From contig JAQBYC010000007.1 of the NCBI GenBank assembly GCA_027623205.1, positions 1 to 64,000 on the forward strand: a stretch of 64,000 bases of DNA. The letters are read 5' to 3'. Positions within the stretch are counted from its first letter, which is position 1. Every line of letters begins with the position of its first letter. The notes under the pieces were generated by a model. That model did no database searches. It was not told where the DNA came from and saw only the letters and a program-made list of their open reading frames with translations. This DNA comes from Pseudomonadota bacterium. GTDB lineage: Bacteria; Pseudomonadota; Alphaproteobacteria; GCA-2731375. Positions 1-64,000 of this stretch are shown in pieces. The position numbers and the translations under genes were made by a program.

Positions 1-66
1 ATCGATGAGCCCGCTATGGTGGCGTGACTCAAACCAAACAGCCTCCGGCAAACCCGGAGCGGTTCA
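1..66 (+). mobile_element. Right end of an IS3-family insertion sequence
   Basis: Positions 37-66 form a GC-rich terminal-repeat-like sequence (core CCTCCGGCAAACCCGGAGCGG) ending in TTCA, the type of end common in IS3-family elements. A reading frame entering from the left edge ends at a TGA at 25-27 (tail IDEPAMVA), which would fit the last residues of an IS3 transposase. The body of the element lies outside the window, so family and completeness are inferred. Confidence 0.45.
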
Positions 67-207
67 GGTCCTGCTTAATCCAAGTGATCAGTGGGCCTTG
101 ATCACAATCCGTCTTGCGGTTTCCGTAGTTCGATTTCGTATGCCCCCGACGTCGCGACACGCTTGTCTTATGAATAAGTCGATCTTTTGTGGTTTAAGAG
201 ATCACCA

Positions 208-360
208 TCAGGGGGCGGCCATCTCGACGGCTTCGAAGCCGCGCCACGGGCCACATCGATGGATCACCTCGGCCTTGTAGAGGCCGTTGATGGTCTCGGC
301 CAAGGCATTATCATAGGAATCGCCGACGCTGCCCACGGACGTTTCGATCCCGCTCTGAGA
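208..360 (-). pseudogene. IS3-family transposase (OrfB) fragment
   Basis: The minus strand encodes SVGSVGDSYDNALAETINGL followed by YKAEVIHRCGPWRGFEAVE, the conserved block after the second catalytic Asp in IS3-family OrfB integrases. The usual continuation (a tryptophan-rich segment near FATLEWVDWFN) is missing: the frame hits a stop right after EMAAP. On the other side the similarity ends where the IS481-type gene region begins. It is therefore a remnant of about 50 codons, opposite in orientation to the IS3 end at 1-66 and probably disrupted by the neighbouring element. Confidence 0.8.
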
Positions 361-402
361 AGCTGATGTTTGAGAAGACAGAAGCCTCGAGGAGAGAACC
401 GA

Positions 403-1356
403 ATGAACATGCACAAGAATGCCCGCCTGACACCGAAAGGTCGAGAGCTGTTGATCGTGCGGCTTGAACGCGGCGAACACCCTGAAGACGTCGCTTGCGC
501 CATGGGCGTCAGCGTGCGGACCGTTTACAAGTGGCGCTTACGCTATCAAAAAGAAGGTCTGAGCGGGTTACAAGACCGCTCGTCCCGGCCCCTGAACAGC
601 CCGGCCCGGACGCCTGAAGCCATTGAGGCGCAGGTCATTACGCTGCGCCGGCAGAAGCGTGTCTATGATCTTATTGCAGACCAAACCAACCTCTCCCGCG
701 CCACCGTCGGCCGTATTCTCGTGCGCCACGGCCTCAATCGCTGGCGGGATCTGGAGCCGGCCGAGCCGGTGATCCGCTATGAGCGGGACCGGCCCGGCGA
801 GATGATCCACATCGACATCAAGAAGCTGGGCAAATTCAACCGTGTGGGCCACCGCATCACGGGCGACCGCCACGGCCAGAGCAGCGCCAGAGGCATCGGC
901 TGGGAGTTCGTCCACGTCTGCGTCGATGACCACTCCCGTCTGGCCTTCAGCCAGGTCCTGGAGAGTGAGAGGAAGGAACGCGCCATGGCCTTCCTGAAGG
1001 CCGCCGTGGCCTGGTATCAACGCCTCGGCATCAAGATCGAGCGGGTGATGACGGACAACGGGTCGTGTTATCGCTCCAAGGCCTTCAACAAGCTTTGCAA
1101 GGCCATGGCCATTCGCCATATCTACACAAAGCCCAATACGCCCAAAACCAACGGCAAGGCCGAGCGCTTCATCCAGTCAAGTCTCGGGGAATGGGCCTAT
1201 GCCCTTGCTTTTGACACCTCGGAACAACGAAAAGCGGAACTGCCGTACTGGCTGCATCATTACAATTGGCACAGGCCACACGCTGGGATAAAAAGAAAAA
1301 CACCAATCAGCCGATCAGGCTTCGATGTGAACAGCCTATCGAGACTCCACACCTAG
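403..1356 (+). CDS. IS481-family DDE transposase
   Basis: A transposase of 317 aa. An N-terminal helix-turn-helix region (about residues 8-55, with GVSVRTVYKWRLRY) precedes an rve integrase core. The likely DDE triad is Asp in HIDIKKLGKF, Asp in VMTDNGSCY and Glu in NGKAERF. The C terminus HHYNWHRPHAGI is the usual IS481 ending. The ATG at 403 follows a GAGGAG ribosome-binding site, so it is preferred over an upstream TTG at 370. The frame is intact, so the element may be active. I could not find convincing terminal inverted repeats by eye; the left end probably lies near 355-370, where the IS3 remnant stops, and the right end before about 1430. Confidence 0.9.
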   Translation: MNMHKNARLTPKGRELLIVRLERGEHPEDVACAMGVSVRTVYKWRLRYQKEGLSGLQDRSSRPLNSPARTPEAIEAQVITLRRQKRVYDLIADQTNLSRATVGRILVRHGLNRWRDLEPAEPVIRYERDRPGEMIHIDIKKLGKFNRVGHRITGDRHGQSSARGIGWEFVHVCVDDHSRLAFSQVLESERKERAMAFLKAAVAWYQRLGIKIERVMTDNGSCYRSKAFNKLCKAMAIRHIYTKPNTPKTNGKAERFIQSSLGEWAYALAFDTSEQRKAELPYWLHHYNWHRPHAGIKRKTPISRSGFDVNSLSRLHT

Positions 1357-1496
1357 ACATATCGTGCCATCTCAGGCTGCCGATAAAGCTTGACGAGGGT
1401 CAAAATCAGGGGTCAGAAAATCGGCTTGATTTATGGCTGGCTTGGGCTGTAACTGCCACCAGACCTGCCGCTGGACTGACCGTCCAATCATTAATA

Positions 1497-2462
1497 TTAG
1501 AGGCGCGGATTGGAGAAATGCAAGATGCCATCCATGGTCTCGAACTCGCCCCAGGGCGTGGCGTGGCGGCCGAACGGTGCATAGTCGAATTCACAGACCC
1601 ATTCGTTTACGAAGAACAGCTCCCATAGACCACTGTGAATGTCGGGGCCATGAGTACCGATGTGGACGCGCTTGACGCGGCGGTTCAGAAAATCCATCGC
1701 CGGCTCGATCGCCGTATCTTCGGCTCCCTGAATATCGATATCCATCAGATCGACATGAGGCAATGGCGCAAGAATATCCGCCAAGGGTATGGTGCTGACG
1801 AATTCAAAATCGAACAGATCCCGGCCGGCCGCGCTGTGGTAGGGAATTTGCATGCCGCAGCGTCCAGCCGTCATCAGATTCCGTAGTGCCTGGTCCGTAT
1901 TGTTTACTTTGATGATCTCGTCGACGATTGTATTGATCTCCCCTGGTTTTACGATGCCGTTGTAATAGAGGCCGGCGCCACGCATGAATAGCTTGGGATC
2001 GCTATCGACACTGACCGCTGCCTTGATCAGCCAATGGTCGCGCGGGTCAATGCCGTTGACTTCCAGGTGCCGCTTGGCCCATTCGAAATGGGTCGCCTCC
2101 GCCTCGACGATGACCAACTGGCAAGGCATCGGGTTCAGATTTTTCAATGCCCGGTAAGTGTCGACCGCGCGGGCCGCATAACCGCCGCCCAGTTCAACCA
2201 TGACGAACCGATCCCGTGCCGCCCGGACGGCCTTGTAGAGCGCCGCGAATTCAAAAAAAGGCTCGCCGTCCTCTACTCTCGGCAGCCGCACCTCCACAGT
2301 TCCGTCAGCCCTTTCCCGCGGAGTATTGGATGGATGATGCCGTACGATGAACTCCCGGGCGGTCATGACACCGAGGAAATTGGCGATACAGCCATCTGTG
2401 CAAGTGCCGCGCCAGGGTTCAATTCCGGCAAAGGTCTCGACCAACGGACCCAGTTCGTTCAT
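1497..2462 (-). CDS. FkbM-like SAM-dependent methyltransferase
   Basis: A protein of 321 aa. The glycine-rich SAM motif FVMVELGGGYAARA lies near residue 90, an acidic motif EAEATHFEWAKRH follows, and LMDIDIQGAE sits near residue 240; this last block is characteristic of FkbM-type methyltransferases. The ATG at 2462 is chosen over the longer frame because GGGAGAT lies a few bases upstream. It is about 100 bp downstream of hyuA on the same strand and could be the last gene of that unit, but nothing ties it to hydantoin metabolism. The substrate is unknown. It borders the IS debris, so its position may be recent. Confidence 0.7.
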   Translation of the reverse strand: MNELGPLVETFAGIEPWRGTCTDGCIANFLGVMTAREFIVRHHPSNTPRERADGTVEVRLPRVEDGEPFFEFAALYKAVRAARDRFVMVELGGGYAARAVDTYRALKNLNPMPCQLVIVEAEATHFEWAKRHLEVNGIDPRDHWLIKAAVSVDSDPKLFMRGAGLYYNGIVKPGEINTIVDEIIKVNNTDQALRNLMTAGRCGMQIPYHSAAGRDLFDFEFVSTIPLADILAPLPHVDLMDIDIQGAEDTAIEPAMDFLNRRVKRVHIGTHGPDIHSGLWELFFVNEWVCEFDYAPFGRHATPWGEFETMDGILHFSNPRL

Positions 2463-2559
2463 GGATATCTCCCGCTGGCGCCGATGACGAAACGCGGCGT
2501 GGCGGCACAATATGGCCGCCTATAGTTAATGCCTGCTTAAGCCGGCAGATTCCGCTGTT

Positions 2560-4602
2560 TTAGACGGGGACCTTGATATCAAGCCAGCCGTGGGGGGTTG
2601 TCGTCGCCTGATCATCATGGCGCAGCAGGATATTGGTGGTTTTCGAGACCACAAGGGCCGGGCCGGAAATGATCTGGCCCGCGGCCAGCCGGTCAAAGTC
2701 AAAAACCGGGGCGTCCAGCCATTCGCCAAGATAAATGCGCCGATGGCCGGAGGCCGGCGCGGGCGCGCCGGTCTCTACCAAGGGCTCTTGGGGGAGGGTC
2801 GGCAGGGCGCCAACAGTTGCGACCCGGGCGTTGATCAGCACCGGGTCCTGATCTTTCAAGCTATAGGTATAAAGTGCCTCGTGGCGGCGTTCGAAGGCTG
2901 CCTTGATTTGATCCAACAAATCGGGCGATGCAAAATCGATCATATCCAGGGGGACATCGATCTCAAATATTTGTTCGCCATAGCGCATATCGGCGGAACG
3001 GACGCTTTTGATGGTGCCGTCAAACCAGCGACTCAACCGCTTCCGGCCCTCTGCCTCCATATCTTCATACAGGCTGGCTATGGCACGGATGTCCAACTTG
3101 GAGGTATCGCCAATATGAGTGCGGGTGACCTCTAATCGCAGTTCCGTTGCAAGCATGCCCCAGGCCGATAGAACCGAGGCGATGCGGGGCACAACAACGC
3201 GGCCGAGGCTAAGCTGTCTGGCCAGTTCCGTCGCGTGCAGGCCCGCTGCCCCGCCAAAGGCCAGTAGGGCAAAGCGGCGCGGGTCGACGCCCCGGCGGAC
3301 CGTCGCCAGACGCACGCCTTCCGCCATCTGCGTATTGACGACCCGGTGTATGCCCTCGGCCGCGCGGATGCCATCCAGACCGAGCGCGGCCCCCAGGCGC
3401 GACAGGGCGTCCGCCGCCGCACCAAGGTCCAGGCCCGCCCGGCCGCCCAGAAAATTGTCCGGGTCCAGATAGCCCAGCACGACGGACGCATCGGTGACGG
3501 TCGGCGCCGTGCCGCCGTGGCCATAGCAGGCGGGTCCCGGTATGGCGCCGGCGCTTTCTGGCCCCACTTGCAGTAGACCGCCGGTGGCAACCCGTGCAAT
3601 GGACCCTCCGCCCGCGCCCAGGGTGACGATATCCAGGCTGGGCAAGGCAATCCGTTCGTTGGCGATACGCCGGTCGGAGGCCAAGGTGGCCGCGCCGTCG
3701 ACGATCAGTGAGATGTCAGATGACGTGCCCCCCATGTCGAAGGAAATAAGGTCGTCAGCACCAATCAGTCCGGCGGCATGGCGGGCGCCGGCCACGCCCC
3801 CCGCGGGACCGGACAGCACCGTGCCCGCCGCCATGCGGATCGCCTCGGCTATGGGGGCAATGCCGCCGTGGGAGAGAATGATCAGCACCGGACCGTCATA
3901 GCCCGCGGCCTCGAGCGCCTGTTCGAGCTGGGAAAAATAGCCGGCCAGAACGGGCGCGACATAGGCATTCACCACAGTGGTGGAAACCCGTTCGTATTCC
4001 TTGATCTGCGGCAGCACTTCAGAGGATAGGCAGACATGAACCTTTGGCAGGGCCTGGATCAGCGCCGCCCGCGTTGCTTCTTCATGCCGGTTGTCGCGAT
4101 AGGCATGCAGGTAGCAGACGGCGATCGAGGTCACCTTTTCGCGCTTCAATACGCGGATGGCCTTGTCCAGCGAGGCGCGATCGAGAGGTATGGCGATCCG
4201 CCCGTCGGCCTTGATGCGTTCCCTAACGCCAAGACACAACCGCCGGGGCACCAGGGCCCGTGGCCGCGCCAACCTCAGATTATAGCGCTCGGGCTTTAGA
4301 CCTTCGCGCATCTCGAGGACGTCGCGGTGACCTTCGGTGGTCAACAGTCCGACCTTGGCGCCCTTGCGCTCCAACAGCGCGTTGGTGGCGACCGTGGTGC
4401 CGTGAACGATCCGCTCGGTGCCGGCCAGCAGCGCGGCAAGGTCCAGCCCCAGGGTTGCCGCCACCTGGGTCAGGCCATCCATGACGCCCCTGGACTGATC
4501 GGCCGGCGTGGAGGGGACCTTGCCCAGGGTGACCTGTCCGGAATCGTCAATGGCAACGAGGTCGGTGAAGGTGCCGCCGACGTCAATCCCTATGCGATAC
4601 AT
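2560..4602 (-). CDS. hyuA: Hydantoinase/oxoprolinase subunit A (HyuA-like)
   Basis: A 680-aa ATP-dependent hydrolase subunit. The N terminus RIGIDVGGTFTDLVAID is the phosphate-binding start of the hydantoinase A fold; SLDIVTLGAGGGSIARV and FDMGGTSSDISLI are the other conserved nucleotide-binding blocks. In this family A and B subunits together hydrolyse cyclic amides (hydantoins, 5-oxoproline) at the cost of ATP; the related acetone carboxylases use the same fold. It lies 39 bp downstream of the B-subunit gene on the same strand, so the two form an operon. The exact substrate cannot be read from sequence. Confidence 0.9.
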   Translation of the reverse strand: MYRIGIDVGGTFTDLVAIDDSGQVTLGKVPSTPADQSRGVMDGLTQVAATLGLDLAALLAGTERIVHGTTVATNALLERKGAKVGLLTTEGHRDVLEMREGLKPERYNLRLARPRALVPRRLCLGVRERIKADGRIAIPLDRASLDKAIRVLKREKVTSIAVCYLHAYRDNRHEEATRAALIQALPKVHVCLSSEVLPQIKEYERVSTTVVNAYVAPVLAGYFSQLEQALEAAGYDGPVLIILSHGGIAPIAEAIRMAAGTVLSGPAGGVAGARHAAGLIGADDLISFDMGGTSSDISLIVDGAATLASDRRIANERIALPSLDIVTLGAGGGSIARVATGGLLQVGPESAGAIPGPACYGHGGTAPTVTDASVVLGYLDPDNFLGGRAGLDLGAAADALSRLGAALGLDGIRAAEGIHRVVNTQMAEGVRLATVRRGVDPRRFALLAFGGAAGLHATELARQLSLGRVVVPRIASVLSAWGMLATELRLEVTRTHIGDTSKLDIRAIASLYEDMEAEGRKRLSRWFDGTIKSVRSADMRYGEQIFEIDVPLDMIDFASPDLLDQIKAAFERRHEALYTYSLKDQDPVLINARVATVGALPTLPQEPLVETGAPAPASGHRRIYLGEWLDAPVFDFDRLAAGQIISGPALVVSKTTNILLRHDDQATTTPHGWLDIKVPV

Positions 4603-4641
4603 CTTCGTTCCGCCGTCTATTTGGTTGCAATTTTATCGGTT

Positions 4642-6315
4642 TCAAATTGGCTGCGCCGGTTTAGCCCTGTGCCGGGTGGTATAACCGTTGATACGGTCAT
4701 GGTCCCTGGCGGCCTGATCCCGTTCGCCGGGCGGGCCCCAGCCGCCGCCGCCCGCCGAGTGCACCTCGAAGATGGTACCGGCGGGGACGTCGATACCCTC
4801 TTCCTTGGTGCTCAAGACTTTTGGGCGGCGCCCCGGCGCCCGCATCAGATAGCGGTGCGGCGCGCCGTCCTCGCCGCCAAGCAGGCCAGCGGCGCCATGG
4901 CGCGCGCCGTCGCCGGCGGTGTTGGCGCGGCAGGGCGCCTCCGTCTCCACCTCCAATTCCATATCAACCCCGGCGCCGCCGGTAAAGCGGCCGTCGCCGC
5001 CCGAATCCGGACGGTATTCATGGCGTCGAAAATACAGAGGGAAGCGGCTTTCCGCGACTTCGATGGAGCCGAATTTTAATCCTCCCGCGGAATGCCATTC
5101 CCCCGTGCCATGCCAGCCGTCGCCCCCGGAAGAGGCGCCGGCGCCGGGGCGGGCATGGAACATATGCCAGATGAAAGATTTGCCGTTGCGCGGATCTTCG
5201 CCCTTGATGGCAATGCGGAAACGCCGGCCCCAGCCAGCCATGACGCGATCGGGACAGGCCGGGGCAAGGGCCCTGACAATAGCCTCTATAATTTCCTGGG
5301 CGCAGTGACTGGTGGACAAAGTGACGGGCGCGCCGGGATTGGCCCAGACAACACTGCCCTGTCGGGCGATGACCTTGACGGGCCGCAGCGAACCATCGTT
5401 CTTCGGCGTCTCGGGATCGAACAGGAAAGCCAAGGCCATGGCCACGCCAGATTGCATATTGGCGTGGGACGAGTTGATGAAAGAGGTAACCTGGTCATCG
5501 GAGGCGGTCAGATCAATTTCCAGATCGCTGCCCCGCTTGGTAACCTTGGCCCTGACGGCGATATCCTGGTTGCCCCGGCCGTCGTCGTCCAGCAGGGCGA
5601 CGCCCTGATAGGTGCCATCCTTCCAGGTGGCGATGACGTCACGGGCCTGTTTCTCGGCCGAGTCCAGGATTATTTCCACCGCCGCCTGAACCACATCGGC
5701 GCCGAATTCGTCTACAAGTTTCAGAAGCCGTCTCTCGCCCAGGTGAACAGAGCCGATCTGGGCCGCCAGATCACCCTGAAAATCCTGTGGATGGCGAACG
5801 TTCACCGACAGCATCTGCATCAGGTCCCGGCTGACCTTGCCGCCGGTATATAGCCGCAGCGGCGGCACCCGCAGGCCTTCCTGCCAGATTTCCGTAGCCG
5901 AGGCGTTGTAGGCGCCATGGGTAGCGCCGCCGATATCGGAATGGTGCGCCCGATTGACGGTCCAGAACAACAGGTGATCATCAAGGAAGACGGGTACGAA
6001 GGCTGTCAGATCCGGCAAATGACTGCCGCCAAAATAGGGATCGTTCAACAGGAAGACATCGCCGGGGTGGATATCATCGCCAAAAAATTCGACCACCGCC
6101 TTGACCGCCCATGGTAGCGCGCCGACGTGGACTGGAATATGTTCAGCCTGGGCCACAAGGCGGCCACAGTCGCCACAAATGGCGGTGGAAAAATCCCGAC
6201 TGGCGTTCAGAATTTGCGAATACGAGGTTCGCAACATGGCCTCGCCCATTTCCTCCGCGATGGCAACCAGACGGTGGTGAATGACAGAGGCGGTGATCGG
6301 ATCCACTTTATTCAC
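4642..6315 (-). CDS. hyuB: Hydantoinase/oxoprolinase subunit B (HyuB-like)
   Basis: A subunit of about 557 aa partnering HyuA. The N-terminal DPITASVIHHRLVAIAEEMG, the following MLRTSYSQILNASRDFSTAI and the glycine-rich C-terminal segment (EVHSAGGGGWGPP) are typical of hydantoinase B. The frame is open upstream to 6420, but similarity starts at VNKVDPIT, so the GTG at 6315, with GGAG about a dozen bases upstream, is the likely start. It is transcribed before hyuA and diverges from the thiolase gene at 6516; the 200 bp between should hold both promoters, though I see no clear operator. Confidence 0.88.
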   Translation of the reverse strand: MNKVDPITASVIHHRLVAIAEEMGEAMLRTSYSQILNASRDFSTAICGDCGRLVAQAEHIPVHVGALPWAVKAVVEFFGDDIHPGDVFLLNDPYFGGSHLPDLTAFVPVFLDDHLLFWTVNRAHHSDIGGATHGAYNASATEIWQEGLRVPPLRLYTGGKVSRDLMQMLSVNVRHPQDFQGDLAAQIGSVHLGERRLLKLVDEFGADVVQAAVEIILDSAEKQARDVIATWKDGTYQGVALLDDDGRGNQDIAVRAKVTKRGSDLEIDLTASDDQVTSFINSSHANMQSGVAMALAFLFDPETPKNDGSLRPVKVIARQGSVVWANPGAPVTLSTSHCAQEIIEAIVRALAPACPDRVMAGWGRRFRIAIKGEDPRNGKSFIWHMFHARPGAGASSGGDGWHGTGEWHSAGGLKFGSIEVAESRFPLYFRRHEYRPDSGGDGRFTGGAGVDMELEVETEAPCRANTAGDGARHGAAGLLGGEDGAPHRYLMRAPGRRPKVLSTKEEGIDVPAGTIFEVHSAGGGGWGPPGERDQAARDHDRINGYTTRHRAKPAQPI

Positions 6316-6515
6316 TGAATCGGGTACTCCGTTTCCTGCGCCGCTGTTTGGGTGCGGCCCGGCGGGTCGGTGCCTGATACGGCGGGCTGATAGTGTAGGT
6401 TGTCCCACACCGGTGAACAATGGTGATATGCCACTCCGCTTGGCACCTGCCCACGAAGCCCGCTATAGTCGCCTTAGCTGACTTTGGAAATTGATACAAC
6501 AAGGAACCAACCACC

Positions 6516-7703
6516 ATGCGTGATGCTGTCATCGTCTCAACCGCCCGTACGCCGATCGGTAAGGCCTATCGCGGCGCCTTCAACAACACTCATGCGGTCG
6601 ATATGGGTGGCCATGTCATCCGACACGCCGTGGAACGGGCCGGCGTCGATCCGGCCGAAGTTGAAGATGTGATCATGGGCGTTGGCCGGACCGAAGGTTG
6701 CACCGGGGGCAATGTGGCCCGTGGCTCGGCCATGCGGGCGGGTCTGCCGGTCAACGTCTCTGGCCTGACCGTCAGCCGGGCCTGTTCATCGGGCCTGAAT
6801 GCCATCTCCGTCGCCGCCCAGCGGATCATCACCGACGGCGCGCCCGTGGCCGTGGGCGCGGGTCTTGAAAGCATATCCCTGGTGCAGAACGATCATGCCA
6901 ATACCTACTTCCGGGTCAACGGATGGCTGGAAGGTCACCTGCCGTCGATCTATGACCCGATGCTGAAAACCGCGCAGACCGTGGCCGACCGGTATGGCAT
7001 CTCGCGCGATGTGCAGGATGAATACAGTTTCCAAAGCCAGATGCGCACGGCGGCGGCGCAACAGGCCGGCCGGTTTGACGACGAAATCGTACCCATGGCC
7101 ACGATCAAGGCAGTGACCGACAAGGAAAGCGGCGAGGTTACATATGTCGATACCCTGTTGGAACATGACGAAGGCAATCGTCCCTCCACCACCTTGGAAG
7201 GCCTGCAGAGCCTGAAGCCGGTGACCCGGGAAGATGGCCATATCACCGCCGGAAACGCCTCGCAGCTATCGGATGGGGCCTCCGCCTGCGTTCTGATGAG
7301 CGACGCGGAAGCGGCCAAGCGTAACCTGGACGTCATGGGCATCTATCGTGGCCTTGTGGTGCACGGCTGCGAGCCCGATGAGATGGGTATCGGCCCGGTC
7401 TTCGCCATTCCCAAACTGCTGGAACGCAACGGCTTGACGGTAGATGACATCGGCCTGTGGGAATTGAACGAGGCTTTCGCGGTGCAGGTGCTCTATTGCC
7501 GGGATAAATTGGGCATTGATAATGACCTGCTGAATGTGGACGGCGGTTCCATCTCCATCGGCCATCCCTATGGCATGACCGGTGCCCGTCTGACCGGCCA
7601 TGCCCTGATCGAAGGTAAACGCCGGGGCGCGAAATACGTCGTGGTGACCATGTGCGTCGGCACCGGCATGGGCGCCGCCGGCCTGTTCGAAATTCCGCAA
7701 TAG
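6516..7703 (+). CDS. Acetyl-CoA acetyltransferase (thiolase family)
   Basis: A 395-aa thiolase catalysing reversible Claisen condensation or thiolysis of acyl-CoA. The nucleophilic Cys is in [12 protein letters not shown] (near residue 90), the NEAFAVQ block lies near residue 320, the catalytic His is in [13 protein letters not shown], and the second Cys is in [11 protein letters not shown]. Length and motifs are complete. AAGGA lies at the right distance before the ATG. It is monocistronic, with a strong hairpin 26 bp downstream. The family includes beta-ketothiolases for degradation and for polyhydroxyalkanoate synthesis; no phaB-like gene is adjacent, so a degradative role is the simpler inference. 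Confidence 0.93.
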
Positions 7704-7728
7704 CAATCCGGAAAAATCCGGCCACGGC

Positions 7729-7758
7729 GGGCTCTTTGCCAGAAATGGTAAAGAGCCC
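7729..7758 (+). terminator. Hairpin terminator after the thiolase gene
   Basis: GGGCTCTTTGCC and GGTAAAGAGCCC form a near-perfect 11-12 bp stem with a six-base loop, starting 26 bp after the thiolase stop. There is no long T run after it, so it may act bidirectionally between the convergent genes or work as a weak terminator. Confidence 0.55.
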
Positions 7759-7776
7759 ATTGTCGTTTCAGCGTTC

Positions 7777-7875
7777 GAGCAATTTTCAATCTATTGGATT
7801 CGGTTTGGCGATCTGAGTGATTGGTTCAATTGCTCTTTTCTTAAGAGTTCGGGCATGTTTAGAAGAAACATGCTC
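7777..7875 (+). repeat. Dispersed two-hairpin repeat, copy A
   Basis: A 99-bp copy of a repeat family found five times in this window. It begins GAGCAATTTTCAAT, folds into an imperfect long hairpin closing at TTCAATTGCTC, then has a short hairpin GCATGTTT-agaag-AAACATGC and ends in TGCTC. It sits between the convergent 3' ends of the thiolase and selenoprotein genes and touches the stop codon of the latter. Confidence 0.8.
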
Positions 7876-8426
7876 TAGCGGCCGCCCAGCCAGATTTGAC
7901 GCGCCATGGTCACGGCCTGTTCGATGCGCTGGTTGATCTGCTGATCGGTCAGGGTGCTGAGCGGGTGGGTGATGACGACCGGATCCAGATCATTCATACC
8001 CAATGCAGCGCGCTGCACATGGGCCTCGTGCAGGAATTCAGAGGTGACGACAACGGCGGTTGGAACCCCCAGAGTCTCAAGCTGAACACTGTCATGCATA
8101 CAGCACGACGTGCAGCTGCCTCAATCGCCGATGGCGGTCAGAACAATGTCGTTCTCGGCAACGATTTGATCCACCAGTTCCGGCAGGGCGTTCTTTGAAA
8201 AGCTTTCCTTGGCGTATTGGTTTACGGCGGCAAAGTCGTGCTCTGCACAAAGCCGTTCCGTAATGCCGCGCAGCAGCCGGTTGCCGTTCCATTTGGTGTT
8301 GTCCAGGACGCCCAGACGCAAGCCGTCCAGAGAGGTCACGCGGGCGGCGATGGATACTACCTCGGCTTCGACCACGCCGCGTGGGTCATAGACCGGAAGG
8401 CCGGAATTATCGCCGCTTATGTTCAT
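7875..8426 (-). CDS. UGSC-motif selenoprotein (UGA decoded as Sec)
   Basis: Two in-frame pieces (101 and 81 codons) are separated only by a UGA at 8121-8123. Read as selenocysteine, it gives a 183-residue protein with the motif IGD-U-GSCTSCCMHD near residue 102. The coding sense runs on after the UGA (HDSVQLETLGVPTAVVVTSE), so this is not two genes. A UGSC-containing selenoprotein family is known, from memory, from selenoproteome surveys of marine metagenomes; its reaction is unknown, but Sec with nearby Cys residues suggests redox chemistry. No signal peptide is seen, so it is probably cytoplasmic. A tRNA-Sec gene lies upstream in the same apparent transcription unit, which strongly supports recoding over a nonsense mutation. 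The stop is TAG. Confidence 0.88.
8091..8123 (-). promoter_or_regulatory. Sec UGA codon and candidate bacterial SECIS hairpin
   Basis: The UGA is followed at once by sequence that can pair: GCAC/GTGC with a GTC loop (8113-8103), or alternatively CAGC/GCTG (8118-8101) with a ten-base loop. Bacterial SECIS elements are short stem-loops lying within the coding sequence just after the UGA, usually with GU in the apical loop, which is seen here. The loop lies nearer the UGA than in E. coli fdhF, so the exact fold is uncertain. Confidence 0.45.
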
Positions 8427-8476
8427 GCCATCATTCCTTGTTCTGAAAATTTGCGACTATTATATCGCCAACCCGT

Positions 8477-9586
8477 CTAAAGAAAACAGGTGCCGTCGAC
8501 GCAGACCGGGCCGGTGACGGGGGCCTCGCCGTCGATGCCTTGCAGTACCGGACTGCTCATATGGCCCCAACCGGGCAGGAAGGCCGAAAAGCGCCCCGCT
8601 TCGCCGCCTGCCACGAACAGGTGAATGTTATCGGGCGAGGGGACAATGGGGTTCATATCATCCAGTTCGCGGCCGTACCATTTTGGCAGGCTGCGGTTAT
8701 AGACCTTGCCATAACGGTGATCAAACGCGATGTCGCCAAACCGGACCTGGGCATTGTGCCACAAATATTGCCGGATATCGTGGCGGCTCCAGCTCTGGCC
8801 GGCGATGGTCAGGGCGTGCTCCAGGCCCAGAACCACCGTGCAATGACCCGACGAAACGGCATTGTTGTGGGCATAGGTGGACATGGCCGAGACGATGGAA
8901 TCCAGAATGCCGCGGGCATCGTTGGCCTGGTGATTGGTGACGCTATGGGGCGCCTCCGCCGCGATGACGAAGACGGTGGAGTCGGCGGCATCAAAGCCCT
9001 TCTCAACATGATAGGGGGCCAGGGGGCTTTGCGCTTCGTTCTCGGCGATGCAGAAGCTGTATTTGCCGGGATGGCCCAGGGTGCTTTTGTCCAATTCGCC
9101 AGGCCAGGCACCGCCCACGTTCAGCAAAATCATCCGCACGGCGCGCCCGATCGTGGCATTGGCCCGGTTGCCGGAGCCGAATACATTGCAGCCAGCATTC
9201 ATGCCGATCCGTTCCGCCATGGGCCCGTTTACCACTAACAGGGGACAGGCCATATGGGTGGTCGCCTGCACGCCATTCAGATTGAAGGCGGTATTGGTCA
9301 GCGCCAGCATGGCCGCCCGTACCACGGGGGCATATTCCGGTTTGCAGCCCGCCATGACCATATTGATGGCCAGAACTTTGCGGCTGAGACTGCCCCAGCG
9401 CGGCGGCACTTTGCATTCCACCCGCTCTGGATCGCCGCCCAGGGCGCGCAGCATGGCGGCCAGTTTTTCGGGGGTTGGCGGCACCACGGGAAAGCCGTCG
9501 GAGAAACCCTGTTCGAAATACCATTCCACCAGGTCGGTATCGCCCGCCAGACGATCCATGCTCAGATTGCTCACCGCCTCATTCAT
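8477..9586 (-). CDS. Conserved protein of unknown function, partner of the UGSC selenoprotein
   Basis: A protein of 369 aa whose function I do not recognise. Visible blocks are GFSDGFPVVPPTPEKLAAML near residue 30, NLNGVQATTHMACPLLVVNG near 100, GSGNRANATIGRAVRMILLN near 138, a FCIAENEAQSPLAPYHVEKG segment near 175, and a C-terminal tail PVCVDGTCFL with two cysteines four residues apart. No membrane segment or signal peptide is evident. I recall similar proteins encoded beside UGSC proteins elsewhere but cannot verify that here. AGGAGAT precedes the ATG. It lies 30 bp after selC and 50 bp before the selenoprotein gene on the same strand, so the three look cotranscribed. Confidence 0.75.
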   Translation of the reverse strand: MNEAVSNLSMDRLAGDTDLVEWYFEQGFSDGFPVVPPTPEKLAAMLRALGGDPERVECKVPPRWGSLSRKVLAINMVMAGCKPEYAPVVRAAMLALTNTAFNLNGVQATTHMACPLLVVNGPMAERIGMNAGCNVFGSGNRANATIGRAVRMILLNVGGAWPGELDKSTLGHPGKYSFCIAENEAQSPLAPYHVEKGFDAADSTVFVIAAEAPHSVTNHQANDARGILDSIVSAMSTYAHNNAVSSGHCTVVLGLEHALTIAGQSWSRHDIRQYLWHNAQVRFGDIAFDHRYGKVYNRSLPKWYGRELDDMNPIVPSPDNIHLFVAGGEAGRFSAFLPGWGHMSSPVLQGIDGEAPVTGPVCVDGTCFL

Positions 9587-9615
9587 GGATATCTCCTAGC
9601 CATAGCGACGGAAAT

Positions 9616-9711
9616 TGGCGGAAGAGAGTGGGAGTCGAACCCACCAGGCACGTCTAACGCCCCTCAACGGGTTTGAAGCCCGCGCGCAACACCGGAATGC
9701 GTTCCCCTTCC
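9616..9711 (-). tRNA. selC: tRNA-Sec (anticodon UCA)
   Basis: A 96-nt tRNA with CCA encoded. The anticodon arm is GCGGG-CTTCAAA-CCCGT, a loop identical to that of E. coli selC, with anticodon TCA reading UGA. The acceptor stem is 8 bp (GGAAGGGG with CTCTCTTCC, using G-U pairs), the D loop contains TCCGGTG as in E. coli selC, there is a long variable arm of about 7-8 bp, and the T arm is GTGGG-TTCGACT-CCCAC. The 8-bp acceptor, long variable arm and extended D arm separate it from suppressor or Trp tRNAs. It carries Ser converted to Sec by SelA; selA, selB and selD are not in this window. Confidence 0.95.
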
Positions 9712-9718
9712 ACCGACC

Positions 9719-9748
9719 AATCTAGGGCTTGATGCGGGGGCTAATCAA
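9719..9748 (-). promoter_or_regulatory. Candidate sigma-70 promoter for selC
   Basis: On the minus strand TTGATT (9748-9743) and TAGATT (9724-9719) are separated by 18 bp, and the mature tRNA 5' end is seven bases further on. Spacing and position fit a promoter reading selC and then the two downstream genes. The region is shared with the divergent alpha/beta hydrolase gene. Confidence 0.4.
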
Positions 9749-9803
9749 GGGCTGTCTGAAAATGTGCTATGACGGGCGGAAAATCTTGATCAATAAGAGC
9801 GTT

Positions 9804-10736
9804 ATGATGACAGACGAAGAACAAAGATTGACGGTAAGGGCACCGGCGCCCGACTGGTTTCATTGGGCCGTTGGCCAGCGGGGCAAGTCGGCCCAGGTTA
9901 CCGTGGACGGCTGTTCCATCCACTACCTGCTTTGGCAGCCCGACGGAAGCGTAACCGACCCCGGCGGCATTTTGTTCGTACATGGCGGCGGCGCACATGC
10001 CCATTGGTGGAGCCATATCGCGCCATTTTTCCGGGCCGGTTTCCGGGTCGCGGCGATCGACCTATCCGGCATGGGGGACAGCGGCAACCGCCCCAAGGAC
10101 GTCTACAATGCGACTTTGCGGGCCGAGGAAATTCGGGCGGTGATCGCTGATGCCGGGTTGGGCGCGAAAACCTTTCTGGTGGGACACAGCTTTGGCGGCT
10201 TCATGTCCATGCGTTATGCCTCCATGTATGGCGATAATTTAGGTGGTTTGGTGATCGCTGATTCGCCTCTTTATCCGCCCGGTCAGGAGGATGATCGCCG
10301 TCGCCGGACCAAACCAATGGGCAATATCCGTCTGTACCCGAGTTTTGAGGAGGCGGTAGCCCGTTTTCGCCTGCGCCCGCGGCAACCCTGCGACAACGAC
10401 TTCATCGTCGAATTTATCGCCCGTCATTCCGTGAAGGCGGTGGACGGCGGCTGGACCTGGAAATTCGACACCAATGCCATGTCCGGGCGGCGCTTCGCCG
10501 AGCCCTTTCACGAACATTTACAGGCGGCAAACTGCCGTTGCGCCCTGTTTTATGCGGCGCACAGCGCCCTCGTGACGGCGGAAATGGCGCGTTATATGAA
10601 TAGCCTAATGGGACCGAAAGCGCCCATGGTGGTAATCCCGGCCGCTCAACATCATCTGACATTGGATCAACCGCTGGCCTTCGTAGCCGCCCTGCGGACC
10701 TTGTTGGACGCCTGGCAGCGGGCAGATGTACACTAG
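9804..10736 (+). CDS. Alpha/beta-fold hydrolase
   Basis: A hydrolase of about 310 aa. The oxyanion region is LFVHGGGAHAHWWSHIAPFF, the nucleophile elbow is GHSFGG (Ser near residue 135), and a C-terminal His lies in PAAQHHLTLDQP. The substrate is unknown; the fold covers esterases, epoxide and C-C hydrolases. An AAGAG site precedes ATG codons at 9804 and 9807, preferred over an in-frame start at 9729 lying close to the selC promoter region. It diverges from selC and ends about 110 bp before a strong intrinsic terminator, so it appears monocistronic. Confidence 0.85.
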   Translation: MMTDEEQRLTVRAPAPDWFHWAVGQRGKSAQVTVDGCSIHYLLWQPDGSVTDPGGILFVHGGGAHAHWWSHIAPFFRAGFRVAAIDLSGMGDSGNRPKDVYNATLRAEEIRAVIADAGLGAKTFLVGHSFGGFMSMRYASMYGDNLGGLVIADSPLYPPGQEDDRRRRTKPMGNIRLYPSFEEAVARFRLRPRQPCDNDFIVEFIARHSVKAVDGGWTWKFDTNAMSGRRFAEPFHEHLQAANCRCALFYAAHSALVTAEMARYMNSLMGPKAPMVVIPAAQHHLTLDQPLAFVAALRTLLDAWQRADVH

Positions 10737-10808
10737 ATTTTGCGTGCATCCACGCTGCCGGCACAATATAGCGTTGACAGTCAAGGGAGTGACCCTTAAA
10801 AAATTAGC

Positions 10809-10843
10809 CGTCAGTGCATGGACGCGGGATCTGGCAGCCGACG
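10809..10843 (+). other. Element similar to the hairpin at 23462-23526
   Basis: The core GTGCATGGACGCGGGATCTG closely matches GTGCATTGGACGCGGGGTCC in the hairpin after the LysE gene. Here it lies just before a strong terminator upstream of a long operon. The function is unknown; a small RNA or leader element is possible. Confidence 0.35.
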
Positions 10844-10848
10844 TTAAG

Positions 10849-10890
10849 GAAGGCCCGAGGTGATGGCAGCATCGCTTCGGGCCTTCTCTT
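10849..10890 (+). terminator. Strong intrinsic terminator
   Basis: GAAGGCCCGA pairs perfectly with TCGGGCCTTC, and inside it GTGATG pairs with CATCGC around a GCAG loop; TCTTTT follows. This is the clearest Rho-independent terminator in the window. It ends the alpha/beta hydrolase transcript, or could act as an attenuator before the operon starting at 10942. Confidence 0.8.
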
Positions 10891-10941
10891 TTGCGACCGT
10901 ATGTGGCGTACTGATGAGCCCACGAGAATAGGTTTAGCGGC

Positions 10942-13900
10942 TTGAACAGTAAGACGAATAGCCCGGCGAACGGTGCGGCGAACGGAGACTGGGTCGGACG
11001 GTCCATGCAGCGGGTGGAGGATCCGACCCTGTTGCGGGGTCTGGCCCGCTTCGCCGACGACCTGCCCACGCCGCCACATGCCTGCCATGCCGCTTTTCTG
11101 CGTTCGCCCATCGCGCACGGCGAAATCCGCGCCATGGATACTGCGACGGCCGAAGCCATGCCCGGGGTGTTGGCGGTGATCACCGGGGTTGAGATGCAGG
11201 CTCATTCCATGTCGTTTATCACCGGTGTCAAGGTGGACGCACCGCAATATGCGCTGGCGATCGACCGGGTTCGATACGTGGGCGAGCCGGTGGCCATGGT
11301 GCTGGCCCAGGACCGCTATCTGGCCGAGGATGCCCTGGATGCCATTGTTGTCGACTATCAACCGCTAACGCCGGTGATCGACCCTGTCGTGGCGGCGGGC
11401 GCGGCGGCCCTGATCCTGCATCCCGGGGCAGGTAGCAACGTCCTGCATGATCGCACCTTCCGCTATGGCGATCCGGCGGCGGCATTCGCCAGCGCCGCGC
11501 ATACCGTCGAGGCGACTTACCGTTACCCGCGCAATTCCTGCACCCCCATCGAATGCTTCTGTGTCATCGCGGATTTTGATCCGGGTTCGGAGTCTTTCGA
11601 AATCATGGCGAATTTTCAGGGCCCTTACACCCTGCACACCATCATGGCGCGCGCCTTGCGGGTACCCGGAAACCGGCTGCGCCTGAAAACGCCGCCCCAC
11701 TCGGGCGGCAGCTATGGCGTGAAGCAGGCGGTATTTCCCTATGTCGTTGCCCTGGGCGTCGGGGCCCGCATCGCGGGCCGGCCGGTAAAATGGCTGGAAG
11801 ACCGCCTGGAACATCTAACGGCGGCGACATCGTCGACCAACCGGGTTACCACATTGAAGGCGGCGCTGGATGAAGGGGGCCGCATTCTGGCATTGGATTA
11901 CGATCAACTGGAAGATTGTGGCGCATTTTTACGGGCTCCGGAACCAGCGACGCTCTACCGTATGCACGGCAATATGACCGGCGCCTATGCCATCGACAAT
12001 CTGGCCATTCATAACCGGGTCGTAGTGACCAACAAGACGCCGACTGGACTGATGCGCGGCTTTGGCGGGCCGCAGATCTATTTCCCGCTGGAACGGTTGT
12101 TGGACAAGGCGGCTGCAAATCTGGGGTTGGACCCGCTGGAATTGCGCCGGCGCAACCTGGTACCGGCCGAGGCCATGCCCCATCGCACGGCGCCAGGCGC
12201 GCTGCTGGATTCCGGTGATTATGCCCGCAGCGTGGACCGTGCGGTACAGGAAGGCGGGTTGGCTGAATTGAAGGCCTGCCGCGATGCCGCCCGGGCCGAA
12301 GGGCGCCTGTTTGGCATTGGTTACGCGGTGGTGGTGGAACCATCGATCTCGAATATGGGCTATATCACTACTTTGTTGAGCCCGGAGCAAAGAGCGCGGG
12401 CTGGGCCAAAAAACGGTGCCCTGGCAACGGCGACGGTGGCGTTTGACCCATCGGGCGCGATCAGTGTTGCCGTATCCTCCGTGCCACAGGGGCAGGGCCA
12501 CCGCACGGTGCTGGCCCAGGTGGTGGCGGATGTCTTCGGTATGGATCCGCTCGAGGTGGCTGTCTTCACCGAACATGACACCGGCAAGGATCCTTGGACC
12601 ATTGCGTCGGGCAATTACTCCTCGCGCTTCGCCGGCGCCGTGGCTGGCGCCACCCATACGGCGGCCCTGCGGTTGCGCGAACGGCTGACCTTGATCGCGG
12701 CGGCGGACCTGAATGTCCCACCGGAGCAGGTCCGCTATGGCGATGGCCGTATTTTTGCCCAGGGCAATCCGGATAATTCGTTGCCCTTGGGCCGCTCCGC
12801 CGCAAAGGCCCATTGGTCACCTCTGTCCATACCTGAAGGGGCGGGCGCCGGCCTGCGCGAAACGGCATTCTGGAACATGCCCGAATTGGCGGAACCCGAC
12901 GAAGGTGACCGCATTAATTCGTCGGGCGCTTATGGCTTCATTTTCGATTTCTGCGGCGTCGAGGTCGATCCGGACACGTTCGCGGTGCGGATCGATAAAT
13001 ACGTCACCATGCATGATGCCGGGCGGCTGTTGAACCCCATGCTGGCCAACGGTCAGATTCGGGGCGGCTTTGCCCAAGGTTTGGGCGCGGCGCTGTTGGA
13101 GGAATTGGCCTACGATCCTGACGGTGGGTTTCAGACTGGGACCCTGGCTGATTATCTGGCCCCCACGGTCATGGAAATCCCCGAGTTGACCATCCTGCAT
13201 GATCAATCGCCTTCGCCTTTCACGCCTCTGGGCGCCAAGGGTCTGGGCGAAGGCAATTGTATGTCGACGCCGGTCTGTATTGCCAACGCGGTGTCGGACG
13301 CGCTGGGGCGGGAATTGCGCACTTTGCCCCTGACCCGCTCCCGCCTGGCCGAATTGATGCTGGGAGAGGAGCCCCCGAGTACGCTTTCATCCACGGACCC
13401 GGTCCCCGGCACCTTGACCAAAGGTGGTGACGGCCATGCCTTGCAAGGGCAGGGCAGCACAATTGTGCCGGCGTCACCTGACGAGGTTTGGTCCATCTTG
13501 TTGGACGAGGGGAAACTCGCGGCCGTTATTCCAGGCTGCCATGTCCTGTCCATGACCGGCGAAAACACCTACCGGGCCGATGTCACCCTGGGCGTGGGGC
13601 CGGTCAAGGGACGTTTCGTGGCCACGGTAGGCTTGCGGGACCTGGACCCGCCCCACGCCTTGCGCCTGATCGGCAGTGCGGCAGGACCGCTGGGAACTTC
13701 GCAAGGAGAGGGCCTGGTAAGCTTGTTCGAAACGCCCGAAGGCACCCGGGTCGAGTATAGCTACACCGTTCGAATTTCCGGCAAGGTCGCGGCGGTTGGC
13801 GGGCGCATGATCGACGGCGCGGCGCGCGCCCTGATCAATCAATTTTTCAAGCGTCTGGTCAGCCAGAGCGGCGGCGCGAGGGCGGAAGAGGTAGACGGCG

Positions 13901-13953
13901 CCGCAACCACATTGTTGGCCCGCTTGCTGTCCTGGTTGGGTTTGGCGAAATGA
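10942..13953 (+). CDS. Molybdenum hydroxylase large subunit fused to a CoxG-type SRPBCC domain
   Basis: A protein of 1003 aa in two parts. Residues about 20-785 are a xanthine dehydrogenase/CoxL-type molybdopterin subunit: GRSMQRVEDPTLLRGLARFA at the start, GGSYGVKQAVFPYVVAL in the middle and the active-site Glu block GAKGLGEGNC. Residues about 830-985 (GSTIVPASPDEVWSILLDEG onward) are a CoxG-like SRPBCC domain, normally a separate protein in cox operons. The active-site loop reads GLMRGFGGP, not the AYRCSFR of true CO dehydrogenase, so CO is not the substrate. The TTG at 10942 begins the frame without a clear ribosome-binding site; an ATG at about 11005 would remove only the leader. The stop overlaps the next start. 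Confidence 0.88.
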   Translation: MNSKTNSPANGAANGDWVGRSMQRVEDPTLLRGLARFADDLPTPPHACHAAFLRSPIAHGEIRAMDTATAEAMPGVLAVITGVEMQAHSMSFITGVKVDAPQYALAIDRVRYVGEPVAMVLAQDRYLAEDALDAIVVDYQPLTPVIDPVVAAGAAALILHPGAGSNVLHDRTFRYGDPAAAFASAAHTVEATYRYPRNSCTPIECFCVIADFDPGSESFEIMANFQGPYTLHTIMARALRVPGNRLRLKTPPHSGGSYGVKQAVFPYVVALGVGARIAGRPVKWLEDRLEHLTAATSSTNRVTTLKAALDEGGRILALDYDQLEDCGAFLRAPEPATLYRMHGNMTGAYAIDNLAIHNRVVVTNKTPTGLMRGFGGPQIYFPLERLLDKAAANLGLDPLELRRRNLVPAEAMPHRTAPGALLDSGDYARSVDRAVQEGGLAELKACRDAARAEGRLFGIGYAVVVEPSISNMGYITTLLSPEQRARAGPKNGALATATVAFDPSGAISVAVSSVPQGQGHRTVLAQVVADVFGMDPLEVAVFTEHDTGKDPWTIASGNYSSRFAGAVAGATHTAALRLRERLTLIAAADLNVPPEQVRYGDGRIFAQGNPDNSLPLGRSAAKAHWSPLSIPEGAGAGLRETAFWNMPELAEPDEGDRINSSGAYGFIFDFCGVEVDPDTFAVRIDKYVTMHDAGRLLNPMLANGQIRGGFAQGLGAALLEELAYDPDGGFQTGTLADYLAPTVMEIPELTILHDQSPSPFTPLGAKGLGEGNCMSTPVCIANAVSDALGRELRTLPLTRSRLAELMLGEEPPSTLSSTDPVPGTLTKGGDGHALQGQGSTIVPASPDEVWSILLDEGKLAAVIPGCHVLSMTGENTYRADVTLGVGPVKGRFVATVGLRDLDPPHALRLIGSAAGPLGTSQGEGLVSLFETPEGTRVEYSYTVRISGKVAAVGGRMIDGAARALINQFFKRLVSQSGGARAEEVDGAATTLLARLLSWLGLAK

Positions 13954-14768
13954 AACCCGCCGCCTTTGACTATGCCCGTCCGGACAACCTGGACGAGGCT
14001 CTGGCCCTGCTGGCGGATCGGGGCGCCGGGGCCCGTATTTGCGCCGGCGGCCAGTCCCTGGGCGCGATGATGAATATGCGTCTGGCAACGCCGGACATCC
14101 TGATTGACATCGCCGGCCTGCAGGAATTGAAAGCCATCGCCATTATGGACGGCGTCCTGGAAGTCGGCGCCGCCGTCACCCAGGACGAACTGTGGCGCTG
14201 GCCCGAACTGGCTGACCGGCAACCGCTGCTGGCGCAGATGTTGCCCTGGATCGGTCATTATCAGACCCGGCAGCGAGGCACCGTCTGCGGGTCCCTGGCC
14301 CATGCCGATCCAAGCTCGGAATTGCCCCTGGCGCTGGCCCTGTTGGCGGGCGACGTGGTGCTGCGCAGCCAGCGGGGGCGGCGGGTCGTTGGCGCGGGTG
14401 ATTTTCAGACTGGCATGATGGCCACGGCGGTCGCGGCGGATGAGATGATCGTGGCGGCCCGCTTCCCTTTGGCCCAGCCCGGCAGCACGTCTGCCTTTCA
14501 TGAAGTGGCGCAACGGCATGGAGATTTTGCCATCGTCGCCGTCGCCGCCGTGGGAAATGAAAATGGCGTCCGGCTGGGTGTTGGCGGGGTCGCCGACGTG
14601 CCCGGCGTAATCGATTTGACCTGGCCGGTAGCGGATACCACCCTGAACGACTTTGCCTGGGCCCTGGGTGGCGCGGACGACCAACATGCCACGGCGCGGT
14701 ATCGCCGGCAGTTGGTGCGCCGGATCGGCAAACGAGTTATCGAGGAGGTCAGCGATGCGTTATCTTGA
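13950..14768 (+). CDS. Molybdenum hydroxylase FAD-binding medium subunit (CoxM-like)
   Basis: A protein of 272 aa. AGGQSLGAMMNMRLA near residue 30 and RGTVCGSLAHADPSSELP near residue 110 are the two FAD-binding signatures of the family. It moves electrons from the iron-sulfur subunit to an acceptor. It overlaps the large-subunit stop by four bases (ATGA), showing translational coupling. There is no cysteine-rich insertion of the kind that carries an extra 4Fe-4S cluster in 4-hydroxybenzoyl-CoA reductase, which argues against that enzyme despite the CoA ligase downstream. Confidence 0.9.
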   Translation: MKPAAFDYARPDNLDEALALLADRGAGARICAGGQSLGAMMNMRLATPDILIDIAGLQELKAIAIMDGVLEVGAAVTQDELWRWPELADRQPLLAQMLPWIGHYQTRQRGTVCGSLAHADPSSELPLALALLAGDVVLRSQRGRRVVGAGDFQTGMMATAVAADEMIVAARFPLAQPGSTSAFHEVAQRHGDFAIVAVAAVGNENGVRLGVGGVADVPGVIDLTWPVADTTLNDFAWALGGADDQHATARYRRQLVRRIGKRVIEEVSDALS

Positions 14769-15240
14769 GGCAGGCAAGCGCCATAGGGTGAGATTTGCCC
14801 TGAACGGCCGCGCCGTGGAAGGGGAGGCGGAACCCCGCCTGTTGTTGAGCGACTTTCTGCGCCAGCATCTTGGCGCCTTTGGCACCCATGTGGGCTGTGA
14901 ACATGGCTCGTGCGGGGCCTGCACCGTCCGCCTCGATGGCAAGGCGGTGCGGTCATGTTTGTTATACGCCGTCCAGATCGACGGCAAGGCGGTTGCGACG
15001 GTTGAAGGCCTGGCGAAGCCGGACGGGCTGAACCCTTTACAGGCGGCGTTGCGCAAGCATCATGGACTGCAATGCGGTTTCTGCACGCCGGGCATTTTGA
15101 TGTCCCTGAGCCAGCTTCGGGACGAAGAACCCAATGCGGACGAGGCGCGTATTCGCGATGTACTTTCAGGCCATATTTGCCGCTGCACCGGCTATCATGG
15201 CATCGTCCAGGCAGCACTGGATGTATTTGGAAAAGACTAG
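14755..15240 (+). CDS. Molybdenum hydroxylase 2Fe-2S small subunit (CoxS-like)
   Basis: A protein of 161 aa. A plant-type ferredoxin 2Fe-2S site (CEHGSCGACTV, with a further Cys) is followed by an all-helical 2Fe-2S domain (CGFCTPG and HICRCTGYHGIV). It completes the first large-medium-small enzyme. The ATG at 14755 follows GAGGAGG and overlaps the medium-subunit gene by 14 bp. The N-terminal extension before FALNGRAVEG is short and has no twin-arginine signal, so the enzyme should be cytoplasmic. Confidence 0.92.
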   Translation: MRYLEAGKRHRVRFALNGRAVEGEAEPRLLLSDFLRQHLGAFGTHVGCEHGSCGACTVRLDGKAVRSCLLYAVQIDGKAVATVEGLAKPDGLNPLQAALRKHHGLQCGFCTPGILMSLSQLRDEEPNADEARIRDVLSGHICRCTGYHGIVQAALDVFGKD

Positions 15241-15242
15241 AG

Positions 15243-16748
15243 ATGTTCGATCTGGGTAGAAGTTTGTTGGCCAGCGTCATGCGGATGCCCGAGGCTGTGG
15301 CGATATCCGACGGCTCCAGGGTTTTGACCTACCGTGCCTGGCAGGACGAAATCCTGCGTGTGGTCGCGGGCCTGGATAGGTGTGGCCTGATCCTCGGCGA
15401 TCATCTGGTGACCGTGCTGCAAAATCGGTACGAGGCGGCAACCTTGCATATGGCGGCGCAGGTCGCCGGTCTGGTGATAACCCCGCTAAATTGGCGGGCG
15501 AGCGGGGAAGAACTGGAATATGTCCTCAACGACGCCGGGGCCAAGGCCATTGTGTTTGAAGCTGCGGCCGCGGCGATTATTGCCGCCGCGCCTTTTGCCG
15601 CTGGCATCACCTGCATTGACGTTGATCACGACTGGGATGACCTGATTGACGCCGCGCCGGCGGCAGCTGTCTCTCGCGCCACGGTACGTGACCTTTCGGT
15701 GATGCTGTATACCTCCGGCACCACGGGACGGGGCAAGGGCGTGCCGCGCCGTCAGGGGGCGGAGCGCGCCGCCGCGATGGCCCATGTGGCGCAAAATCAA
15801 TATGCCCGTGGCGAGGTCACGTTGGGGGTCATGCCCCTGTACCATACCATGGGTGTCAGATCGCTGCTGGCCTCGGTCCTGATCAACGGGCACTTCGTCT
15901 GTCAGCGACGCTTTGATCCAAGGGAAGCGTTGTCGCTGATCTTCGAGCACCGAATTACCAATTTATATCTGGTGCCCACCCTGTATCACGATTTATTGGC
16001 GTCTCCTTTCTTTGCCGGCGTCGATACCTCCTCTGTGCGCAAGCTTGGTTTTGCCGGCCAGGCCATGACCGATGGCCTGTTGCAGGATCTGGATGCCGCC
16101 TTCAAGCCGGAACTGTTCGTCAACCATTACGGCTCTTCGGAAATCTATACCTTCACCATCGAGCCCAACGCGCCAGCCAAGCCCGGTTCCGCCGGCAAGG
16201 CGGGCCTCAATCAGGAAATCCGCATCATCAAGCTGGACGCGGCTGGCCCCGATGATTGGGTGGAAGGGCGGGAAGAGGGTCAGATCATTGCCGCGTTGGA
16301 TGGCGACGAATCTTTCGAAGGCTATTGGAAGCGGCCCGATGCGGACGAGAAATCATTGCATGATGGCTGGTACTATACCGGTGATATCGGCTATCAAGAC
16401 GGCGACGGCGACATTTTCGTAACCGGCCGGGTCGATGACATGATCATTTCGGGCGGCGAAAACATCCTGCCCGTTGAAATTGAAAGCGTGCTGTCTCTGC
16501 ATCATAGCGTGGGTGAGGTGGCGGTGGTCGGCCTGCCCGATCCGCGTTGGGGACAGCTGGTGACAGCCTTTATTGTCCGCCGCGACACCGTCAGTGAAGT
16601 GGATTTGGATGACTGGTGCCTGGAATCCGATTTGGCCCCCTTCAAACGGCCGCGAAGCTATGTCTTTATTCGGGAGATACCGAAATCACCGGTCGGCAAG
16701 ATCCTCCGCCGTCTCTTGGTGAATGGCGAATACACAATAGAAGCGTAA
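15243..16748 (+). CDS. Acyl/aryl-CoA synthetase (AMP-forming), benzoate-CoA ligase-like
   Basis: A 501-aa ANL-superfamily ligase. The ATP-binding loop is LYTSGTTGRGKG, GVMPLYHTMG follows, the adenylate-binding segment is VNHYGSSEIYTF, the hinge is GRVDDMIISGGENI, and the catalytic Lys is in SPVGKILRR. The whole pattern resembles 4-chlorobenzoate- and benzoate-CoA ligases more than fatty-acid ligases, so an aromatic or cyclic carboxylic acid is the likely substrate; this is inference. It starts two bases after the small-subunit stop, embedded in the operon, so it should act in the same pathway as the two molybdenum hydroxylases. Confidence 0.85.
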   Translation: MFDLGRSLLASVMRMPEAVAISDGSRVLTYRAWQDEILRVVAGLDRCGLILGDHLVTVLQNRYEAATLHMAAQVAGLVITPLNWRASGEELEYVLNDAGAKAIVFEAAAAAIIAAAPFAAGITCIDVDHDWDDLIDAAPAAAVSRATVRDLSVMLYTSGTTGRGKGVPRRQGAERAAAMAHVAQNQYARGEVTLGVMPLYHTMGVRSLLASVLINGHFVCQRRFDPREALSLIFEHRITNLYLVPTLYHDLLASPFFAGVDTSSVRKLGFAGQAMTDGLLQDLDAAFKPELFVNHYGSSEIYTFTIEPNAPAKPGSAGKAGLNQEIRIIKLDAAGPDDWVEGREEGQIIAALDGDESFEGYWKRPDADEKSLHDGWYYTGDIGYQDGDGDIFVTGRVDDMIISGGENILPVEIESVLSLHHSVGEVAVVGLPDPRWGQLVTAFIVRRDTVSEVDLDDWCLESDLAPFKRPRSYVFIREIPKSPVGKILRRLLVNGEYTIEA

Positions 16749-16782
16749 GCAATCAGCAGCGTCGTGAGGGAGTAATCAGGCC

Positions 16783-17592
16783 ATGTCCACGTCCTTTGAA
16801 AGCCAGCGGGCCAAATTGCTGGAAAATCTCGACGGGTTTCGGGTCGAGATAGATCCTGACCGGGAGCGGGCCGATATCATTCTCGACCGCCCGCCATTGA
16901 ATGTTATCGAGATACCTCAGCGCGACCAGTTGCGTCTGGTGTTCGAGGAGTTGGACCACGACGACCGGGTGCGGGTGATCGTGCTGCGGGCGGAGGGCAA
17001 GCATTTCTCCTCCGGCGGCAACATCGCGGGTTTTCTGGCCGCCTCGCCGGAGCATGTCTCTGAACTGGCTAACAATATCGCCGCGCCGGCGCGTTGTCAC
17101 AAACCGGTGGTGGCGCAAATTCGCGGCTATAGCTTTGGTGTCGGCTTCGAACTGCCACTGGCCTGCGATTTCCGTATCTGTTCGGAAACAGCGCAGTTCG
17201 CCCTGCCCGAACAGCGGATCGGTCAGATCCCCGGCTCCGGCGGCTCGATCCGCCTGCTGCACATGATCGGCATTCAACGCACCAAGGACATGACCTTCCG
17301 GTCGCGCCGGGTATCGGGCGCGGAAGCCAAGGATTGGGGCATCGTTCTGGACTGCGTTCCCGATGACAAGCTGGAAGAGACAGTGGATGCCTTCGTGGAT
17401 GAACTGCGCGAGTTCTCGCCCCTGGCCCAGCGCACGATCAAGGGCGTGCTGAACGCGGCGCAGAACACCACGGTTGAGGCTGGTATTGAAATCGAAGGCA
17501 ACGCCTATGGCCGTCTGCGGATGTCAGAGGATTTCAAGGAGGGCGTTGAAGCCTTCCACGGCAAACGCAAGGCCAAGTTCCGGGGCGTCTAA
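16783..17592 (+). CDS. Enoyl-CoA hydratase/isomerase family protein
   Basis: A 269-aa crotonase-fold protein. The oxyanion-hole blocks are FSSGGNIAGFL (near residue 73) and YSFGVGFELPLACDFRI (near 120), followed by LPEQRIGQIPGSGGSIRLL. It hydrates or isomerises an unsaturated acyl-CoA, presumably made from the product of the upstream ligase. Its ATG follows GAGGGAG. It lies between the ligase and the second hydroxylase gene set in one long operon. The family is functionally broad, so the exact step is unknown. Confidence 0.87.
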   Translation: MSTSFESQRAKLLENLDGFRVEIDPDRERADIILDRPPLNVIEIPQRDQLRLVFEELDHDDRVRVIVLRAEGKHFSSGGNIAGFLAASPEHVSELANNIAAPARCHKPVVAQIRGYSFGVGFELPLACDFRICSETAQFALPEQRIGQIPGSGGSIRLLHMIGIQRTKDMTFRSRRVSGAEAKDWGIVLDCVPDDKLEETVDAFVDELREFSPLAQRTIKGVLNAAQNTTVEAGIEIEGNAYGRLRMSEDFKEGVEAFHGKRKAKFRGV

Positions 17593-17595
17593 GCA

Positions 17596-18453
17596 GTGAA
17601 ACCGCCGGCCTTTGAATATCTTGCCGCCACTTCCCTGGCGCAGGCCGTCGCCGCCCTGGCCAATGACGAGGCAAAGATTATCGCTGGCGGACAGAGCCTG
17701 GTGCCCATGTTGAACTTTCGTCTTCTCGCGCCGTCCCTGCTGGTCGATATCACCCGCATCCCCGGTCTGGACGCTATCGAGGAGGATGGCGGCGGCGGCC
17801 TGCGTATCGGCGCCTTGACCCGGCATCACACATTGGAGACCTCGGCCATGGTGCAGGCGCGTTTTCCCGTGCTCAGCGCCGCCATGAAGCATGTGGCGCA
17901 CTTGGCTGTTCGCAATCGCGGCACCATCGGGGGTAGCCTGTGCCATGCCGACCCGGCGGCGGAATTACCCGGTCTGGCGCTATTGCTCAATGCGCAACTG
18001 AAAACGACCCAGCGTACAGTCGCGGCGGCTGATTTTTTTGAAGGCGCGTTGAGCACCGCCCTGGCCGGCGATGAAATCCTGACCGAGATCCAGTTGCCGG
18101 CATTGCCGCCGCGGACCGGCTGGGGTTTTGAGGAATTTGCCCGGCGCTCGGGCGATTTCGCCCTGACCGCCGTCGGGGCCACGGTCAGTCTGTCGGATGG
18201 GGAGGTCGCCGAGGCCCGCATTGTCGTGATCGGCGCCGATGACACGCCTCTGCGCGCCTCCGCCGCCGAAGTGCTGCTGACGGATCGGTCCGGCATCGCG
18301 GCCGCGGCAATCGCGGCACAAGGGCAGGTCTCGCCCAACGGCGATCTGCATGGGTCGGCGGATTATCGTCGCCATCTGGTCGGAGTTCTGACCCGCCGTG
18401 CGTTGACGGCGGCCTGGCGGCGGGCATCGGGAACCGGCGGGGAAGCGCCATGA
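17596..18453 (+). CDS. Second FAD-binding medium subunit (CoxM-like)
   Basis: A protein of 285 aa with both FAD signatures: AGGQSLVPMLNFRL near residue 35 and RGTIGGSLCHADPAAELP near residue 115. It starts with GTG at 17596, three bases after the hydratase stop. It belongs to the second hydroxylase, whose genes are ordered medium-small-large, unlike the large-medium-small order of the first set. The two sets are therefore not a simple recent tandem duplication. Confidence 0.9.
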   Translation: MKPPAFEYLAATSLAQAVAALANDEAKIIAGGQSLVPMLNFRLLAPSLLVDITRIPGLDAIEEDGGGGLRIGALTRHHTLETSAMVQARFPVLSAAMKHVAHLAVRNRGTIGGSLCHADPAAELPGLALLLNAQLKTTQRTVAAADFFEGALSTALAGDEILTEIQLPALPPRTGWGFEEFARRSGDFALTAVGATVSLSDGEVAEARIVVIGADDTPLRASAAEVLLTDRSGIAAAAIAAQGQVSPNGDLHGSADYRRHLVGVLTRRALTAAWRRASGTGGEAP

Positions 18454-18917
18454 TACGGGTCACCGTGAATGGCGTGACGTCCGAGCATGCAGTCGAACCA
18501 CGCCTGTTGCTGACGGATTTTTTGCGGCACCATCTGGGCCTGACCGGCACCCATGTCGGCTGCGAGCAGGGGGTTTGCGGCGCCTGCACGGTGATCCTGA
18601 ATGGCGATAGCGTGCGCGCCTGCCTGTGCTTGGTGGTGCAGGCCGATGGCGGCGAAATTGAAACCGTGGAAGGCCTGGGCACTGTCGACAATCTGAATCC
18701 GCTGCAAAAGGCATTTCAGGAGCATCATGCGCTGCAATGCGGTTTTTGCACGCCGGGTATGTTGATGACCGGAGTCGATCTGCTGCGCAAATACCCTTTG
18801 GCCACGGATGCGGAGATCCGCGAGGGCCTGTCGGGAAATCTTTGCCGGTGCACCGGTTATGTGCACGTGGTGCAGGCGATCCGATCGGTGGTGCAGGCAG
18901 AAAAAAATGGAAGCTGA
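18450..18917 (+). CDS. Second 2Fe-2S small subunit (CoxS-like)
   Basis: A protein of 155 aa with the ferredoxin-type cluster in CEQGVCGACTV and the helical cluster domain in CGFCTPG and NLCRCTGYVHVVQAI. The ATG overlaps the medium-subunit stop by four bases, and its own stop lies 11 bp inside the next gene, so the three genes are translationally coupled. It transfers electrons from the molybdopterin site to FAD. Confidence 0.93.
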   Translation: MIRVTVNGVTSEHAVEPRLLLTDFLRHHLGLTGTHVGCEQGVCGACTVILNGDSVRACLCLVVQADGGEIETVEGLGTVDNLNPLQKAFQEHHALQCGFCTPGMLMTGVDLLRKYPLATDAEIREGLSGNLCRCTGYVHVVQAIRSVVQAEKNGS

Positions 18918-21300
18918 AGCCCGGCCAAAAATCATTGGCGCCCGGGTGCAACGGGTTGAAGATCCGCGCCTTCTGGCGGGCCGCGGCGCCTTCATCGATG
19001 ACGTGAACTTGCCCGGTACCTTGCATGTTGCGTTCTGCCGCAGTGATCATGCCCATGCCCGCATTGTTGATATTGATAGCGCCGAGGCATCCCGGATGCC
19101 TGGTGTGACGGCGATTTTTACCGCCGCGGATATAGAGGGCAAGATGCACCCGATCCGGGCGACGTCGCGCATGGCGGACTACTTTGCGACGGAACTGCCA
19201 GTGCTGGCCCGTGACAAGGTGCGTTATGTGGGCGAGTCGGTCGTCGCTGTGGTGGCTGCAAACCGTTATCTGGCAGAGGACGCGGCGGAACGGGTCGCCA
19301 TTACCTACGAACCGTTGGGTCATGCGATCGACCCGGTGGCCGCGGCGGAAGCGGGCAGCCCGTTGCTGCATGAAGAAGCGGGTACCAATGTCATCGTCAC
19401 CCGGACATTCGCGCGTGGTGATGTGGACGAGGTATTGGCGTCGGCCCCCGTCCGCATCGGTGATACCTTCCGGATGCACCGGAAAACCCCGGCCGCCATG
19501 GAGAACAGGGGCTATCTGGCCGAATACGACCAGGGTCGGCGCGCTCTTACGCTGCATTCCACCACGCAGATCCCGGGTATCGTCCGGGACGCCCTGGTCG
19601 AGATGCTGGATCTGCCCGGCAACCGTCTGCGTGTGGTGGCCCCGGACGTGGGGGGAGGCTTTGGCGGCAAGGGGGCATTGTATCCGGAGGAAATTCTGGT
19701 TTGCATCATTGCCCGGCAACTGGGACGGCCAGTGAAATGGCTATCCGACCGTCTGGAGGACCTGATGACCACCAATCAGGCCTTTGATGAGATTGTCGAG
19801 GCCGAACTGGCCTGTGATGAAGAGGGCCGGATACTGGGCCTTCGGGCCGAGGTGATTGGTGATGTGGGCGCCTATTCAATCTATCCCTGGACCGCGGCGA
19901 TCGAACCGGTGCAGGTGGTGTCGTTCCTGCCGGGCCCTTATCGCGTGCCGGTCTATCGTGGCCGGGTGCGTGCGGTCGCAACATCAAAAACGCCGACCGG
20001 AGCCTATCGCGGCGTCGGCCGGCCCATCTCGACTTTCGTGATGGAACGGCTGATTGACATGGCGGCGGCAAAGCTGTCCCTGGACCCGTTGGAAATGCGC
20101 CGGCGCAATATGGTACGAGCCGAGGAGTTTCCTTACAAGTCCGCATCGGGCATCGTATGGGATCGGGCCGGTTTCATGGAATGTTTGGATGGCGTCGCCA
20201 CGGCGGCGGATTATAAAGCCCTGCGCCAAATACAAACAGAGGCGCGGGCGGCGGGCCGTTGGGTGGGTATCGGGTTGGCGTCCTATGCGGAGTTGACGGG
20301 CTTGGGCTCCCGCATCGCCGTGGCGCCGGGCATGCCGGTTAACACGGGCACGGAAAGCGCGAGGATACGGGTTGATTCCACCGGCGCAGTGACGGCCTAT
20401 TTCGGCATTGCGTCTCAAGGGCAGGGCCTGGAAACAACCTTGGCCCAGGTAATTGCCGAGGAATTGGGCGTGCGGTTGGAGGATGTGGAGGTAATTCAAG
20501 GCGACAGCGCCGTGGTGGCCCATGGCACCGGCACCTACGCGTCCCGCAGCGCGGTGTTGGCGGGCGGGGCGGCGATCCTGTCGGCGCGGGCCGTGCGGGA
20601 AAAAGTGCTGGAAGCCGCGTCCCATTTGTTGGAGGCCGACGTTGGAGATATTGATACCGGGAACGGCCGGATTTTTGTCAAAGGAACTGACCGTGCGCTC
20701 AGTTTTCGCGAATTGGCGCGGGCCGTCTATTCCGAGATCGGGCGTTTGCCAAGGGAGGTGCGGGAAGGCATGGACCTGGAAGCAACCCGTATGTATGACC
20801 CTTATTTTGGTACCACGACGCCGGCCAGCCATTTGGCAATGGTAGAGATAGATCCGGAAACCTATGGGGTGACGATTACCCGCTATGTGGTAGCCGAAGA
20901 TTGTGGCCGCATCATCAACCCCCTGATTGCCGATGGCCAGGTCCAGGGCGGTGTTGCCCAGGGCATCGGCGCCGCATTGATGGAGGAAGTGGTTCACGAT
21001 GACGCGGGGCAGATCCTGACCGCCAGCCTGATGGATTATGTGGTGCCGACGGCGATGGAGATCCCCGCCATGGAGATAATCCATCTGGAAACGGAACGAC
21101 CTGACAATATCGGCGGCTTTCGCGGCATGGGGGAAGGGGGCACCATTGGCGCGCCCGCGGCCCTGGCCAATGCCATCTCGGACGCCCTGGCGCCTTTGGG
21201 CATCATGATCAATGAATTGCCGGCAACGCCGGAGCGCCTCTTTCGCCTGATCGAGGCGGCGACTACGAGAAATGAACGAAGAGCAACAAGGGTAGGATAG
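18907..21300 (+). CDS. Second molybdopterin-binding large subunit
   Basis: A 797-aa subunit of the xanthine dehydrogenase family. It starts GARVQRVEDPRLLAGRGAFI, has the cofactor-contact block DVGGGFGGKGALYPEE and the active-site Glu in GMGEGGTIGAP. The loop KTPTGAYRGVGRP resembles form II (AYRGAGR), not the CO-oxidising AYRCSFR. The ATG at 18907 overlaps the small-subunit gene; longer frames upstream are shadows. Unlike the first large subunit it has no C-terminal SRPBCC domain. The likely reaction is hydroxylation of a carbon next to a heteroatom or in an activated ring, substrate unknown. Confidence 0.9.
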   Translation: MEAEARPKIIGARVQRVEDPRLLAGRGAFIDDVNLPGTLHVAFCRSDHAHARIVDIDSAEASRMPGVTAIFTAADIEGKMHPIRATSRMADYFATELPVLARDKVRYVGESVVAVVAANRYLAEDAAERVAITYEPLGHAIDPVAAAEAGSPLLHEEAGTNVIVTRTFARGDVDEVLASAPVRIGDTFRMHRKTPAAMENRGYLAEYDQGRRALTLHSTTQIPGIVRDALVEMLDLPGNRLRVVAPDVGGGFGGKGALYPEEILVCIIARQLGRPVKWLSDRLEDLMTTNQAFDEIVEAELACDEEGRILGLRAEVIGDVGAYSIYPWTAAIEPVQVVSFLPGPYRVPVYRGRVRAVATSKTPTGAYRGVGRPISTFVMERLIDMAAAKLSLDPLEMRRRNMVRAEEFPYKSASGIVWDRAGFMECLDGVATAADYKALRQIQTEARAAGRWVGIGLASYAELTGLGSRIAVAPGMPVNTGTESARIRVDSTGAVTAYFGIASQGQGLETTLAQVIAEELGVRLEDVEVIQGDSAVVAHGTGTYASRSAVLAGGAAILSARAVREKVLEAASHLLEADVGDIDTGNGRIFVKGTDRALSFRELARAVYSEIGRLPREVREGMDLEATRMYDPYFGTTTPASHLAMVEIDPETYGVTITRYVVAEDCGRIINPLIADGQVQGGVAQGIGAALMEEVVHDDAGQILTASLMDYVVPTAMEIPAMEIIHLETERPDNIGGFRGMGEGGTIGAPAALANAISDALAPLGIMINELPATPERLFRLIEAATTRNERRATRVG

Positions 21301-21303
21301 ATT

Positions 21304-22062
21304 ATGGATCTAGGACTTGGCGGCAAGGTCGCATTGGTGACTGGCGGCGCGCGTGATGTGGGGCGGGAAATCGTTCTGTCCCTGGCCAATGAAGGCGCCG
21401 CCGTGGCGATCAACTATCGCGGATCGGAAGCCGAGGCCCAGGACCTCGTGGCCGAGATTGAACGGAGTGGCGGCAGGGCAGGCGCCTATGGCGCCGATGT
21501 CACGGATTATGACGCCGTACGCGCCATGACCGATCAGGTGGCGGCGGATTTCGGCCGCCTGGATGTTCTGGTCAACAATGCCGGATACGTCACGCCCCAG
21601 CGATTTGTCGACACCACGCCCGCGGACTGGCACAGCCAGATCGATGTCGGCCTGTATGGCGTCATCCATTGCTGTCATGCGGCGGTGCCCCACCTGGCGG
21701 CCTCGGGCAATGGCCGCATTATTTCCCTGGCGGGCGACTCTGCCCGGGTGGGCGAGAAGAGCCTGGCCATCACCGCCGCCTCCCGTGGCGGCGTCATATC
21801 CCTGACCAAGTCTCTGGCCAAGGAATTGGGCCGCGATGGCATCACCGTCAATCTCGTTGCCCTGGGCTTGGTCGAAACGGGCCACAGTGACAAGGCCTGG
21901 CTGGAAAAAAATATGTCCAAGATCGTGCGCAACTACCCGTCCGGCCGGATTGGCCAGCCCGACGATGTCGCCCCGGCCATCACCTTTCTTGCCTCGGCTG
22001 GCGCCAGTTGGATCACCGGCCAGATTATTTCCGTCAGTGGTGGCTACAGCACGGTCGGTTAA
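21304..22062 (+). CDS. Short-chain dehydrogenase/reductase-like protein lacking the YxxxK motif
   Basis: A 252-aa Rossmann-fold protein of SDR length and layout (NNAG at residues 90-93, a DVTDYDAV segment, and a C-terminal WITGQIISVSGGY). Two family hallmarks are altered: the glycine motif reads TGGARDVGRE with Asp for a Gly, and the catalytic YxxxK position reads TAASR, with Thr for Tyr and Arg for Lys. The surrounding sequence aligns without gaps, so these are substitutions, not a frameshift. It may be inactive as an oxidoreductase or use other residues. It sits three bases after the large subunit gene. Confidence 0.85.
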   Translation: MDLGLGGKVALVTGGARDVGREIVLSLANEGAAVAINYRGSEAEAQDLVAEIERSGGRAGAYGADVTDYDAVRAMTDQVAADFGRLDVLVNNAGYVTPQRFVDTTPADWHSQIDVGLYGVIHCCHAAVPHLAASGNGRIISLAGDSARVGEKSLAITAASRGGVISLTKSLAKELGRDGITVNLVALGLVETGHSDKAWLEKNMSKIVRNYPSGRIGQPDDVAPAITFLASAGASWITGQIISVSGGYSTVG

Positions 22063-22115
22063 GGTATCGTGTTTCGAATCAGCGTCTGACCCACATCGAG
22101 AGAAAGGTTGTCGTT

Positions 22116-22505
22116 ATGAACCAGTTCGTGAATCCCAAAGCCAGCCACAAGCCTCTGGGCGCCTATTCCCACAGCGTAAAGGTGCCGGCCGGTGCGGCCT
22201 GGCTGGTCGTCGCCGGTCAGGTCGGCATCAATGCCAAAGGAAAACTTCAGGTCGGAGCCCGCAAACAGGCGGAACAAGCCTTTCGCAATATTCTGGCCTG
22301 CCTGAAGGAAAACGGCATGGCCAAGAAGGATTTGGTCAAGTTCACGGTCTTCGTCACCGATCCGCGCCATATCGATGACTATCGTGCCGCCCGCAAAAAA
22401 GTTATTGGCGATGAGGTGCAACCCGCCTCGACCTTGTTGATCGTGGATGGGCTTGCCTCGCCCGACATCGTGATCGAGATTGAAGCCATGGCGGCCAAGG
22501 CCTGA
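22116..22505 (+). CDS. RidA/YjgF-family protein
   Basis: A 129-aa protein of the Rid fold (SQPL-like start replaced by KPLGAYSHSV; VAGQVGINAKG; QAEQAFRNILACL; VIEIEAMA at the end). RidA removes reactive enamines/imines using an Arg in the segment PAR before the last strand; here that segment reads VQPASTLLIV, with Ser, so canonical imine deaminase activity is doubtful and a Rid-like catabolic role is more likely. It is the last gene of the hydroxylase operon. The ATG at 22116 lies after AGAAAGG. Confidence 0.85.
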   Translation: MNQFVNPKASHKPLGAYSHSVKVPAGAAWLVVAGQVGINAKGKLQVGARKQAEQAFRNILACLKENGMAKKDLVKFTVFVTDPRHIDDYRAARKKVIGDEVQPASTLLIVDGLASPDIVIEIEAMAAKA

Positions 22506-22611
22506 GATCAACCCAATGGAACATTCGCCGGGACGGATATCGATAGCGGCCTGAACGTCTGGCAATCGACTTCCAACCACAAGCGGATGATCAAGCTTCG
22601 GGCTGGCAACT

Positions 22612-22637
22612 CGCCGGCCCGTGACGGGCCGGTGGCG
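22612..22637 (+). terminator. GC-rich hairpin after the Rid-family gene
   Basis: CCGGCCCG and CGGGCCGG pair perfectly around TGA, with more pairing outside. It lies about 110 bp after the operon's last stop and before the LysE gene. The T-rich stretch after it is weak, so terminator function is only likely. Confidence 0.45.
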
Positions 22638-22752
22638 TTGGCGTTTTATGCCAGCCTCGCATTTCGCATGACTTCGCCCAAGGAGGTCGGCGTGATGAGC
22701 AACCCCTGGCGCAATCTGCGAACGGCGGCGGCCTGGATGGAACAGTCATAGC

Positions 22753-23397
22753 ATGGAAGGTTCGTTCATCTTGGTCAGCGTGTTCGGCATTTTTATTCCC
22801 GCGCTCATTCTGCCGGGACCGGATTTTGTCGCCGTCGTCCGTTCGTCAATGACCAGGGGCGCCAAGGCCGGCCTATGGACCACGCTGGGAGTTTCCATCT
22901 GCCTGGCGCTCCATGCCGCGTTGAGCTTGCTGGGCCTGTCCGCGGTGTTGGCGCAATATCAATGGCTGGCCTGGGCCGTGCGCCTGCTGGGCGCGGGCTA
23001 TCTGATCTATTTGGGATTGTGCCTTATTTTTTCAAAATCCGAAGCAGCTGAAATTGTGAACCAGGATGGTATTGGTGTCGGTCGTGCCTTGCCCATTGGC
23101 GCCTTCCGGTTTGGTTTTTTTGTAACCCTGACCAACCCCAAGGCCGTTGTGTTGTTCACGTCGGTCTTCGCGACATCGGTCACACCGGCAACGCCCATCT
23201 GGCTGATGGCTCTGATGACCGGCCTGGTCTTTGCCGCGGCCCTGACCTGGTACGGCATCGTCAGTGTGTTCATGTCGTCGGCGCCGGTGCGGCGGCGTTT
23301 TACCGGCATCCGGCATTGGATCGAACGTGCCGCGGGCGTGGTCTTTGTCGGCATCGGCGGACGGATCCTGGGCGCTACACCCAATCCCGTTTTGTGA
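22753..23397 (+). CDS. LysE/RhtB-family amino acid exporter
   Basis: A 214-aa inner-membrane protein with about six hydrophobic segments. The N-terminal block ALILPGPDFVAVVRSSMTRG and the following GLWTTLGVSICLALHAAL are typical of LysE/RhtB transporters, as is FFVTLTNPKAVVLFTSVFAT in the middle. It exports amino acids or derivatives; the substrate is unknown. It has its own 240-bp upstream region and is followed by a structured gene-free tract. Confidence 0.9.
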   Translation: MEGSFILVSVFGIFIPALILPGPDFVAVVRSSMTRGAKAGLWTTLGVSICLALHAALSLLGLSAVLAQYQWLAWAVRLLGAGYLIYLGLCLIFSKSEAAEIVNQDGIGVGRALPIGAFRFGFFVTLTNPKAVVLFTSVFATSVTPATPIWLMALMTGLVFAAALTWYGIVSVFMSSAPVRRRFTGIRHWIERAAGVVFVGIGGRILGATPNPVL

Positions 23398-24590
23398 GAC
23401 TCCACCTATTGGCAAAATGGCTGGATGCTTTAGCCTGCGCGCTAATATGCGGACAAAAAGAGAGGCGTCAGGTGCATTGGACGCGGGGTCCTGGCAACGT
23501 GCCCCGAAGGACACTCCTGACGCCTCGGAATCAGAGAGACCGAAATCTCCAGGGGCCGAAGCCGTCCGAACCACCAGGTGTGAACCCTGCGGTTCCTGAT
23601 TCACGGAGTCCATCACCTGAAAACCCGTTGTCCGAAGACCGTTTCCCGAACCGCTATCCGAAAACAGTGGTCCGAAAACCCGCGCTTAAAGGCCTGCTGC
23701 TCCAACGGCCGGGTGGTCAAGAGGCTTCCCCCCGAAGGGAAAAACGCCACGCTCACCATGCCGCCCGGGCTTTTCCATCCATTGCCGCCGGCCCGAAAGC
23801 CCAGTGCAATAATTTTCCAGCCCAACCAATCAAGACACAGCCACGAGTTAAACCCGCTTCGCGCCTCAATCGGCTTGCCAGTCCGAACCACTCGCGGAAT
23901 AAATCCCGAAGGAAAAATCCGAAAGCCGTCCCAACCGACCGGATCGCTCCGCCCGAGGGCATCCCGATCCCCGGTCCGTTTATACCCGAAGGCACTCCGT
24001 CCCGGTTGCTGGTCCAGCCAACCCGCCCAAAGGCGCGCCACCCTTTCCAACCGACCCGAGCGTCCGAAGAAGCTCCGGTCATTCGACCCTTCGCCGAACG
24101 ATGCGACCCGAAGGCCGCACCGAGGGATCCCGGTCCCGAAATGCCATCCGTTTTAGTTGCCTAAGGCGGTATCCAGCGGCCCCCACCAACCTAGGCTGGC
24201 TAGAACCAATTGGGTCTTGGCACCCCGCGGCGGCCCCGGCTTTCGAATGCCCTGCTTTTGAAGGCTGGAAATTCGTCCTTCGTAACCGCTGACAAAATGG
24301 TGGATCATGATGTTGTTGGAAACAAGGGGAAATCGCAAGAATGCATCAATTAGCGGTGGATAACGGTAATATTAATGCACAGCTAGATCACAGGCTATCC
24401 ACAGTTGGCTGTTGATCGTGTCCAATTCATCTTTCGATTCATCAACTTGAAGCAGACATTATGGAAAATCACTTTGCCCTGGGGCACGGCCTCATGGGAA
24501 CGGTCCTGGGCCACGGGCGCACCCGATCGAACCCAGATGCCGAATCGATTCGGCTTTAGCTGAGATCACCCGGAACAGCCCGAAAACATC
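23398..24590. other. Gene-free 1.2-kb tract enriched in CCGAA on the plus strand
   Basis: No convincing gene is seen. Open frames here are Pro/Arg-rich or Trp/Gly-rich and have no recognisable motif. By hand count CCGAA occurs about 19 times on the plus strand and about once on the minus strand, and the plus strand is richer in C than G. Inverted repeats GAATCAG/CTGATTC flank about 65 bases after the first hairpin (23528-23602). The right part (24290-24460) is AT-richer and has two sequences one base from the DnaA box TTATCCACA (24355-24363 on the minus strand, 24395-24403 on the plus strand). It could be a large structured RNA or a replication-related site; neither is proven. Confidence 0.6.
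23462..23526 (+). other. Perfect 11-bp stem closing a 43-base loop; candidate structured RNA
   Basis: GAGGCGTCAGG (23462-23472) pairs perfectly with CCTGACGCCTC (23516-23526). The loop holds GGGG/CCCC and GTCC/GGAC partners, so inner folding is possible. Its core closely resembles the element at 10809-10843. It starts 64 bp after the LysE stop; there is no T run after it, so it is not an ordinary terminator. Confidence 0.45.
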
Positions 24591-25769
24591 CTAAAACGCG
24601 GCGCGTAGAATTTCCATGACCTGGTCGGGCGAGCTCAATTTCCGGGGGTTGGAATAGGTCCAATCATCCAGCATGCAGTTTTCCGCCAGCTGGGGCAGCT
24701 GCGCTTCGCGGATACCCACCGCGCGCAGGGTGCGGGGCATGCCCAGGCCGGTGATCAATTTATCGAGGGCGTCGCCCGCGGACTGGTCCGGCCGGCCCAC
24801 CGCCCGGGCGATGTCCGCCTGCCGGTTGTCGTTGACGGCGGCGTTATAGTTCAGAACATAGGGCATCATGACGCAGGATGTGTGGCCGTGCGGTACATCG
24901 GCGCTGCCGCCCAGAACGTGGCCGATGGCGTGGGAGGCGCCCAGCCGGGTACCGGTGACGATCCCGGTCATGGAGATCCAGGCCCCCATCAGGCATTGCA
25001 GACGGGCTTCCAGGTCAGTGGGGTCGGCCTTGACCCGCGGCAAGGCTTCACTCAACAGGCGCAACGCCTGCAACGCGGCGCCGTCCGTATAATCGTTGGC
25101 ATCCAGGGAGCAATAGGTCTCGACCGCATGATCCACCGCCCGGATACCCGTGGACAGCCACAACCATTCCGGCGTGTGGACGGTGACGGCAGGGTCCAGG
25201 ATCACTGAAATGGGAATGATGCCGGGATGCATGAAGCTTTGTTTCAGCTTCTTTTCGGTGTTGGTGATCCCGGCGCGGGCGTTGAACTCGCCGCCCGACA
25301 AGGTGGTCGGCACGGCGATCTGGCGGATCTTTGGGGCCGTGTATTCGGGGCGGTGACGTGCGCCGTTTTCGTCAACCCTGGTGCGGAAAGGCTCCAGCCC
25401 AGCGGCATCCTCGATGTTGTGTTCCAGGCAAATGGTCACCGCTTTGCCGCCATCGGTGGTCGAACCGCCACCGAAGTTGACCAGAAGATCACAACCCGCC
25501 TCGCGGGCGGCATTGGCGCAGTCCACCACGGCTTCGCGGGGCGAGTGGGACGGCATGTGATCCCAACGCCCGGCGTAGCGGGGGCCCAGGGCCGCCGCCA
25601 TCGTCTCGACGGCATCCGTTTCACGGTTGAGGCTACCGCTGACCAGCAAGAAGACCCGCTCGGCGCCCAGGCGTTCCGCTTCCCCGGCCACCGCCGCGGC
25701 CGCCGGCTGGCCAAAGATCACCCGGTCCATTCCCGTAAAGACCACCTGCCCGCTTTGCATCCCAGCCAT
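24591..25769 (-). CDS. Iron-containing alcohol dehydrogenase family, maleylacetate reductase-like
   Basis: A 392-aa protein. The NAD-binding block LLVNFGGGSTTDGGKAV lies near residue 95, TTLSGGEFNA near 155, and C-terminal GASHAIGHVLGGSADVPHGH carries two metal-ligand histidines. The family's DxxxHxxE metal motif reads RAVDHAVET, with Arg where the ligand Asp is expected; maleylacetate reductases also vary here. Together with the PYVLNYN segment this suggests a maleylacetate reductase-type enzyme of ring-cleavage pathways, but the substrate is not established. It lies 48 bp after the M81 gene on the same strand. Confidence 0.8.
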   Translation of the reverse strand: MAGMQSGQVVFTGMDRVIFGQPAAAAVAGEAERLGAERVFLLVSGSLNRETDAVETMAAALGPRYAGRWDHMPSHSPREAVVDCANAAREAGCDLLVNFGGGSTTDGGKAVTICLEHNIEDAAGLEPFRTRVDENGARHRPEYTAPKIRQIAVPTTLSGGEFNARAGITNTEKKLKQSFMHPGIIPISVILDPAVTVHTPEWLWLSTGIRAVDHAVETYCSLDANDYTDGAALQALRLLSEALPRVKADPTDLEARLQCLMGAWISMTGIVTGTRLGASHAIGHVLGGSADVPHGHTSCVMMPYVLNYNAAVNDNRQADIARAVGRPDQSAGDALDKLITGLGMPRTLRAVGIREAQLPQLAENCMLDDWTYSNPRKLSSPDQVMEILRAAF

Positions 25770-25817
25770 CCCTTTGAGCTTGTGTTGATAAAAAATCCAG
25801 CACGCCCCGACCGGGTA

Positions 25818-27305
25818 TCAGGGGTTTGGATCGTTGATCTTGTCCAGAGGAAAGATCGGCCGACGCACGTTTTTGAAATCGAGCATGTCATAATCCGAAG
25901 TGCAGACCCCGACCCCGGCGCATTCGATTACCTCGGTGGCGATATCGCGAAAGCCAGCGCGGTAGTGAATGCGGCTTTTCAGCAGCAGATAGCGCTTCTG
26001 CGTGGGATCAATACCCAGGCTTTGGAAACAATTCAAATCGTTGGGTTCCTGGTGCCGGCTGATTACCACGATCTCCACCTTGCCGGTGTCCAGCACCACG
26101 GTGGGCCCCATGTCCTGCAGCACCCCCTGCTGCATAGGTCCGCGATTGCGGAATTGACCGTTGGAAATCAGTTTTACCGTACCGCTGACCGGCCTGGGTT
26201 CTCCCTTGCGGCCGATGGAGGGCATGTCGATCTTGCCGCCCAGGTTTACCGTGACCCGGGCGCCGATGCCGGCGGCAATCATCTCCTGCACCGCGCCGGG
26301 ATCATGAATGGCGAAGGCGGCAACCTCTTCAAGGCCGGCATCCAGCACCGCGCCCAGAACAGTCATGGTATCCATGGTCCCGCCCGAGGCGGCGTTGTCG
26401 TAATGATCCAGCACAATCACCGGCCCCTTGGTCGCCGCTTTGGCGCGGGCCAGGGAGTCCTCCAATGGTTCGATCTGGTAGACGAAGGCCTCGCGCTGGG
26501 CCCAGGCGAAATCCAGCAATTCATCGCGGTAGCGCGCGGCCAGTTCCGGATCGTTGTCCGTGACCACGACGGCGGAGAGCCCGGCATTGTATATATCGGC
26601 ATGGGGGAACCCCACGAACAGGGTCGCGGTCAGGGCACCCTCCGCCTCCATGCGCCGGGTCATTTCCTGCAGATCCTTGTTGGGAAAATTGTCGGTGCCC
26701 TGGCGCATCACATGGGGCAGCATGGGCCGATTGCCCCATGCCAGGGTCGGCCGGCCCTCGCCCCGCAACATGGCGAAGACCGGTTTACCGGCCCGCGAGG
26801 CCGTCTCGTAATTGTCGATGTGAGGATAGGTTTGGTAGCCGGCGATCACCGTGGCGTTGTCGGCGATGGCGGAATACATGTTGGTATGCATGTCGAGGGT
26901 CACGGCCATGGGCACGTCGGGGGCAATTTCGCGCAGACGGGTCAGCAATGCGCCCTCGCCATCGTCCGTGCTTTGCGTCACCATGGCGCCGTGCAGATCC
27001 AGCAGAATGGCGTCGCAGCCCGCCGCCACCGCGGCGCAGATTTTGTCCGTGATATATTTGTAGGCTTCATCGTCTACCGGCCCCGAGGGCGGTGCATTGG
27101 CGGCGATGGGGAAGACCATTTCAGCACCGGCCTCCTCCGCCAGATCGATATAGGCGCCAACACCGCTACCCGTGCCCTTAAAGGCGTCATAGACCTCCTG
27201 ACCCTCGTAGGGCAGGGGTTGTGCCTTGGCGAAACGTTCGATTGGTGTGGGCACCGGGGAAAAGGTGTTGGTTTCATGTTTCATCATGGCAATGACCACG
27301 CGCAT
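25818..27305 (-). CDS. M81-family metallopeptidase (MlrC-like)
   Basis: A 495-aa protein of the microcystin-degradation MlrC family. The start MRVVIAMMKHETNTFSP, then DAILLDLHGAMV and VTLDMHTNMY near residues 105-150, carry the conserved His/Asp residues of the zinc site; a C-terminal domain follows from about residue 300. MlrC cleaves linear peptides, but most relatives in non-degraders have unknown amide substrates. No mlrA or mlrB is nearby. It is probably cotranscribed with the Fe-ADH-like gene after it. The ATG at 27305 is the only reasonable start. Confidence 0.85.
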   Translation of the reverse strand: MRVVIAMMKHETNTFSPVPTPIERFAKAQPLPYEGQEVYDAFKGTGSGVGAYIDLAEEAGAEMVFPIAANAPPSGPVDDEAYKYITDKICAAVAAGCDAILLDLHGAMVTQSTDDGEGALLTRLREIAPDVPMAVTLDMHTNMYSAIADNATVIAGYQTYPHIDNYETASRAGKPVFAMLRGEGRPTLAWGNRPMLPHVMRQGTDNFPNKDLQEMTRRMEAEGALTATLFVGFPHADIYNAGLSAVVVTDNDPELAARYRDELLDFAWAQREAFVYQIEPLEDSLARAKAATKGPVIVLDHYDNAASGGTMDTMTVLGAVLDAGLEEVAAFAIHDPGAVQEMIAAGIGARVTVNLGGKIDMPSIGRKGEPRPVSGTVKLISNGQFRNRGPMQQGVLQDMGPTVVLDTGKVEIVVISRHQEPNDLNCFQSLGIDPTQKRYLLLKSRIHYRAGFRDIATEVIECAGVGVCTSDYDMLDFKNVRRPIFPLDKINDPNP

Positions 27306-27439
27306 GGCTGTCTCCAGGGTGCGATTGATTTGACCTTACGCTGGCAGAGTGATCGGGTGTAGGCAAGCGGCTTCTGGTCTATCGCAGAACCATCAATCCG
27401 TTGCTTGTCGCATCAAAGCGGGCGACGTAGAGTGCGGCC

Positions 27440-28378
27440 ATGTCAACAATCGATCGAATTTCACGATTTTGTGCCGCCTTGGGGCTATTCGCCTGCATGG
27501 CGCTGTTGCTGCCGCTTTCGCCGGCGCAAGCACAGGCGGTTGATTTGTCGACCCCTAAACTCGACTACGAGAACGGCAATTACGGGGCGGCTTTGGCAGG
27601 CTTCAAGAGCGGCGCGGCGCAGGGTTCAGCGGACGCGCAGTATTGGGTGGGCGTGTTGCACGACCGCGGCCAGGGGGTGACTCAAAATCGTGAAACGGCC
27701 TACCAGTGGTTTGGCAAGGCCGCGGCGCAAGGCCATGCCGAGGCGCAGCGGTCCGTGGCGGTCTACCTGGAAGAAGGCAAGATTGTCACCCAGGATTTGG
27801 CGCAGGCCGCGGAATGGTATCGAAAGGCGGCGGCGCAGAACAACGTCAAGGCGATCCGTAATCTGGCGCAGTTGGTTATCAGGGGACGGGGGGTCGCGCG
27901 CGATTTCGCCATGGGTGCGAGCCTGTTGCAACGGGCTGCCGACATGGGTAACGCCAAAGCCATGCGCAACCTTGGCTATCTTTATTATTTCGGCAAGGGT
28001 GTGCCGCAGGATCAAGCCGCGGCGGCGGCCTTGTTCAGCGCGGCGGCCGAGGCCGGTCTGGACAAGGCGAAATATAATCTGGGTTTTGTCCACTACCGGG
28101 GCGATGGGGTGCCACGGGATCTGGCAGCGGCTGCCTATCTTTTTGGCCAGGCGGCCGAGCAAGGCAACGCCGACGCGCAGTTGATGTTGTCGCGGATGTA
28201 TTTACTGGGCGAAGGGGTGCGGAAAGACCCTGCCAAGGCCTATTTCTGGGCTCTATTGGGGGCGGTTCAGAAACCCGAGTTAGCGGAATGGCATTTCGAC
28301 AAGCTGCGTGGGCAATTGTCCCTGGCCCAGATGGACCGTATCAGGGCGCAAAGTGAGGCCTGGAATCCAAAGGGCTAG
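27440..28378 (+). CDS. Secreted Sel1-repeat protein
   Basis: A 312-aa protein. Residues 1-32 form a signal peptide (hydrophobic FACMALLLPLSPAQAQA, cut before VDLS), so it is periplasmic. Six Sel1-like repeats of about 36 residues follow, each with the pattern A-x-A-x-x-x-L-G-x-x-Y-x-x-G-x-G-V-x-x-D. Such helical solenoids bind other proteins or peptidoglycan-related partners. It stands alone between divergent and co-directional genes, so the partner is unknown. Confidence 0.9.
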   Translation: MSTIDRISRFCAALGLFACMALLLPLSPAQAQAVDLSTPKLDYENGNYGAALAGFKSGAAQGSADAQYWVGVLHDRGQGVTQNRETAYQWFGKAAAQGHAEAQRSVAVYLEEGKIVTQDLAQAAEWYRKAAAQNNVKAIRNLAQLVIRGRGVARDFAMGASLLQRAADMGNAKAMRNLGYLYYFGKGVPQDQAAAAALFSAAAEAGLDKAKYNLGFVHYRGDGVPRDLAAAAYLFGQAAEQGNADAQLMLSRMYLLGEGVRKDPAKAYFWALLGAVQKPELAEWHFDKLRGQLSLAQMDRIRAQSEAWNPKG

Positions 28379-28411
28379 CAACGGGATGAGTAGCATGTGG
28401 GAGGAAACATT

Positions 28412-29815
28412 ATGAGTGATGAACTGATCCGGATGAGCGCGGTCGATCTGATCGCCGGCTATCGCCAGGGTCGTTTTTCGCCGGTCGATGCGACAACGGC
28501 GGTGTTGGATCGCATTCATGCGGTGAACGCGAAGATCAACGCCTTCATGATCATCGATGACGAGGGCGCCATGGCCTCGGCCAAGCAGTCCGAGGCGCGT
28601 TGGGCCAAGGGTGAACCCAAGGGACTGGTGGACGGCGTGCCGACCACCATCAAGGATTTGATGTTGACCAAGGGCTGGCCGACTTTGAAAGGCTCCCTGA
28701 CCATCGATCCCGCCGGCCCGTGGGATGAAGATGCGCCCTGTGTCGCCCGGCTGCGGGAACATGGCGCGGTATTGTTGGGTAAGACCACCACGCCGGAAGT
28801 AGGCTGGAAGGGGCTGACCGAGAGCGCGTTGAGCGGCATCACCCGAAACCCCTGGAATCTGGCGAAGACGCCGGGCGGTTCGTCGGGCGGTGCGGCTGCG
28901 GCCTTGGCGGCTGATATGGGGCCGCTGGCCGTGGGTTCGGACGGCGGCGGGTCAATCCGCATCCCCTCCGCCTTTACCGGGGTGTTTGGCCTGAAGGCGA
29001 ACTATGGCCGGGTTCCGGTCTATCCCGAAAGCGCCATGCGCACGCTTTCCCATGTCGGGCCCATGACGCGCTCCGTGGCCGATGCCGCGTTGCTGCTGAA
29101 CGTGCTGGCGGCGCCCGACTACCGCGACCACACGGCCTTGCCATACCAGGCGATCGATTTCACCCAAGGTCTGGATGATGGCGTCGCCGGCCTGAAAGTC
29201 GCTTTCAGCCCCGATCTGGGTTATGCCCGCGTCGATCCGGAGGTCGCCCGGATCGTGGCCGATGCCGCGGCGGTCTTTACCGATCTGGGGGCTGTAGTGG
29301 AACAGCGCGATCCCGGATTTGAGAATCCCAAGGCGGTCTTCAAGGCTCATTGGTGGGCCGGCAGCGCCGGCGCCTTTGCCCATATGCCGGACGAGATTAA
29401 GGCCAAGCTGGAACCGGAATTGGCCCAGATCGTTGCCGAAGGACAGGAACTGTCGATCCTGGATTATATCCGGGCCATGGAAGGGCGGACCGCCTTGTGC
29501 CTGCATTTGCGCACGTTTTTTCAGCAGGTGGATCTGCTGCTGACCCCCGCCCTGGCGGTGCCGGCCTTTGATGTGGGGCGGTTGCAGCCGCCCGGCAGCC
29601 CGCCGGATGATACCTATTGGACCGATTGGACGCCGTTCACCTATCCCTTCAATCTGGCGCAACAGCCAGCCTGTTCCATCCCCTGCGGCTTTACCCGGGA
29701 CGGTTTGCCGGTGGGCCTGCAGATTGTCGCCGATAACTTCCGTGAGGATCTGGTGCTGCGAGCCGCAAAAGCGTTCGAGTCGGCCCGGCCCATGGACCGA
29801 CGGCCCGAACTGTAA
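28412..29815 (+). CDS. Amidase (amidase-signature family)
   Basis: A 467-aa hydrolase with the Ser-cisSer-Lys triad: Lys in VPTTIKDLMLTKGW near residue 80, then GGSSGGAAAALAADMG and GSDGGGSIRIPSAFTGVFG near 155-180. It splits an amide to acid and ammonia; the family also includes GatA, but no gatB/gatC lie here and the C-terminal part is amidase-like. The ATG at 28412 follows GGGAGG, so an upstream GTG is not used. It may be cotranscribed with the NAD(P)HX repair gene 20 bp on. Confidence 0.92.
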   Translation: MSDELIRMSAVDLIAGYRQGRFSPVDATTAVLDRIHAVNAKINAFMIIDDEGAMASAKQSEARWAKGEPKGLVDGVPTTIKDLMLTKGWPTLKGSLTIDPAGPWDEDAPCVARLREHGAVLLGKTTTPEVGWKGLTESALSGITRNPWNLAKTPGGSSGGAAAALAADMGPLAVGSDGGGSIRIPSAFTGVFGLKANYGRVPVYPESAMRTLSHVGPMTRSVADAALLLNVLAAPDYRDHTALPYQAIDFTQGLDDGVAGLKVAFSPDLGYARVDPEVARIVADAAAVFTDLGAVVEQRDPGFENPKAVFKAHWWAGSAGAFAHMPDEIKAKLEPELAQIVAEGQELSILDYIRAMEGRTALCLHLRTFFQQVDLLLTPALAVPAFDVGRLQPPGSPPDDTYWTDWTPFTYPFNLAQQPACSIPCGFTRDGLPVGLQIVADNFREDLVLRAAKAFESARPMDRRPEL

Positions 29816-29835
29816 GCCGTCCAGACGGCTGCGTC

Positions 29836-31299
29836 ATGACGGAGATACTTTCAGTCCAGCAAATGTACGGCGCCGACCGCGCGGCCATGGCCGCGGGGAC
29901 TAGTGGTGAAGTGTTGATGGAAACCGCCGGCCGTGAAGTCGCCGGAGCGATTCTGGATCGCTTCGGCGCACGATCTACGGCGGTACTGTGCGGCCCGGGC
30001 AACAATGGCGGTGATGGCTTTGTCATTGCCCGGCATCTGAAAAAGGCGGGCGCCAAGGTTTCCGTAGCCCTATTGGGCGATAGGACCAAATTGCGCGGTG
30101 ACGCCGCTCGCATGGCCAAACGTTGGCGGGGCCGGGTTGCATCCTTGGACGGCGATGTGCTGGACGGTGCGGCCCTGGTTGTCGATGCGCTTTTCGGCGC
30201 CGGCCTCGCCCGGCCCGTAGCGGGCGCGGCGCAGTCGGTTTTGGCGGCGGCCCAGGCCCGGAAGCTTCCCATTATCGCCGTTGATATGCCGTCCGGCGTG
30301 CACGGAGACAGTGGCCAGGTATTGGGATTTGCGCCCCAGGCGGCTATGACCGTGACCTTTTTTCGGCCCAAGAGCGGCCATCTGCTGTATCCGGGCCGGG
30401 GCCTGTGCGGCGAACTGCGGGTGGTGGATATAAGTATTCCCGGCCGGGTGCTGACGGAAATCGCGCCACGGACCTGGATTAACCAACCATCCGTCTGGCT
30501 GCCGTCCTGGCCGCCGCTTTCGCCCGTCGGGCACAAATACAGCCGTGGTCATGCGGTGGTGTTAAGCGGCGGGCCGGGTAAAACCGGGGCGGCTCGCCTG
30601 GCCGCCGGGGCTGCCCTGCGGGTTGGCGCCGGCCTGGTGACCGTCGCATCACCCATAGCGGCGGTGGCCGAGAATGCCGCGCATTTGACCGCGGTGATGA
30701 TCGATCCCTGGCGGGACAATGCAGGATTTCGCCGGTTGCTATCGGATCCGCGGCGCAATGCCGTCTGTCTGGGCCCGGGCGCGGGTGTGGGCAAGCGTCT
30801 GCGCGACAATATTCTCGCCGCGTTGGATCTGGACAAGGCCGTGGTATTGGACGCTGATGCCGTCACGGCTTTCGCCAAAACCCGCAAGACTTTGTTTCGC
30901 GGGCTGCATGGTAATTGCATTTTGACCCCCCATCAGGGCGAGTTTGGCCGGCTGTTCGGTGAGGTGGGTGATAAGCTGCAACGCGTCCGCCAGGCCGCGC
31001 GCGATTGCGGCGCCGTGGTTTTGCTAAAGGGACCCGATACGGTCATTGCCGCCCCCGATGGCCGGGCCGTGATAAACGCCAATGCGCCGCCTGAATTGGC
31101 CACCGCAGGGTCGGGCGATGTATTGGCTGGTTTCTGCACCGGTTTGCTGGCCCAGGGCGTGCCGGCGTTCGAGGCGGCGGCGGCGGCTTGTTGGCTGCAT
31201 GGCGCTGCCGCCACACAATTCGGGCCGGGTTTAATCGCCGAAGATCTGCCCCGGACCTTACCCGCTGTATTGACTAATTTGCGTGCGGACGCCACATAG
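29836..31299 (+). CDS. nnr: Bifunctional NAD(P)HX epimerase/dehydratase
   Basis: A 487-aa repair enzyme. Residues 1-215 are the YjeF N-terminal epimerase domain (CGPGNNGGDGFVIARHLKKA), which interconverts R and S forms of hydrated NAD(P)H. Residues 230-487 are the dehydratase domain (ILTPHQGEFGRLFG; the nucleotide site with ATAGSGDVLAGFCTGLL), which restores NAD(P)H using ADP or ATP. The fusion is the usual bacterial form and both halves look intact. Confidence 0.95.
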   Translation: MTEILSVQQMYGADRAAMAAGTSGEVLMETAGREVAGAILDRFGARSTAVLCGPGNNGGDGFVIARHLKKAGAKVSVALLGDRTKLRGDAARMAKRWRGRVASLDGDVLDGAALVVDALFGAGLARPVAGAAQSVLAAAQARKLPIIAVDMPSGVHGDSGQVLGFAPQAAMTVTFFRPKSGHLLYPGRGLCGELRVVDISIPGRVLTEIAPRTWINQPSVWLPSWPPLSPVGHKYSRGHAVVLSGGPGKTGAARLAAGAALRVGAGLVTVASPIAAVAENAAHLTAVMIDPWRDNAGFRRLLSDPRRNAVCLGPGAGVGKRLRDNILAALDLDKAVVLDADAVTAFAKTRKTLFRGLHGNCILTPHQGEFGRLFGEVGDKLQRVRQAARDCGAVVLLKGPDTVIAAPDGRAVINANAPPELATAGSGDVLAGFCTGLLAQGVPAFEAAAAACWLHGAAATQFGPGLIAEDLPRTLPAVLTNLRADAT

Positions 31300-31404
31300 C
31301 GGCATATCGAAGACGGCATAATCTGCGCCGGCGCCGTGTTGCTTGAAGAAATTGGTAACACTTTCCATGACATTGTTTGCCTTCAGAGAATTTTTGAGTT
31401 TGTG

Positions 31405-32802
31405 ATGCTGTACAGAGAGAGCCTTTTCGATCGCACTTTCGCGCCCCTGCGGCGGGTGCTGTTTGGCGCCTCCGATGCTGATGCACCGGGCCCTGCGTTG
31501 AGCGAATCCGGAATCGAAAAGCTAAAACTAAAGATCGAAAACTGCCTGGACCGTCGTGGCGGCGACGTGTCCTCCCGTGCCAAGGCGGCGGATCTGGGGC
31601 GTATGTATTTGCATTTGGGACCGGAAGGCAGGCGACGTTTTCTGTTGTTGCTGGCCAAGGATTATGGTGTCGACCGCCCGCGGGTGGATGCGGCCATGAC
31701 AGCCTTGCAGTCCGTGAAACCCGGTGCGGACAGCAGCCGGGAAGAGCGGAATTTGCGTGCGACCCTGGTTCATCGGCGGGTTGATCTGCTGACACAATTC
31801 AATGCCTTGCCCCAGGGGGTCAAATTCCTGGTGGATATGCGGGCCGAGATATTGGCCCTGTTGCGCGAAGAGCCCTCGCTGCAGTCTCTGAACGAGGATT
31901 TGCGCGAATTGCTGACCTCGTGGTTTGACATTGGATTTCTTAATTTGCGGGTGATGACCTGGGATGATACGCCCGCCGCGCTGTTGGAAAAACTGATGGC
32001 CTACGAGGCCGTGCACGAAATCCGCTCCTGGGATGATTTGAAGAACCGGTTGGATTCCGACCGGCGTTGTTTTGCCTTCTTCCATCCCCGGATGCCGGAC
32101 GAACCCTTGATATTTGTCGAGGTCGCGTTGGTCAGCGGCATGGCGGATAATGTTCAGGTTCTACTGGACGAGCACGCGCCGGAGGGGGACCCGGGCAAAG
32201 CCGATACGGCGATCTTCTACTCCATCTCCAATGCCCAGGCCGGCCTGGCCAAAGTCAGTCTCGGCGATTTTCTAATCAAACGGGTGGTCGACGAGCTGCG
32301 CGCGGAATTACCCAATCTGAAGACCTTCGCCACGTTATCGCCGATGCCGGGTTTCCGGACCTGGCTAACGGATCTGTTGTCCAATTCGGACGAGCGGTCC
32401 TGGTCGGTCGAGCAGGACGCGGCCTTGATCGAGGCCGCCGGCGTGGACGAGGGGCGGGCGGCCTTGCGTATGCTTTTGGCCCGCGGCGATTGGCATACCG
32501 ACGAGACGTTGGCGGCGACATTGCGGCCGGTTTTGGAAGCCCTGGCGGCGCGCTATCTGCTGTTGGAAAAGCGCGGCCAGCGGGCCCTTGACCCGGTGCA
32601 GAATTTTCACTTGTCCAACGGCGCGCGGTTGGAACGCATCAACTGGCTGGGCGACACCTCCCGGAACGGTCTGGAGGGCGCTGCCGGCTTCATGGTCAAC
32701 TACCTTTATAATTTGGGCGACATTGAACAAAATCATGAAGCCTATCGCGGCCGGGGTAAGATCACCGCAGCCGCGTCCGTGCGCCGCCTGCTCAAAAAGT
32801 AG
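31405..32802 (+). CDS. Malonyl-CoA decarboxylase
   Basis: About 465 aa of a cofactor-independent enzyme turning malonyl-CoA into acetyl-CoA and CO2. A helical N-terminal domain is followed from about residue 210 by the GNAT-like catalytic domain; FAFFHPRMPDEPLIFVEVAL, AIFYSISNAQAGLAKVSLG and LKTFATLSPMPGF are conserved across bacteria, plants and animals. The Ser/His catalytic region is intact. The frame is open upstream to a GTG at 31336; the ATG at 31405 is my choice, with a weak ribosome site either way. In rhizobia the gene sits with matB and matC, which are absent here. Confidence 0.9.
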   Translation: MLYRESLFDRTFAPLRRVLFGASDADAPGPALSESGIEKLKLKIENCLDRRGGDVSSRAKAADLGRMYLHLGPEGRRRFLLLLAKDYGVDRPRVDAAMTALQSVKPGADSSREERNLRATLVHRRVDLLTQFNALPQGVKFLVDMRAEILALLREEPSLQSLNEDLRELLTSWFDIGFLNLRVMTWDDTPAALLEKLMAYEAVHEIRSWDDLKNRLDSDRRCFAFFHPRMPDEPLIFVEVALVSGMADNVQVLLDEHAPEGDPGKADTAIFYSISNAQAGLAKVSLGDFLIKRVVDELRAELPNLKTFATLSPMPGFRTWLTDLLSNSDERSWSVEQDAALIEAAGVDEGRAALRMLLARGDWHTDETLAATLRPVLEALAARYLLLEKRGQRALDPVQNFHLSNGARLERINWLGDTSRNGLEGAAGFMVNYLYNLGDIEQNHEAYRGRGKITAAASVRRLLKK

Positions 32803-32924
32803 CTGTTTCAGGTATCAATGGGCAGGTCCAGCTTGCCAGCGAAAAACGCCTTGCCGGTTGCCGGGCCAAGTTAAAGATGTTTTGATATTCGTCTTGATGC
32901 AACGTACCTGGATTGGGGCGGGTC

Positions 32925-33608
32925 ATGGGCGCATTTCACGACAAATCATTTCCAGGCGAAAGCAGCGCCTATCGTCGGGCGCGTGACGAATTGTTGGCGG
33001 CGGAGTTGGATCTTCGCCGCCAGGTGGAGGCGGTGGCGGCCATGCGCCGCGAACTACCTTTGGGCGGCACGGTAACTCAGGACTATGTCTTCGACGGCGT
33101 GGCTGGCCAGACCCGGCTGTCGGCGCTGTTCGCCGATGGCAAGGATAGCCTGGTGGTTTACAATTTCATGTATGCGCCGGATGATGCGGCGCCCTGTCCC
33201 ATGTGCACCGCCATGCTGGACAGCCTGAACGGCAACGCGCCACATATTCGGCAACAGGTCAATTTGGCGGTTGTCGCAAAAGCACCCGTGGCCACCCTTG
33301 AGGCTTTCGCCGCCTCACGGGGCTGGAACCACCTGGCTTTGCTGTCGTCGGGCGGCAACAGCTATAATCAGGACTATTTCGGCGAAAGCGCCGAGGGCAG
33401 TCAGCTACCCATGTTGAATGTTTTTCAACGGCATGGTGGCGCCATTCATCATTGCTATTGCACCGAGGCTTTTTTTGCCGCGGCCGAGGCAGGCCAGCAC
33501 AACCGCCATGTGGATATGTTGTGGCCGTTGTGGAACGTCTTGGATCTGACCAGGTCGGGGCGTGGCGAAAATTGGTTTCCAGCTCTTTCGTACGAGACCA
33601 AGACATAA
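32925..33608 (+). CDS. DUF899 thioredoxin-like protein
   Basis: A 227-aa protein of the DUF899 family with a thioredoxin-like fold. VVYNFMYAPDDAAPCPMCTA near residue 80 carries a CPMC pair in the position of a redox CxxC, and W/F-rich C-terminal blocks (MLWPLWNVLDLTRSGRG) are usual in the family. The function is unknown; a role as a redox enzyme is inference. It stands alone, with no signal peptide. The ATG at 32925 is preferred over an upstream in-frame GTG. Confidence 0.82.
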   Translation: MGAFHDKSFPGESSAYRRARDELLAAELDLRRQVEAVAAMRRELPLGGTVTQDYVFDGVAGQTRLSALFADGKDSLVVYNFMYAPDDAAPCPMCTAMLDSLNGNAPHIRQQVNLAVVAKAPVATLEAFAASRGWNHLALLSSGGNSYNQDYFGESAEGSQLPMLNVFQRHGGAIHHCYCTEAFFAAAEAGQHNRHVDMLWPLWNVLDLTRSGRGENWFPALSYETKT

Positions 33609-33627
33609 GCCCACGCCCGTCGCATCA

Positions 33628-34410
33628 TCAATCCATGACAACGCCGCCGCCGACGTTGATGGCCGCGCCGGTGATCTCGCGGGCTGCGTCGGAAGCCAGG
33701 AAGACCGCCGTGTTGGCGATGTCCTCGGCGCTTTGCAGGCGCTGCAGCGGAATGTTTTCAGCCGCGAAGCGGCCGCCGATATCGGCGGCCTTGACGCCTT
33801 CGGTGCGGCTCCGCGCTTCCCAGCCGCGCCAGGCCATACCCACGTCACTGATATAACCGGGACAGATGGCGTTGACCCGGACCCTTGGGGCGAGCTCCAC
33901 CGCGAGGGCCCGGTTCAGGCCCAGCACCCCGGCCTTGGTGGCGCCGTACACGGATAATTCGGGCCAACCGCGTTTGCCCGCCTGGGACGACATGTTGATC
34001 ATCACGGCCTCGCCCTCGTCGTACATACTTTGGGCAAAGGCCTGTGCGCACAGGATGACGCCCTTCAGGTTGACCGCCAGCAGCGCGTCGATGCGGTCTT
34101 CGGGGATTTCGGTGATCAACCCCCGGCCGCTTAGGCCGGCGTTGTTAACCAGTACATTGACGCTGCCGAGGCGTCGAATAGCCTCCGCCGCCAAGGCGTT
34201 GGTTTCAGCCGATTTGGTGACATCGCAGCCGATGGCGGAGACTTCGCCGGCGCCCGCAAGCTCTGCCGCCGTGCGTTCCGCCATCGCCGCATCGATATCG
34301 GCGATCACCACCGCGGCCCCTTCGCGCAAATAGGCCGCCGCGATCGCCCGTCCGATCCCGGCCGCGCCCCCGGTCACCACCGCACGCCGTCCCGTTAATC
34401 TCCCGCTCAT
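33628..34410 (-). CDS. SDR-family oxidoreductase
   Basis: A 260-aa classical SDR. The NAD(P)-binding motif is TGGAAGIGRA, NNAG lies near residue 89, the catalytic Ser is in NMSSQAGKRG and YGATK gives Tyr and Lys. The C-terminal ITGAAINVGGGVVMD is standard. The ATG at 34410 follows GGGAGG by seven bases, so the GTG two codons upstream is not used. It converges with the DUF899 gene and diverges from the aldo/keto reductase gene. The substrate is unknown. Confidence 0.92.
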   Translation of the reverse strand: MSGRLTGRRAVVTGGAAGIGRAIAAAYLREGAAVVIADIDAAMAERTAAELAGAGEVSAIGCDVTKSAETNALAAEAIRRLGSVNVLVNNAGLSGRGLITEIPEDRIDALLAVNLKGVILCAQAFAQSMYDEGEAVMINMSSQAGKRGWPELSVYGATKAGVLGLNRALAVELAPRVRVNAICPGYISDVGMAWRGWEARSRTEGVKAADIGGRFAAENIPLQRLQSAEDIANTAVFLASDAAREITGAAINVGGGVVMD

Positions 34411-34501
34411 TGCCACCTCCCGCTGTTTTCCTCATTGGTATACGATAGCCTGGTCCGAGAATATGGCGCGAAACAATTCCGTGGTTATGGGAGATATATG
34501 G

Positions 34502-35485
34502 ATGAAGAAAAAACGGCTGGGTGCAAGCGACCTAGAGGTGCCGGTCATCGGCCTGGGTTGCATGGTGTTGCCGGGATTTTACGGGCCGGGAAGCGAGGAA
34601 CAGGCGATTGCCACGTTGCACCGGGCGGCGGAAATCGGTGTCAATTTTCTCGACAGTTCGGACCTTTACGGCGCCGGAGAGAATGAGAAGCTGATCAGCC
34701 GCGCCATCGCGGGCCGGCGTGACGATTATATTGTCGCCACCAAGTTAGGCAATGTGCGCACGCCCGAGGGCAAGCCGGGTATCGACGGCCGGCCGGAATA
34801 CGTCCAACAAGCCTGCGAGGCAAGCCTGAAGCGCCTCGGTATCGAGGTCATTGATCTGTACTACCAGCACCGCGTCGACACCAGCGTGCCGATCGAGGAC
34901 ACGGTCGGCGCCATGGCCCGGCTGATCGAGCAGGGCAAGGTGCGCTACCTTGGCCTATCGGAGGCGGCGGAAGAGACGGTCCGCCGCGCCCATGCGACCC
35001 ATCCCATTACAGCCCTCCAAACCGAATATTCGCTTTGGTCCCGCGACGTCGAAAACCAAATCCTGCCTTTGACGGTGGAGCTTGGCATTGGTTTCGTCGC
35101 CTATTCACCCCTGGGACGCGGCATCTTCGGTGGCGATGTGAGCGGACCGGACAGCCTGTCGGAGGGCGACCGCCGCCGCGGCCATCCGCGTTTTCAGGGG
35201 GAAAACCTGGCGCGAAACTTGGAACTGGTCGAACCGGTACGGGAACTGGGGGCGGCCAGGGGTTGTACGCCAGCCCAGATTGCCCTTGCCTGGCTGCTAT
35301 CTCGCGCAGAGAACGTTTTCGCCATTCCCGGCACCCGGCGCATCGGCCATCTGGAAGCAAACGCCGCCGCCGCCGATATCGTGCTTACACCGGATGAAAT
35401 TTCCCGGCTCGACGCGGCCATTGCACCGGGCGCGGCGCAAGGCACCCGCTATCCGGCGGCCCAAATGGCGGTTCTCAACCGGTGA
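34502..35485 (+). CDS. Aldo/keto reductase
   Basis: A 327-aa (beta/alpha)8-barrel NADPH-dependent reductase. The catalytic tetrad is visible: Asp and Tyr in FLDSSDLYGAGENE, Lys in VATKLG and His in YYQHRVDT. FAIPGTRRIGHLEANAAAAD near residue 285 binds the cofactor. It belongs to the group related to pyridoxal reductase and perakine-type reductases (opening LGASDLEVPVIGLGCM). GGGAGAT precedes the ATG at 34502. The substrate is not predictable; it may be an independent gene. Confidence 0.92.
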   Translation: MKKKRLGASDLEVPVIGLGCMVLPGFYGPGSEEQAIATLHRAAEIGVNFLDSSDLYGAGENEKLISRAIAGRRDDYIVATKLGNVRTPEGKPGIDGRPEYVQQACEASLKRLGIEVIDLYYQHRVDTSVPIEDTVGAMARLIEQGKVRYLGLSEAAEETVRRAHATHPITALQTEYSLWSRDVENQILPLTVELGIGFVAYSPLGRGIFGGDVSGPDSLSEGDRRRGHPRFQGENLARNLELVEPVRELGAARGCTPAQIALAWLLSRAENVFAIPGTRRIGHLEANAAAADIVLTPDEISRLDAAIAPGAAQGTRYPAAQMAVLNR

Positions 35486-35523
35486 CCACAAAGCGCATGC
35501 CGGCCGGGTGATGGTTCGAACTG

Positions 35524-37851
35524 TCAGCTGATCTTGGCCTGCTGGATCGCTTGCCAGACCCGTTGGCTGGTTGCCGGCATGTCCAGGTCTTTCACGCCCA
35601 GTGGCGCCAGGGCATGCAGAACCGCGTTCATGACGGCCGGCAGCGCGCCGACGGTTCCAGCCTCGCCGGCGCCCTTGGCGCCGAGAGGATTCTGTTTGGT
35701 CGGTACCGGATTGCTTTCAACTAGGATCGAACAGGTGGTATCGGCGCGGGGCATGGTGTAATCCATGAAGGAACCACTCAATAATTGACCGCTGTCGGGA
35801 TCGTAGACCACCTGTTCCATCAACGCCTGACCCAAACCCTGCGCAATGCCGCCGTGTATTTGACCCTTAAGGCCCATTGGGTTGATCACCGTGCCCACGT
35901 CGTCGACCACGGCATAGCTGATGACGGCAACCGCGCCGGTTTCCGGATCGATTTCCACTTCACAGACATGGGCGCCGTTGGGAAAAGTATCAGCCTCGGG
36001 CGAAAAGGTCGCGGTCTCGAATAAGCCGCCTTCCAGCCCCGGCGGCAGCTTGGCATGCATGAAGGCGGACTTGGCGACATCCTGCAAACTCATGCCCTGG
36101 TCGGTGCCGCCTATGGTGAACATACCGTCGGCGAAATCGACATCGCCTACGTCCGCCTCCATAAAATGGGCGGCTATCTTTTTGCCCTTATCGATGATTT
36201 TGCCCGCAGCCTGCCAAAGGGCGGAGCCGCCGATAACGGTCGAGCGGGAACCGTTGGTGCCGATGCCAAAGGCGACCCGATCGGTATCGCCATCGATATA
36301 TTGAATATCGCTGGGGTCGATGCCCAGGCGCTCCGCCGCGATCTGGCGAAAAATTGTTTCATGACCCTGGCCTTGGTTCTTGCTGCCCATCAGGATTGTT
36401 GCGCCGCCGGACGGGTTGAAGCGGATTTCGGCAAACTCCAGGCCGGGCGAGGCGGCGCGTTCGATGGCGTTGGCAAAGCCGAGCCCGCGCAACTTGCCGC
36501 GCGCCCGGGCGTCCCGCCGGCGGCCTTCGAAGCCGTCGTGGTCGGCCAGCCTCAGCACCTGCTCCATATTCACATCGAACTGGCCGCAATCATAAATGCG
36601 GCCGAAGGCATTGCGGTAGGGCATGGCCTCCGTGGGGATGATATTCCGGCGCCGCAGTTCCATGCGGTCCAGATCCAATTCCCCGGCGGCGTCGTCGAGC
36701 AGCCGTTCAATGACATACATCGCTTCCGGCCGCCCGGCGCCACGGTAAGGCGCGGTGCCGTTGCTGTTGGACATGACGCAGGCGACATGCACATGGGCGG
36801 CTGCGATGTCATAGACCCCGACCAAGGTGGAGACGTTGGCGAAGGTCGCCAGCAGGTTGCGGTCGGAAGATACATAGGCGCCTACATTGGCCAGGGTCCG
36901 TACCCGCAGGCCCAAAATACGATTGTCCGCATCCAGCGCCAGTTCCGCCTCGCTGATATTGTCGCGGGCGTGTTCGTCGGCCAGGATGGCTTCTCCGCGC
37001 TCGCAGGACCATTTCACCGGACGGCCCAATTTGCGCGATGCCCATAGCAGCAGCCGATGTTCCGGGTACTGCCAACCCTTGGTGCCAAAGCCACCCCCCA
37101 CATCGCCGGCAATGACACGGATCTTGTTCTCGGGAATTTTGAAGATCTTGTTGGCCAGCGCATTGCGGACCCGATGAGGGTACTGGACGTCGGCGTAAAG
37201 GGTATAACGGTCCTCGCCCGGATCATAACTGCCGATGACGCCGCGGGGTTCCATGAAATGGGCATAGACCCGGCTGATCACATAACGCCGGCTGACGATA
37301 TGCGCCGCCTTGGCAAAGGCTGCCTCGGTTGCAGCCTTGTCGCCGCTCTCGAAGACGTTGGAGATATTGTCCGGACATTCCGCCCAGACCGCGATCTCGC
37401 CCTTCGCCGCCTGCGCGGTGTCGGTGACCGAGGGCAGATCGTCGTAGTCAACCATGATCTGTTCCGCCGCATCCTTGGCCTGCATCAGGCTTTCGGCGAC
37501 CACCAGGGCAAACGGATCGCCCACATGGCGGACCCATCCCAACGCCAGACCGGGATGGGAGCGGGCAAACATGGGCGAGCCGTCGGGGCGTTTGCGTTGC
37601 ACCGTCGGCGTCATGGTGCCCAGGCCGTCGGCGGCGATGTCCTCGCCGGTATAGACGGCAAGCACGCCGGGCGCCGCCCGCGCCGTCACGGTGTCCAAGG
37701 CGATGATCCGGGCATGGGCGTGGGACGAGCGCACGACCACGGCATAGGCCTGGCCGGCCAGGTTGACATCATTAATGAAGCGGCCCTTGCCGGACAGCAA
37801 GCGCCGATCCTCGAACCGTTTGACCGGCTGGCCGATACCGAACTTGTTCAT
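35524..37851 (-). CDS. Orphan molybdopterin-binding large subunit (xanthine dehydrogenase family)
   Basis: A 775-aa subunit with the start GIGQPVKRFEDRRLLSGKGR, the block AGDVGGGFGTKGWQYPEH, the form II-like loop APYRGAGRPE and the active-site Glu in LGAKGAGEAGTVG. Its FAD and iron-sulfur partners are not adjacent, unlike the two complete sets at 10.9-21.3 kb; they must lie elsewhere, or it borrows a set. AGGAGTTTC precedes the ATG at 37851; the longer frame upstream overlaps the dioxygenase gene and is a shadow. It is the last gene of a minus-strand catabolic operon. Confidence 0.9.
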   Translation of the reverse strand: MNKFGIGQPVKRFEDRRLLSGKGRFINDVNLAGQAYAVVVRSSHAHARIIALDTVTARAAPGVLAVYTGEDIAADGLGTMTPTVQRKRPDGSPMFARSHPGLALGWVRHVGDPFALVVAESLMQAKDAAEQIMVDYDDLPSVTDTAQAAKGEIAVWAECPDNISNVFESGDKAATEAAFAKAAHIVSRRYVISRVYAHFMEPRGVIGSYDPGEDRYTLYADVQYPHRVRNALANKIFKIPENKIRVIAGDVGGGFGTKGWQYPEHRLLLWASRKLGRPVKWSCERGEAILADEHARDNISEAELALDADNRILGLRVRTLANVGAYVSSDRNLLATFANVSTLVGVYDIAAAHVHVACVMSNSNGTAPYRGAGRPEAMYVIERLLDDAAGELDLDRMELRRRNIIPTEAMPYRNAFGRIYDCGQFDVNMEQVLRLADHDGFEGRRRDARARGKLRGLGFANAIERAASPGLEFAEIRFNPSGGATILMGSKNQGQGHETIFRQIAAERLGIDPSDIQYIDGDTDRVAFGIGTNGSRSTVIGGSALWQAAGKIIDKGKKIAAHFMEADVGDVDFADGMFTIGGTDQGMSLQDVAKSAFMHAKLPPGLEGGLFETATFSPEADTFPNGAHVCEVEIDPETGAVAVISYAVVDDVGTVINPMGLKGQIHGGIAQGLGQALMEQVVYDPDSGQLLSGSFMDYTMPRADTTCSILVESNPVPTKQNPLGAKGAGEAGTVGALPAVMNAVLHALAPLGVKDLDMPATSQRVWQAIQQAKIS

Positions 37852-37885
37852 GAAACTCCTGTGCCAGGTTGGCGCTGAAGATGCG

Positions 37886-38764
37886 CTAGGCGGCCTGCTG
37901 TTCCGCCGAAGGGACGTCGAACCAGATAAGAATGTTACCGGTGCCGCGGGCATTCTCATATTCCGACATCGGCACGCCCAGCAACCGGCAATTCCCGCCG
38001 CCGAGTGCGCCGACCATCTGAAAATAGTGCGAACCCCAACCCTCGTACTTCGCCGCCTGTATTTCGCAATAGCGGTCCAACACCTGGTCATGCCGTCCAG
38101 CGCCGAACAAACCGATGACTTCATGATCGAGTTTCATATTCTGATCGCTGAAAATATTCTCGGAACTGAAAAAGTTCGGGTTACGCGGCGTTTCATCTAT
38201 CCTGGTAAAAGCGTGGCTCAACGCACCGGATGCCAACATGACCACGCGGCAATCGATATCGGCGATGGCCTGGCCGATGATGGCGCCCATCTCCAGATAG
38301 TTGCTCAGCGAGCCATTCTGGCAGGCGCTGACTGACATCACCTTTTCCTCATGCCGCAAGTGCGAGAGTATATTCAGGGTGCCATAGTGGTTCGCCATGT
38401 GAGGGTCCGTGGCATTGAACGCGGGAAACTCGCGCTGTTTGGCGATATCCTGCACCCGGGCCGCCAGTTCCGGCGCACCCGGGTAGTCGTATGGGACACT
38501 GGAGAGGACATGAGGCAATTCATCGGACGTGTAGACACCTTTGTAGTGTTCCTGGCCAGCAACCAGGTTCATCGAGGTGCTGATCCAGTGGGTATCGAAT
38601 AGGACGAAGGTATCGGCATCCAGCGCGTCAATCTTTTTCCGTATCCGCGCAAAACCAGGAACCAGGTCGGTATCATGTCCATCTCCGAGCCTTAACCGAT
38701 CAGCCTCCGAGCGCACGATGGCCGGGTGATGCGGGGTGATGGCGGCACCTACGATCTGTCCCAT
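37886..38764 (-). CDS. Class III extradiol ring-cleavage dioxygenase family (HpaD/LigB-like)
   Basis: A 292-aa protein resembling 3,4-dihydroxyphenylacetate 2,3-dioxygenases of the LigB type. Candidate iron ligands are His in GAAITPHHPAIVR, and His in FVLFDTHWIS; VMLASGALSHAFTR near residue 175 is another conserved block. It would open a catechol ring next to a hydroxyl group. GGAGGAG precedes the ATG at 38764, so a longer frame is rejected. It lies 55 bp after the ThDP enzyme gene and 34 bp before the orphan hydroxylase subunit. The aromatic substrate is inferred only from the family. Confidence 0.8.
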   Translation of the reverse strand: MGQIVGAAITPHHPAIVRSEADRLRLGDGHDTDLVPGFARIRKKIDALDADTFVLFDTHWISTSMNLVAGQEHYKGVYTSDELPHVLSSVPYDYPGAPELAARVQDIAKQREFPAFNATDPHMANHYGTLNILSHLRHEEKVMSVSACQNGSLSNYLEMGAIIGQAIADIDCRVVMLASGALSHAFTRIDETPRNPNFFSSENIFSDQNMKLDHEVIGLFGAGRHDQVLDRYCEIQAAKYEGWGSHYFQMVGALGGGNCRLLGVPMSEYENARGTGNILIWFDVPSAEQQAA

Positions 38765-38819
38765 GGACTCCTCCTTTTCCATCGTATTATAACACTGACC
38801 AATTCCAACGAGTCCAGTT

Positions 38820-40589
38820 TCAGCTTTTTGCCGATGGGCCGCCAAACGCCGGCTCCATATATGGCGTCGGCGGCAGTTGCCAGGTACCTGTCGCCGGTGG
38901 CCGGACGTCGGCATCCACATGGACATCGATTAGCGCCGGCTTGTCCAAGGCAATGGCATGTTCCAAGGCGCCCTTGAAATCCTCCGACTTGGTGACCGTC
39001 ACGCCATGCACGCCACAGGCACGGGCAAGGGCGGCGAAGTCGGGATTGTAAGGTTCCTGGTTCTCGCCCTGATAGAAAGCCGTGCCGATTTCCCTGCCGC
39101 CGAACATGCCGTATTGGATGTCCCGGATGGCGCCCCAGGCGAAATTGTTCCAGACCACCCAGACACAGGGGATGTTGTATTCGACCGCGGTGCAGAGAAC
39201 ATGCGGGGTCATTGTGAACCCGCCATCACCGCAGATGGCGACGCAGGTTCGGTCTGGCGCCGCCAATTTTGCGCCCAGGATTCCCGAGACGCCGAAACCC
39301 ATGGCTGAAAAGCCCCAGGCGTTCAACATCGTCTGCGGCTGGCGGGCCTCCCAGAACTGCATGAACCAGTTATGATGGACGCCGGAATCCAGCGAGATGA
39401 TGGCGTCGTCGGGCAGGACCGCGCGGATATCGGCGACCACCTGTTCGGGCCGCAGGGGCGAGGCGCGAAGCTCGAAATTGGGTGCGACAAAGCGCTCCCA
39501 TTCCCCGCGCCAGTCCTCGATCTTGGCCAGCCAGGCCTTTCGCGCCGGCACCGCGTCGCCATTCACCTGCGCCGCGCCCAGCATCTGCCGTAGGAAACTG
39601 CCGGCATCCGCCGTAATGCCCAGGTCGGGAACATAGTTGCGACCGACTTCATCAACGTCGATATCAACGTGGATAAGCTTGGTGGCGGGAAAGTTCCACG
39701 AGTAGCCGGGAAGCCACGAGGACGACGAGCGGTCGTCGAAACGGGCGCCCACGGCAAGCACCAAGTCGGCGTTGCGGCCGGCCTGGTTGGCGGGGAAGGT
39801 GCCGTTGCGGCCGATAAATCCAAGCGACAGCGGATGCCCCATGGGAATGCAGCCCATGCCGTTGGGCGAACTGATCACGGGAATGTTCAGGCGTTCGGCC
39901 AGTTCGGTCAATTCCGACGCCGCCTCCGCCAGGGTGACGCCGTGGCCGATGAACAGCGCCGGCCGTTCCGCCGCGCCCAGCATGGTCAGGGCCTGCGCTA
40001 TATCCGCCGGATCGGCGCCCGGCCGCTTGCGCGTCCTGAAGCGCGCCGACGGCTCCAGTGCAACGTCCGCCTCTTCCTGGAAGACGTTGAAGGGAATATC
40101 GACCTGGACCGGACCCGGCCGGCCTGAAACCGCAATTTCGATGGCCTGCCGTAGGGCCAGGGGAAGCATATCAACCCGCGTAGGTTGGAAGCTGCGTTTG
40201 ACCACCGGCTTCAAAACAGAGGGAAAGTCGGCTGCGAAGTGGCGGTTGATTTCCTGAAAAGGCCCACGATTGAACTGCTGGGTGGGTATATTCGCGGTCA
40301 GCGCCAGGATGGCGGATGAATCCGCCAGGGCATTGGCCATACCTATGACAATATTGGCGGAGCCGGGCCCGCATGAGGTCAATGTGGCGACCGGTTGGTG
40401 CTTGATCCTGAAATAGGCATCCGCCATGTGCGCCGCGGTCTGTTCGTGTCGCGGCGAAATCAGCTTAACATCGTCGCGGACGTTGTACAGCTCATCAAGC
40501 AGGCCGACATTGCCATGTCCGCAGATGCCGAACACATAGGGGATTTTTTCCTGCACCAGGAACTGGGCGATCAATTCTCCACCCTTCAT
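38820..40589 (-). CDS. Thiamine diphosphate-dependent enzyme (acetolactate synthase-like)
   Basis: A 589-aa protein with the three domains of the pyruvate oxidase/acetolactate synthase family. The catalytic Glu is in SPRHEQTAAHMADAY near residue 50; the central nucleotide-fold domain follows (ALFIGHGV near 210); the ThDP/Mg motif runs from CGDGGFTM to WVVWNN near residues 455-485. No biosynthetic ilvN neighbour is present, so a catabolic 2-oxoacid lyase or carboligase role is more likely. It sits in the middle of the ring-degradation operon. Confidence 0.88.
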   Translation of the reverse strand: MKGGELIAQFLVQEKIPYVFGICGHGNVGLLDELYNVRDDVKLISPRHEQTAAHMADAYFRIKHQPVATLTSCGPGSANIVIGMANALADSSAILALTANIPTQQFNRGPFQEINRHFAADFPSVLKPVVKRSFQPTRVDMLPLALRQAIEIAVSGRPGPVQVDIPFNVFQEEADVALEPSARFRTRKRPGADPADIAQALTMLGAAERPALFIGHGVTLAEAASELTELAERLNIPVISSPNGMGCIPMGHPLSLGFIGRNGTFPANQAGRNADLVLAVGARFDDRSSSSWLPGYSWNFPATKLIHVDIDVDEVGRNYVPDLGITADAGSFLRQMLGAAQVNGDAVPARKAWLAKIEDWRGEWERFVAPNFELRASPLRPEQVVADIRAVLPDDAIISLDSGVHHNWFMQFWEARQPQTMLNAWGFSAMGFGVSGILGAKLAAPDRTCVAICGDGGFTMTPHVLCTAVEYNIPCVWVVWNNFAWGAIRDIQYGMFGGREIGTAFYQGENQEPYNPDFAALARACGVHGVTVTKSEDFKGALEHAIALDKPALIDVHVDADVRPPATGTWQLPPTPYMEPAFGGPSAKS

Positions 40590-40643
40590 GCCACTACTCC
40601 CAATTCCAAGTCGTCCAAATTCGTTCGCAGTCTTAACGGTGGC

Positions 40644-41015
40644 CTAGCCGTCGGAGGCCGGGGCGGTGATAACCAGGAAGACCAGGTCCACCAGCCCGGA
40701 ATTGGCAATGGCGTGCTCGATACCCGGTGGGATGTGGATGACATCGTGGCGGCGCACGACGGTATTTTTGCCGTCGATTTCCATCAGACCCTCGCCCTCA
40801 AGCACGTGGTAGATCTGTTCCTGGACCTTGTGGGTATGCGCGGCGACATGCGCCATGGGCTGGTAGCTGGAGATCCGATAGTCGATCAGCCTGATGTCGG
40901 TATCGCCCGGGCCGACCAGCGCCTTTGATAGAGCGCCGCCGAAATGGTCGGGAAATTGTTGCCAGGGCACCGCGGCGATATTGCGGATGCCTGGCTTGCC
41001 TTTTTTGTCGCTCAT
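40644..41015 (-). CDS. Small cupin-domain protein
   Basis: A 123-aa single cupin barrel. HVAAHTHKVQEQIYHVLEGE gives the first metal-binding motif (two His and a Glu-like residue) and HIPPGIEHAIANSG gives the second His. It could be a small dioxygenase, isomerase or ligand-binding protein. The ATG at 41015 follows GGAAGAA; a much longer frame upstream is antisense to the flavoprotein gene start and not used. It is in the operon between the flavoprotein and ThDP enzyme. Confidence 0.85.
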   Translation of the reverse strand: MSDKKGKPGIRNIAAVPWQQFPDHFGGALSKALVGPGDTDIRLIDYRISSYQPMAHVAAHTHKVQEQIYHVLEGEGLMEIDGKNTVVRRHDVIHIPPGIEHAIANSGLVDLVFLVITAPASDG

Positions 41016-41056
41016 GGGTTCTTCCAGTTTCGATTGTTTTTGGACCGGATATGCGT

Positions 41057-42772
41057 TCAGCCACCCCGCGCCAGGTGCATGGCTGCAAGATAGCCGAATA
41101 CCAGCGCAGGTCCCAGGGTGATGCCGGGGCCGGGATAGTTCCCGGCCATGACCGAATTCATATCGTTGCCGCAGGCATATAGTCCAGGGATGGGCTCGCC
41201 ATCCCGGCCCAGCACTTCGCCGTTGCCCCCGGTTTGGACCCCGGCGGCGGTACCCAGATCTCCCGGATAAAGCGTGACCGCGAAAAAGGGCGGCGTTTGC
41301 ACCGGCCGCATGCACGGATTGGGTTGAATCGCCGGATCGCCGACATATTTGTGATAGGCGTTGCTGCCCCGGCCAAAGGCCGTGTCTTCGCCACGCACCG
41401 CATCGGCGTTATAGGTCGTCACGGTTTCGGCCAGATGGCCGGGATCGACGCCGATTTTTTGCGCCAGTTCCCCTAAGCTCGACGCCTTGACCAGATAGCC
41501 GCTGCGCAGGTAGGGGGCCAACCGCAGGGCCATCGGTTTGACCGCACCCAGGCCGTACTGCCAAAGCGACCGTCTGTCGCAGAGCAAATGGGACGGGATC
41601 GTCGGACTGTGATTATGGCTGCGGAACATTGCCTGCACGAAATCGTGGTACGAATTGGATTCGTTGGTGAAGCGGCGGCCGTCCTGATTGACCGCCAGCA
41701 TGCCGGGCTTGCCCCTGTCGGTCACGGTATGAGGATAAACGCCGGTACTGCCATCGGTCCGGGTAAAGCACGATACGGGCGCCCAAAAGGCATTCGAGGC
41801 GTTGTCCGAAGGCACGCCAGCGCCCGCGGCCAGGGCCAGCTTCAGGCCGTCGCCGCTGTTGCCTTCCGCCGCGGCCGAATACATGCCGGCTTCCCCGGGC
41901 AGATAGCGCGCGCGCAGGTCCGGGCTGTGGGAAAATCCGCCCGCGGCCAGAACCACGCCGCGCCGCGCCTCGATGACCGACGGTCCGGACGGGGTCGCGA
42001 TCTCGATGCCCACGATCCGGCGGTCCTCTGCAATCAGGCGGTTGGTGACCGTATTGCGCCGGATCGGCACGCCAAGGGCCAAAAGCGATTTCAGCAGCCG
42101 CCCGGCCAGGGCGTTGCCCAGCACAAGGTTCGCGCCGCGATGCAACCGGGTTCGATCGACAGCGTAGGATAGGATCAGCCGCGCCACCTTGAGGGCCGAG
42201 GCGGGGGAGCGGAAGATCCCCCGGAAATGCGCGATGTCCGGGCGCGCCACCATCATGCCGCCGAACAGGGTGAATTCAGGCAGCGGCGGGCGCAGCAGTT
42301 TGAAGCTGTCGCCAAGTTCACGCGCGTCCAGGGCCAACGGCTCCATCACGCGTCCGCCCAATGTGGCGCCGGGTTTGTCCGGGTAATAGTCCGGGTAAAA
42401 GGCCAGCGGCACCAGGTGGACATGGCTGTTGCGGTCGAAATAATCGATGGCCCCGGGCGCCTCGGCCAGAAAAATTTGCCGCAGCGCCGCGCAGTCGCCG
42501 CCTGTTCCGCCTTGGCCCGCGGTGGCGTCAAGATAGGCCTGTGCGTCTTCTGGCCGATCGGAAAGACCGCTGGCTTCCATCTTGCTGTTGTTCGGCACCC
42601 AGACCATGCCACCGGACAGGGCGGTGGTTCCGCCGACATAGTCGGTTTTTTCAATGACCAGGGTTTTCAGCCCCTCGCTGGCGGCGACGACGGCGGCGGC
42701 CATGCCGCCCGCGCCGGCGCCCAGCACAATCACATCGTAGGAGTCGGACGCATCCGGTTCGGCGATGCCCAC
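41057..42772 (-). CDS. FAD-dependent oxidoreductase, 3-ketosteroid dehydrogenase-like
   Basis: A 571-aa flavoprotein. VIVLGAGAGGMAAAVVAASE is the FAD dinucleotide-binding motif, VGGTTALSGGMVWVPNN follows near residue 50, and the C-terminal block GNYPGPGITLGPALVFGY is diagnostic of the KstD/fumarate reductase-like group. It would dehydrogenate a ring or enone substrate. It is the first gene of the minus-strand operon ending in the orphan molybdopterin subunit, whose promoter must lie within the gap at 42773-43341. Confidence 0.88.
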   Translation of the reverse strand: MGIAEPDASDSYDVIVLGAGAGGMAAAVVAASEGLKTLVIEKTDYVGGTTALSGGMVWVPNNSKMEASGLSDRPEDAQAYLDATAGQGGTGGDCAALRQIFLAEAPGAIDYFDRNSHVHLVPLAFYPDYYPDKPGATLGGRVMEPLALDARELGDSFKLLRPPLPEFTLFGGMMVARPDIAHFRGIFRSPASALKVARLILSYAVDRTRLHRGANLVLGNALAGRLLKSLLALGVPIRRNTVTNRLIAEDRRIVGIEIATPSGPSVIEARRGVVLAAGGFSHSPDLRARYLPGEAGMYSAAAEGNSGDGLKLALAAGAGVPSDNASNAFWAPVSCFTRTDGSTGVYPHTVTDRGKPGMLAVNQDGRRFTNESNSYHDFVQAMFRSHNHSPTIPSHLLCDRRSLWQYGLGAVKPMALRLAPYLRSGYLVKASSLGELAQKIGVDPGHLAETVTTYNADAVRGEDTAFGRGSNAYHKYVGDPAIQPNPCMRPVQTPPFFAVTLYPGDLGTAAGVQTGGNGEVLGRDGEPIPGLYACGNDMNSVMAGNYPGPGITLGPALVFGYLAAMHLARGG

Positions 42773-43341
42773 GCAATTACCTCCCTGCGGCCACCGCGTC
42801 CGGCAAATCGTGTCACGGGCGCGAAGATCCTGTTGGGATTGAGGAATACAGGGTTTTTTGGCCTAAAACCATAAAACTTCACCGGCCAGTTGCGCCCGCC
42901 GTTATGGAAACCGGCGAATACGGCGCGCGGGATCGGATTTTTGCAGCGGTACGCCCAAGCACAATCTGCTGCTGAAATGCGTGGCGCTGTCGCGATAGAG
43001 TACTGAAAACGCTTATTGGCCTGTTGCGACACTTGCATTGAGGGCGCGACTACCTATAGCCTTGACCGGCAAGTCGTCGATATCGTCGGCAGGAGGTGAC
43101 CGGCTGTTGGGGATATCGTACGGCTACGGACGCCACCCCGGGTGGGTGGAGCAATTTTTGATTAAGCGGAGTCGCTCTCGCGGCTTAACTAATTGGTTCG
43201 ATTGCTCTATTTTTAAGGAGTCTGAGCCTGTTTTAAGGAAACATGCTCTGGCTTGCCCGCCCGGACCCATGACAAACGATAAGAATAATTTCCCGCCGGT
43301 TTCAAACGTATGTTCAAAATACAAAAAATGGAGGCAAGGTG
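42773..43341. other. Intergenic region between divergent operons
   Basis: The 569 bp between the flavoprotein operon and the liv operon contain no gene that I can support. It holds repeat copy B (43149-43248) and, just before 43342, a GGAGG site. Both promoters must be here, but I see no clear -35/-10 pair or operator. Confidence 0.6.
43149..43248 (+). repeat. Dispersed two-hairpin repeat, copy B
   Basis: A 100-bp copy. It starts GAGCAATTTTTGATT, has the GTCGCTCTCGCGGC inner stem and the return arm TTCGATTGCTC, then the degraded short hairpin around CTGTTTTAAGGAAACATG, and ends TGCTC. It lies about 93 bp upstream of the liv binding-protein gene, the only copy placed clearly upstream of an operon. 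Confidence 0.78.
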
Positions 43342-44538
43342 ATGAAACGAATATTCGAAACTTCCGTGGCAGGGCGCGCGTTTGGCGCAGCGGCGTTATC
43401 CGTCGCGCTGCTGTCAGGCGCCAATGGTGCTGGCGCGGCCGAGATCAAAATCGGCGTGCTCTATCCGATCTCGGGCGGCGGCGCCATCTATGGCGGCCCC
43501 GCCATGCAGGGCCATGATCTGGCGGTTGACGAAATCAACGCCGCTGGCGGCGTCCTCGGCATGAAGTTCGTGACCGCGGCGCGCGATTCCAAGCTCAATC
43601 CAGCGGCCGCCGCCGCCGCCGCCAAGGAGCTGATCACCAAGGAAGGCGTCAACGTCCTGCTCGGCGGTCTGGCTTCGTCGGTTGGTTTGGCGATCTCGGA
43701 AGTGGCGCGCCAGGAAGGGGTCATCTATATCGCGACCATTCCCAAGACCATCAAGCTGACCACGACCAAACTTCATCCTTACGTCTTCCGCACCGCCTCG
43801 AATACTGATTTCGAGGGCGACGCCATGGCGCAGATCGTCAAGAAGGTGGATGGCAAAAAGCTCTGCGACATCCAACTCGACTATGCCTATGGGCATGATC
43901 TGGGCGACGGCATCGCAAAGGCGCTGCCAAAACACGCGCCAAACGCCAACATCGTCATCAAGCTGCGGCCCAAACTGGGCGCCACGGACTTCAATGCCTA
44001 CATCACCCAGATCATGGGTTCCGGCTGCGATACGGTGGTCAGCGGCCTGTGGGGCAATCACTTCGTCAACTTCGCCAAGCAGGCGGCCCCCTTCGGCTTC
44101 TTCGGCAACCACGTCTACATTACGGGTGGCGAGATCGCCAGCCACGAGGTGGCGAGCAAGCTGGCCGGTGACTATCCGGACAACGTCTGGTCCAACACTT
44201 ACGAACTCTGGTATCACTCGCCGACAGACGCGCACAAAAAGTTCCAGGCGCGTTTGGCCAAAAAGGCCGACACCGAAGCGACGGCCATGTGGCCGGTACT
44301 GGCGTACAACGGCGTCATGCTCTACAAGGCCGCCGTCGAAAAAGCCGGATCGACCGATGCCGACAAAGTCAGCAAGGCCCTCGAAGGACTGACCATCGAT
44401 ACCCCGATGGGCAAGCTGACGATGGACGCCAAATCCCATCAGGCCAACACCGGGCAGTTCTGGGGCCCGATGAAGAAGGTGGCCGGCAAGCCCTATCGCG
44501 TGATGGACCCGATAACCTTCGTTCCGCCACCTGAATAA
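43342..44538 (+). CDS. livK: Branched-chain amino acid-type ABC transporter substrate-binding protein
   Basis: A 398-aa periplasmic binding protein. Residues 1-33 form a Sec signal (AALSVALLSGANGAGAA) and the mature part begins EIKIGVLYPISGGGAIYGGP, the type I solute-binding start of LivK/AmiC-like proteins. Without a lipobox Cys it is free in the periplasm. It captures the ligand for the permease genes below. The family binds amino acids, amides, aromatic acids or urea, so the liv symbol is by family only. GGAGG precedes the ATG at 43342. Two strong hairpins separate it from the permease gene. Confidence 0.9.
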   Translation: MKRIFETSVAGRAFGAAALSVALLSGANGAGAAEIKIGVLYPISGGGAIYGGPAMQGHDLAVDEINAAGGVLGMKFVTAARDSKLNPAAAAAAAKELITKEGVNVLLGGLASSVGLAISEVARQEGVIYIATIPKTIKLTTTKLHPYVFRTASNTDFEGDAMAQIVKKVDGKKLCDIQLDYAYGHDLGDGIAKALPKHAPNANIVIKLRPKLGATDFNAYITQIMGSGCDTVVSGLWGNHFVNFAKQAAPFGFFGNHVYITGGEIASHEVASKLAGDYPDNVWSNTYELWYHSPTDAHKKFQARLAKKADTEATAMWPVLAYNGVMLYKAAVEKAGSTDADKVSKALEGLTIDTPMGKLTMDAKSHQANTGQFWGPMKKVAGKPYRVMDPITFVPPPE

Positions 44539-44539
44539 C

Positions 44540-44559
44540 CCGCGGCTTGGAAGCCGCGG
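44540..44559 (+). terminator. Hairpin after the binding-protein gene (first)
   Basis: CCGCGGCTT pairs perfectly with AAGCCGCGG around GG, two bases after the livK stop. It may terminate part of the transcripts or protect the 3' end of the upstream message. Confidence 0.5.
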
Positions 44560-44597
44560 TAACCCTTAGTCGCGCACGTATCCAGCGGGCTTGGCTC

Positions 44598-44630
44598 ACA
44601 CCCCTCCGGCCGCCACGGCCGGAGGGGTGT
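44598..44630 (+). terminator. Hairpin before the permease gene (second)
   Basis: ACACCCCTCCGGCC pairs perfectly (14 bp) with GGCCGGAGGGGTGT around GCCAC. It has no T run. It lies 24 bp before the livH start, so partial termination or mRNA stabilisation is plausible. Confidence 0.5.
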
Positions 44631-44653
44631 TGCCGCCCATCGAAGGTAAAACC

Positions 44654-45556
44654 ATGAGTATGCTTGCCAACCCGACATTCCTCTTTTACCAGTTCATGAA
44701 CTCCATTTCGTTGGGGATGAACATATTCATTATTGCCGCCGGTCTCTCCCTCATTCTCGGCGTCCTGCGGGTGATTAATTTCGCGCACGGCGCATTTTTC
44801 ATGGTTGGCGCTTATGTCTGCTGGTCAACGGTGACCTACCTTGACGGCGCGACAGGCAGTTTCTGGCTCGGCGTGGCTGCCGCGGCCGTGGTTCTGGGCG
44901 TGGTTGCCTTTGTCATCGAGCGCGGGCTGCTGCATTACCTTTACGGGCGCGAGCACCTGACGCAGTTGCTTTTCACTTTTGCCATTGTCCTGGTCGTTGG
45001 CGACCTTGCCAAGATGATCTGGGGTACGGACCAGTACAACGTGCCTTATCCCCACGGCCTTAGCGGCGCGGTCAATTTCGGCTTTGCCCTCTATCCGGCC
45101 TATCCCCTGTTGTTGTGCGCAATCGGCGTCGTGGTCGCGGTCGGCATGTGGCTGGTGCTGTCCAAGACGCGCTGGGGGCGCATTATCCGGGCGGCGACCC
45201 AGGACCGCGAAATGCTGTCGGCGTTGGGCATGAATGTGCCCTTGGTTTATACGGGCGTTTTTGTGATCGGCTCTGCCTTGGCCGGTCTTGGCGGCGCCTT
45301 GGCCGCGCCCCGGGTGGCGGTATCCCCGGGGATGGATGCAACCATCATCATTGAATGCTTTATCGTCGTTATCATTGGCGGTCTGGGCAGTCTCTGGGGC
45401 AGTTTTCTCGGCGCCCTGGCGCTCGGCTTCGTAACCATGTTCGGCACCGTGATCTTTCCCGATTGGGAGTTGGTGCTGGCCTATGTCCTCATGCTGGGGA
45501 TCCTGCTGTGGCGGCCATGGGGCCTCTTTGGGGTGTCGGAAGAGGAAAGCCACTGA
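44654..45556 (+). CDS. livH: Branched-chain amino acid-type ABC permease (LivH)
   Basis: A 300-aa inner-membrane protein with about eight hydrophobic segments. GLSLILGVLRVINFAHGAFF is the conserved N-terminal block of LivH permeases, and VIIGGLGSLWGSFLGALALG near the C terminus is the ATPase-contact region. The ATG at 44654 follows GAAGG. Its stop overlaps the livM start by one base. Confidence 0.92.
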   Translation: MSMLANPTFLFYQFMNSISLGMNIFIIAAGLSLILGVLRVINFAHGAFFMVGAYVCWSTVTYLDGATGSFWLGVAAAAVVLGVVAFVIERGLLHYLYGREHLTQLLFTFAIVLVVGDLAKMIWGTDQYNVPYPHGLSGAVNFGFALYPAYPLLLCAIGVVVAVGMWLVLSKTRWGRIIRAATQDREMLSALGMNVPLVYTGVFVIGSALAGLGGALAAPRVAVSPGMDATIIIECFIVVIIGGLGSLWGSFLGALALGFVTMFGTVIFPDWELVLAYVLMLGILLWRPWGLFGVSEEESH

Positions 45557-46494
45557 TGCAAGGGAAATACAAAGCAACGTTTTGGCTGTCCGTTGTGCTG
45601 GTGGCCCTGCTGCTGCTGGTGCCGGCCCTGGGGTCGAAGTACCTGGTCGACCTGACCACCGAGATCATGATCTACGCCTTGTTCGCCCTCAGTCTGAACG
45701 TCCTGATCGGATATTCGGGCAACATCTCGTTCGGCCATGCGGCCTATTTCGCCATCGGCGGCTATGCCTGCGCCATCTTCCTCACCACCTATGAATGGCC
45801 GCTGATCATCAGCATGCCGGCGGCGATTGTCCTGGCCGGCCTGGCCGCCGCCTTCGTCGGCTATTTCTGCATCAGACTCACGGATATCTACTTCTCCATG
45901 TTGACCCTGGCCTTTGGCATGCTGGTCTGGGCCGTGGCGTTCAAGTGGCGCGGCGTCACCGGGGGCGACGACGGCTTCGTCGGCGTCGCCGTGCCGGAAT
46001 TCATCGGCGACCGTTATGCCTTCTTCTACTTCACGCTGACCGTCGTGGCCCTATCCACGGGACTTTTGTGGCTGATCTGCCATTCGGCCTTTGGCCGTAC
46101 CCTGGTGGCGGTGCGCGAGAACCGCATGCGGGCCAGCTTCGTCGGCGTTGACACCCGGCGCCTGCGCCTCACAGCCTTTGTCGTCGCCGGCACCTTCGCG
46201 GGTATCGCCGGATCGCTGTTCGCGATGTACAACCGCGGGGTCTATGTTGAATCGGCGTTTTGGACGGAATCCGGTCAGGTATTGATCATGACGCTGCTGG
46301 GCGGGCTTTATTCCTTCTTCGGCCCGGCGCTGGGTGCGGCCGTGCTCTACACGCTGCAGGTCGGCATCAACCAATATACCGAATATTGGCCCGTCGTCCT
46401 GGGCACCATTCTGCTGATCATCATAATGTTTCTGCCAAACGGCCTTGTCGGTCTGGCGCAAAAAATCAGCGCCCAATTCTCGCGTAGGACCTGA
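45556..46494 (+). CDS. livM: Branched-chain amino acid-type ABC permease (LivM)
   Basis: A 312-aa inner-membrane permease with about nine hydrophobic segments. SLNVLIGYSGNISFGHAAYF near residue 50 and the C-terminal LLGGLYSFFGPALGAAVLYT are LivM signatures. Together with LivH it forms the membrane pore. ATG overlaps the livH stop (TGATG), and livG begins three bases after its stop. Confidence 0.92.
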   Translation: MQGKYKATFWLSVVLVALLLLVPALGSKYLVDLTTEIMIYALFALSLNVLIGYSGNISFGHAAYFAIGGYACAIFLTTYEWPLIISMPAAIVLAGLAAAFVGYFCIRLTDIYFSMLTLAFGMLVWAVAFKWRGVTGGDDGFVGVAVPEFIGDRYAFFYFTLTVVALSTGLLWLICHSAFGRTLVAVRENRMRASFVGVDTRRLRLTAFVVAGTFAGIAGSLFAMYNRGVYVESAFWTESGQVLIMTLLGGLYSFFGPALGAAVLYTLQVGINQYTEYWPVVLGTILLIIIMFLPNGLVGLAQKISAQFSRRT

Positions 46495-46497
46495 GCC

Positions 46498-47253
46498 ATG
46501 GAAACAGTGCTGGAGATCAAGCAGGCGTACAAGGCCTTTGACGGCTTTGTCGCCATCAATGACGTCACCATCGACCTGAAGAGGGGCGAAAAGCACGCGA
46601 TCATCGGGCCCAACGGCGCGGGCAAGACGACGCTTTTCAATCTGATCACGGGGCACCTCAAGGTGGACCGCGGCTCGGTCACCTTCGAAGGCAAGGAGAT
46701 CACGGGCACGCCGCCGCACCGGATTGTCAAGCTGGGGCTGGCGCGCTCTTTCCAGCGCATCAATATCTACCCGCGCATGACGGTGTTCGAAAATGTTCAG
46801 GTCGCCCTGATCGCCCGCGACGGCCGTTCGTTTCATCTTTTCACCCTGGGCCACGCGCTCAATCGGGACGAGAGCGCTGAACTGCTGGCTTTGGTGGGCT
46901 TGAGCGCGGAGGCCGAGGAATTGGCGGGCGAGCTCGCCTATGGCAAGCAGAAGCAGCTTGAACTTGCCATCTCGCTGGCCAGCCATCCGAGCGTGCTGTT
47001 GCTGGACGAACCGACCGCCGGCATGTCTCCGCCCGAAACCGTCGAGGCCATCAAGTTGATTGAGGAAATCGCCGAGGCGCGCGGCCTCGCGCTGCTTTTT
47101 ACCGAGCACGACATGGGCGTCGTGTTCGGCATTTCCGACCGTATTTCAGTCCTGCATCACGGCGAGCTGATATTCTCCGGCGCGCCTGACCGCGTGCGCG
47201 AGGACCCCGAGGTCCGGCGGGTCTATTTGGGTGAGAGCCATGGCGCTGCTTGA
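46498..47253 (+). CDS. livG: ABC transporter ATP-binding protein (LivG)
   Basis: A 251-aa ATPase. The Walker A motif is IGPNGAGKTT near residue 40, the ABC signature is LAYGKQKQLELA and Walker B is SVLLLDEPTAGM, where TAGMSPPET is the usual LivG variant; a switch His lies in LLFTEHDMGVVF. It powers the LivHM pore. It overlaps livF by 14 bp. Confidence 0.93.
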   Translation: METVLEIKQAYKAFDGFVAINDVTIDLKRGEKHAIIGPNGAGKTTLFNLITGHLKVDRGSVTFEGKEITGTPPHRIVKLGLARSFQRINIYPRMTVFENVQVALIARDGRSFHLFTLGHALNRDESAELLALVGLSAEAEELAGELAYGKQKQLELAISLASHPSVLLLDEPTAGMSPPETVEAIKLIEEIAEARGLALLFTEHDMGVVFGISDRISVLHHGELIFSGAPDRVREDPEVRRVYLGESHGAA

Positions 47254-47953
47254 GGTTGACAACATCCGCACGGCCTATGGCCTGAGCAAGGTTCTGTTCG
47301 GTATCTCGCTGACGGTCGAGCCCGGCGAGGTGGTGGCGCTGGTGGGCCGCAACGGCGTCGGCAAGACGACGACGATGCGCAGCATCATGGGGCTGGCGCC
47401 GCCGCAGCAGGGCAGCGTGCGCTGGATGGACCGGGAAATCACCAGGCTGCCGGTGTATCATGTGGCCAAGTTGGGCATCGGTTATGTTCCGGAAGACCGG
47501 CGCATCTTTCCCGAACTGACGGTTTGGGAGAACCTCGATATCGCGCGGCTGCCGCCGATCGGCGGCGCCAAGGGCGATGGCTGGAGCGAGGAGCAGGTGT
47601 TCGAACTGTTTCCCGATCTCAAGGATATCCAAAGCCGCAAGGGCGGCGTCCTCAGCGGCGGTCAGCAGCAGATGCTGACCATCGCCCGCAGTCTCATGGG
47701 TAATCCCAAACTATTGCTGCTGGACGAGCCGTCGGAGGGCCTGGCGCCGATCATTGTCGAGACCCTGCGCGATAGAATTCACCTGCTCAAGACGGGGGGA
47801 CTCTCGATCATCCTGGCCGAGCAGAACCTCGAATTCGTGCTGTACCTCAGCGACCGCATCCACATCCTTGAAAAGGGCGCGATCCAGTACACCGGCACAC
47901 CGGCCGACCTGCGGGCCAATCCGGATATTCAGAGCAAGTACCTGACGCTGTAG
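47240..47953 (+). CDS. livF: ABC transporter ATP-binding protein (LivF)
   Basis: A 237-aa ATPase. Walker A is VGRNGVGKTTTMRSIMG, the signature is LSGGQQQMLTIAR and Walker B is LLLLDEPSEGLAP; the switch region is IILAEQNLEFVL. It ends the liv operon. The ATG at 47240 lies inside livG and gives the normal LivF N terminus (LLEVDNIRTAYG). The next gene downstream on the plus strand begins only at 49401. Confidence 0.93.
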   Translation: MALLEVDNIRTAYGLSKVLFGISLTVEPGEVVALVGRNGVGKTTTMRSIMGLAPPQQGSVRWMDREITRLPVYHVAKLGIGYVPEDRRIFPELTVWENLDIARLPPIGGAKGDGWSEEQVFELFPDLKDIQSRKGGVLSGGQQQMLTIARSLMGNPKLLLLDEPSEGLAPIIVETLRDRIHLLKTGGLSIILAEQNLEFVLYLSDRIHILEKGAIQYTGTPADLRANPDIQSKYLTL

Positions 47954-48007
47954 GCCGCCGCCTGTCACGGCGGCTGATGGATGGTTTCGTTGGCAAGAGA
48001 GTAAAAG

Positions 48008-48085
48008 TGGGGCGAGTGAGGGGAATTGAACCCCCGACCTCTAGATCCACAATCTAGCGCTCTAACCGACTGAGCTACACCCGCC
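48008..48085 (-). tRNA. tRNA-His (anticodon GUG)
   Basis: On the minus strand a cloverleaf has the anticodon arm CTAGATTGTGGATCTAG, D arm GCTCAGTCGGTTAGAGC and T arm GGGGGTTCAATTCCCCT. The extra 5' G pairs with C73, the hallmark of tRNA-His, and here both are encoded, as is CCA. Many alphaproteobacteria lack the encoded extra G, so this state is worth noting. It stands alone between convergent livF and the aminotransferase. Confidence 0.95.
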
Positions 48086-48149
48086 ACGGGCCCGCCAAGG
48101 GCCGAACCGCTGATTAACCCGCCCAAGGACCGTCGTCAAGCGGCGGCGG

Positions 48150-49310
48150 CTAGGAAGCAAAAAAAGCCCGCAAACGGTCCACGGCGCCCTGCAAGACAGC
48201 GTCCTTTTTGCAGAAGCAGAAGCGTACCAGATGGTCCACATCCGGCGTCGCATACAGCGCCGAGACGGGCAGCACGGTGACGCCGGCCTCGATCGTGACA
48301 TGCCGGCAGAAATCCACGTCCGTGCCGTCAAAGCCCAGGGGCCGGTAATCCGCATTCATGAAATAGGTCGCGCCGCAAGGCATGACATCGAAGCCGATCC
48401 CGGTCAGGGCTGTTTGCAATAGATCCCGCTTGCGCTGCAAATCCACGGCCAGATTGGTGTACCAGGCCTGTTCGTGGTCCAGGCCATGGGCCACGGCGCG
48501 TTGCAGGTTCGATGCGGTGGTGAAAACCAGGAACTGGTGCGCCTTGGCGATCAGGCTCAACAGCCGCGGCGCCGCCGTGAGAAACCCCACCTTCCACGAC
48601 GTCATGGAAAAGGTCTTGCCGGCGGAACCGATCCTGATGGCGCGCTCCGCCATGCCGGGCAGGGTGATCAGGGGGATATGCTTGACGCCATCGAATATCA
48701 GATGCTCGTAAACCTCGTCACAAATGGCATAGGTGTCGTACTTCTGGACCAGTTCGGCGATATAGCCCAGTTCGCCGTGATCGAATACCTTGCCCGTGGG
48801 GTTCATGGGCGTGTTCATCAGGATCAACTTGGTGCGCGGGGAAAACGCCGCCGCCAGTTCTTCCCGCGGCAGTGCCCAGCGGGGCGGTTGCAGGCGGACG
48901 AATTTCACCTCCGCCCCGGCCCGGCGCAGCATGGGCACATAGCTGTCGTAGAGCGGTTCGAACACCACCGCCTCGTCGCCCGGTTCGATCAGCGCCAGGA
49001 TGGAGGCGGCCAGGGCCTCGGTGGCGCCCGTGGTCACCATCACCTGCGTCCGCCAATCCACGTCGAGGCCGTGGAAGCGCTTGTTATGGGCGGCGATGGC
49101 CTGGCGCAGTTCGGGGATGCCCAGCATGGGCGGGTATTGGTTGGAGCCCTCCCGCGTGGCCGTATCCAGCATCGCCTTGATGCTGTCGGGGCCGTCTTCG
49201 TCAGGAAAGCCCTGGCCCAGATTGATGGTCTGATGCTCGATGGCCAGACGGGTCATGACCTCGAACACCGTGGTGCCGAAGCTGGCGAGAATACTATTGG
49301 CTGGCTTCAT
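48150..49310 (-). CDS. Pyridoxal-phosphate aminotransferase (class I/II, KAT/YbdL-like)
   Basis: A 386-aa fold-type I aminotransferase. TTGATEALAASILALIEPGD near residue 105, LILMNTPMNPTGKVF near 165, and the PLP Lys in SAGKTFSMTSWKVG near 235 are all intact. The start INLGQGFPDEDGP and overall pattern resemble kynurenine/methionine aminotransferases such as YbdL. The ATG at 49310 follows AAGG, removing an open extension upstream. It diverges from the acyl-CoA dehydrogenase gene at 49401, with a short shared promoter region. Confidence 0.9.
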   Translation of the reverse strand: MKPANSILASFGTTVFEVMTRLAIEHQTINLGQGFPDEDGPDSIKAMLDTATREGSNQYPPMLGIPELRQAIAAHNKRFHGLDVDWRTQVMVTTGATEALAASILALIEPGDEAVVFEPLYDSYVPMLRRAGAEVKFVRLQPPRWALPREELAAAFSPRTKLILMNTPMNPTGKVFDHGELGYIAELVQKYDTYAICDEVYEHLIFDGVKHIPLITLPGMAERAIRIGSAGKTFSMTSWKVGFLTAAPRLLSLIAKAHQFLVFTTASNLQRAVAHGLDHEQAWYTNLAVDLQRKRDLLQTALTGIGFDVMPCGATYFMNADYRPLGFDGTDVDFCRHVTIEAGVTVLPVSALYATPDVDHLVRFCFCKKDAVLQGAVDRLRAFFAS

Positions 49311-49400
49311 GGCGTGGCCCTTTCCTGCACCTGACCGGGAGGAATGTGTCTGGTCACGGGCGCAAAGGCAAGGCACATTGGCGGCGGAGGAGACTTTCAT

Positions 49401-50555
49401 ATGAACGAAGACGATATCGTCCCGCTGTTGGACGGCGTACGCCGTCTGGTGAATGAAAAGCTGATCCCGGCGGAGGCGCGGATCGACCGCGAGCACCGTA
49501 TTCCCGACGACCTGCTGGGCCTGATGCGGGAGATGGGTTTATTCGCCTATGCCATCCCCGCCGAGCATGGCGGTCTGGGGTTGAGCAAATGGGCCGAGGT
49601 GCGGCTGATATTTGAATTCTGCCGCGCCGCGCCCGCCTACCGCTCCTACGTCGGTACGACCAACGGGGTGGGCGGCAAAAGCATCGTGCTCGACGGGACG
49701 GATGCGCAAAAACGGCGGTATTTGCCGTCCATCGCCGCCGGTGACTTGATCGTCAGCTTTTGCCTGACGGAACCGGGCAGCGGTTCCGATGCGAAAAGCC
49801 TGTCAACCACGGCCCGGCGGGATGGCGCGGGTTATGTTCTGAATGGCAGCAAACGCTTTATCTCCAACGCGCCCATCGCCGGTCTGTTCACGGTCATGGC
49901 GCGAACCAACCCGGAGGACAAAAGCGCGGCCGGCGTTTCGGCTTTTTTGGTGGAGGCGGGCACCCCCGGCCTGCGGGTGGATCCGCCGTTGGAGAAAATG
50001 GGCCAGCTGGGCGCGCCGACGGCGGATGTGACGTTCGATGATTGCCGGGTGCCGGGCGAAGCCCTGTTGGGCGGGACCGAGGGCCTGGGCTTCATCACGG
50101 CGATGAAAGTGCTGGATGATGCCCGTATCCACATGGGCGCGGTCTGTGTCGGCTTGTCCAGCCGTCTGCTGGAGGAAATGACCGCCCATGCCATGGAACG
50201 CCGGCAATTCGGCAAGCCCATCGCCGAGTTTCAACTGATTCAAGGCATGATCGCGGACAGCGAGGCGGAATACCTGGCGGCCCGGGCCATGGTGGAGCAG
50301 ACCGCCCGGCAGATGGATGCGGGCGAAAACGTGACCAAGGCCGCCGCCGCCTGCAAATACTTCGCCTCCGAAACCGTCTGGCGCATCGCCGACCGGGCGG
50401 TGCAGGTGCACGGCGGCTATGGCTATATGCGGGAAACGGCGGTGGAGCGGCTATTTCGCGACGCCCGTCTGCTGCGCATATTCGAAGGCACCTCGCAGAT
50501 TATGCAATTGGTCATCGCCCGCGAAGCCATGAAGGAATACAAAGCAACCCGCTGA
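49401..50555 (+). CDS. Acyl-CoA dehydrogenase
   Basis: A 384-aa FAD enzyme. FCLTEPGSGSDAKSL near residue 120 binds the flavin, and the C-terminal LLRIFEGTSQIMQLVIARE contains the usual catalytic Glu position; RDARLLRIFEG is also conserved. It forms the 2,3-double bond of an acyl-CoA and passes electrons to ETF. GGAGGAG precedes the ATG at 49401. The next gene is an aminotransferase 59 bp on, so a role in amino-acid-derived acyl-CoA breakdown is possible. Confidence 0.92.
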   Translation: MNEDDIVPLLDGVRRLVNEKLIPAEARIDREHRIPDDLLGLMREMGLFAYAIPAEHGGLGLSKWAEVRLIFEFCRAAPAYRSYVGTTNGVGGKSIVLDGTDAQKRRYLPSIAAGDLIVSFCLTEPGSGSDAKSLSTTARRDGAGYVLNGSKRFISNAPIAGLFTVMARTNPEDKSAAGVSAFLVEAGTPGLRVDPPLEKMGQLGAPTADVTFDDCRVPGEALLGGTEGLGFITAMKVLDDARIHMGAVCVGLSSRLLEEMTAHAMERRQFGKPIAEFQLIQGMIADSEAEYLAARAMVEQTARQMDAGENVTKAAAACKYFASETVWRIADRAVQVHGGYGYMRETAVERLFRDARLLRIFEGTSQIMQLVIAREAMKEYKATR

Positions 50556-50614
50556 CAACAAATTGTTGTCATCTGGGGCTTGGTGCCGCGGCGCAGTCAT
50601 GGCATAACCCGCTC

Positions 50615-51784
50615 ATGCAATTCGCCAATCGAATGTCACAACTGGGCACGGAGACCGCATTCGAGGTCCTGGCCCGAGCCAACGCGCTGGCCGCACAGGG
50701 CCGCGACATCATCAACCTTGGCATCGGTCAACCCGATTTCCAGACGCCGGCGAATATTGTCGAGGCCGGCCGCAAGGCCCTGGCCGACGGCCATCACGGC
50801 TATACCCCCGCGAACGGCATACCGGAATTGCGCCAGGCGGTGGCGGACGATATTCAGAAGTATCGCGGTGTTGCCGTCGATCCCGATCATGTGGTGATCC
50901 AGCCGGGCGGCAAGCCGACAATGTTTTACGCCTGCCTGATGTTCGGCGAGCCGGGGGCGGAGATCATGTATCCGAACCCCGGTTTTCCCATTTATGAATC
51001 GGCGATCCGCTTTTCCGGCGCAACCCCCGTGCCCATTGCCCTGCACGAGGCCACGGGCTTTTCCTTCTCGGCCGACGAGGTGCTGGAAAAAATTAACGAA
51101 CGGACCCGCCTGATCATCATCAACTCGCCTGCCAATCCCACCGGCGGCGTGGTGCAGGGGGCGGAGTTGGACAAGCTTGTGGCCGGCCTGGAACGCCATC
51201 CGGAAGTGGTTGTCCTGTCCGACGAGATCTACAGCCGCATGGTCTACGACAACCAGCCCCATATCAGCCTGCTGAGCTATCCCTCAATCAGGGATCGCCT
51301 GATCCTGTTGGATGGCTGGTCCAAAACCTATGCCATGACGGGCTGGCGCCTGGGCTATGCCGTCTGGCCCAAGGCCTGCGCCGAGCAGGCCACGCGACTG
51401 TGCGTCAACGACCATTCCTGCGTCAATGCGGCGACCCAGTGGGCCGGGGTCGAGGCCCTGCGCGGCCCCCAGGACGCGGCGGAGGAGATGGTCAAGGCGT
51501 TTGATCAGCGGCGCACGGTCATTGTGGATGAGTTGAATGCGATCCCCGGATTCCGCTGTGTCCGGCCCGGCGGCGCCTTTTATGCCTTTCCCAATATCGA
51601 GGGCACGGGCATGACCAGCCAGGTATTGCAGGAAAAGATGCTGAACGAAGCGGGCGTCGCGGTTATTTCCGGCACCTCGTTCGGGGCCCATGGGGAAGGC
51701 TATTTACGCTTTTCCTATGCCAATTCCACCGAGAATATTCGGGCTGCCATGACCCGAATTCGTGAATTATTGGCGGCCTCGTAA
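50615..51784 (+). CDS. Class I aminotransferase (aspartate aminotransferase-like)
   Basis: A 389-aa PLP enzyme. IINLGIGQPDFQTP near residue 30, IINSPANPTGGVV near 170 and the PLP Lys in DGWSKTYAMTGWRLGYAV near 230 are intact; the C-terminal Arg lies in GYLRFSYANSTENI. It is the second class I aminotransferase within 3 kb; substrates cannot be resolved. A frame starting at 50580 is a shadow. The glnB promoter follows its stop by about 115 bp. Confidence 0.92.
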   Translation: MQFANRMSQLGTETAFEVLARANALAAQGRDIINLGIGQPDFQTPANIVEAGRKALADGHHGYTPANGIPELRQAVADDIQKYRGVAVDPDHVVIQPGGKPTMFYACLMFGEPGAEIMYPNPGFPIYESAIRFSGATPVPIALHEATGFSFSADEVLEKINERTRLIIINSPANPTGGVVQGAELDKLVAGLERHPEVVVLSDEIYSRMVYDNQPHISLLSYPSIRDRLILLDGWSKTYAMTGWRLGYAVWPKACAEQATRLCVNDHSCVNAATQWAGVEALRGPQDAAEEMVKAFDQRRTVIVDELNAIPGFRCVRPGGAFYAFPNIEGTGMTSQVLQEKMLNEAGVAVISGTSFGAHGEGYLRFSYANSTENIRAAMTRIRELLAAS

Positions 51785-51898
51785 TCTTTCAAATGCGCGA
51801 TTTGTGGGCAATGTGATAAAAAAATAGGCAAACGCCGTAGCGGGTGATGGTGCTCATGGAAATATCTTTTAATATCAACGACTTAAAAAACATCCAAG

Positions 51899-51916
51899 TT
51901 GGCATGATTTATGCTA
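51899..51916 (+). promoter_or_regulatory. Sigma-54 (-24/-12) promoter of glnB-glnA
   Basis: TTGGCATGATTTATGCTA has GG at 51901-51902 and GC at 51913-51914, spaced exactly ten bases apart, as required for RpoN promoters. It lies 66 bp before the glnB start, in an AT-rich region. A TGGTGC half-site near 51849 might belong to an NtrC-binding site but the full palindrome is not clear. The position fits nitrogen-regulated glnBA. Confidence 0.75.
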
Positions 51917-51921
51917 AATAA

Positions 51922-52320
<399 letters not shown>

Positions 52321-52333
52321 GCCGACCTTATCC

Positions 52334-52356
52334 ACGCCGCCCCACATCCGGGGCGT
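52334..52356 (+). other. Hairpin between glnB and glnA
   Basis: ACGCC-g-CCCC pairs with GGGGCGT around ACATCC, leaving one bulged G. It sits in the 101-bp gap between the two genes and could tune the glnA:glnB ratio by processing or partial termination; no T run long enough for a standard terminator follows. Confidence 0.4.
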
Positions 52357-52421
52357 TTAGAGACCAACCAGCAGAAAATTCAGCAATAAGTAATCGAGGA
52401 CACAGGAAGGAACCGAAAGCC

Positions 52422-53831
52422 ATGTCCACTGCCGAGAGCGTTCTGAAGAGAATTCAGGATGAAGAAATTCCATTCGTCGACTTCCGCTTCACCGATCCCC
52501 GGGGCAAATGGCAGCATCTTGCCATGGACTCGCATTTTGTGAATGCGGATCTATTTGCCGACGGCGTCATGTTCGACGGCTCGTCCATTGCGGGCTGGAA
52601 AGCGATCAACGATTCCGATATGGCGTTGATGCCGGATCCGAACACGGCGGTGATGGACCCCTTCCTGGCGCAGCCCACTCTGGTGCTGTTCTGCGATGTG
52701 GTCGAACCTTCGACCCATGAAGCCTATGGCCGGGATCCCCGTTCCACGGCGCTGCGGGCGGAGGCCTATCTGCAAAGCTCGGGCGTGGGCGATACGGCCT
52801 ATTTCGGACCTGAGGCCGAGTTCTTCGTTTTTGACGACGTGCGTTTCAAGGTCTCGCAGAACGAGATGTTCTATGCCATCGATGAAGGCGAGGGGCCGTA
52901 CAATTCCGGCAGCGAACTCGAGGGCGGCAACATTGGCCATCGCCCGGCAACCAAGGGTGGCTACTTTCCCGTGCCGCCGGTGGACTCGGCGGCCGATCTG
53001 CGCAGCGAGATGCTGACGGTGATGCGCGAAATGGGTCTTGATACCGAAAAACACCATCATGAAGTTGCCCCCAGCCAGCATGAATTGGGCATGAAGTTCG
53101 CCCCCCTGACAACCTGTGCGGACCAGATGCAGATCTACAAATATGTGGTCCACAACGTTGCCCATTCCTATGGCAAGACGGCGACCTTCATGCCCAAGCC
53201 GGTGATCGGAGACAATGGTTCCGGCATGCATGTGCACCAATCGATCTGGAAGGACGGCAAGCCGCTGTTCGCGGGTTCAGGCTATGCGGATTTGTCCGAG
53301 ACCTGCCTGTACTACATCGGCGGCATCATGAAGCACGCCAAGGCGATCAATGCCTTCACCAACCCGCTTACCAACAGTTACAAGCGGTTGATCCCCGGCT
53401 TCGAGGCGCCGGTGTTGCTGGCTTATTCGGCCCGTAACCGCTCCGCCTCCTGCCGCATACCGTTCTCGCCCAGCCCCAATGGCAAGCGCGTGGAAATCCG
53501 CTTCCCCGATCCGGGCGCCAATCCCTATTTGGCCTTCGCGGCCATGTTGATGGCGGGCCTGGACGGGATCGAGAACAAGATCCACCCCGGCGATCCCATG
53601 GACAAGGATCTCTATGACCTGCCGCCCGAGGAGCTGGCCGATGTTCCGACCGTCTGTGGTTCGTTGCGCGAAGCGCTGGAGAACCTGGACGCCAACCGCG
53701 ATTTCCTGAAGAAAGGCGGTGTCTTCACGGACGATCAAATCGACGCCTATATCGAACTGAAGTGGCAGGAGGTCTATACCCTCGAACACACGCCGCATCC
53801 GGTTGAGTTCGATATGTACTACAGCGTCTGA
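52422..53831 (+). CDS. glnA: Type I glutamine synthetase
   Basis: A 469-aa enzyme making glutamine from glutamate, ammonia and ATP. The N-terminal beta-grasp ([15 protein letters not shown]) and [17 protein letters not shown], the ATP-site [18 protein letters not shown] and the adenylylation loop [11 protein letters not shown] (Tyr near 397) are intact. Length and loop mark the GSI-beta type regulated by GlnE. It follows glnB. AGGAAGG precedes the ATG. Repeat copy C begins 33 bp after its stop. Confidence 0.97.
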
Positions 53832-53864
53832 GGCGCCTTCCGCATCAGGCATTGCTCGTATCTA

Positions 53865-53965
53865 GAGCGATTTCCAATTAATCGGAGTCGCTATCGCGAC
53901 TTTAAGTAATTGGTTCAATTGCTCTATTCTTAAAGAGTCCGGGCATGTTTCGAAGAAACATGCTC
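53865..53965 (+). repeat. Dispersed two-hairpin repeat, copy C
   Basis: A 101-bp copy and the best preserved. GAGCGATTTCCAATTAATCG opens the first hairpin, whose inner stem is AGTCGC-tat-CGCGACTT and whose return arm is TTCAATTGCTC; the second hairpin is GCATGTTT-cgaag-AAACATGC, then TGCTC. It lies between glnA and the PEP mutase-like gene. Confidence 0.85.
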
Positions 53966-54075
53966 CAGGGCCGCCCTTCGGGGCGGCCCTTTGCGTTTCC
54001 GCTGGCGGCCGCTTCTGCTAGTCTGTCGGGAACAACTGCGAATTTTCAGAAAGCTGGGAGAGGGAGGGGCCTGTC

Positions 54076-55014
54076 ATGTCGAGTTCTCGAGGCGCCGCGC
54101 GGGCTTTGCGCGGGCTGCTTGCCGCCGACGAAATTGTCATCGCGCCGGGCTGTTTCAATGCCATGGGCGCGCGGATCATCGAACGGACCGGATTTTCCAC
54201 CGTTTATATTTCCGGCTATGGCGTATCGGTCAGCCATATTGGCCGGCCCGACGTGGGTCTGACGACCCTGACGGAGGTGACGGATGTTGCCTCCAAGATC
54301 GCCAGCGCCGTCCGAGTGCCGGTCATTTGCGATGCCGATACCGGCTATGGCAACGCCATCAACGTCATGCGCACGGTGGAGGAGTTCATCAAGTCCGGCG
54401 TGGCGGGGATCCATCTGGAAGACCAGATCGCGCCAAAACGCTGTGGCCATGTCGCCGGCAAGCAAGTGATCTCCTTGGCGGAAGCCGCCGGCAAGATCCG
54501 GGCGGCGGCGCGGGTGCGGGACGAAATTGACCCTGATTTTGTGTTGATCGCGCGCTGCGATGCCCGCGGCGTGGCCGGCGGCAGCCTGGCGGATACGATC
54601 AATCGCCTGCAGGCCTACCGCGAGGCGGGCGCCGATATGGCCTTTCCCGAAGGCCTGCTGTCCGGGGAGGAAATCCAGCAGGTTTGCGAGGCGGTGCCGG
54701 GCGCCATTTTGTATAATCGCACCGGCGTTTCGCCCAATCTTTCGTCGGCGGATCTGCAAAAGCTTGGTATCGATATGGTCATCAACCCTGGCGGCGGCAT
54801 GCGGGCCGCGGCCCATGCCATGTGGGACTATTACAGCGCCTTCGCGGCAGAGGATCATGCCCTGGAGGACCGCTTGAAAGTGGCGAACAAGGCGCATCCT
54901 TTGGCGGATTTTCATGGTTTTGCCGGGTTTCCCGAAATCCGCGAAATGGAAACCGAATTCTTGCCCGAGGAAGAGGCCGCCAAGTATGATGGCGCCGTCG
55001 GGTTTCAGCCCTGA
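54076..55014 (+). CDS. Isocitrate lyase/PEP mutase superfamily protein
   Basis: A 312-aa (beta/alpha)8 protein. CDADTGYGN near residue 90 holds the metal-binding Asp residues, and LEDQIAPKRCGHVAGKQ near 115 carries the KRCGH catalytic motif of isocitrate and methylisocitrate lyases. The length fits the smaller oxaloacetate decarboxylase/carboxyphosphonoenolpyruvate-type members. It is the first gene of a unit with an isochorismatase-like protein and two deacetylase-like proteins. The reaction (C-C or decarboxylation) is not settled. Confidence 0.87.
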   Translation: MSSSRGAARALRGLLAADEIVIAPGCFNAMGARIIERTGFSTVYISGYGVSVSHIGRPDVGLTTLTEVTDVASKIASAVRVPVICDADTGYGNAINVMRTVEEFIKSGVAGIHLEDQIAPKRCGHVAGKQVISLAEAAGKIRAAARVRDEIDPDFVLIARCDARGVAGGSLADTINRLQAYREAGADMAFPEGLLSGEEIQQVCEAVPGAILYNRTGVSPNLSSADLQKLGIDMVINPGGGMRAAAHAMWDYYSAFAAEDHALEDRLKVANKAHPLADFHGFAGFPEIREMETEFLPEEEAAKYDGAVGFQP

Positions 55015-55048
55015 ACGCGTAAATTTTGCATGATTGGAGATCTAAGCC

Positions 55049-55726
55049 ATGGAAACCTCGGACAAGAGCGCCCGGCAATTATACGAAGAGATCAAGGCCA
55101 ACCCGACCCGGCCGCGCTTTGGCTTTGGCCGCAAGGCGGCGGTGATCAATATCGATCTGCAGAAGGCCTACACGAACGTTGGTGAATTCGCCACGGCCTA
55201 TGAGGCCGATCCCAAGCAGATGGACTTTGTCAATGAAATCTCGGATCTGGCGCGCGCCAAGAACCTGCCGGTGGTCTGGACCTATGTCGCCTATATGGAC
55301 TCGGGCGAGGATTGCGGCATTTGGGGCACGCGCACGGATACGCCGGATTCCCTGCAGAATATCAAGGTCGGCTCCCGCCGTTCGGAATTCGATGACCGCC
55401 TGCATGTGGACCCTGTCAAGGACGTTATCATCAATAAGCGCATGGCTTCGGCCTTCCACGAAACCAATTTGCCGTCGGTCTTGAATTTCCATGGCATTGA
55501 TACGGTGATCGTCACGGGCGGCTCTACATCCGGTTGCGTCCGGGCTACGGTGGTCGATAGCCTGTCGCGCAGTTTCCGCACCATCGTGGCGGAGGAATGC
55601 GTGGCCGATAAGCATGAAAGCCCGCATTTCGCCAACCTGTATGACATGGCCATCAAGTATGCCGATGTGGTGCCGGCGGGAGAGGTCATCGAATATCTGG
55701 AAAACTATCAGATGCTGAACGATTAG
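55049..55726 (+). CDS. Isochorismatase-family cysteine hydrolase
   Basis: A 225-aa hydrolase. Its triad is Asp in VINIDLQKAYTN near 35, Lys in NKRMASAFHETN and Cys in VTGGSTSGCVRATVVDS near 160. The family includes N-carbamoylsarcosine amidohydrolase, ureidoacrylate hydrolase and nicotinamidase; the long N terminus resembles N-carbamoylsarcosine-type members. Beside allantoinase-like proteins, hydrolysis of a carbamoyl or ureido nitrogen compound is the best guess. It lies 34 bp after the PEP mutase-like gene. Confidence 0.88.
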   Translation: METSDKSARQLYEEIKANPTRPRFGFGRKAAVINIDLQKAYTNVGEFATAYEADPKQMDFVNEISDLARAKNLPVVWTYVAYMDSGEDCGIWGTRTDTPDSLQNIKVGSRRSEFDDRLHVDPVKDVIINKRMASAFHETNLPSVLNFHGIDTVIVTGGSTSGCVRATVVDSLSRSFRTIVAEECVADKHESPHFANLYDMAIKYADVVPAGEVIEYLENYQMLND

Positions 55727-55738
55727 GGGGAAGACGAG

Positions 55739-56650
55739 ATGCTGCGGGAGCCCGAGCTGTATGATTATTCGCCCATGGCGGATCGGCCGAAAATAACCTG
55801 GCCCAACGATGCCAGGGTAGCCTTTTGGGTGGCGCCGAATATCGAATTTTACGAGCTGGACCCACCGCTTAATCCGGGGCGCCGGGCCTGGACCAAGCCG
55901 CACCCGGATGTGGTGCCCTATTCCCACCGGGACTACGGCAACCGGGCCGGTTTCTGGCGCATGCTGGAGGCCATGGCGAAATACGGCGTGCGCGGCAGTG
56001 TTTCCCTGAACGTCGCGCTTTGTCAGCACCACCCGGAAATCATCGCCGCCTGCAACGAGCTGGATTGGGAGTTCTTCTCCCATGGTGTCTATAACACCCG
56101 CTATACCTACACCATGTCCGAGGCCCAGGAACGGGCCATGATGGAGGACGTTATCGCCACCATCAAGGACAGCACCGGGCAGGATGTGGCCGGCTGGCTG
56201 GCGCCCGCCCTCTCCTATACCACCAACACCATGGAGCTGCTGGCGGAATACGGCGTCAAATATACCTGCGATCTGTTCCACGACGATCAACCCCAGCCGG
56301 TGAACACCAAAAGCGGCCCCTTGATCTCGGTGCCCTACTCCCTGGAAATGAACGACACCGTGGTGCTTTCCATGATGGGCAAGAGCAGCCGCCACTATAG
56401 TGATATCCTGAAGGCGAATTTCGATCAGCTGTATGAAGAAGGCGCCGAGAGCGGCCAGGTCATGTGCATCCCCCTGCATCCGTTTCTGATCGGCCAGCCC
56501 CACCGCATCGGAAATTTTGCGGAAGTATTGGAATATATCACCGGTCACGACAAAGTTTGGGTCACCACCGGGCGCGAGATCGCCGAACATTATTATGAAC
56601 ACCACTACGACAATGTGGTCGCCAGCCTGGCCGCCAAGAGGAAGGGTTGA
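55739..56650 (+). CDS. Polysaccharide deacetylase-family protein (allantoinase PuuE-like), first copy
   Basis: A 303-aa NodB-fold protein. NDARVAFWVAPNIEFYELDP at the start, YSHRDYGNRAGFWRMLEAMA near 60, SVSLNVALCQHHPEI near 90 and FLIGQPHRIGNFAEVLEYI near the C terminus match the cytoplasmic PuuE-type branch, not secreted chitin deacetylases; there is no signal peptide. Such enzymes open hydantoin-type rings or act on other amides. It is followed by a paralogue on overlapping transcripts. Confidence 0.85.
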   Translation: MLREPELYDYSPMADRPKITWPNDARVAFWVAPNIEFYELDPPLNPGRRAWTKPHPDVVPYSHRDYGNRAGFWRMLEAMAKYGVRGSVSLNVALCQHHPEIIAACNELDWEFFSHGVYNTRYTYTMSEAQERAMMEDVIATIKDSTGQDVAGWLAPALSYTTNTMELLAEYGVKYTCDLFHDDQPQPVNTKSGPLISVPYSLEMNDTVVLSMMGKSSRHYSDILKANFDQLYEEGAESGQVMCIPLHPFLIGQPHRIGNFAEVLEYITGHDKVWVTTGREIAEHYYEHHYDNVVASLAAKRKG

Positions 56651-56652
56651 GT

Positions 56653-57573
56653 ATGACCTTGTCCGATGACTATCTGAAATACTCCAAGCGTGGCCATGGC
56701 ATGGATCACGGCCGCTATACCTGGTCACAACTGCACGACCGCCCGGCCGTCGTCTGGCCCAACGGCGCCCGCGTGGCCCTGTGGGTGGTGACCCAGTTGC
56801 AATGGTTTCCCCTGGATATGAAACCAGCGATCCCCGTGCCGGCAGGGATGGCGCGGCCCTATCCCGACTATTGGAACTATACCCTGCGCGACTATGGCAA
56901 CCGCATCGGTGTGTTCCGCATCTTCAAGGTGCTGGATAAACTGGGCATCAGATCTTCGGTCGCCATCAATTCGGCCCTGGCGGCGCGCTACCCCTATCTG
57001 GTGGCGCAGGTAAACGCGCGGGATTGGGAACTGATCGCCAACGGCCTGGACATGGGCCACCCGCACCATGGCGAGATGGATCGGGACGAGGAAGCCGTAC
57101 TTGTCAAAGGCGTGCTGAAAAGCTTGCGAGAGCTATCGGGCCAGAAAGTACGCGGCTGGCTCTCACCCATTCGCTCGGAATCCATGAATACGCCGGACCT
57201 GGTTGCGGCGGAGGGTATCGAATACCTATGCGACTGGGCCAACGACGATATGCCCTATGCCTTTGAAACCGGCTCGGGCACTATTCACAACATGCCCCAC
57301 GCCATGGAACTGGACGATCAGCAAATCCTGATCTCCCTGCGCCATACGGAGCAGGAGTATGTGGATCAGCTCAAGGATCAGTTCGATTGCCTGTATGCCG
57401 AGTCCGCCAGCCAGGGCGGCCGTGTCATGGCCATCAGCCTGAACCCGTGGGTGACAGGCCAGGCCTACCGCATCAAGGCCCTGGAAAAGGCCCTGTCCTA
57501 CATCGCCTCCCACGACGGCGTCTGGTCCGCCACGGGTGGCGAAATTCTTGACGCCTTTACGGCCCAGAAATGA
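56653..57573 (+). CDS. Polysaccharide deacetylase-family protein (allantoinase PuuE-like), second copy
   Basis: A 306-aa paralogue of the preceding protein with the same blocks in the same order (NGARVALWVVTQLQWFPLD, RDYGNRIGVFRIFKVLDKL, SVAINSALAARYPYLV, WVTGQAYRIKALEKALSYI), yet much diverged, so the duplication is old. It has no signal peptide. The ATG at 56653 starts two bases after the first copy's stop, with a GAGGAAGGG site. The pair may form a heteromer or act on successive substrates; this is inference. Confidence 0.85.
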   Translation: MTLSDDYLKYSKRGHGMDHGRYTWSQLHDRPAVVWPNGARVALWVVTQLQWFPLDMKPAIPVPAGMARPYPDYWNYTLRDYGNRIGVFRIFKVLDKLGIRSSVAINSALAARYPYLVAQVNARDWELIANGLDMGHPHHGEMDRDEEAVLVKGVLKSLRELSGQKVRGWLSPIRSESMNTPDLVAAEGIEYLCDWANDDMPYAFETGSGTIHNMPHAMELDDQQILISLRHTEQEYVDQLKDQFDCLYAESASQGGRVMAISLNPWVTGQAYRIKALEKALSYIASHDGVWSATGGEILDAFTAQK

Positions 57574-57618
57574 GGCCAAGCCGGAAAAGAAAAAAGGAAG
57601 TGGCAGGGCCAAATATGA

Positions 57619-57647
57619 CGCCCCCGCCGTCACGGCCGCGAGGGGGG
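57619..57647 (+). terminator. GC-rich hairpin after the deacetylase pair
   Basis: CCCCCG...GGGGGG with inner CCGT/ACGG pairing, 45 bp after the stop, followed by AAAA rather than T. It may end the nitrogen-compound operon, with modest support. Confidence 0.3.
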
Positions 57648-57706
57648 AAAATCCGTCGCATGGAAACCGCTCATGCAAACGTTTGGCCGGTTCTTGAGCC
57701 CGCCAA

Positions 57707-57720
57707 TTGACAAACGTCAA
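57707..57720 (+). promoter_or_regulatory. FNR/FixK-type operator upstream of hsp20
   Basis: TTGACAAACGTCAA is a perfect TTGAC-N4-GTCAA palindrome, matching the consensus of FNR, FixK, Dnr and NnrR-type regulators. Its centre is about 41 bp before a start point placed by a TACTTAT -10-like element at 57743-57749, the spacing for class II activation. The hsp20 start is at 57793. Oxygen or redox control is inferred. Confidence 0.6.
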
Positions 57721-57792
57721 TGCAGAAATTCCATCTGAACGCTACTTATCCGGATCCTGTACATTCACTCTGATTGATGAGGAGTAAGCATC

Positions 57793-58215
57793 ATGGTCGA
57801 ATCTAGCGCGCAACCGCTTTCCTCCCTGTGGCCACACATCGCTGACCCGATGCGCCGGTTTGGCGCCAAAGTCGCCGACTATTTCAGTCCAGCGTCCGAT
57901 GCGGCGGCAACGGATGATGCCTATATCGTCGAGGTCGAACTGCCCGGCGTCAAGGAAGAGGACATCAATATTGAGCAGCACGGCAATATGCTGATCGTCA
58001 AGGGGGATAAACATTCATCTCGCGAGGAAGAGAGTAAGAATTATTACTTTTCCGAGCGGACCTATGGCGCCTTTCAACGAACCTTTAGATTGCCTGCCGA
58101 CGTTGAAGAGGGCGGCATTAAGGCCTCGGCGAAGGACGGCGTGCTAACCCTGTATCTGCCAAAGCGCAAGGAAGCGAAAGCGACGAAACGCACGATCCAG
58201 ATCCAGAAGACGTAA
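57793..58215 (+). CDS. Hsp20/alpha-crystallin small heat-shock protein
   Basis: A 140-aa chaperone. The alpha-crystallin domain runs from about residue 35 to 130 (VEVELPGVKEEDINIEQHGN, FQRTFRLPADVEEGGIKASA, DGVLTLYLPKRKE), with a short N-terminal region and an IQIQKT tail. It holds unfolding proteins in solution. GAGGAG precedes the ATG. The FNR-type box upstream and the UspA gene downstream suggest a stress or low-oxygen unit. Confidence 0.94.
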   Translation: MVESSAQPLSSLWPHIADPMRRFGAKVADYFSPASDAAATDDAYIVEVELPGVKEEDINIEQHGNMLIVKGDKHSSREEESKNYYFSERTYGAFQRTFRLPADVEEGGIKASAKDGVLTLYLPKRKEAKATKRTIQIQKT

Positions 58216-58280
58216 ACTTGTGCCGGGGGGACTTCGCCTCCTTCTTCCCAACGCGGCAGTTGTGCTTCGTTTGCGGCCAA

Positions 58281-58337
58281 GAGCAATTTTCAATCACTTA
58301 AGTCGCGTGCGCGACTCCAATTAGTTGAAAATTGCCC
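58281..58337 (-). repeat. Dispersed repeat, copy D: first hairpin only, inverted
   Basis: A 57-bp near-perfect hairpin: GAGCAATTTTCAA pairs with TTGAAAATTGCCC, with inner AGTCGC-gtgc-GCGACT. Its reverse complement matches the first half of copies A-C and E, so this copy is inverted and lacks the second hairpin. It lies between hsp20 and uspA. Confidence 0.75.
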
Positions 58338-58367
58338 TAACGTGCTGGAATGGCAAAGGATTGGAAA

Positions 58368-58901
58368 ATGATAAAGACCATACTTGTCGCAACCGATGGC
58401 TCGGACCATGCCGAAAAGGCATTGACGCTGGCGAGCGATCTTGGGGCGAAATACCGGGCCCGGCTGGTCCTTGTGCATGTGCTGCTGTCCAATGCGCGGT
58501 CCGATACGTTGCGGGCCTTGGCCAATCGCCGAAATTTGTCCAAAAGACTGCGCGACCTGCTGGCAAATTACGAGGCGGACTTTCTCAGGGAGTTCGCCGC
58601 CGTCGGCGCCGAGGGCGGCTTTGTCCCGATCCCGCCGCCACGGGAACTGGTCGAGGCGATCGGCCAGCAGATAATGGACCGGGCCGAAAAGATCGCAGCC
58701 AAGGCGGGTATCAAGAAAATAGATACGGTTATGGTCCACGGCGATCCAGCGGAGGTGATCCTCGATCTGGCGGCAAACAACAAGGCGGACATGATCGTAC
58801 TGGGCAGCCGGGGCTTGAGTGATTTCAAGGGGCTGTTTCTGGGCAGCACTTCCCATAAGGTCTGCGCCCAGGCTGATTGTACCTGCCTTACGGTGAAATA
58901 A
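58368..58901 (+). CDS. Universal stress protein (UspA family)
   Basis: A 177-aa protein. KTILVATDGSDHAEKALTLA at the start and IVLGSRGLSDFKGLFLGSTS at the end give the ATP-binding G-x2-G-x9-G(S/T) motif, so it is an ATP-binding UspA type. VHGDPAEVILDLAANNKADM lies between. The ATG at 58368 follows AAAGGAT, better placed than an ATG at 58350. With hsp20 it forms a stress pair often seen in FNR/FixK regulons. Confidence 0.9.
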   Translation: MIKTILVATDGSDHAEKALTLASDLGAKYRARLVLVHVLLSNARSDTLRALANRRNLSKRLRDLLANYEADFLREFAAVGAEGGFVPIPPPRELVEAIGQQIMDRAEKIAAKAGIKKIDTVMVHGDPAEVILDLAANNKADMIVLGSRGLSDFKGLFLGSTSHKVCAQADCTCLTVK

Positions 58902-59089
58902 GTTCGACCCTGTCGCTATGCCGTCGCTAGATCGATCAGAGTAATATTCCTGGCTACAGGCTGCGAATTTCGCTGCCTGGATGGAACGCACCGTATGGCG
59001 GTGGCCTACAGCCCCGGCTTGCAGGCGTGTTGAGATACGGCTGGTAAACCCGACTTTCTCATCTGCGTCTATTTCGAAAGATAAATGCC

Positions 59090-59677
59090 ATGGACACTGA
59101 ATTGGCGGAACTGGTCGCGCGCATTCGCGTCCTGGAGGAAGAGGTGGAAAAAAAGCTCGAAGAACGTCGAGCTTCATTTCAATACAGCATTGATCACCAC
59201 CGCATCGTATTCGAGGAAAGCGTTCGCCAACAACATCGGCGTCTCAAAGTCGGACTGTTATCTTTCCTGCGCCACTCGCCGGCGCTCTACATCCTATCCG
59301 CGCCTGCGGTTTATGCCTTGATCCTGCCAATTGTCTTGTTGGACCTTTGTGTCTCTATTTTTCAGATCATCTGTTTCCCATTATGGGGCGTGCCGAAGGC
59401 GTCCCGTTCCGATTACGTCGTCATAGACCGGCATTATCTGGCCTATCTGAATGGCGTACAAAAATTGAACTGCATCTATTGCAGTTATGCAAATGGCGTC
59501 ATTGCCTTCACGACCGAGATTGCCGGCCGGACCGAACATTTCTGGTGCCCGATAAAACACGCGCGCAAAGTGCACAATCCGCACCGCTATTACGAAGGTT
59601 TTCTCGATTACGGCGACGGCGTCGATTATGAAGAGAAACTGAGAAAGCAGCGCCAGGATATTGTCAGAAAAAAGTGA
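59090..59677 (+). CDS. Small membrane protein with coiled-coil N terminus and CxYC motif, unknown function
   Basis: A 195-aa protein I do not recognise by name. Residues 3-60 are charged and predicted to form a coiled coil (ELVARIRVLEEEVEKKLEER). Residues about 65-105 are hydrophobic with one or two membrane segments (LSAPAVYALILPIVLLDLCV). A soluble part then has VIDRHYLAYLNGVQKLNCIY followed by CSYANG, giving a CIYC pair, and a Tyr/His-rich tail. The CxxC could bind metal. It stands between the UspA gene and the convergent ABM gene and ends seven bases before repeat copy E. Confidence 0.75.
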   Translation: MDTELAELVARIRVLEEEVEKKLEERRASFQYSIDHHRIVFEESVRQQHRRLKVGLLSFLRHSPALYILSAPAVYALILPIVLLDLCVSIFQIICFPLWGVPKASRSDYVVIDRHYLAYLNGVQKLNCIYCSYANGVIAFTTEIAGRTEHFWCPIKHARKVHNPHRYYEGFLDYGDGVDYEEKLRKQRQDIVRKK

Positions 59678-59683
59678 GATTCA

Positions 59684-59782
59684 GAGAAAATTTCAATCAA
59701 TTGGAGTCGCTAAGGCGACTTAGTAATTGGTTCAATTTCTCTATTCTTAAAGAGTCTGATCATGTGTTGAGAAAACAGGCTC
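59684..59782 (+). repeat. Dispersed two-hairpin repeat, copy E
   Basis: A 99-bp copy. GAGAAAATTTCAATC begins the first hairpin, AGTCGC-taag-GCGACT is the inner stem and TTCAATTTCTC the return arm; compensatory changes at the outer ends (GAGAAA with TTTCTC) keep pairing. The second hairpin (CATGTGTTGAGAAAACAGG) is degraded. It lies between convergent gene ends. Confidence 0.78.
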
Positions 59783-59796
59783 CAGGACTACAGATA

Positions 59797-60081
59797 TCAG
59801 GCTTCGCTCAATCGCAGGACCTCAGGACGGCCTGCCATGAAGGGACCCATGCGGGCGCCAATGGTTTTAAAATGTTCCGATGCGCGGTGGGCTTCCGTGG
59901 CCGCTTCGTTCTCGTAACGCTCGATGAAAACGAAAGTCAGGGGATCATCCCCCTTGTAGATCTGGTAGAATTGGCAGCCCGGCTCGTTGGCATTGACGGC
60001 GGCAACCAGTTCCTTGGCGACGGCGAGAAAATCCGCTTCCGCGCCTTCCCTGACCTTAAGGGTGGCAATGGTGGCTAGCAT
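59797..60081 (-). CDS. ABM-domain quinol monooxygenase family protein
   Basis: A 94-aa dimeric ferredoxin-like-fold protein (antibiotic biosynthesis monooxygenase domain). ATLKVREGAEADFLAVAKEL at the start, ANEPGCQFYQIYKGDDPLTF in the middle and HRASEHFKTIGARMGPFM at the end match YgiN-like small monooxygenases. GGAGGA lies before the ATG. It ends near repeat copy E and is followed upstream by the class III aminotransferase gene on the same strand, 36 bp away, so the two may be cotranscribed. Confidence 0.88.
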   Translation of the reverse strand: MLATIATLKVREGAEADFLAVAKELVAAVNANEPGCQFYQIYKGDDPLTFVFIERYENEAATEAHRASEHFKTIGARMGPFMAGRPEVLRLSEA

Positions 60082-60117
60082 GATGGCGTCCTCCTGCGTT
60101 CATTTCAATTTGAAATA

Positions 60118-61482
60118 TCAGCCTGCTTTTATGGCGGCCCGCGCTTCCGGGGCAAAGGCCCGCAGCGCCTGCACCAATAGGTCCATGATTTCATCAATCT
60201 GATCCTCGGTGACGATCAGAGGCGGGGAGACCAGGAAATTATCGCCGCGCACGCCGCCCATCATGCGCCGGGAATAGATGATCAGGCCGCGGTCATAGGC
60301 CTCCTGGCCGAGGCGCAAATAGGCATTCAACTCGGGCGGTAGGGGCCGGCCCGTGGCGCGGTCCGCGATGACATCAAAGCCCAGCAGCAGGCCGCGTCCG
60401 CGCACCTCGCCAATAAACTCGAACTCGTCCAAAAGCGCCTCCAGCCGACCCTTCAAAACGGCGCCCATGCGGGCGGCATTGCCGATCAGATCATTGTCCA
60501 GATGTTCGGCCAGGACCGCCCGGCCCACGGCGCAGGCGATGGGGCTGGCGGAATAGGTATGGCCGTGATTGAAGCCGCCCGCGTCCTCTACCGTGCCCAC
60601 GATCCGGCGCGAGGTCAGGCAGGCGCCCAGGGGGATATAGCCCGACGCCAGGCCCTTGGCCAAGGCGACGAGGTCCGCCGTGACCCCCCAATGTTCCGCC
60701 GCCAGATATTTGCCGCTGCGCCCCGCTCCGCTCATCACTTCATCGAAGATCAACAAAACGCCGTATTGATCGCAGATTTCACGGACACGGCGATAATAGA
60801 CCGCTGGCGCGGTCAAGGCCCCCGTGGCCGCCCCGCCAATAGGTTCCATGATAAAGGCCAGGATGGTTTCCGGCCCCTGGTTTTCGATTTCGGTCGCAAG
60901 CGCGTTGGCGTATTCCAGGGCCGCTTCGTCCTCCGTCTGCCCAGGGCGGCGATAACGGCAGAATGGCGCCGGGATCTTGGGATGATTGATCATCATCGGT
61001 GCGAACATGGAAAAGCCGCCTGGGTCGCCGGTCAAGGACAGGGCGCCCAAGGTTGTGCCGTGGTAGGAAGGCAGGCGCGAAATAATTTTGTACCGAGTCG
61101 CCTGGCCTATGGCGACGGCGTATTGCCGGGCTAATTTGATGCAGGCTTCCACCGCTTCCGAGCCGCCGGAGCCAAAGAAAACCTGGTCGAAGCCATCGGG
61201 CGCCACCTGGATGATCTCCTGGGCCAACAATTCCGCCGGTTCGTTGAGGAAGTGGGAGCGAAAGGCATAGCTAACTTTTTCCGCCTGGGCCATCATCGCC
61301 TCGCGCACACGAAGGTTGCCGTGGCCGATATTTGCGGTTTGCGGCCCGGAACAGCCATCGATATAGCGTTTTCCACTCTGGTCCCACAGGTAGATGCCTT
61401 CGCCACGGTCAACCACGGGCCGTTCCGGCGTCGGCCAGAAAAACATGGCTGATGGTTTGTTGTCGCCTAAAGACGTGGTCAT
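60118..61482 (-). CDS. Class III aminotransferase
   Basis: A 454-aa PLP enzyme. YIDGCSGPQTANIGHGNLRV near residue 40, the substrate/PLP block VFFGSGGSEAVEACIKLAR near 105, LLIFDEVMSGAGRSGKYLA near 245 and the PLP Lys in LVALAKGLASGYIPLGA near 270 are intact. It transfers amino groups from omega-amino acids or amines; taurine, beta-alanine and polyamine enzymes look alike. The ATG at 61482 follows GAGCGGAG, so the longer frame is rejected. It diverges from the TauD-type dioxygenase gene at 61604. Confidence 0.9.
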   Translation of the reverse strand: MTTSLGDNKPSAMFFWPTPERPVVDRGEGIYLWDQSGKRYIDGCSGPQTANIGHGNLRVREAMMAQAEKVSYAFRSHFLNEPAELLAQEIIQVAPDGFDQVFFGSGGSEAVEACIKLARQYAVAIGQATRYKIISRLPSYHGTTLGALSLTGDPGGFSMFAPMMINHPKIPAPFCRYRRPGQTEDEAALEYANALATEIENQGPETILAFIMEPIGGAATGALTAPAVYYRRVREICDQYGVLLIFDEVMSGAGRSGKYLAAEHWGVTADLVALAKGLASGYIPLGACLTSRRIVGTVEDAGGFNHGHTYSASPIACAVGRAVLAEHLDNDLIGNAARMGAVLKGRLEALLDEFEFIGEVRGRGLLLGFDVIADRATGRPLPPELNAYLRLGQEAYDRGLIIYSRRMMGGVRGDNFLVSPPLIVTEDQIDEIMDLLVQALRAFAPEARAAIKAG

Positions 61483-61603
61483 GGCATTGCTCCGCTCGGC
61501 ATATTTTGGTGCAGTAGGCAAAGTAGTTTAGACAGACTGTGACGCGAGGGCCACTGCTGTTCTATGATGGGCGGCATGACGCGGGCATGGGAAAGGATAT
61601 GTG

Positions 61604-62455
61604 ATGTGGGTAGAGCGTTTGGGCCGGACATTCATGGCGCGGGTCCATGATCTGGATTTGTCGCGACCGTTGGCTGCCGCGGAATTTGCCGCTATCGACG
61701 AAGCATGGTTTGCCCACCGGGTCCTCTGTTTTCCCCAGCAGCAATTGACGGAGCCGCAATTGATGACGTTTTCCAGCCATTTCGGACCGTTGGAAAAACA
61801 TGTTCTGCAGGATTATCATCATGCCATCTATCCGGAAATCCTGATGCTGTCGACGATCGTGGAGGATGGCAAACCCCTTGGCCTAGCGGATGCGGGCAGT
61901 TATTGGCACTCGGATGTTTCCTACAAGGCCAAACCGTCGCGGGCCTCTACCCTGTATGGCCTGGAAATACCCGACGACGGCGGCGATACGCTGTTTTGTG
62001 ACATGGTCGCCGCCTTTGATGCCCTGTTGGAGCAGATGAAGGCGCGCCTGGATGGTCTGCAAGCGGCCCATAATTATCACCACCGCAACCGGGTACTGGT
62101 GGACCAGAAGGGAATTCGTCGGGATTTGAGCGCAGCGCAGAAGGCGGAAACTCCGGAAATCCTGCATCCCGTGGTGCGGACCCAGCCCGAGACCGGACTA
62201 AAAGCCTTATTTATCAATCCCGGCTTTACCGTGCGCATCGAAGGCATGGCGGAGCCCGAAAGTACCGCCCTGTTGGAAGAGTTGTTTGCCCATTGTTTGC
62301 AAGACCGCTTTTGCTTCCGCTACAAATGGAAAAAGGGCGATGTGGTGGCGTGGGACAACGCAGTGACCATGCATTGCGCCACGGTGCTGGATTTGCCCGC
62401 AGGTTCGCGCCGGACCATGTGGCGGACCATCATTAGTGGTGATGTGCCGATTTAG
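61604..62455 (+). CDS. TauD/TfdA-family Fe(II)/2-oxoglutarate dioxygenase
   Basis: A 283-aa dioxygenase. The iron ligands are in SYWHSDVSYKAKPS (His-x-Asp near residue 105) and NAVTMHCATVLD (distal His near 258); the 2-oxoglutarate-binding Arg is in PAGSRRTMWRT. The reaction is hydroxylation or cleavage of an organic acid, sulfonate or ether. The ATG at 61604 follows AAGGAT, preferred over the GTG one codon earlier. Paired with a divergent class III aminotransferase, a taurine-like substrate is possible but unproven. Confidence 0.92.
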   Translation: MWVERLGRTFMARVHDLDLSRPLAAAEFAAIDEAWFAHRVLCFPQQQLTEPQLMTFSSHFGPLEKHVLQDYHHAIYPEILMLSTIVEDGKPLGLADAGSYWHSDVSYKAKPSRASTLYGLEIPDDGGDTLFCDMVAAFDALLEQMKARLDGLQAAHNYHHRNRVLVDQKGIRRDLSAAQKAETPEILHPVVRTQPETGLKALFINPGFTVRIEGMAEPESTALLEELFAHCLQDRFCFRYKWKKGDVVAWDNAVTMHCATVLDLPAGSRRTMWRTIISGDVPI

Positions 62456-62562
62456 AGTGCGGCAAAGGGAGTATCAGCCCTATGCCGGCGGTTAGAAGAA
62501 TTCAGAATAGCAACGCCTTTAGCGGCGCGCGGATGTGACGGCGCGATTAATTCGTACAGGAG

Positions 62563-63720
62563 ATGAAGATGCAGGAGACCCAGGAGCATATGGAGTTGCG
62601 GCGGACGGTTGCCAATATCGTTGAGACCCATATCAATCCGTATGTCGATGAATGGGAAGAGGCCGAGATTATGCCCCTGCACGATCTCTGCAAGATCATG
62701 GGGCAGGCGGGCGTCTTGGGCATCTCGAAACCGGCCGACTTTGGCGGCATGGATCTGGATTATTCCTATGAAGTGGTCTTTGCCGAGGAAATGGGCCATG
62801 CCAAGGCACAGGGCGTCTCCACCGCCATTGGCGTGCAGAGCAACATGTGCACCCCGGCTCTGGCTCTCCACGGTAGTGATGAGTTGCGTCAGGAATTCCT
62901 GGCCCCCGCCATCGCCGGCGATATGATCGGCTGTATTGGCGTCACGGAAGAAGGCTCGGGCTCGGACGTATCCTCGGTGCGCTCGTTTGCCCGCAAGGAC
63001 GGTGATGATTACGTCATTTCCGGCAACAAGATGTTCATCACCAATTCCATTCAGGCGGATTGGATGTGCATGCTGTGCAATACCGGCGAGGAAAATGGGC
63101 CGCATCGCAACAAGACGCTGATCATGGTGCCTATGGATAGCAAGGGTATTTCCAAACAGAAGTTGAAAAAGCTTGGCCTGCACTGCTCCGACACCGGGCA
63201 TATCCACTTTGACGAGGTGCGGGTGCCCCAGCGCTATCGGATTGGCGAAGAGAACATGGGCTTCATGTATCAGATGGCGCAGTTCCAGGAGGAACGCCTG
63301 TATTCCGTTGGCCGCACCATTACCTTCCTAGAGGATGCCCTGGCGGAGACCATTGACTATACCCGCCAGCGCCAGGCCTTTGGCCGGCCAATCCTGGACA
63401 ATCAGGTGATGCACTACAAGATGGCGGAGATCCAGGCTCAATTGGAGGGGGTCCGCGCGCTGCTCTATCGCGCTACGGATATTTATGTGGCGGGTGGCAA
63501 CGTCACCAAGCTGGCCTCCATGGCGAAATATTTGATTGGTGTTCTGGCCACCGAAGTCCCGGCCCAGTTGCTGCAATTCTGGGGCGGCCAGGGCTTCATG
63601 GCGGAAAACCGTATATCGCGGGTTTACCGCGATATGAAACTTGTCAGCATTGGAGCCGGCGCCAACGAGGTCATGTTGCAAATCATCTCCAAGGAAATGG
63701 GTATTCTGCCCCGGCGATGA
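62563..63720 (+). CDS. Acyl-CoA dehydrogenase
   Basis: A 385-aa FAD enzyme. CIGVTEEGSGSDVSSVRSFA near residue 125 contacts the flavin, and the C-terminal SRVYRDMKLVSIGAGANEVM is in the position of the catalytic-base region, with GAGANE rather than the usual YEGT. KILIVPMDSKGISKQKL-type blocks are present. Close variants act on citronellyl-, geranyl- or branched acyl-CoA. GGAG precedes the ATG at 62563. A second acyl-CoA dehydrogenase gene follows after 25 bp. Confidence 0.92.
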   Translation: MKMQETQEHMELRRTVANIVETHINPYVDEWEEAEIMPLHDLCKIMGQAGVLGISKPADFGGMDLDYSYEVVFAEEMGHAKAQGVSTAIGVQSNMCTPALALHGSDELRQEFLAPAIAGDMIGCIGVTEEGSGSDVSSVRSFARKDGDDYVISGNKMFITNSIQADWMCMLCNTGEENGPHRNKTLIMVPMDSKGISKQKLKKLGLHCSDTGHIHFDEVRVPQRYRIGEENMGFMYQMAQFQEERLYSVGRTITFLEDALAETIDYTRQRQAFGRPILDNQVMHYKMAEIQAQLEGVRALLYRATDIYVAGGNVTKLASMAKYLIGVLATEVPAQLLQFWGGQGFMAENRISRVYRDMKLVSIGAGANEVMLQIISKEMGILPRR

Positions 63721-63745
63721 CCACCGTCAATTCGGATTAGGGAAC

Positions 63746-64000
63746 ATGGATTTTAACTTTACACCCGAGCAGGAACAGGTTCGCGATACCATTCGCCGTT
63801 TCACCGCGGCCGAGATCGCCCCTCTGGTCCGCGAGGCGGACGAGACGGAGACATTTCCCCGCGACCTATTTCCAAAGTGGGCGGCACTGGGTCTGCTGGG
63901 CATCCGCTATCCCGAGGCTGACGGCGGTTCCGGCTTTGACAAGGTGACGGACTGCATAATCCGCGAGGAGATGAGTTACGTCTCCCAGGGTTTTGCCTCC
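63746..64000 (+). CDS. Acyl-CoA dehydrogenase, cut by the right edge
   Basis: The first 85 codons of a second acyl-CoA dehydrogenase: MDFNFTPEQEQVRDTIRRFT, then FPRDLFPKWAALGLLGIRYP and a DKVTDCIIREEMSYVSQGF segment, the usual helical N-terminal domain. It starts 25 bp after the preceding gene and reads off the window. The two may form a heteromer or act in tandem in the same pathway. Confidence 0.9.
   Translation, partial: MDFNFTPEQEQVRDTIRRFTAAEIAPLVREADETETFPRDLFPKWAALGLLGIRYPEADGGSGFDKVTDCIIREEMSYVSQGFAS

Follow-up and report, generated by a model that had tools for sequence, protein, structure and literature searches.

A UGSC-family selenoprotein and its constant partner encoded behind selC in an alphaproteobacterium: a pair that looks like a two-part selenium reductase

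In the Global Ocean Sampling data, UGSC proteins belong to the most abundant selenoproteins, and rank first in frequency among those of its nonmarine samples (PMC2398784); a review from 2026 still gives no function for them (PMC13188914). Zhang and Gladyshev (2008) considered UGSC likely thioredoxin (Trx)-like, and reported a UGSC/‘Unknown_1’ fusion (PMC2398784). The window gene described here resembles the UGSC family (PF24696, NF041046) in being full-length with Sec at the UGSC motif, but differs from the description in PMC2398784 in its constant partner family, Rossmann-like predicted fold, and linkage to selC. Alphaproteobacteria have selABC clusters, and selC genes nested in selB (Mukai 2021, PMC8124441). 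As in those arrangements, an ORF lies closely 3' of the window selC and a common transcript is likely; however, this selC lies outside selB, and genes for a 369 aa protein (p369) and a UGSC protein come next. The window, the whole stretch of 64,000 nucleotides analysed, holds the following features of this locus:

9719-9748, minus strand: sigma-70-like candidate selC promoter, TTGATT - 18 nt - TAGATT (sequence and congeners)
9616-9711, minus strand: selC, tRNA-Sec with anticodon UCA (TCA in DNA) (ARAGORN and Rfam RF01852)
8477-9586, minus strand: p369, the partner protein, 369 aa (ORF; no Pfam or NCBIfam model)
7875-8426, minus strand: UGSC-family selenoprotein, 183 aa, Sec102 (ORF, PF24696, NF041046, AlphaFold pLDDT 93)
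8121-8123, minus strand: in-frame UGA, the Sec codon, codon 102 (ORF; paralogs)
8091-8109, minus strand: SECIS-like hairpin GUCGUGC-UGUAU-GCAUGAC, 11 nt after the UGA (fold, covariation)
7729-7758, no strand assigned: hairpin between the UGSC gene and a convergent thiolase gene (congener comparison)

The tRNA-Sec identity given to selC in the original prediction is confirmed by ARAGORN and by a score of 68.2 bits against Rfam RF01852 (gathering score 47), with the remaining matches in the source genome at 49.1 bits or below, leaving selC as its sole high-scoring tRNA-Sec. On the minus strand selC is followed after 29 nt, rather than the 30 bp predicted, by the start codon of p369, an ATG with GGAG close 5' of it, whilst the predicted 50 bp between the p369 stop and the start of the UGSC gene was borne out. 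The source genome encodes the full Sec machinery of selA, selB, selC, and selD, with two selD genes above the cut-off (C63:21997-22926, L219; C163:12743-13660, L220), one carrying an in-frame TGA and one lying within a 794-aa open frame. SelA and SelB are encoded adjacently on contig C213, i.e. not on the contig of selC; the earlier remark that selC is more often found near selAB fits the genomes sampled here. A MITE-like 104-bp repeat (window 7777-7880), present in at least 40 copies in the source genome at 88–94% identity, abuts the UGSC stop.

A scan of 7600-9900 for consensus promoters found none, the TTGATT/TAGATT promoter of selC being too weak to be listed. The -10 box of this candidate ends 7 nt 5' of the tRNA, and a TAGATT-like box is present at the same position upstream of selC in congeners. 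In congeners without the pair (G001, G003, G005, and G010), selC is followed by a GC-rich hairpin that precedes the convergent thiolase gene. The counterpart of this hairpin lies beyond UGSC in the window, and p369 and UGSC thus separate the tRNA from the hairpin that formerly came after it. A U-run on the selC strand is not clear in the window hairpin (7729-7758). The positions of the promoter and hairpin favour one transcript carrying selC, p369, and UGSC, and the apparent operon originally proposed is likely to be a single unit. A literature search on selC cotranscription found no report.

The UGSC frame is open through a single TGA, in the motif GDUGSCTSCC, to a TAG, and its product matches PF24696 (E=1.7e-55, 188.2 bits, cut-off 25) and NF041046 (155.8 bits, cut-off 125). 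The gene is a full-length member of the UGSC family with Sec in the UGSC motif, in agreement with its first identification as a selenoprotein gene with an in-frame UGA. Both features that serve as criteria for a bacterial selenoprotein gene, an in-frame UGA and a SECIS hairpin after it, are present. The SECIS-like hairpin carries GU in its apical loop, and the UGA together with the following 53 nt folds with an energy of -21.2 kcal/mol. Across 28 relatives, 84.7% of the cells of the stem are paired and 16 cells have changed on both sides, with slid partners pairing at most 54.1% in the control. Tests on the window sequence by itself were not significant, with 21 of 200 shuffles and 247 of 2000 synonymous recodings as good as the window hairpin, and the case for the hairpin therefore rests on its covariation.

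Comparison of p369 with Pfam and NCBIfam found no family model, the sole Pfam match up to E 0.1 being FemAB_like (E 0.092). PDB sequence searches with the p369 and UGSC profiles found no match, as did a search of E. coli genomes, and p369 is a ‘hypothetical protein’ in annotated plasmid records. Searching GTDB genomes for p369 homologs yielded at least 589 relatives, and the locus counts given here come from the best 80 loci. UGSC lies within 3 kb of p369 at 70 of these best 80 loci, with either gene order occurring and a median gap of 121 nt between the profile matches. Fusions exist as both UGSC-p369 and p369-UGSC, some containing the Sec TGA as their sole internal stop, and the other seven UGSC genes of the source genome each adjoin, or are in frame with, a p369 homolog. 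Furthermore, the distance matrices of p369 and UGSC correlate, with a rho of 0.54 compared with a shuffled maximum of 0.18. The neighbour initially described as an uncharacterised partner is the constant partner family of UGSC. Residues Asp30, Asn75, Cys81, Asn143, and Arg148 are invariant in 54 p369 homologs, and p369 also contains a GxGxRANATIGRA block.

As the only stop within the UGSC frame, the UGA could be taken for a true stop, with the second half of the gene as remnant sequence; the chance of this is negligible, however, given that the family match runs full length through the TGA, and that exactly one in-frame TGA is found in each of the eight UGSC genes of the source genome and in 115 of 116 UGSC matches from relatives (116 genomes), the sole exception being a 32-residue fragment located where its contig ends. 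Additionally, of the UGSC matches beside p369 homologs elsewhere, 11 lack a TGA and most of these have a Cys codon in the motif; Parapusillimonas, which can be cultured, carries a Cys form of the pair. The source genome also holds selA, selB, selC, and selD. A reading of the UGSC product as an ordinary thioredoxin-fold thiol-disulfide protein beside an unrelated neighbour agrees with the 2008 call (PMC2398784) and with the UxxC motif. It is, however, very unlikely, with the AlphaFold model (pLDDT 93) predicting alternating strands and helices in a Rossmann-like fold, with Sec at a helix start, rather than a Trx-like topology, and with the weak PDB matches to this model being flavodoxin-like and other Rossmann-type proteins, thioredoxin being absent among the matches listed. 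The constancy of p369 and the existence of fusions also argue against an unrelated neighbour. Foldseek searches with the UGSC model and with a model of a UGSC-p369 fusion (pLDDT 89) found nothing at E≤0.001, and the matches listed for the fusion, to small Rossmann-type proteins, cover stretches of only about the size of UGSC, so that the p369 part appears unmatched.

Alignment of UGSC with alphaproteobacterial PrdB-like profiles in hhalign gives a probability of 92.9 (E 3.7e-7) and places Sec over Sec, suggesting that the Sec region of UGSC is remotely homologous to the GrdB/PrdB family. UGSC and PrdB/GrdB (TIGR04483, PF07355) are alike in this Sec-region profile match, in a Sec-x-x-Cys redox motif, and in the presence of Trx reductase near some loci. 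In contrast, UGSC is shorter and falls far below the curated cut-offs (12.6 bits against TIGR01917, cut-off 602.2), and a GrdE/PrdA partner was not found. Comparison of p369 with PrdB-like proteins gives no sign of a relationship (hhalign probability 3), and a Pfam profile search up to E 0.1 found no GrdE/PrdA homology in p369; the analogy between the subunits is therefore functional only.

Type III CoA-transferase genes lie near the orthologs at L103, L106, L111, L113, and L119, with LysR genes and TctC or TRAP uptake genes near several orthologs, and the commonest neighbours overall are CoA-transferase, TctC, acyl-CoA dehydrogenase, SDR, and LysR genes (8–12 of the best 80 loci), for which no enrichment is claimed since the control loci were selC regions. 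The trxB gene lies near the pair in Roseovarius THAF8, Variovorax SRS16, and Candidimonas; trxB and AcnX are each present at 1 of the best 80 p369 loci, and at this frequency of trxB the electron donor is weakly supported. By analogy with glycine/proline reductase (PMC13188914 and general knowledge), these neighbours would suit a catabolic reductase fed by thioredoxin, with the enzyme mechanism being the least certain step of the account. An AcnX (aconitase X) gene is found near long p369-containing ORFs on plasmids of Vibrio europaeus and Sporomusa termitida (L215, L216).

The linkage of selC to the pair, as a neighbourhood check of the original prediction established, recurs in relatives. 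In G014, a second genus of the same family, selA-selB-selC-p369-UGSC occur in a row (p369 79%, UGSC 63%), and in L101, a Minwuiaceae MAG, selA-selB are followed after a 2.4 kb gap by selC-p369-UGSC (p369 82%); a literature search on Minwuia selenocysteine found nothing. In the p369 tree both cluster with the copy from the window, at a support of 89/90 that falls short of the starred level. Further selC-p369-UGSC orders are found in G352 (0.67 kb), and in G104 and G136 (about 2.6–2.7 kb), whilst at L119 the pair is divergent from selABC. Among 385 genomes of the class, tRNA-Sec is present in 55, UGSC in 38, and both in 34, with UGSC tracking tRNA-Sec (34/38 vs 21/347 genomes, Fisher P 8e-30 with kinship ignored). 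UGSC and tRNA-Sec lie at most 5 kb apart in 5 of the 34 genomes with both, where a rough density estimate gives ~0.2 expected.

Within the genus, a selC match above 65 bits is present in nine of ten congeners (G002 being without), with the same alpha/beta hydrolase gene beside selC in all nine and the thiolase on the opposite flank in eight; on the G006 stretch analysed the thiolase was not found. None of the ten congeners has an ortholog of the window p369 (best identity 42%), despite 7–10 p369 matches in each. In G007, G008, and G009 the space between selC and the thiolase is occupied by one gene, different in each (L066 6724-8517; L067 6794-8401; L068 6786-8438). By eye these genes are cyclase-, sensor kinase-, and monooxygenase-like, and the interval has the appearance of a variable cargo site.

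The original prediction proposed that placing the tRNA ahead of a selenoprotein gene would couple Sec supply to demand, Sec-tRNA rising as it is needed. The likely single transcript, the short gap between selC and p369, and the same order in G000, G014, and L101 would agree with such regulation. A tRNA is reused many times, however, so that making one with each mRNA would not match supply to demand; together with the congeners that retain selC at this site without the pair, and with the seven further UGSC-p369 units of the source genome that have no tRNA nearby, this leaves the coupling unsupported, and we consider it unlikely. Given the selAB-selC-p369-UGSC order in relatives, the linkage is more readily understood as that of a selenium gene cluster whose enzyme genes have stayed beside selC. 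The block may have moved, with subsequent loss of the pair from congeners, or else the pair may have been regained at selC. A gain by insertion, with the pair arriving behind selC within this lineage, for instance through homologous recombination at selC involving a relative that has selC-p369-UGSC, would account for the other single genes at that site in three congeners, for the confinement of the ortholog to this genome among its congeners, and for the repeat of at least 40 genomic copies abutting the UGSC stop. Against this, the window selC is of the genus type, unlike the selC of G014 or L101, and the window p369 groups with family members, which together make plain transfer of the whole block unlikely. 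Insertion is a possibility to which we give rather less than even weight; it concerns the origin of the unit, and is compatible with the enzyme proposed below.

The explanation we prefer, and which as a whole we hold to be somewhat probable, combines one selC-p369-UGSC transcription unit, derived from an older selenium cluster, with a two-part PrdB-like Sec enzyme. RNA polymerase would start at the selC promoter, read through p369 and UGSC, and stop at the hairpin that precedes the convergent thiolase gene, with processing freeing the tRNA and leaving a two-gene mRNA. The unit would derive from a selAB-selC-p369-UGSC cluster and now lie at another chromosomal site, and would not act as a regulator of Sec supply. 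p369 and UGSC would form one two-part enzyme, with the Rossmann-like UGSC subunit presenting a Sec-Gly-Ser-Cys redox centre at a helix start, like the Sec region of GrdB/PrdB, and p369, with its invariant Cys81 and GxGxRANATIGRA block, as the candidate subunit for substrate binding or activation. The selenolate may reductively cleave a bond in an organic acid or amide substrate, with thioredoxin and Trx reductase re-reducing the resulting Se-S bridge. More tentatively, and short of an even chance, the pair may represent a new class of two-part Sec-dependent reductase, having a PrdB/GrdB-like Sec subunit, a partner fold absent from the PDB, several parallel copies in each genome acting on different substrates, and, for this lineage, a tRNA-Sec promoter giving rise to a tRNA-mRNA transcript.

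The pair is the stronger finding compared with the placement of selC, and it has the look of a new selenium reductase in two parts, with the glycine/proline reductases as distant relatives. The partner family, a predicted fold unlike the accepted guess, and the link to PrdB make UGSC testable as a two-part reductase, with eight Sec-dependent copies in one genome raising the question of their substrates. The selC-headed unit would also offer a clean case for studying the processing of a single transcript into a tRNA and an mRNA.

The source genome additionally contains two PrdB-like genes (L209 5882-6616 and 12061-12753, on C113), matching the PrdB model below its cut-off, the gene at 5882-6616 having a UPVC Sec motif and adjoining a CoA-transferase-like gene. 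In the 385-genome class sample, a gene of the GrdB/PrdB family (PF07355) lies at most 5 kb from selC in 13 genomes (G067, G115, G013, G048, G208, G220, G273, G309, G317, G352, G386, G206, and G298), with L201, L204, L205, and L206 as example loci.
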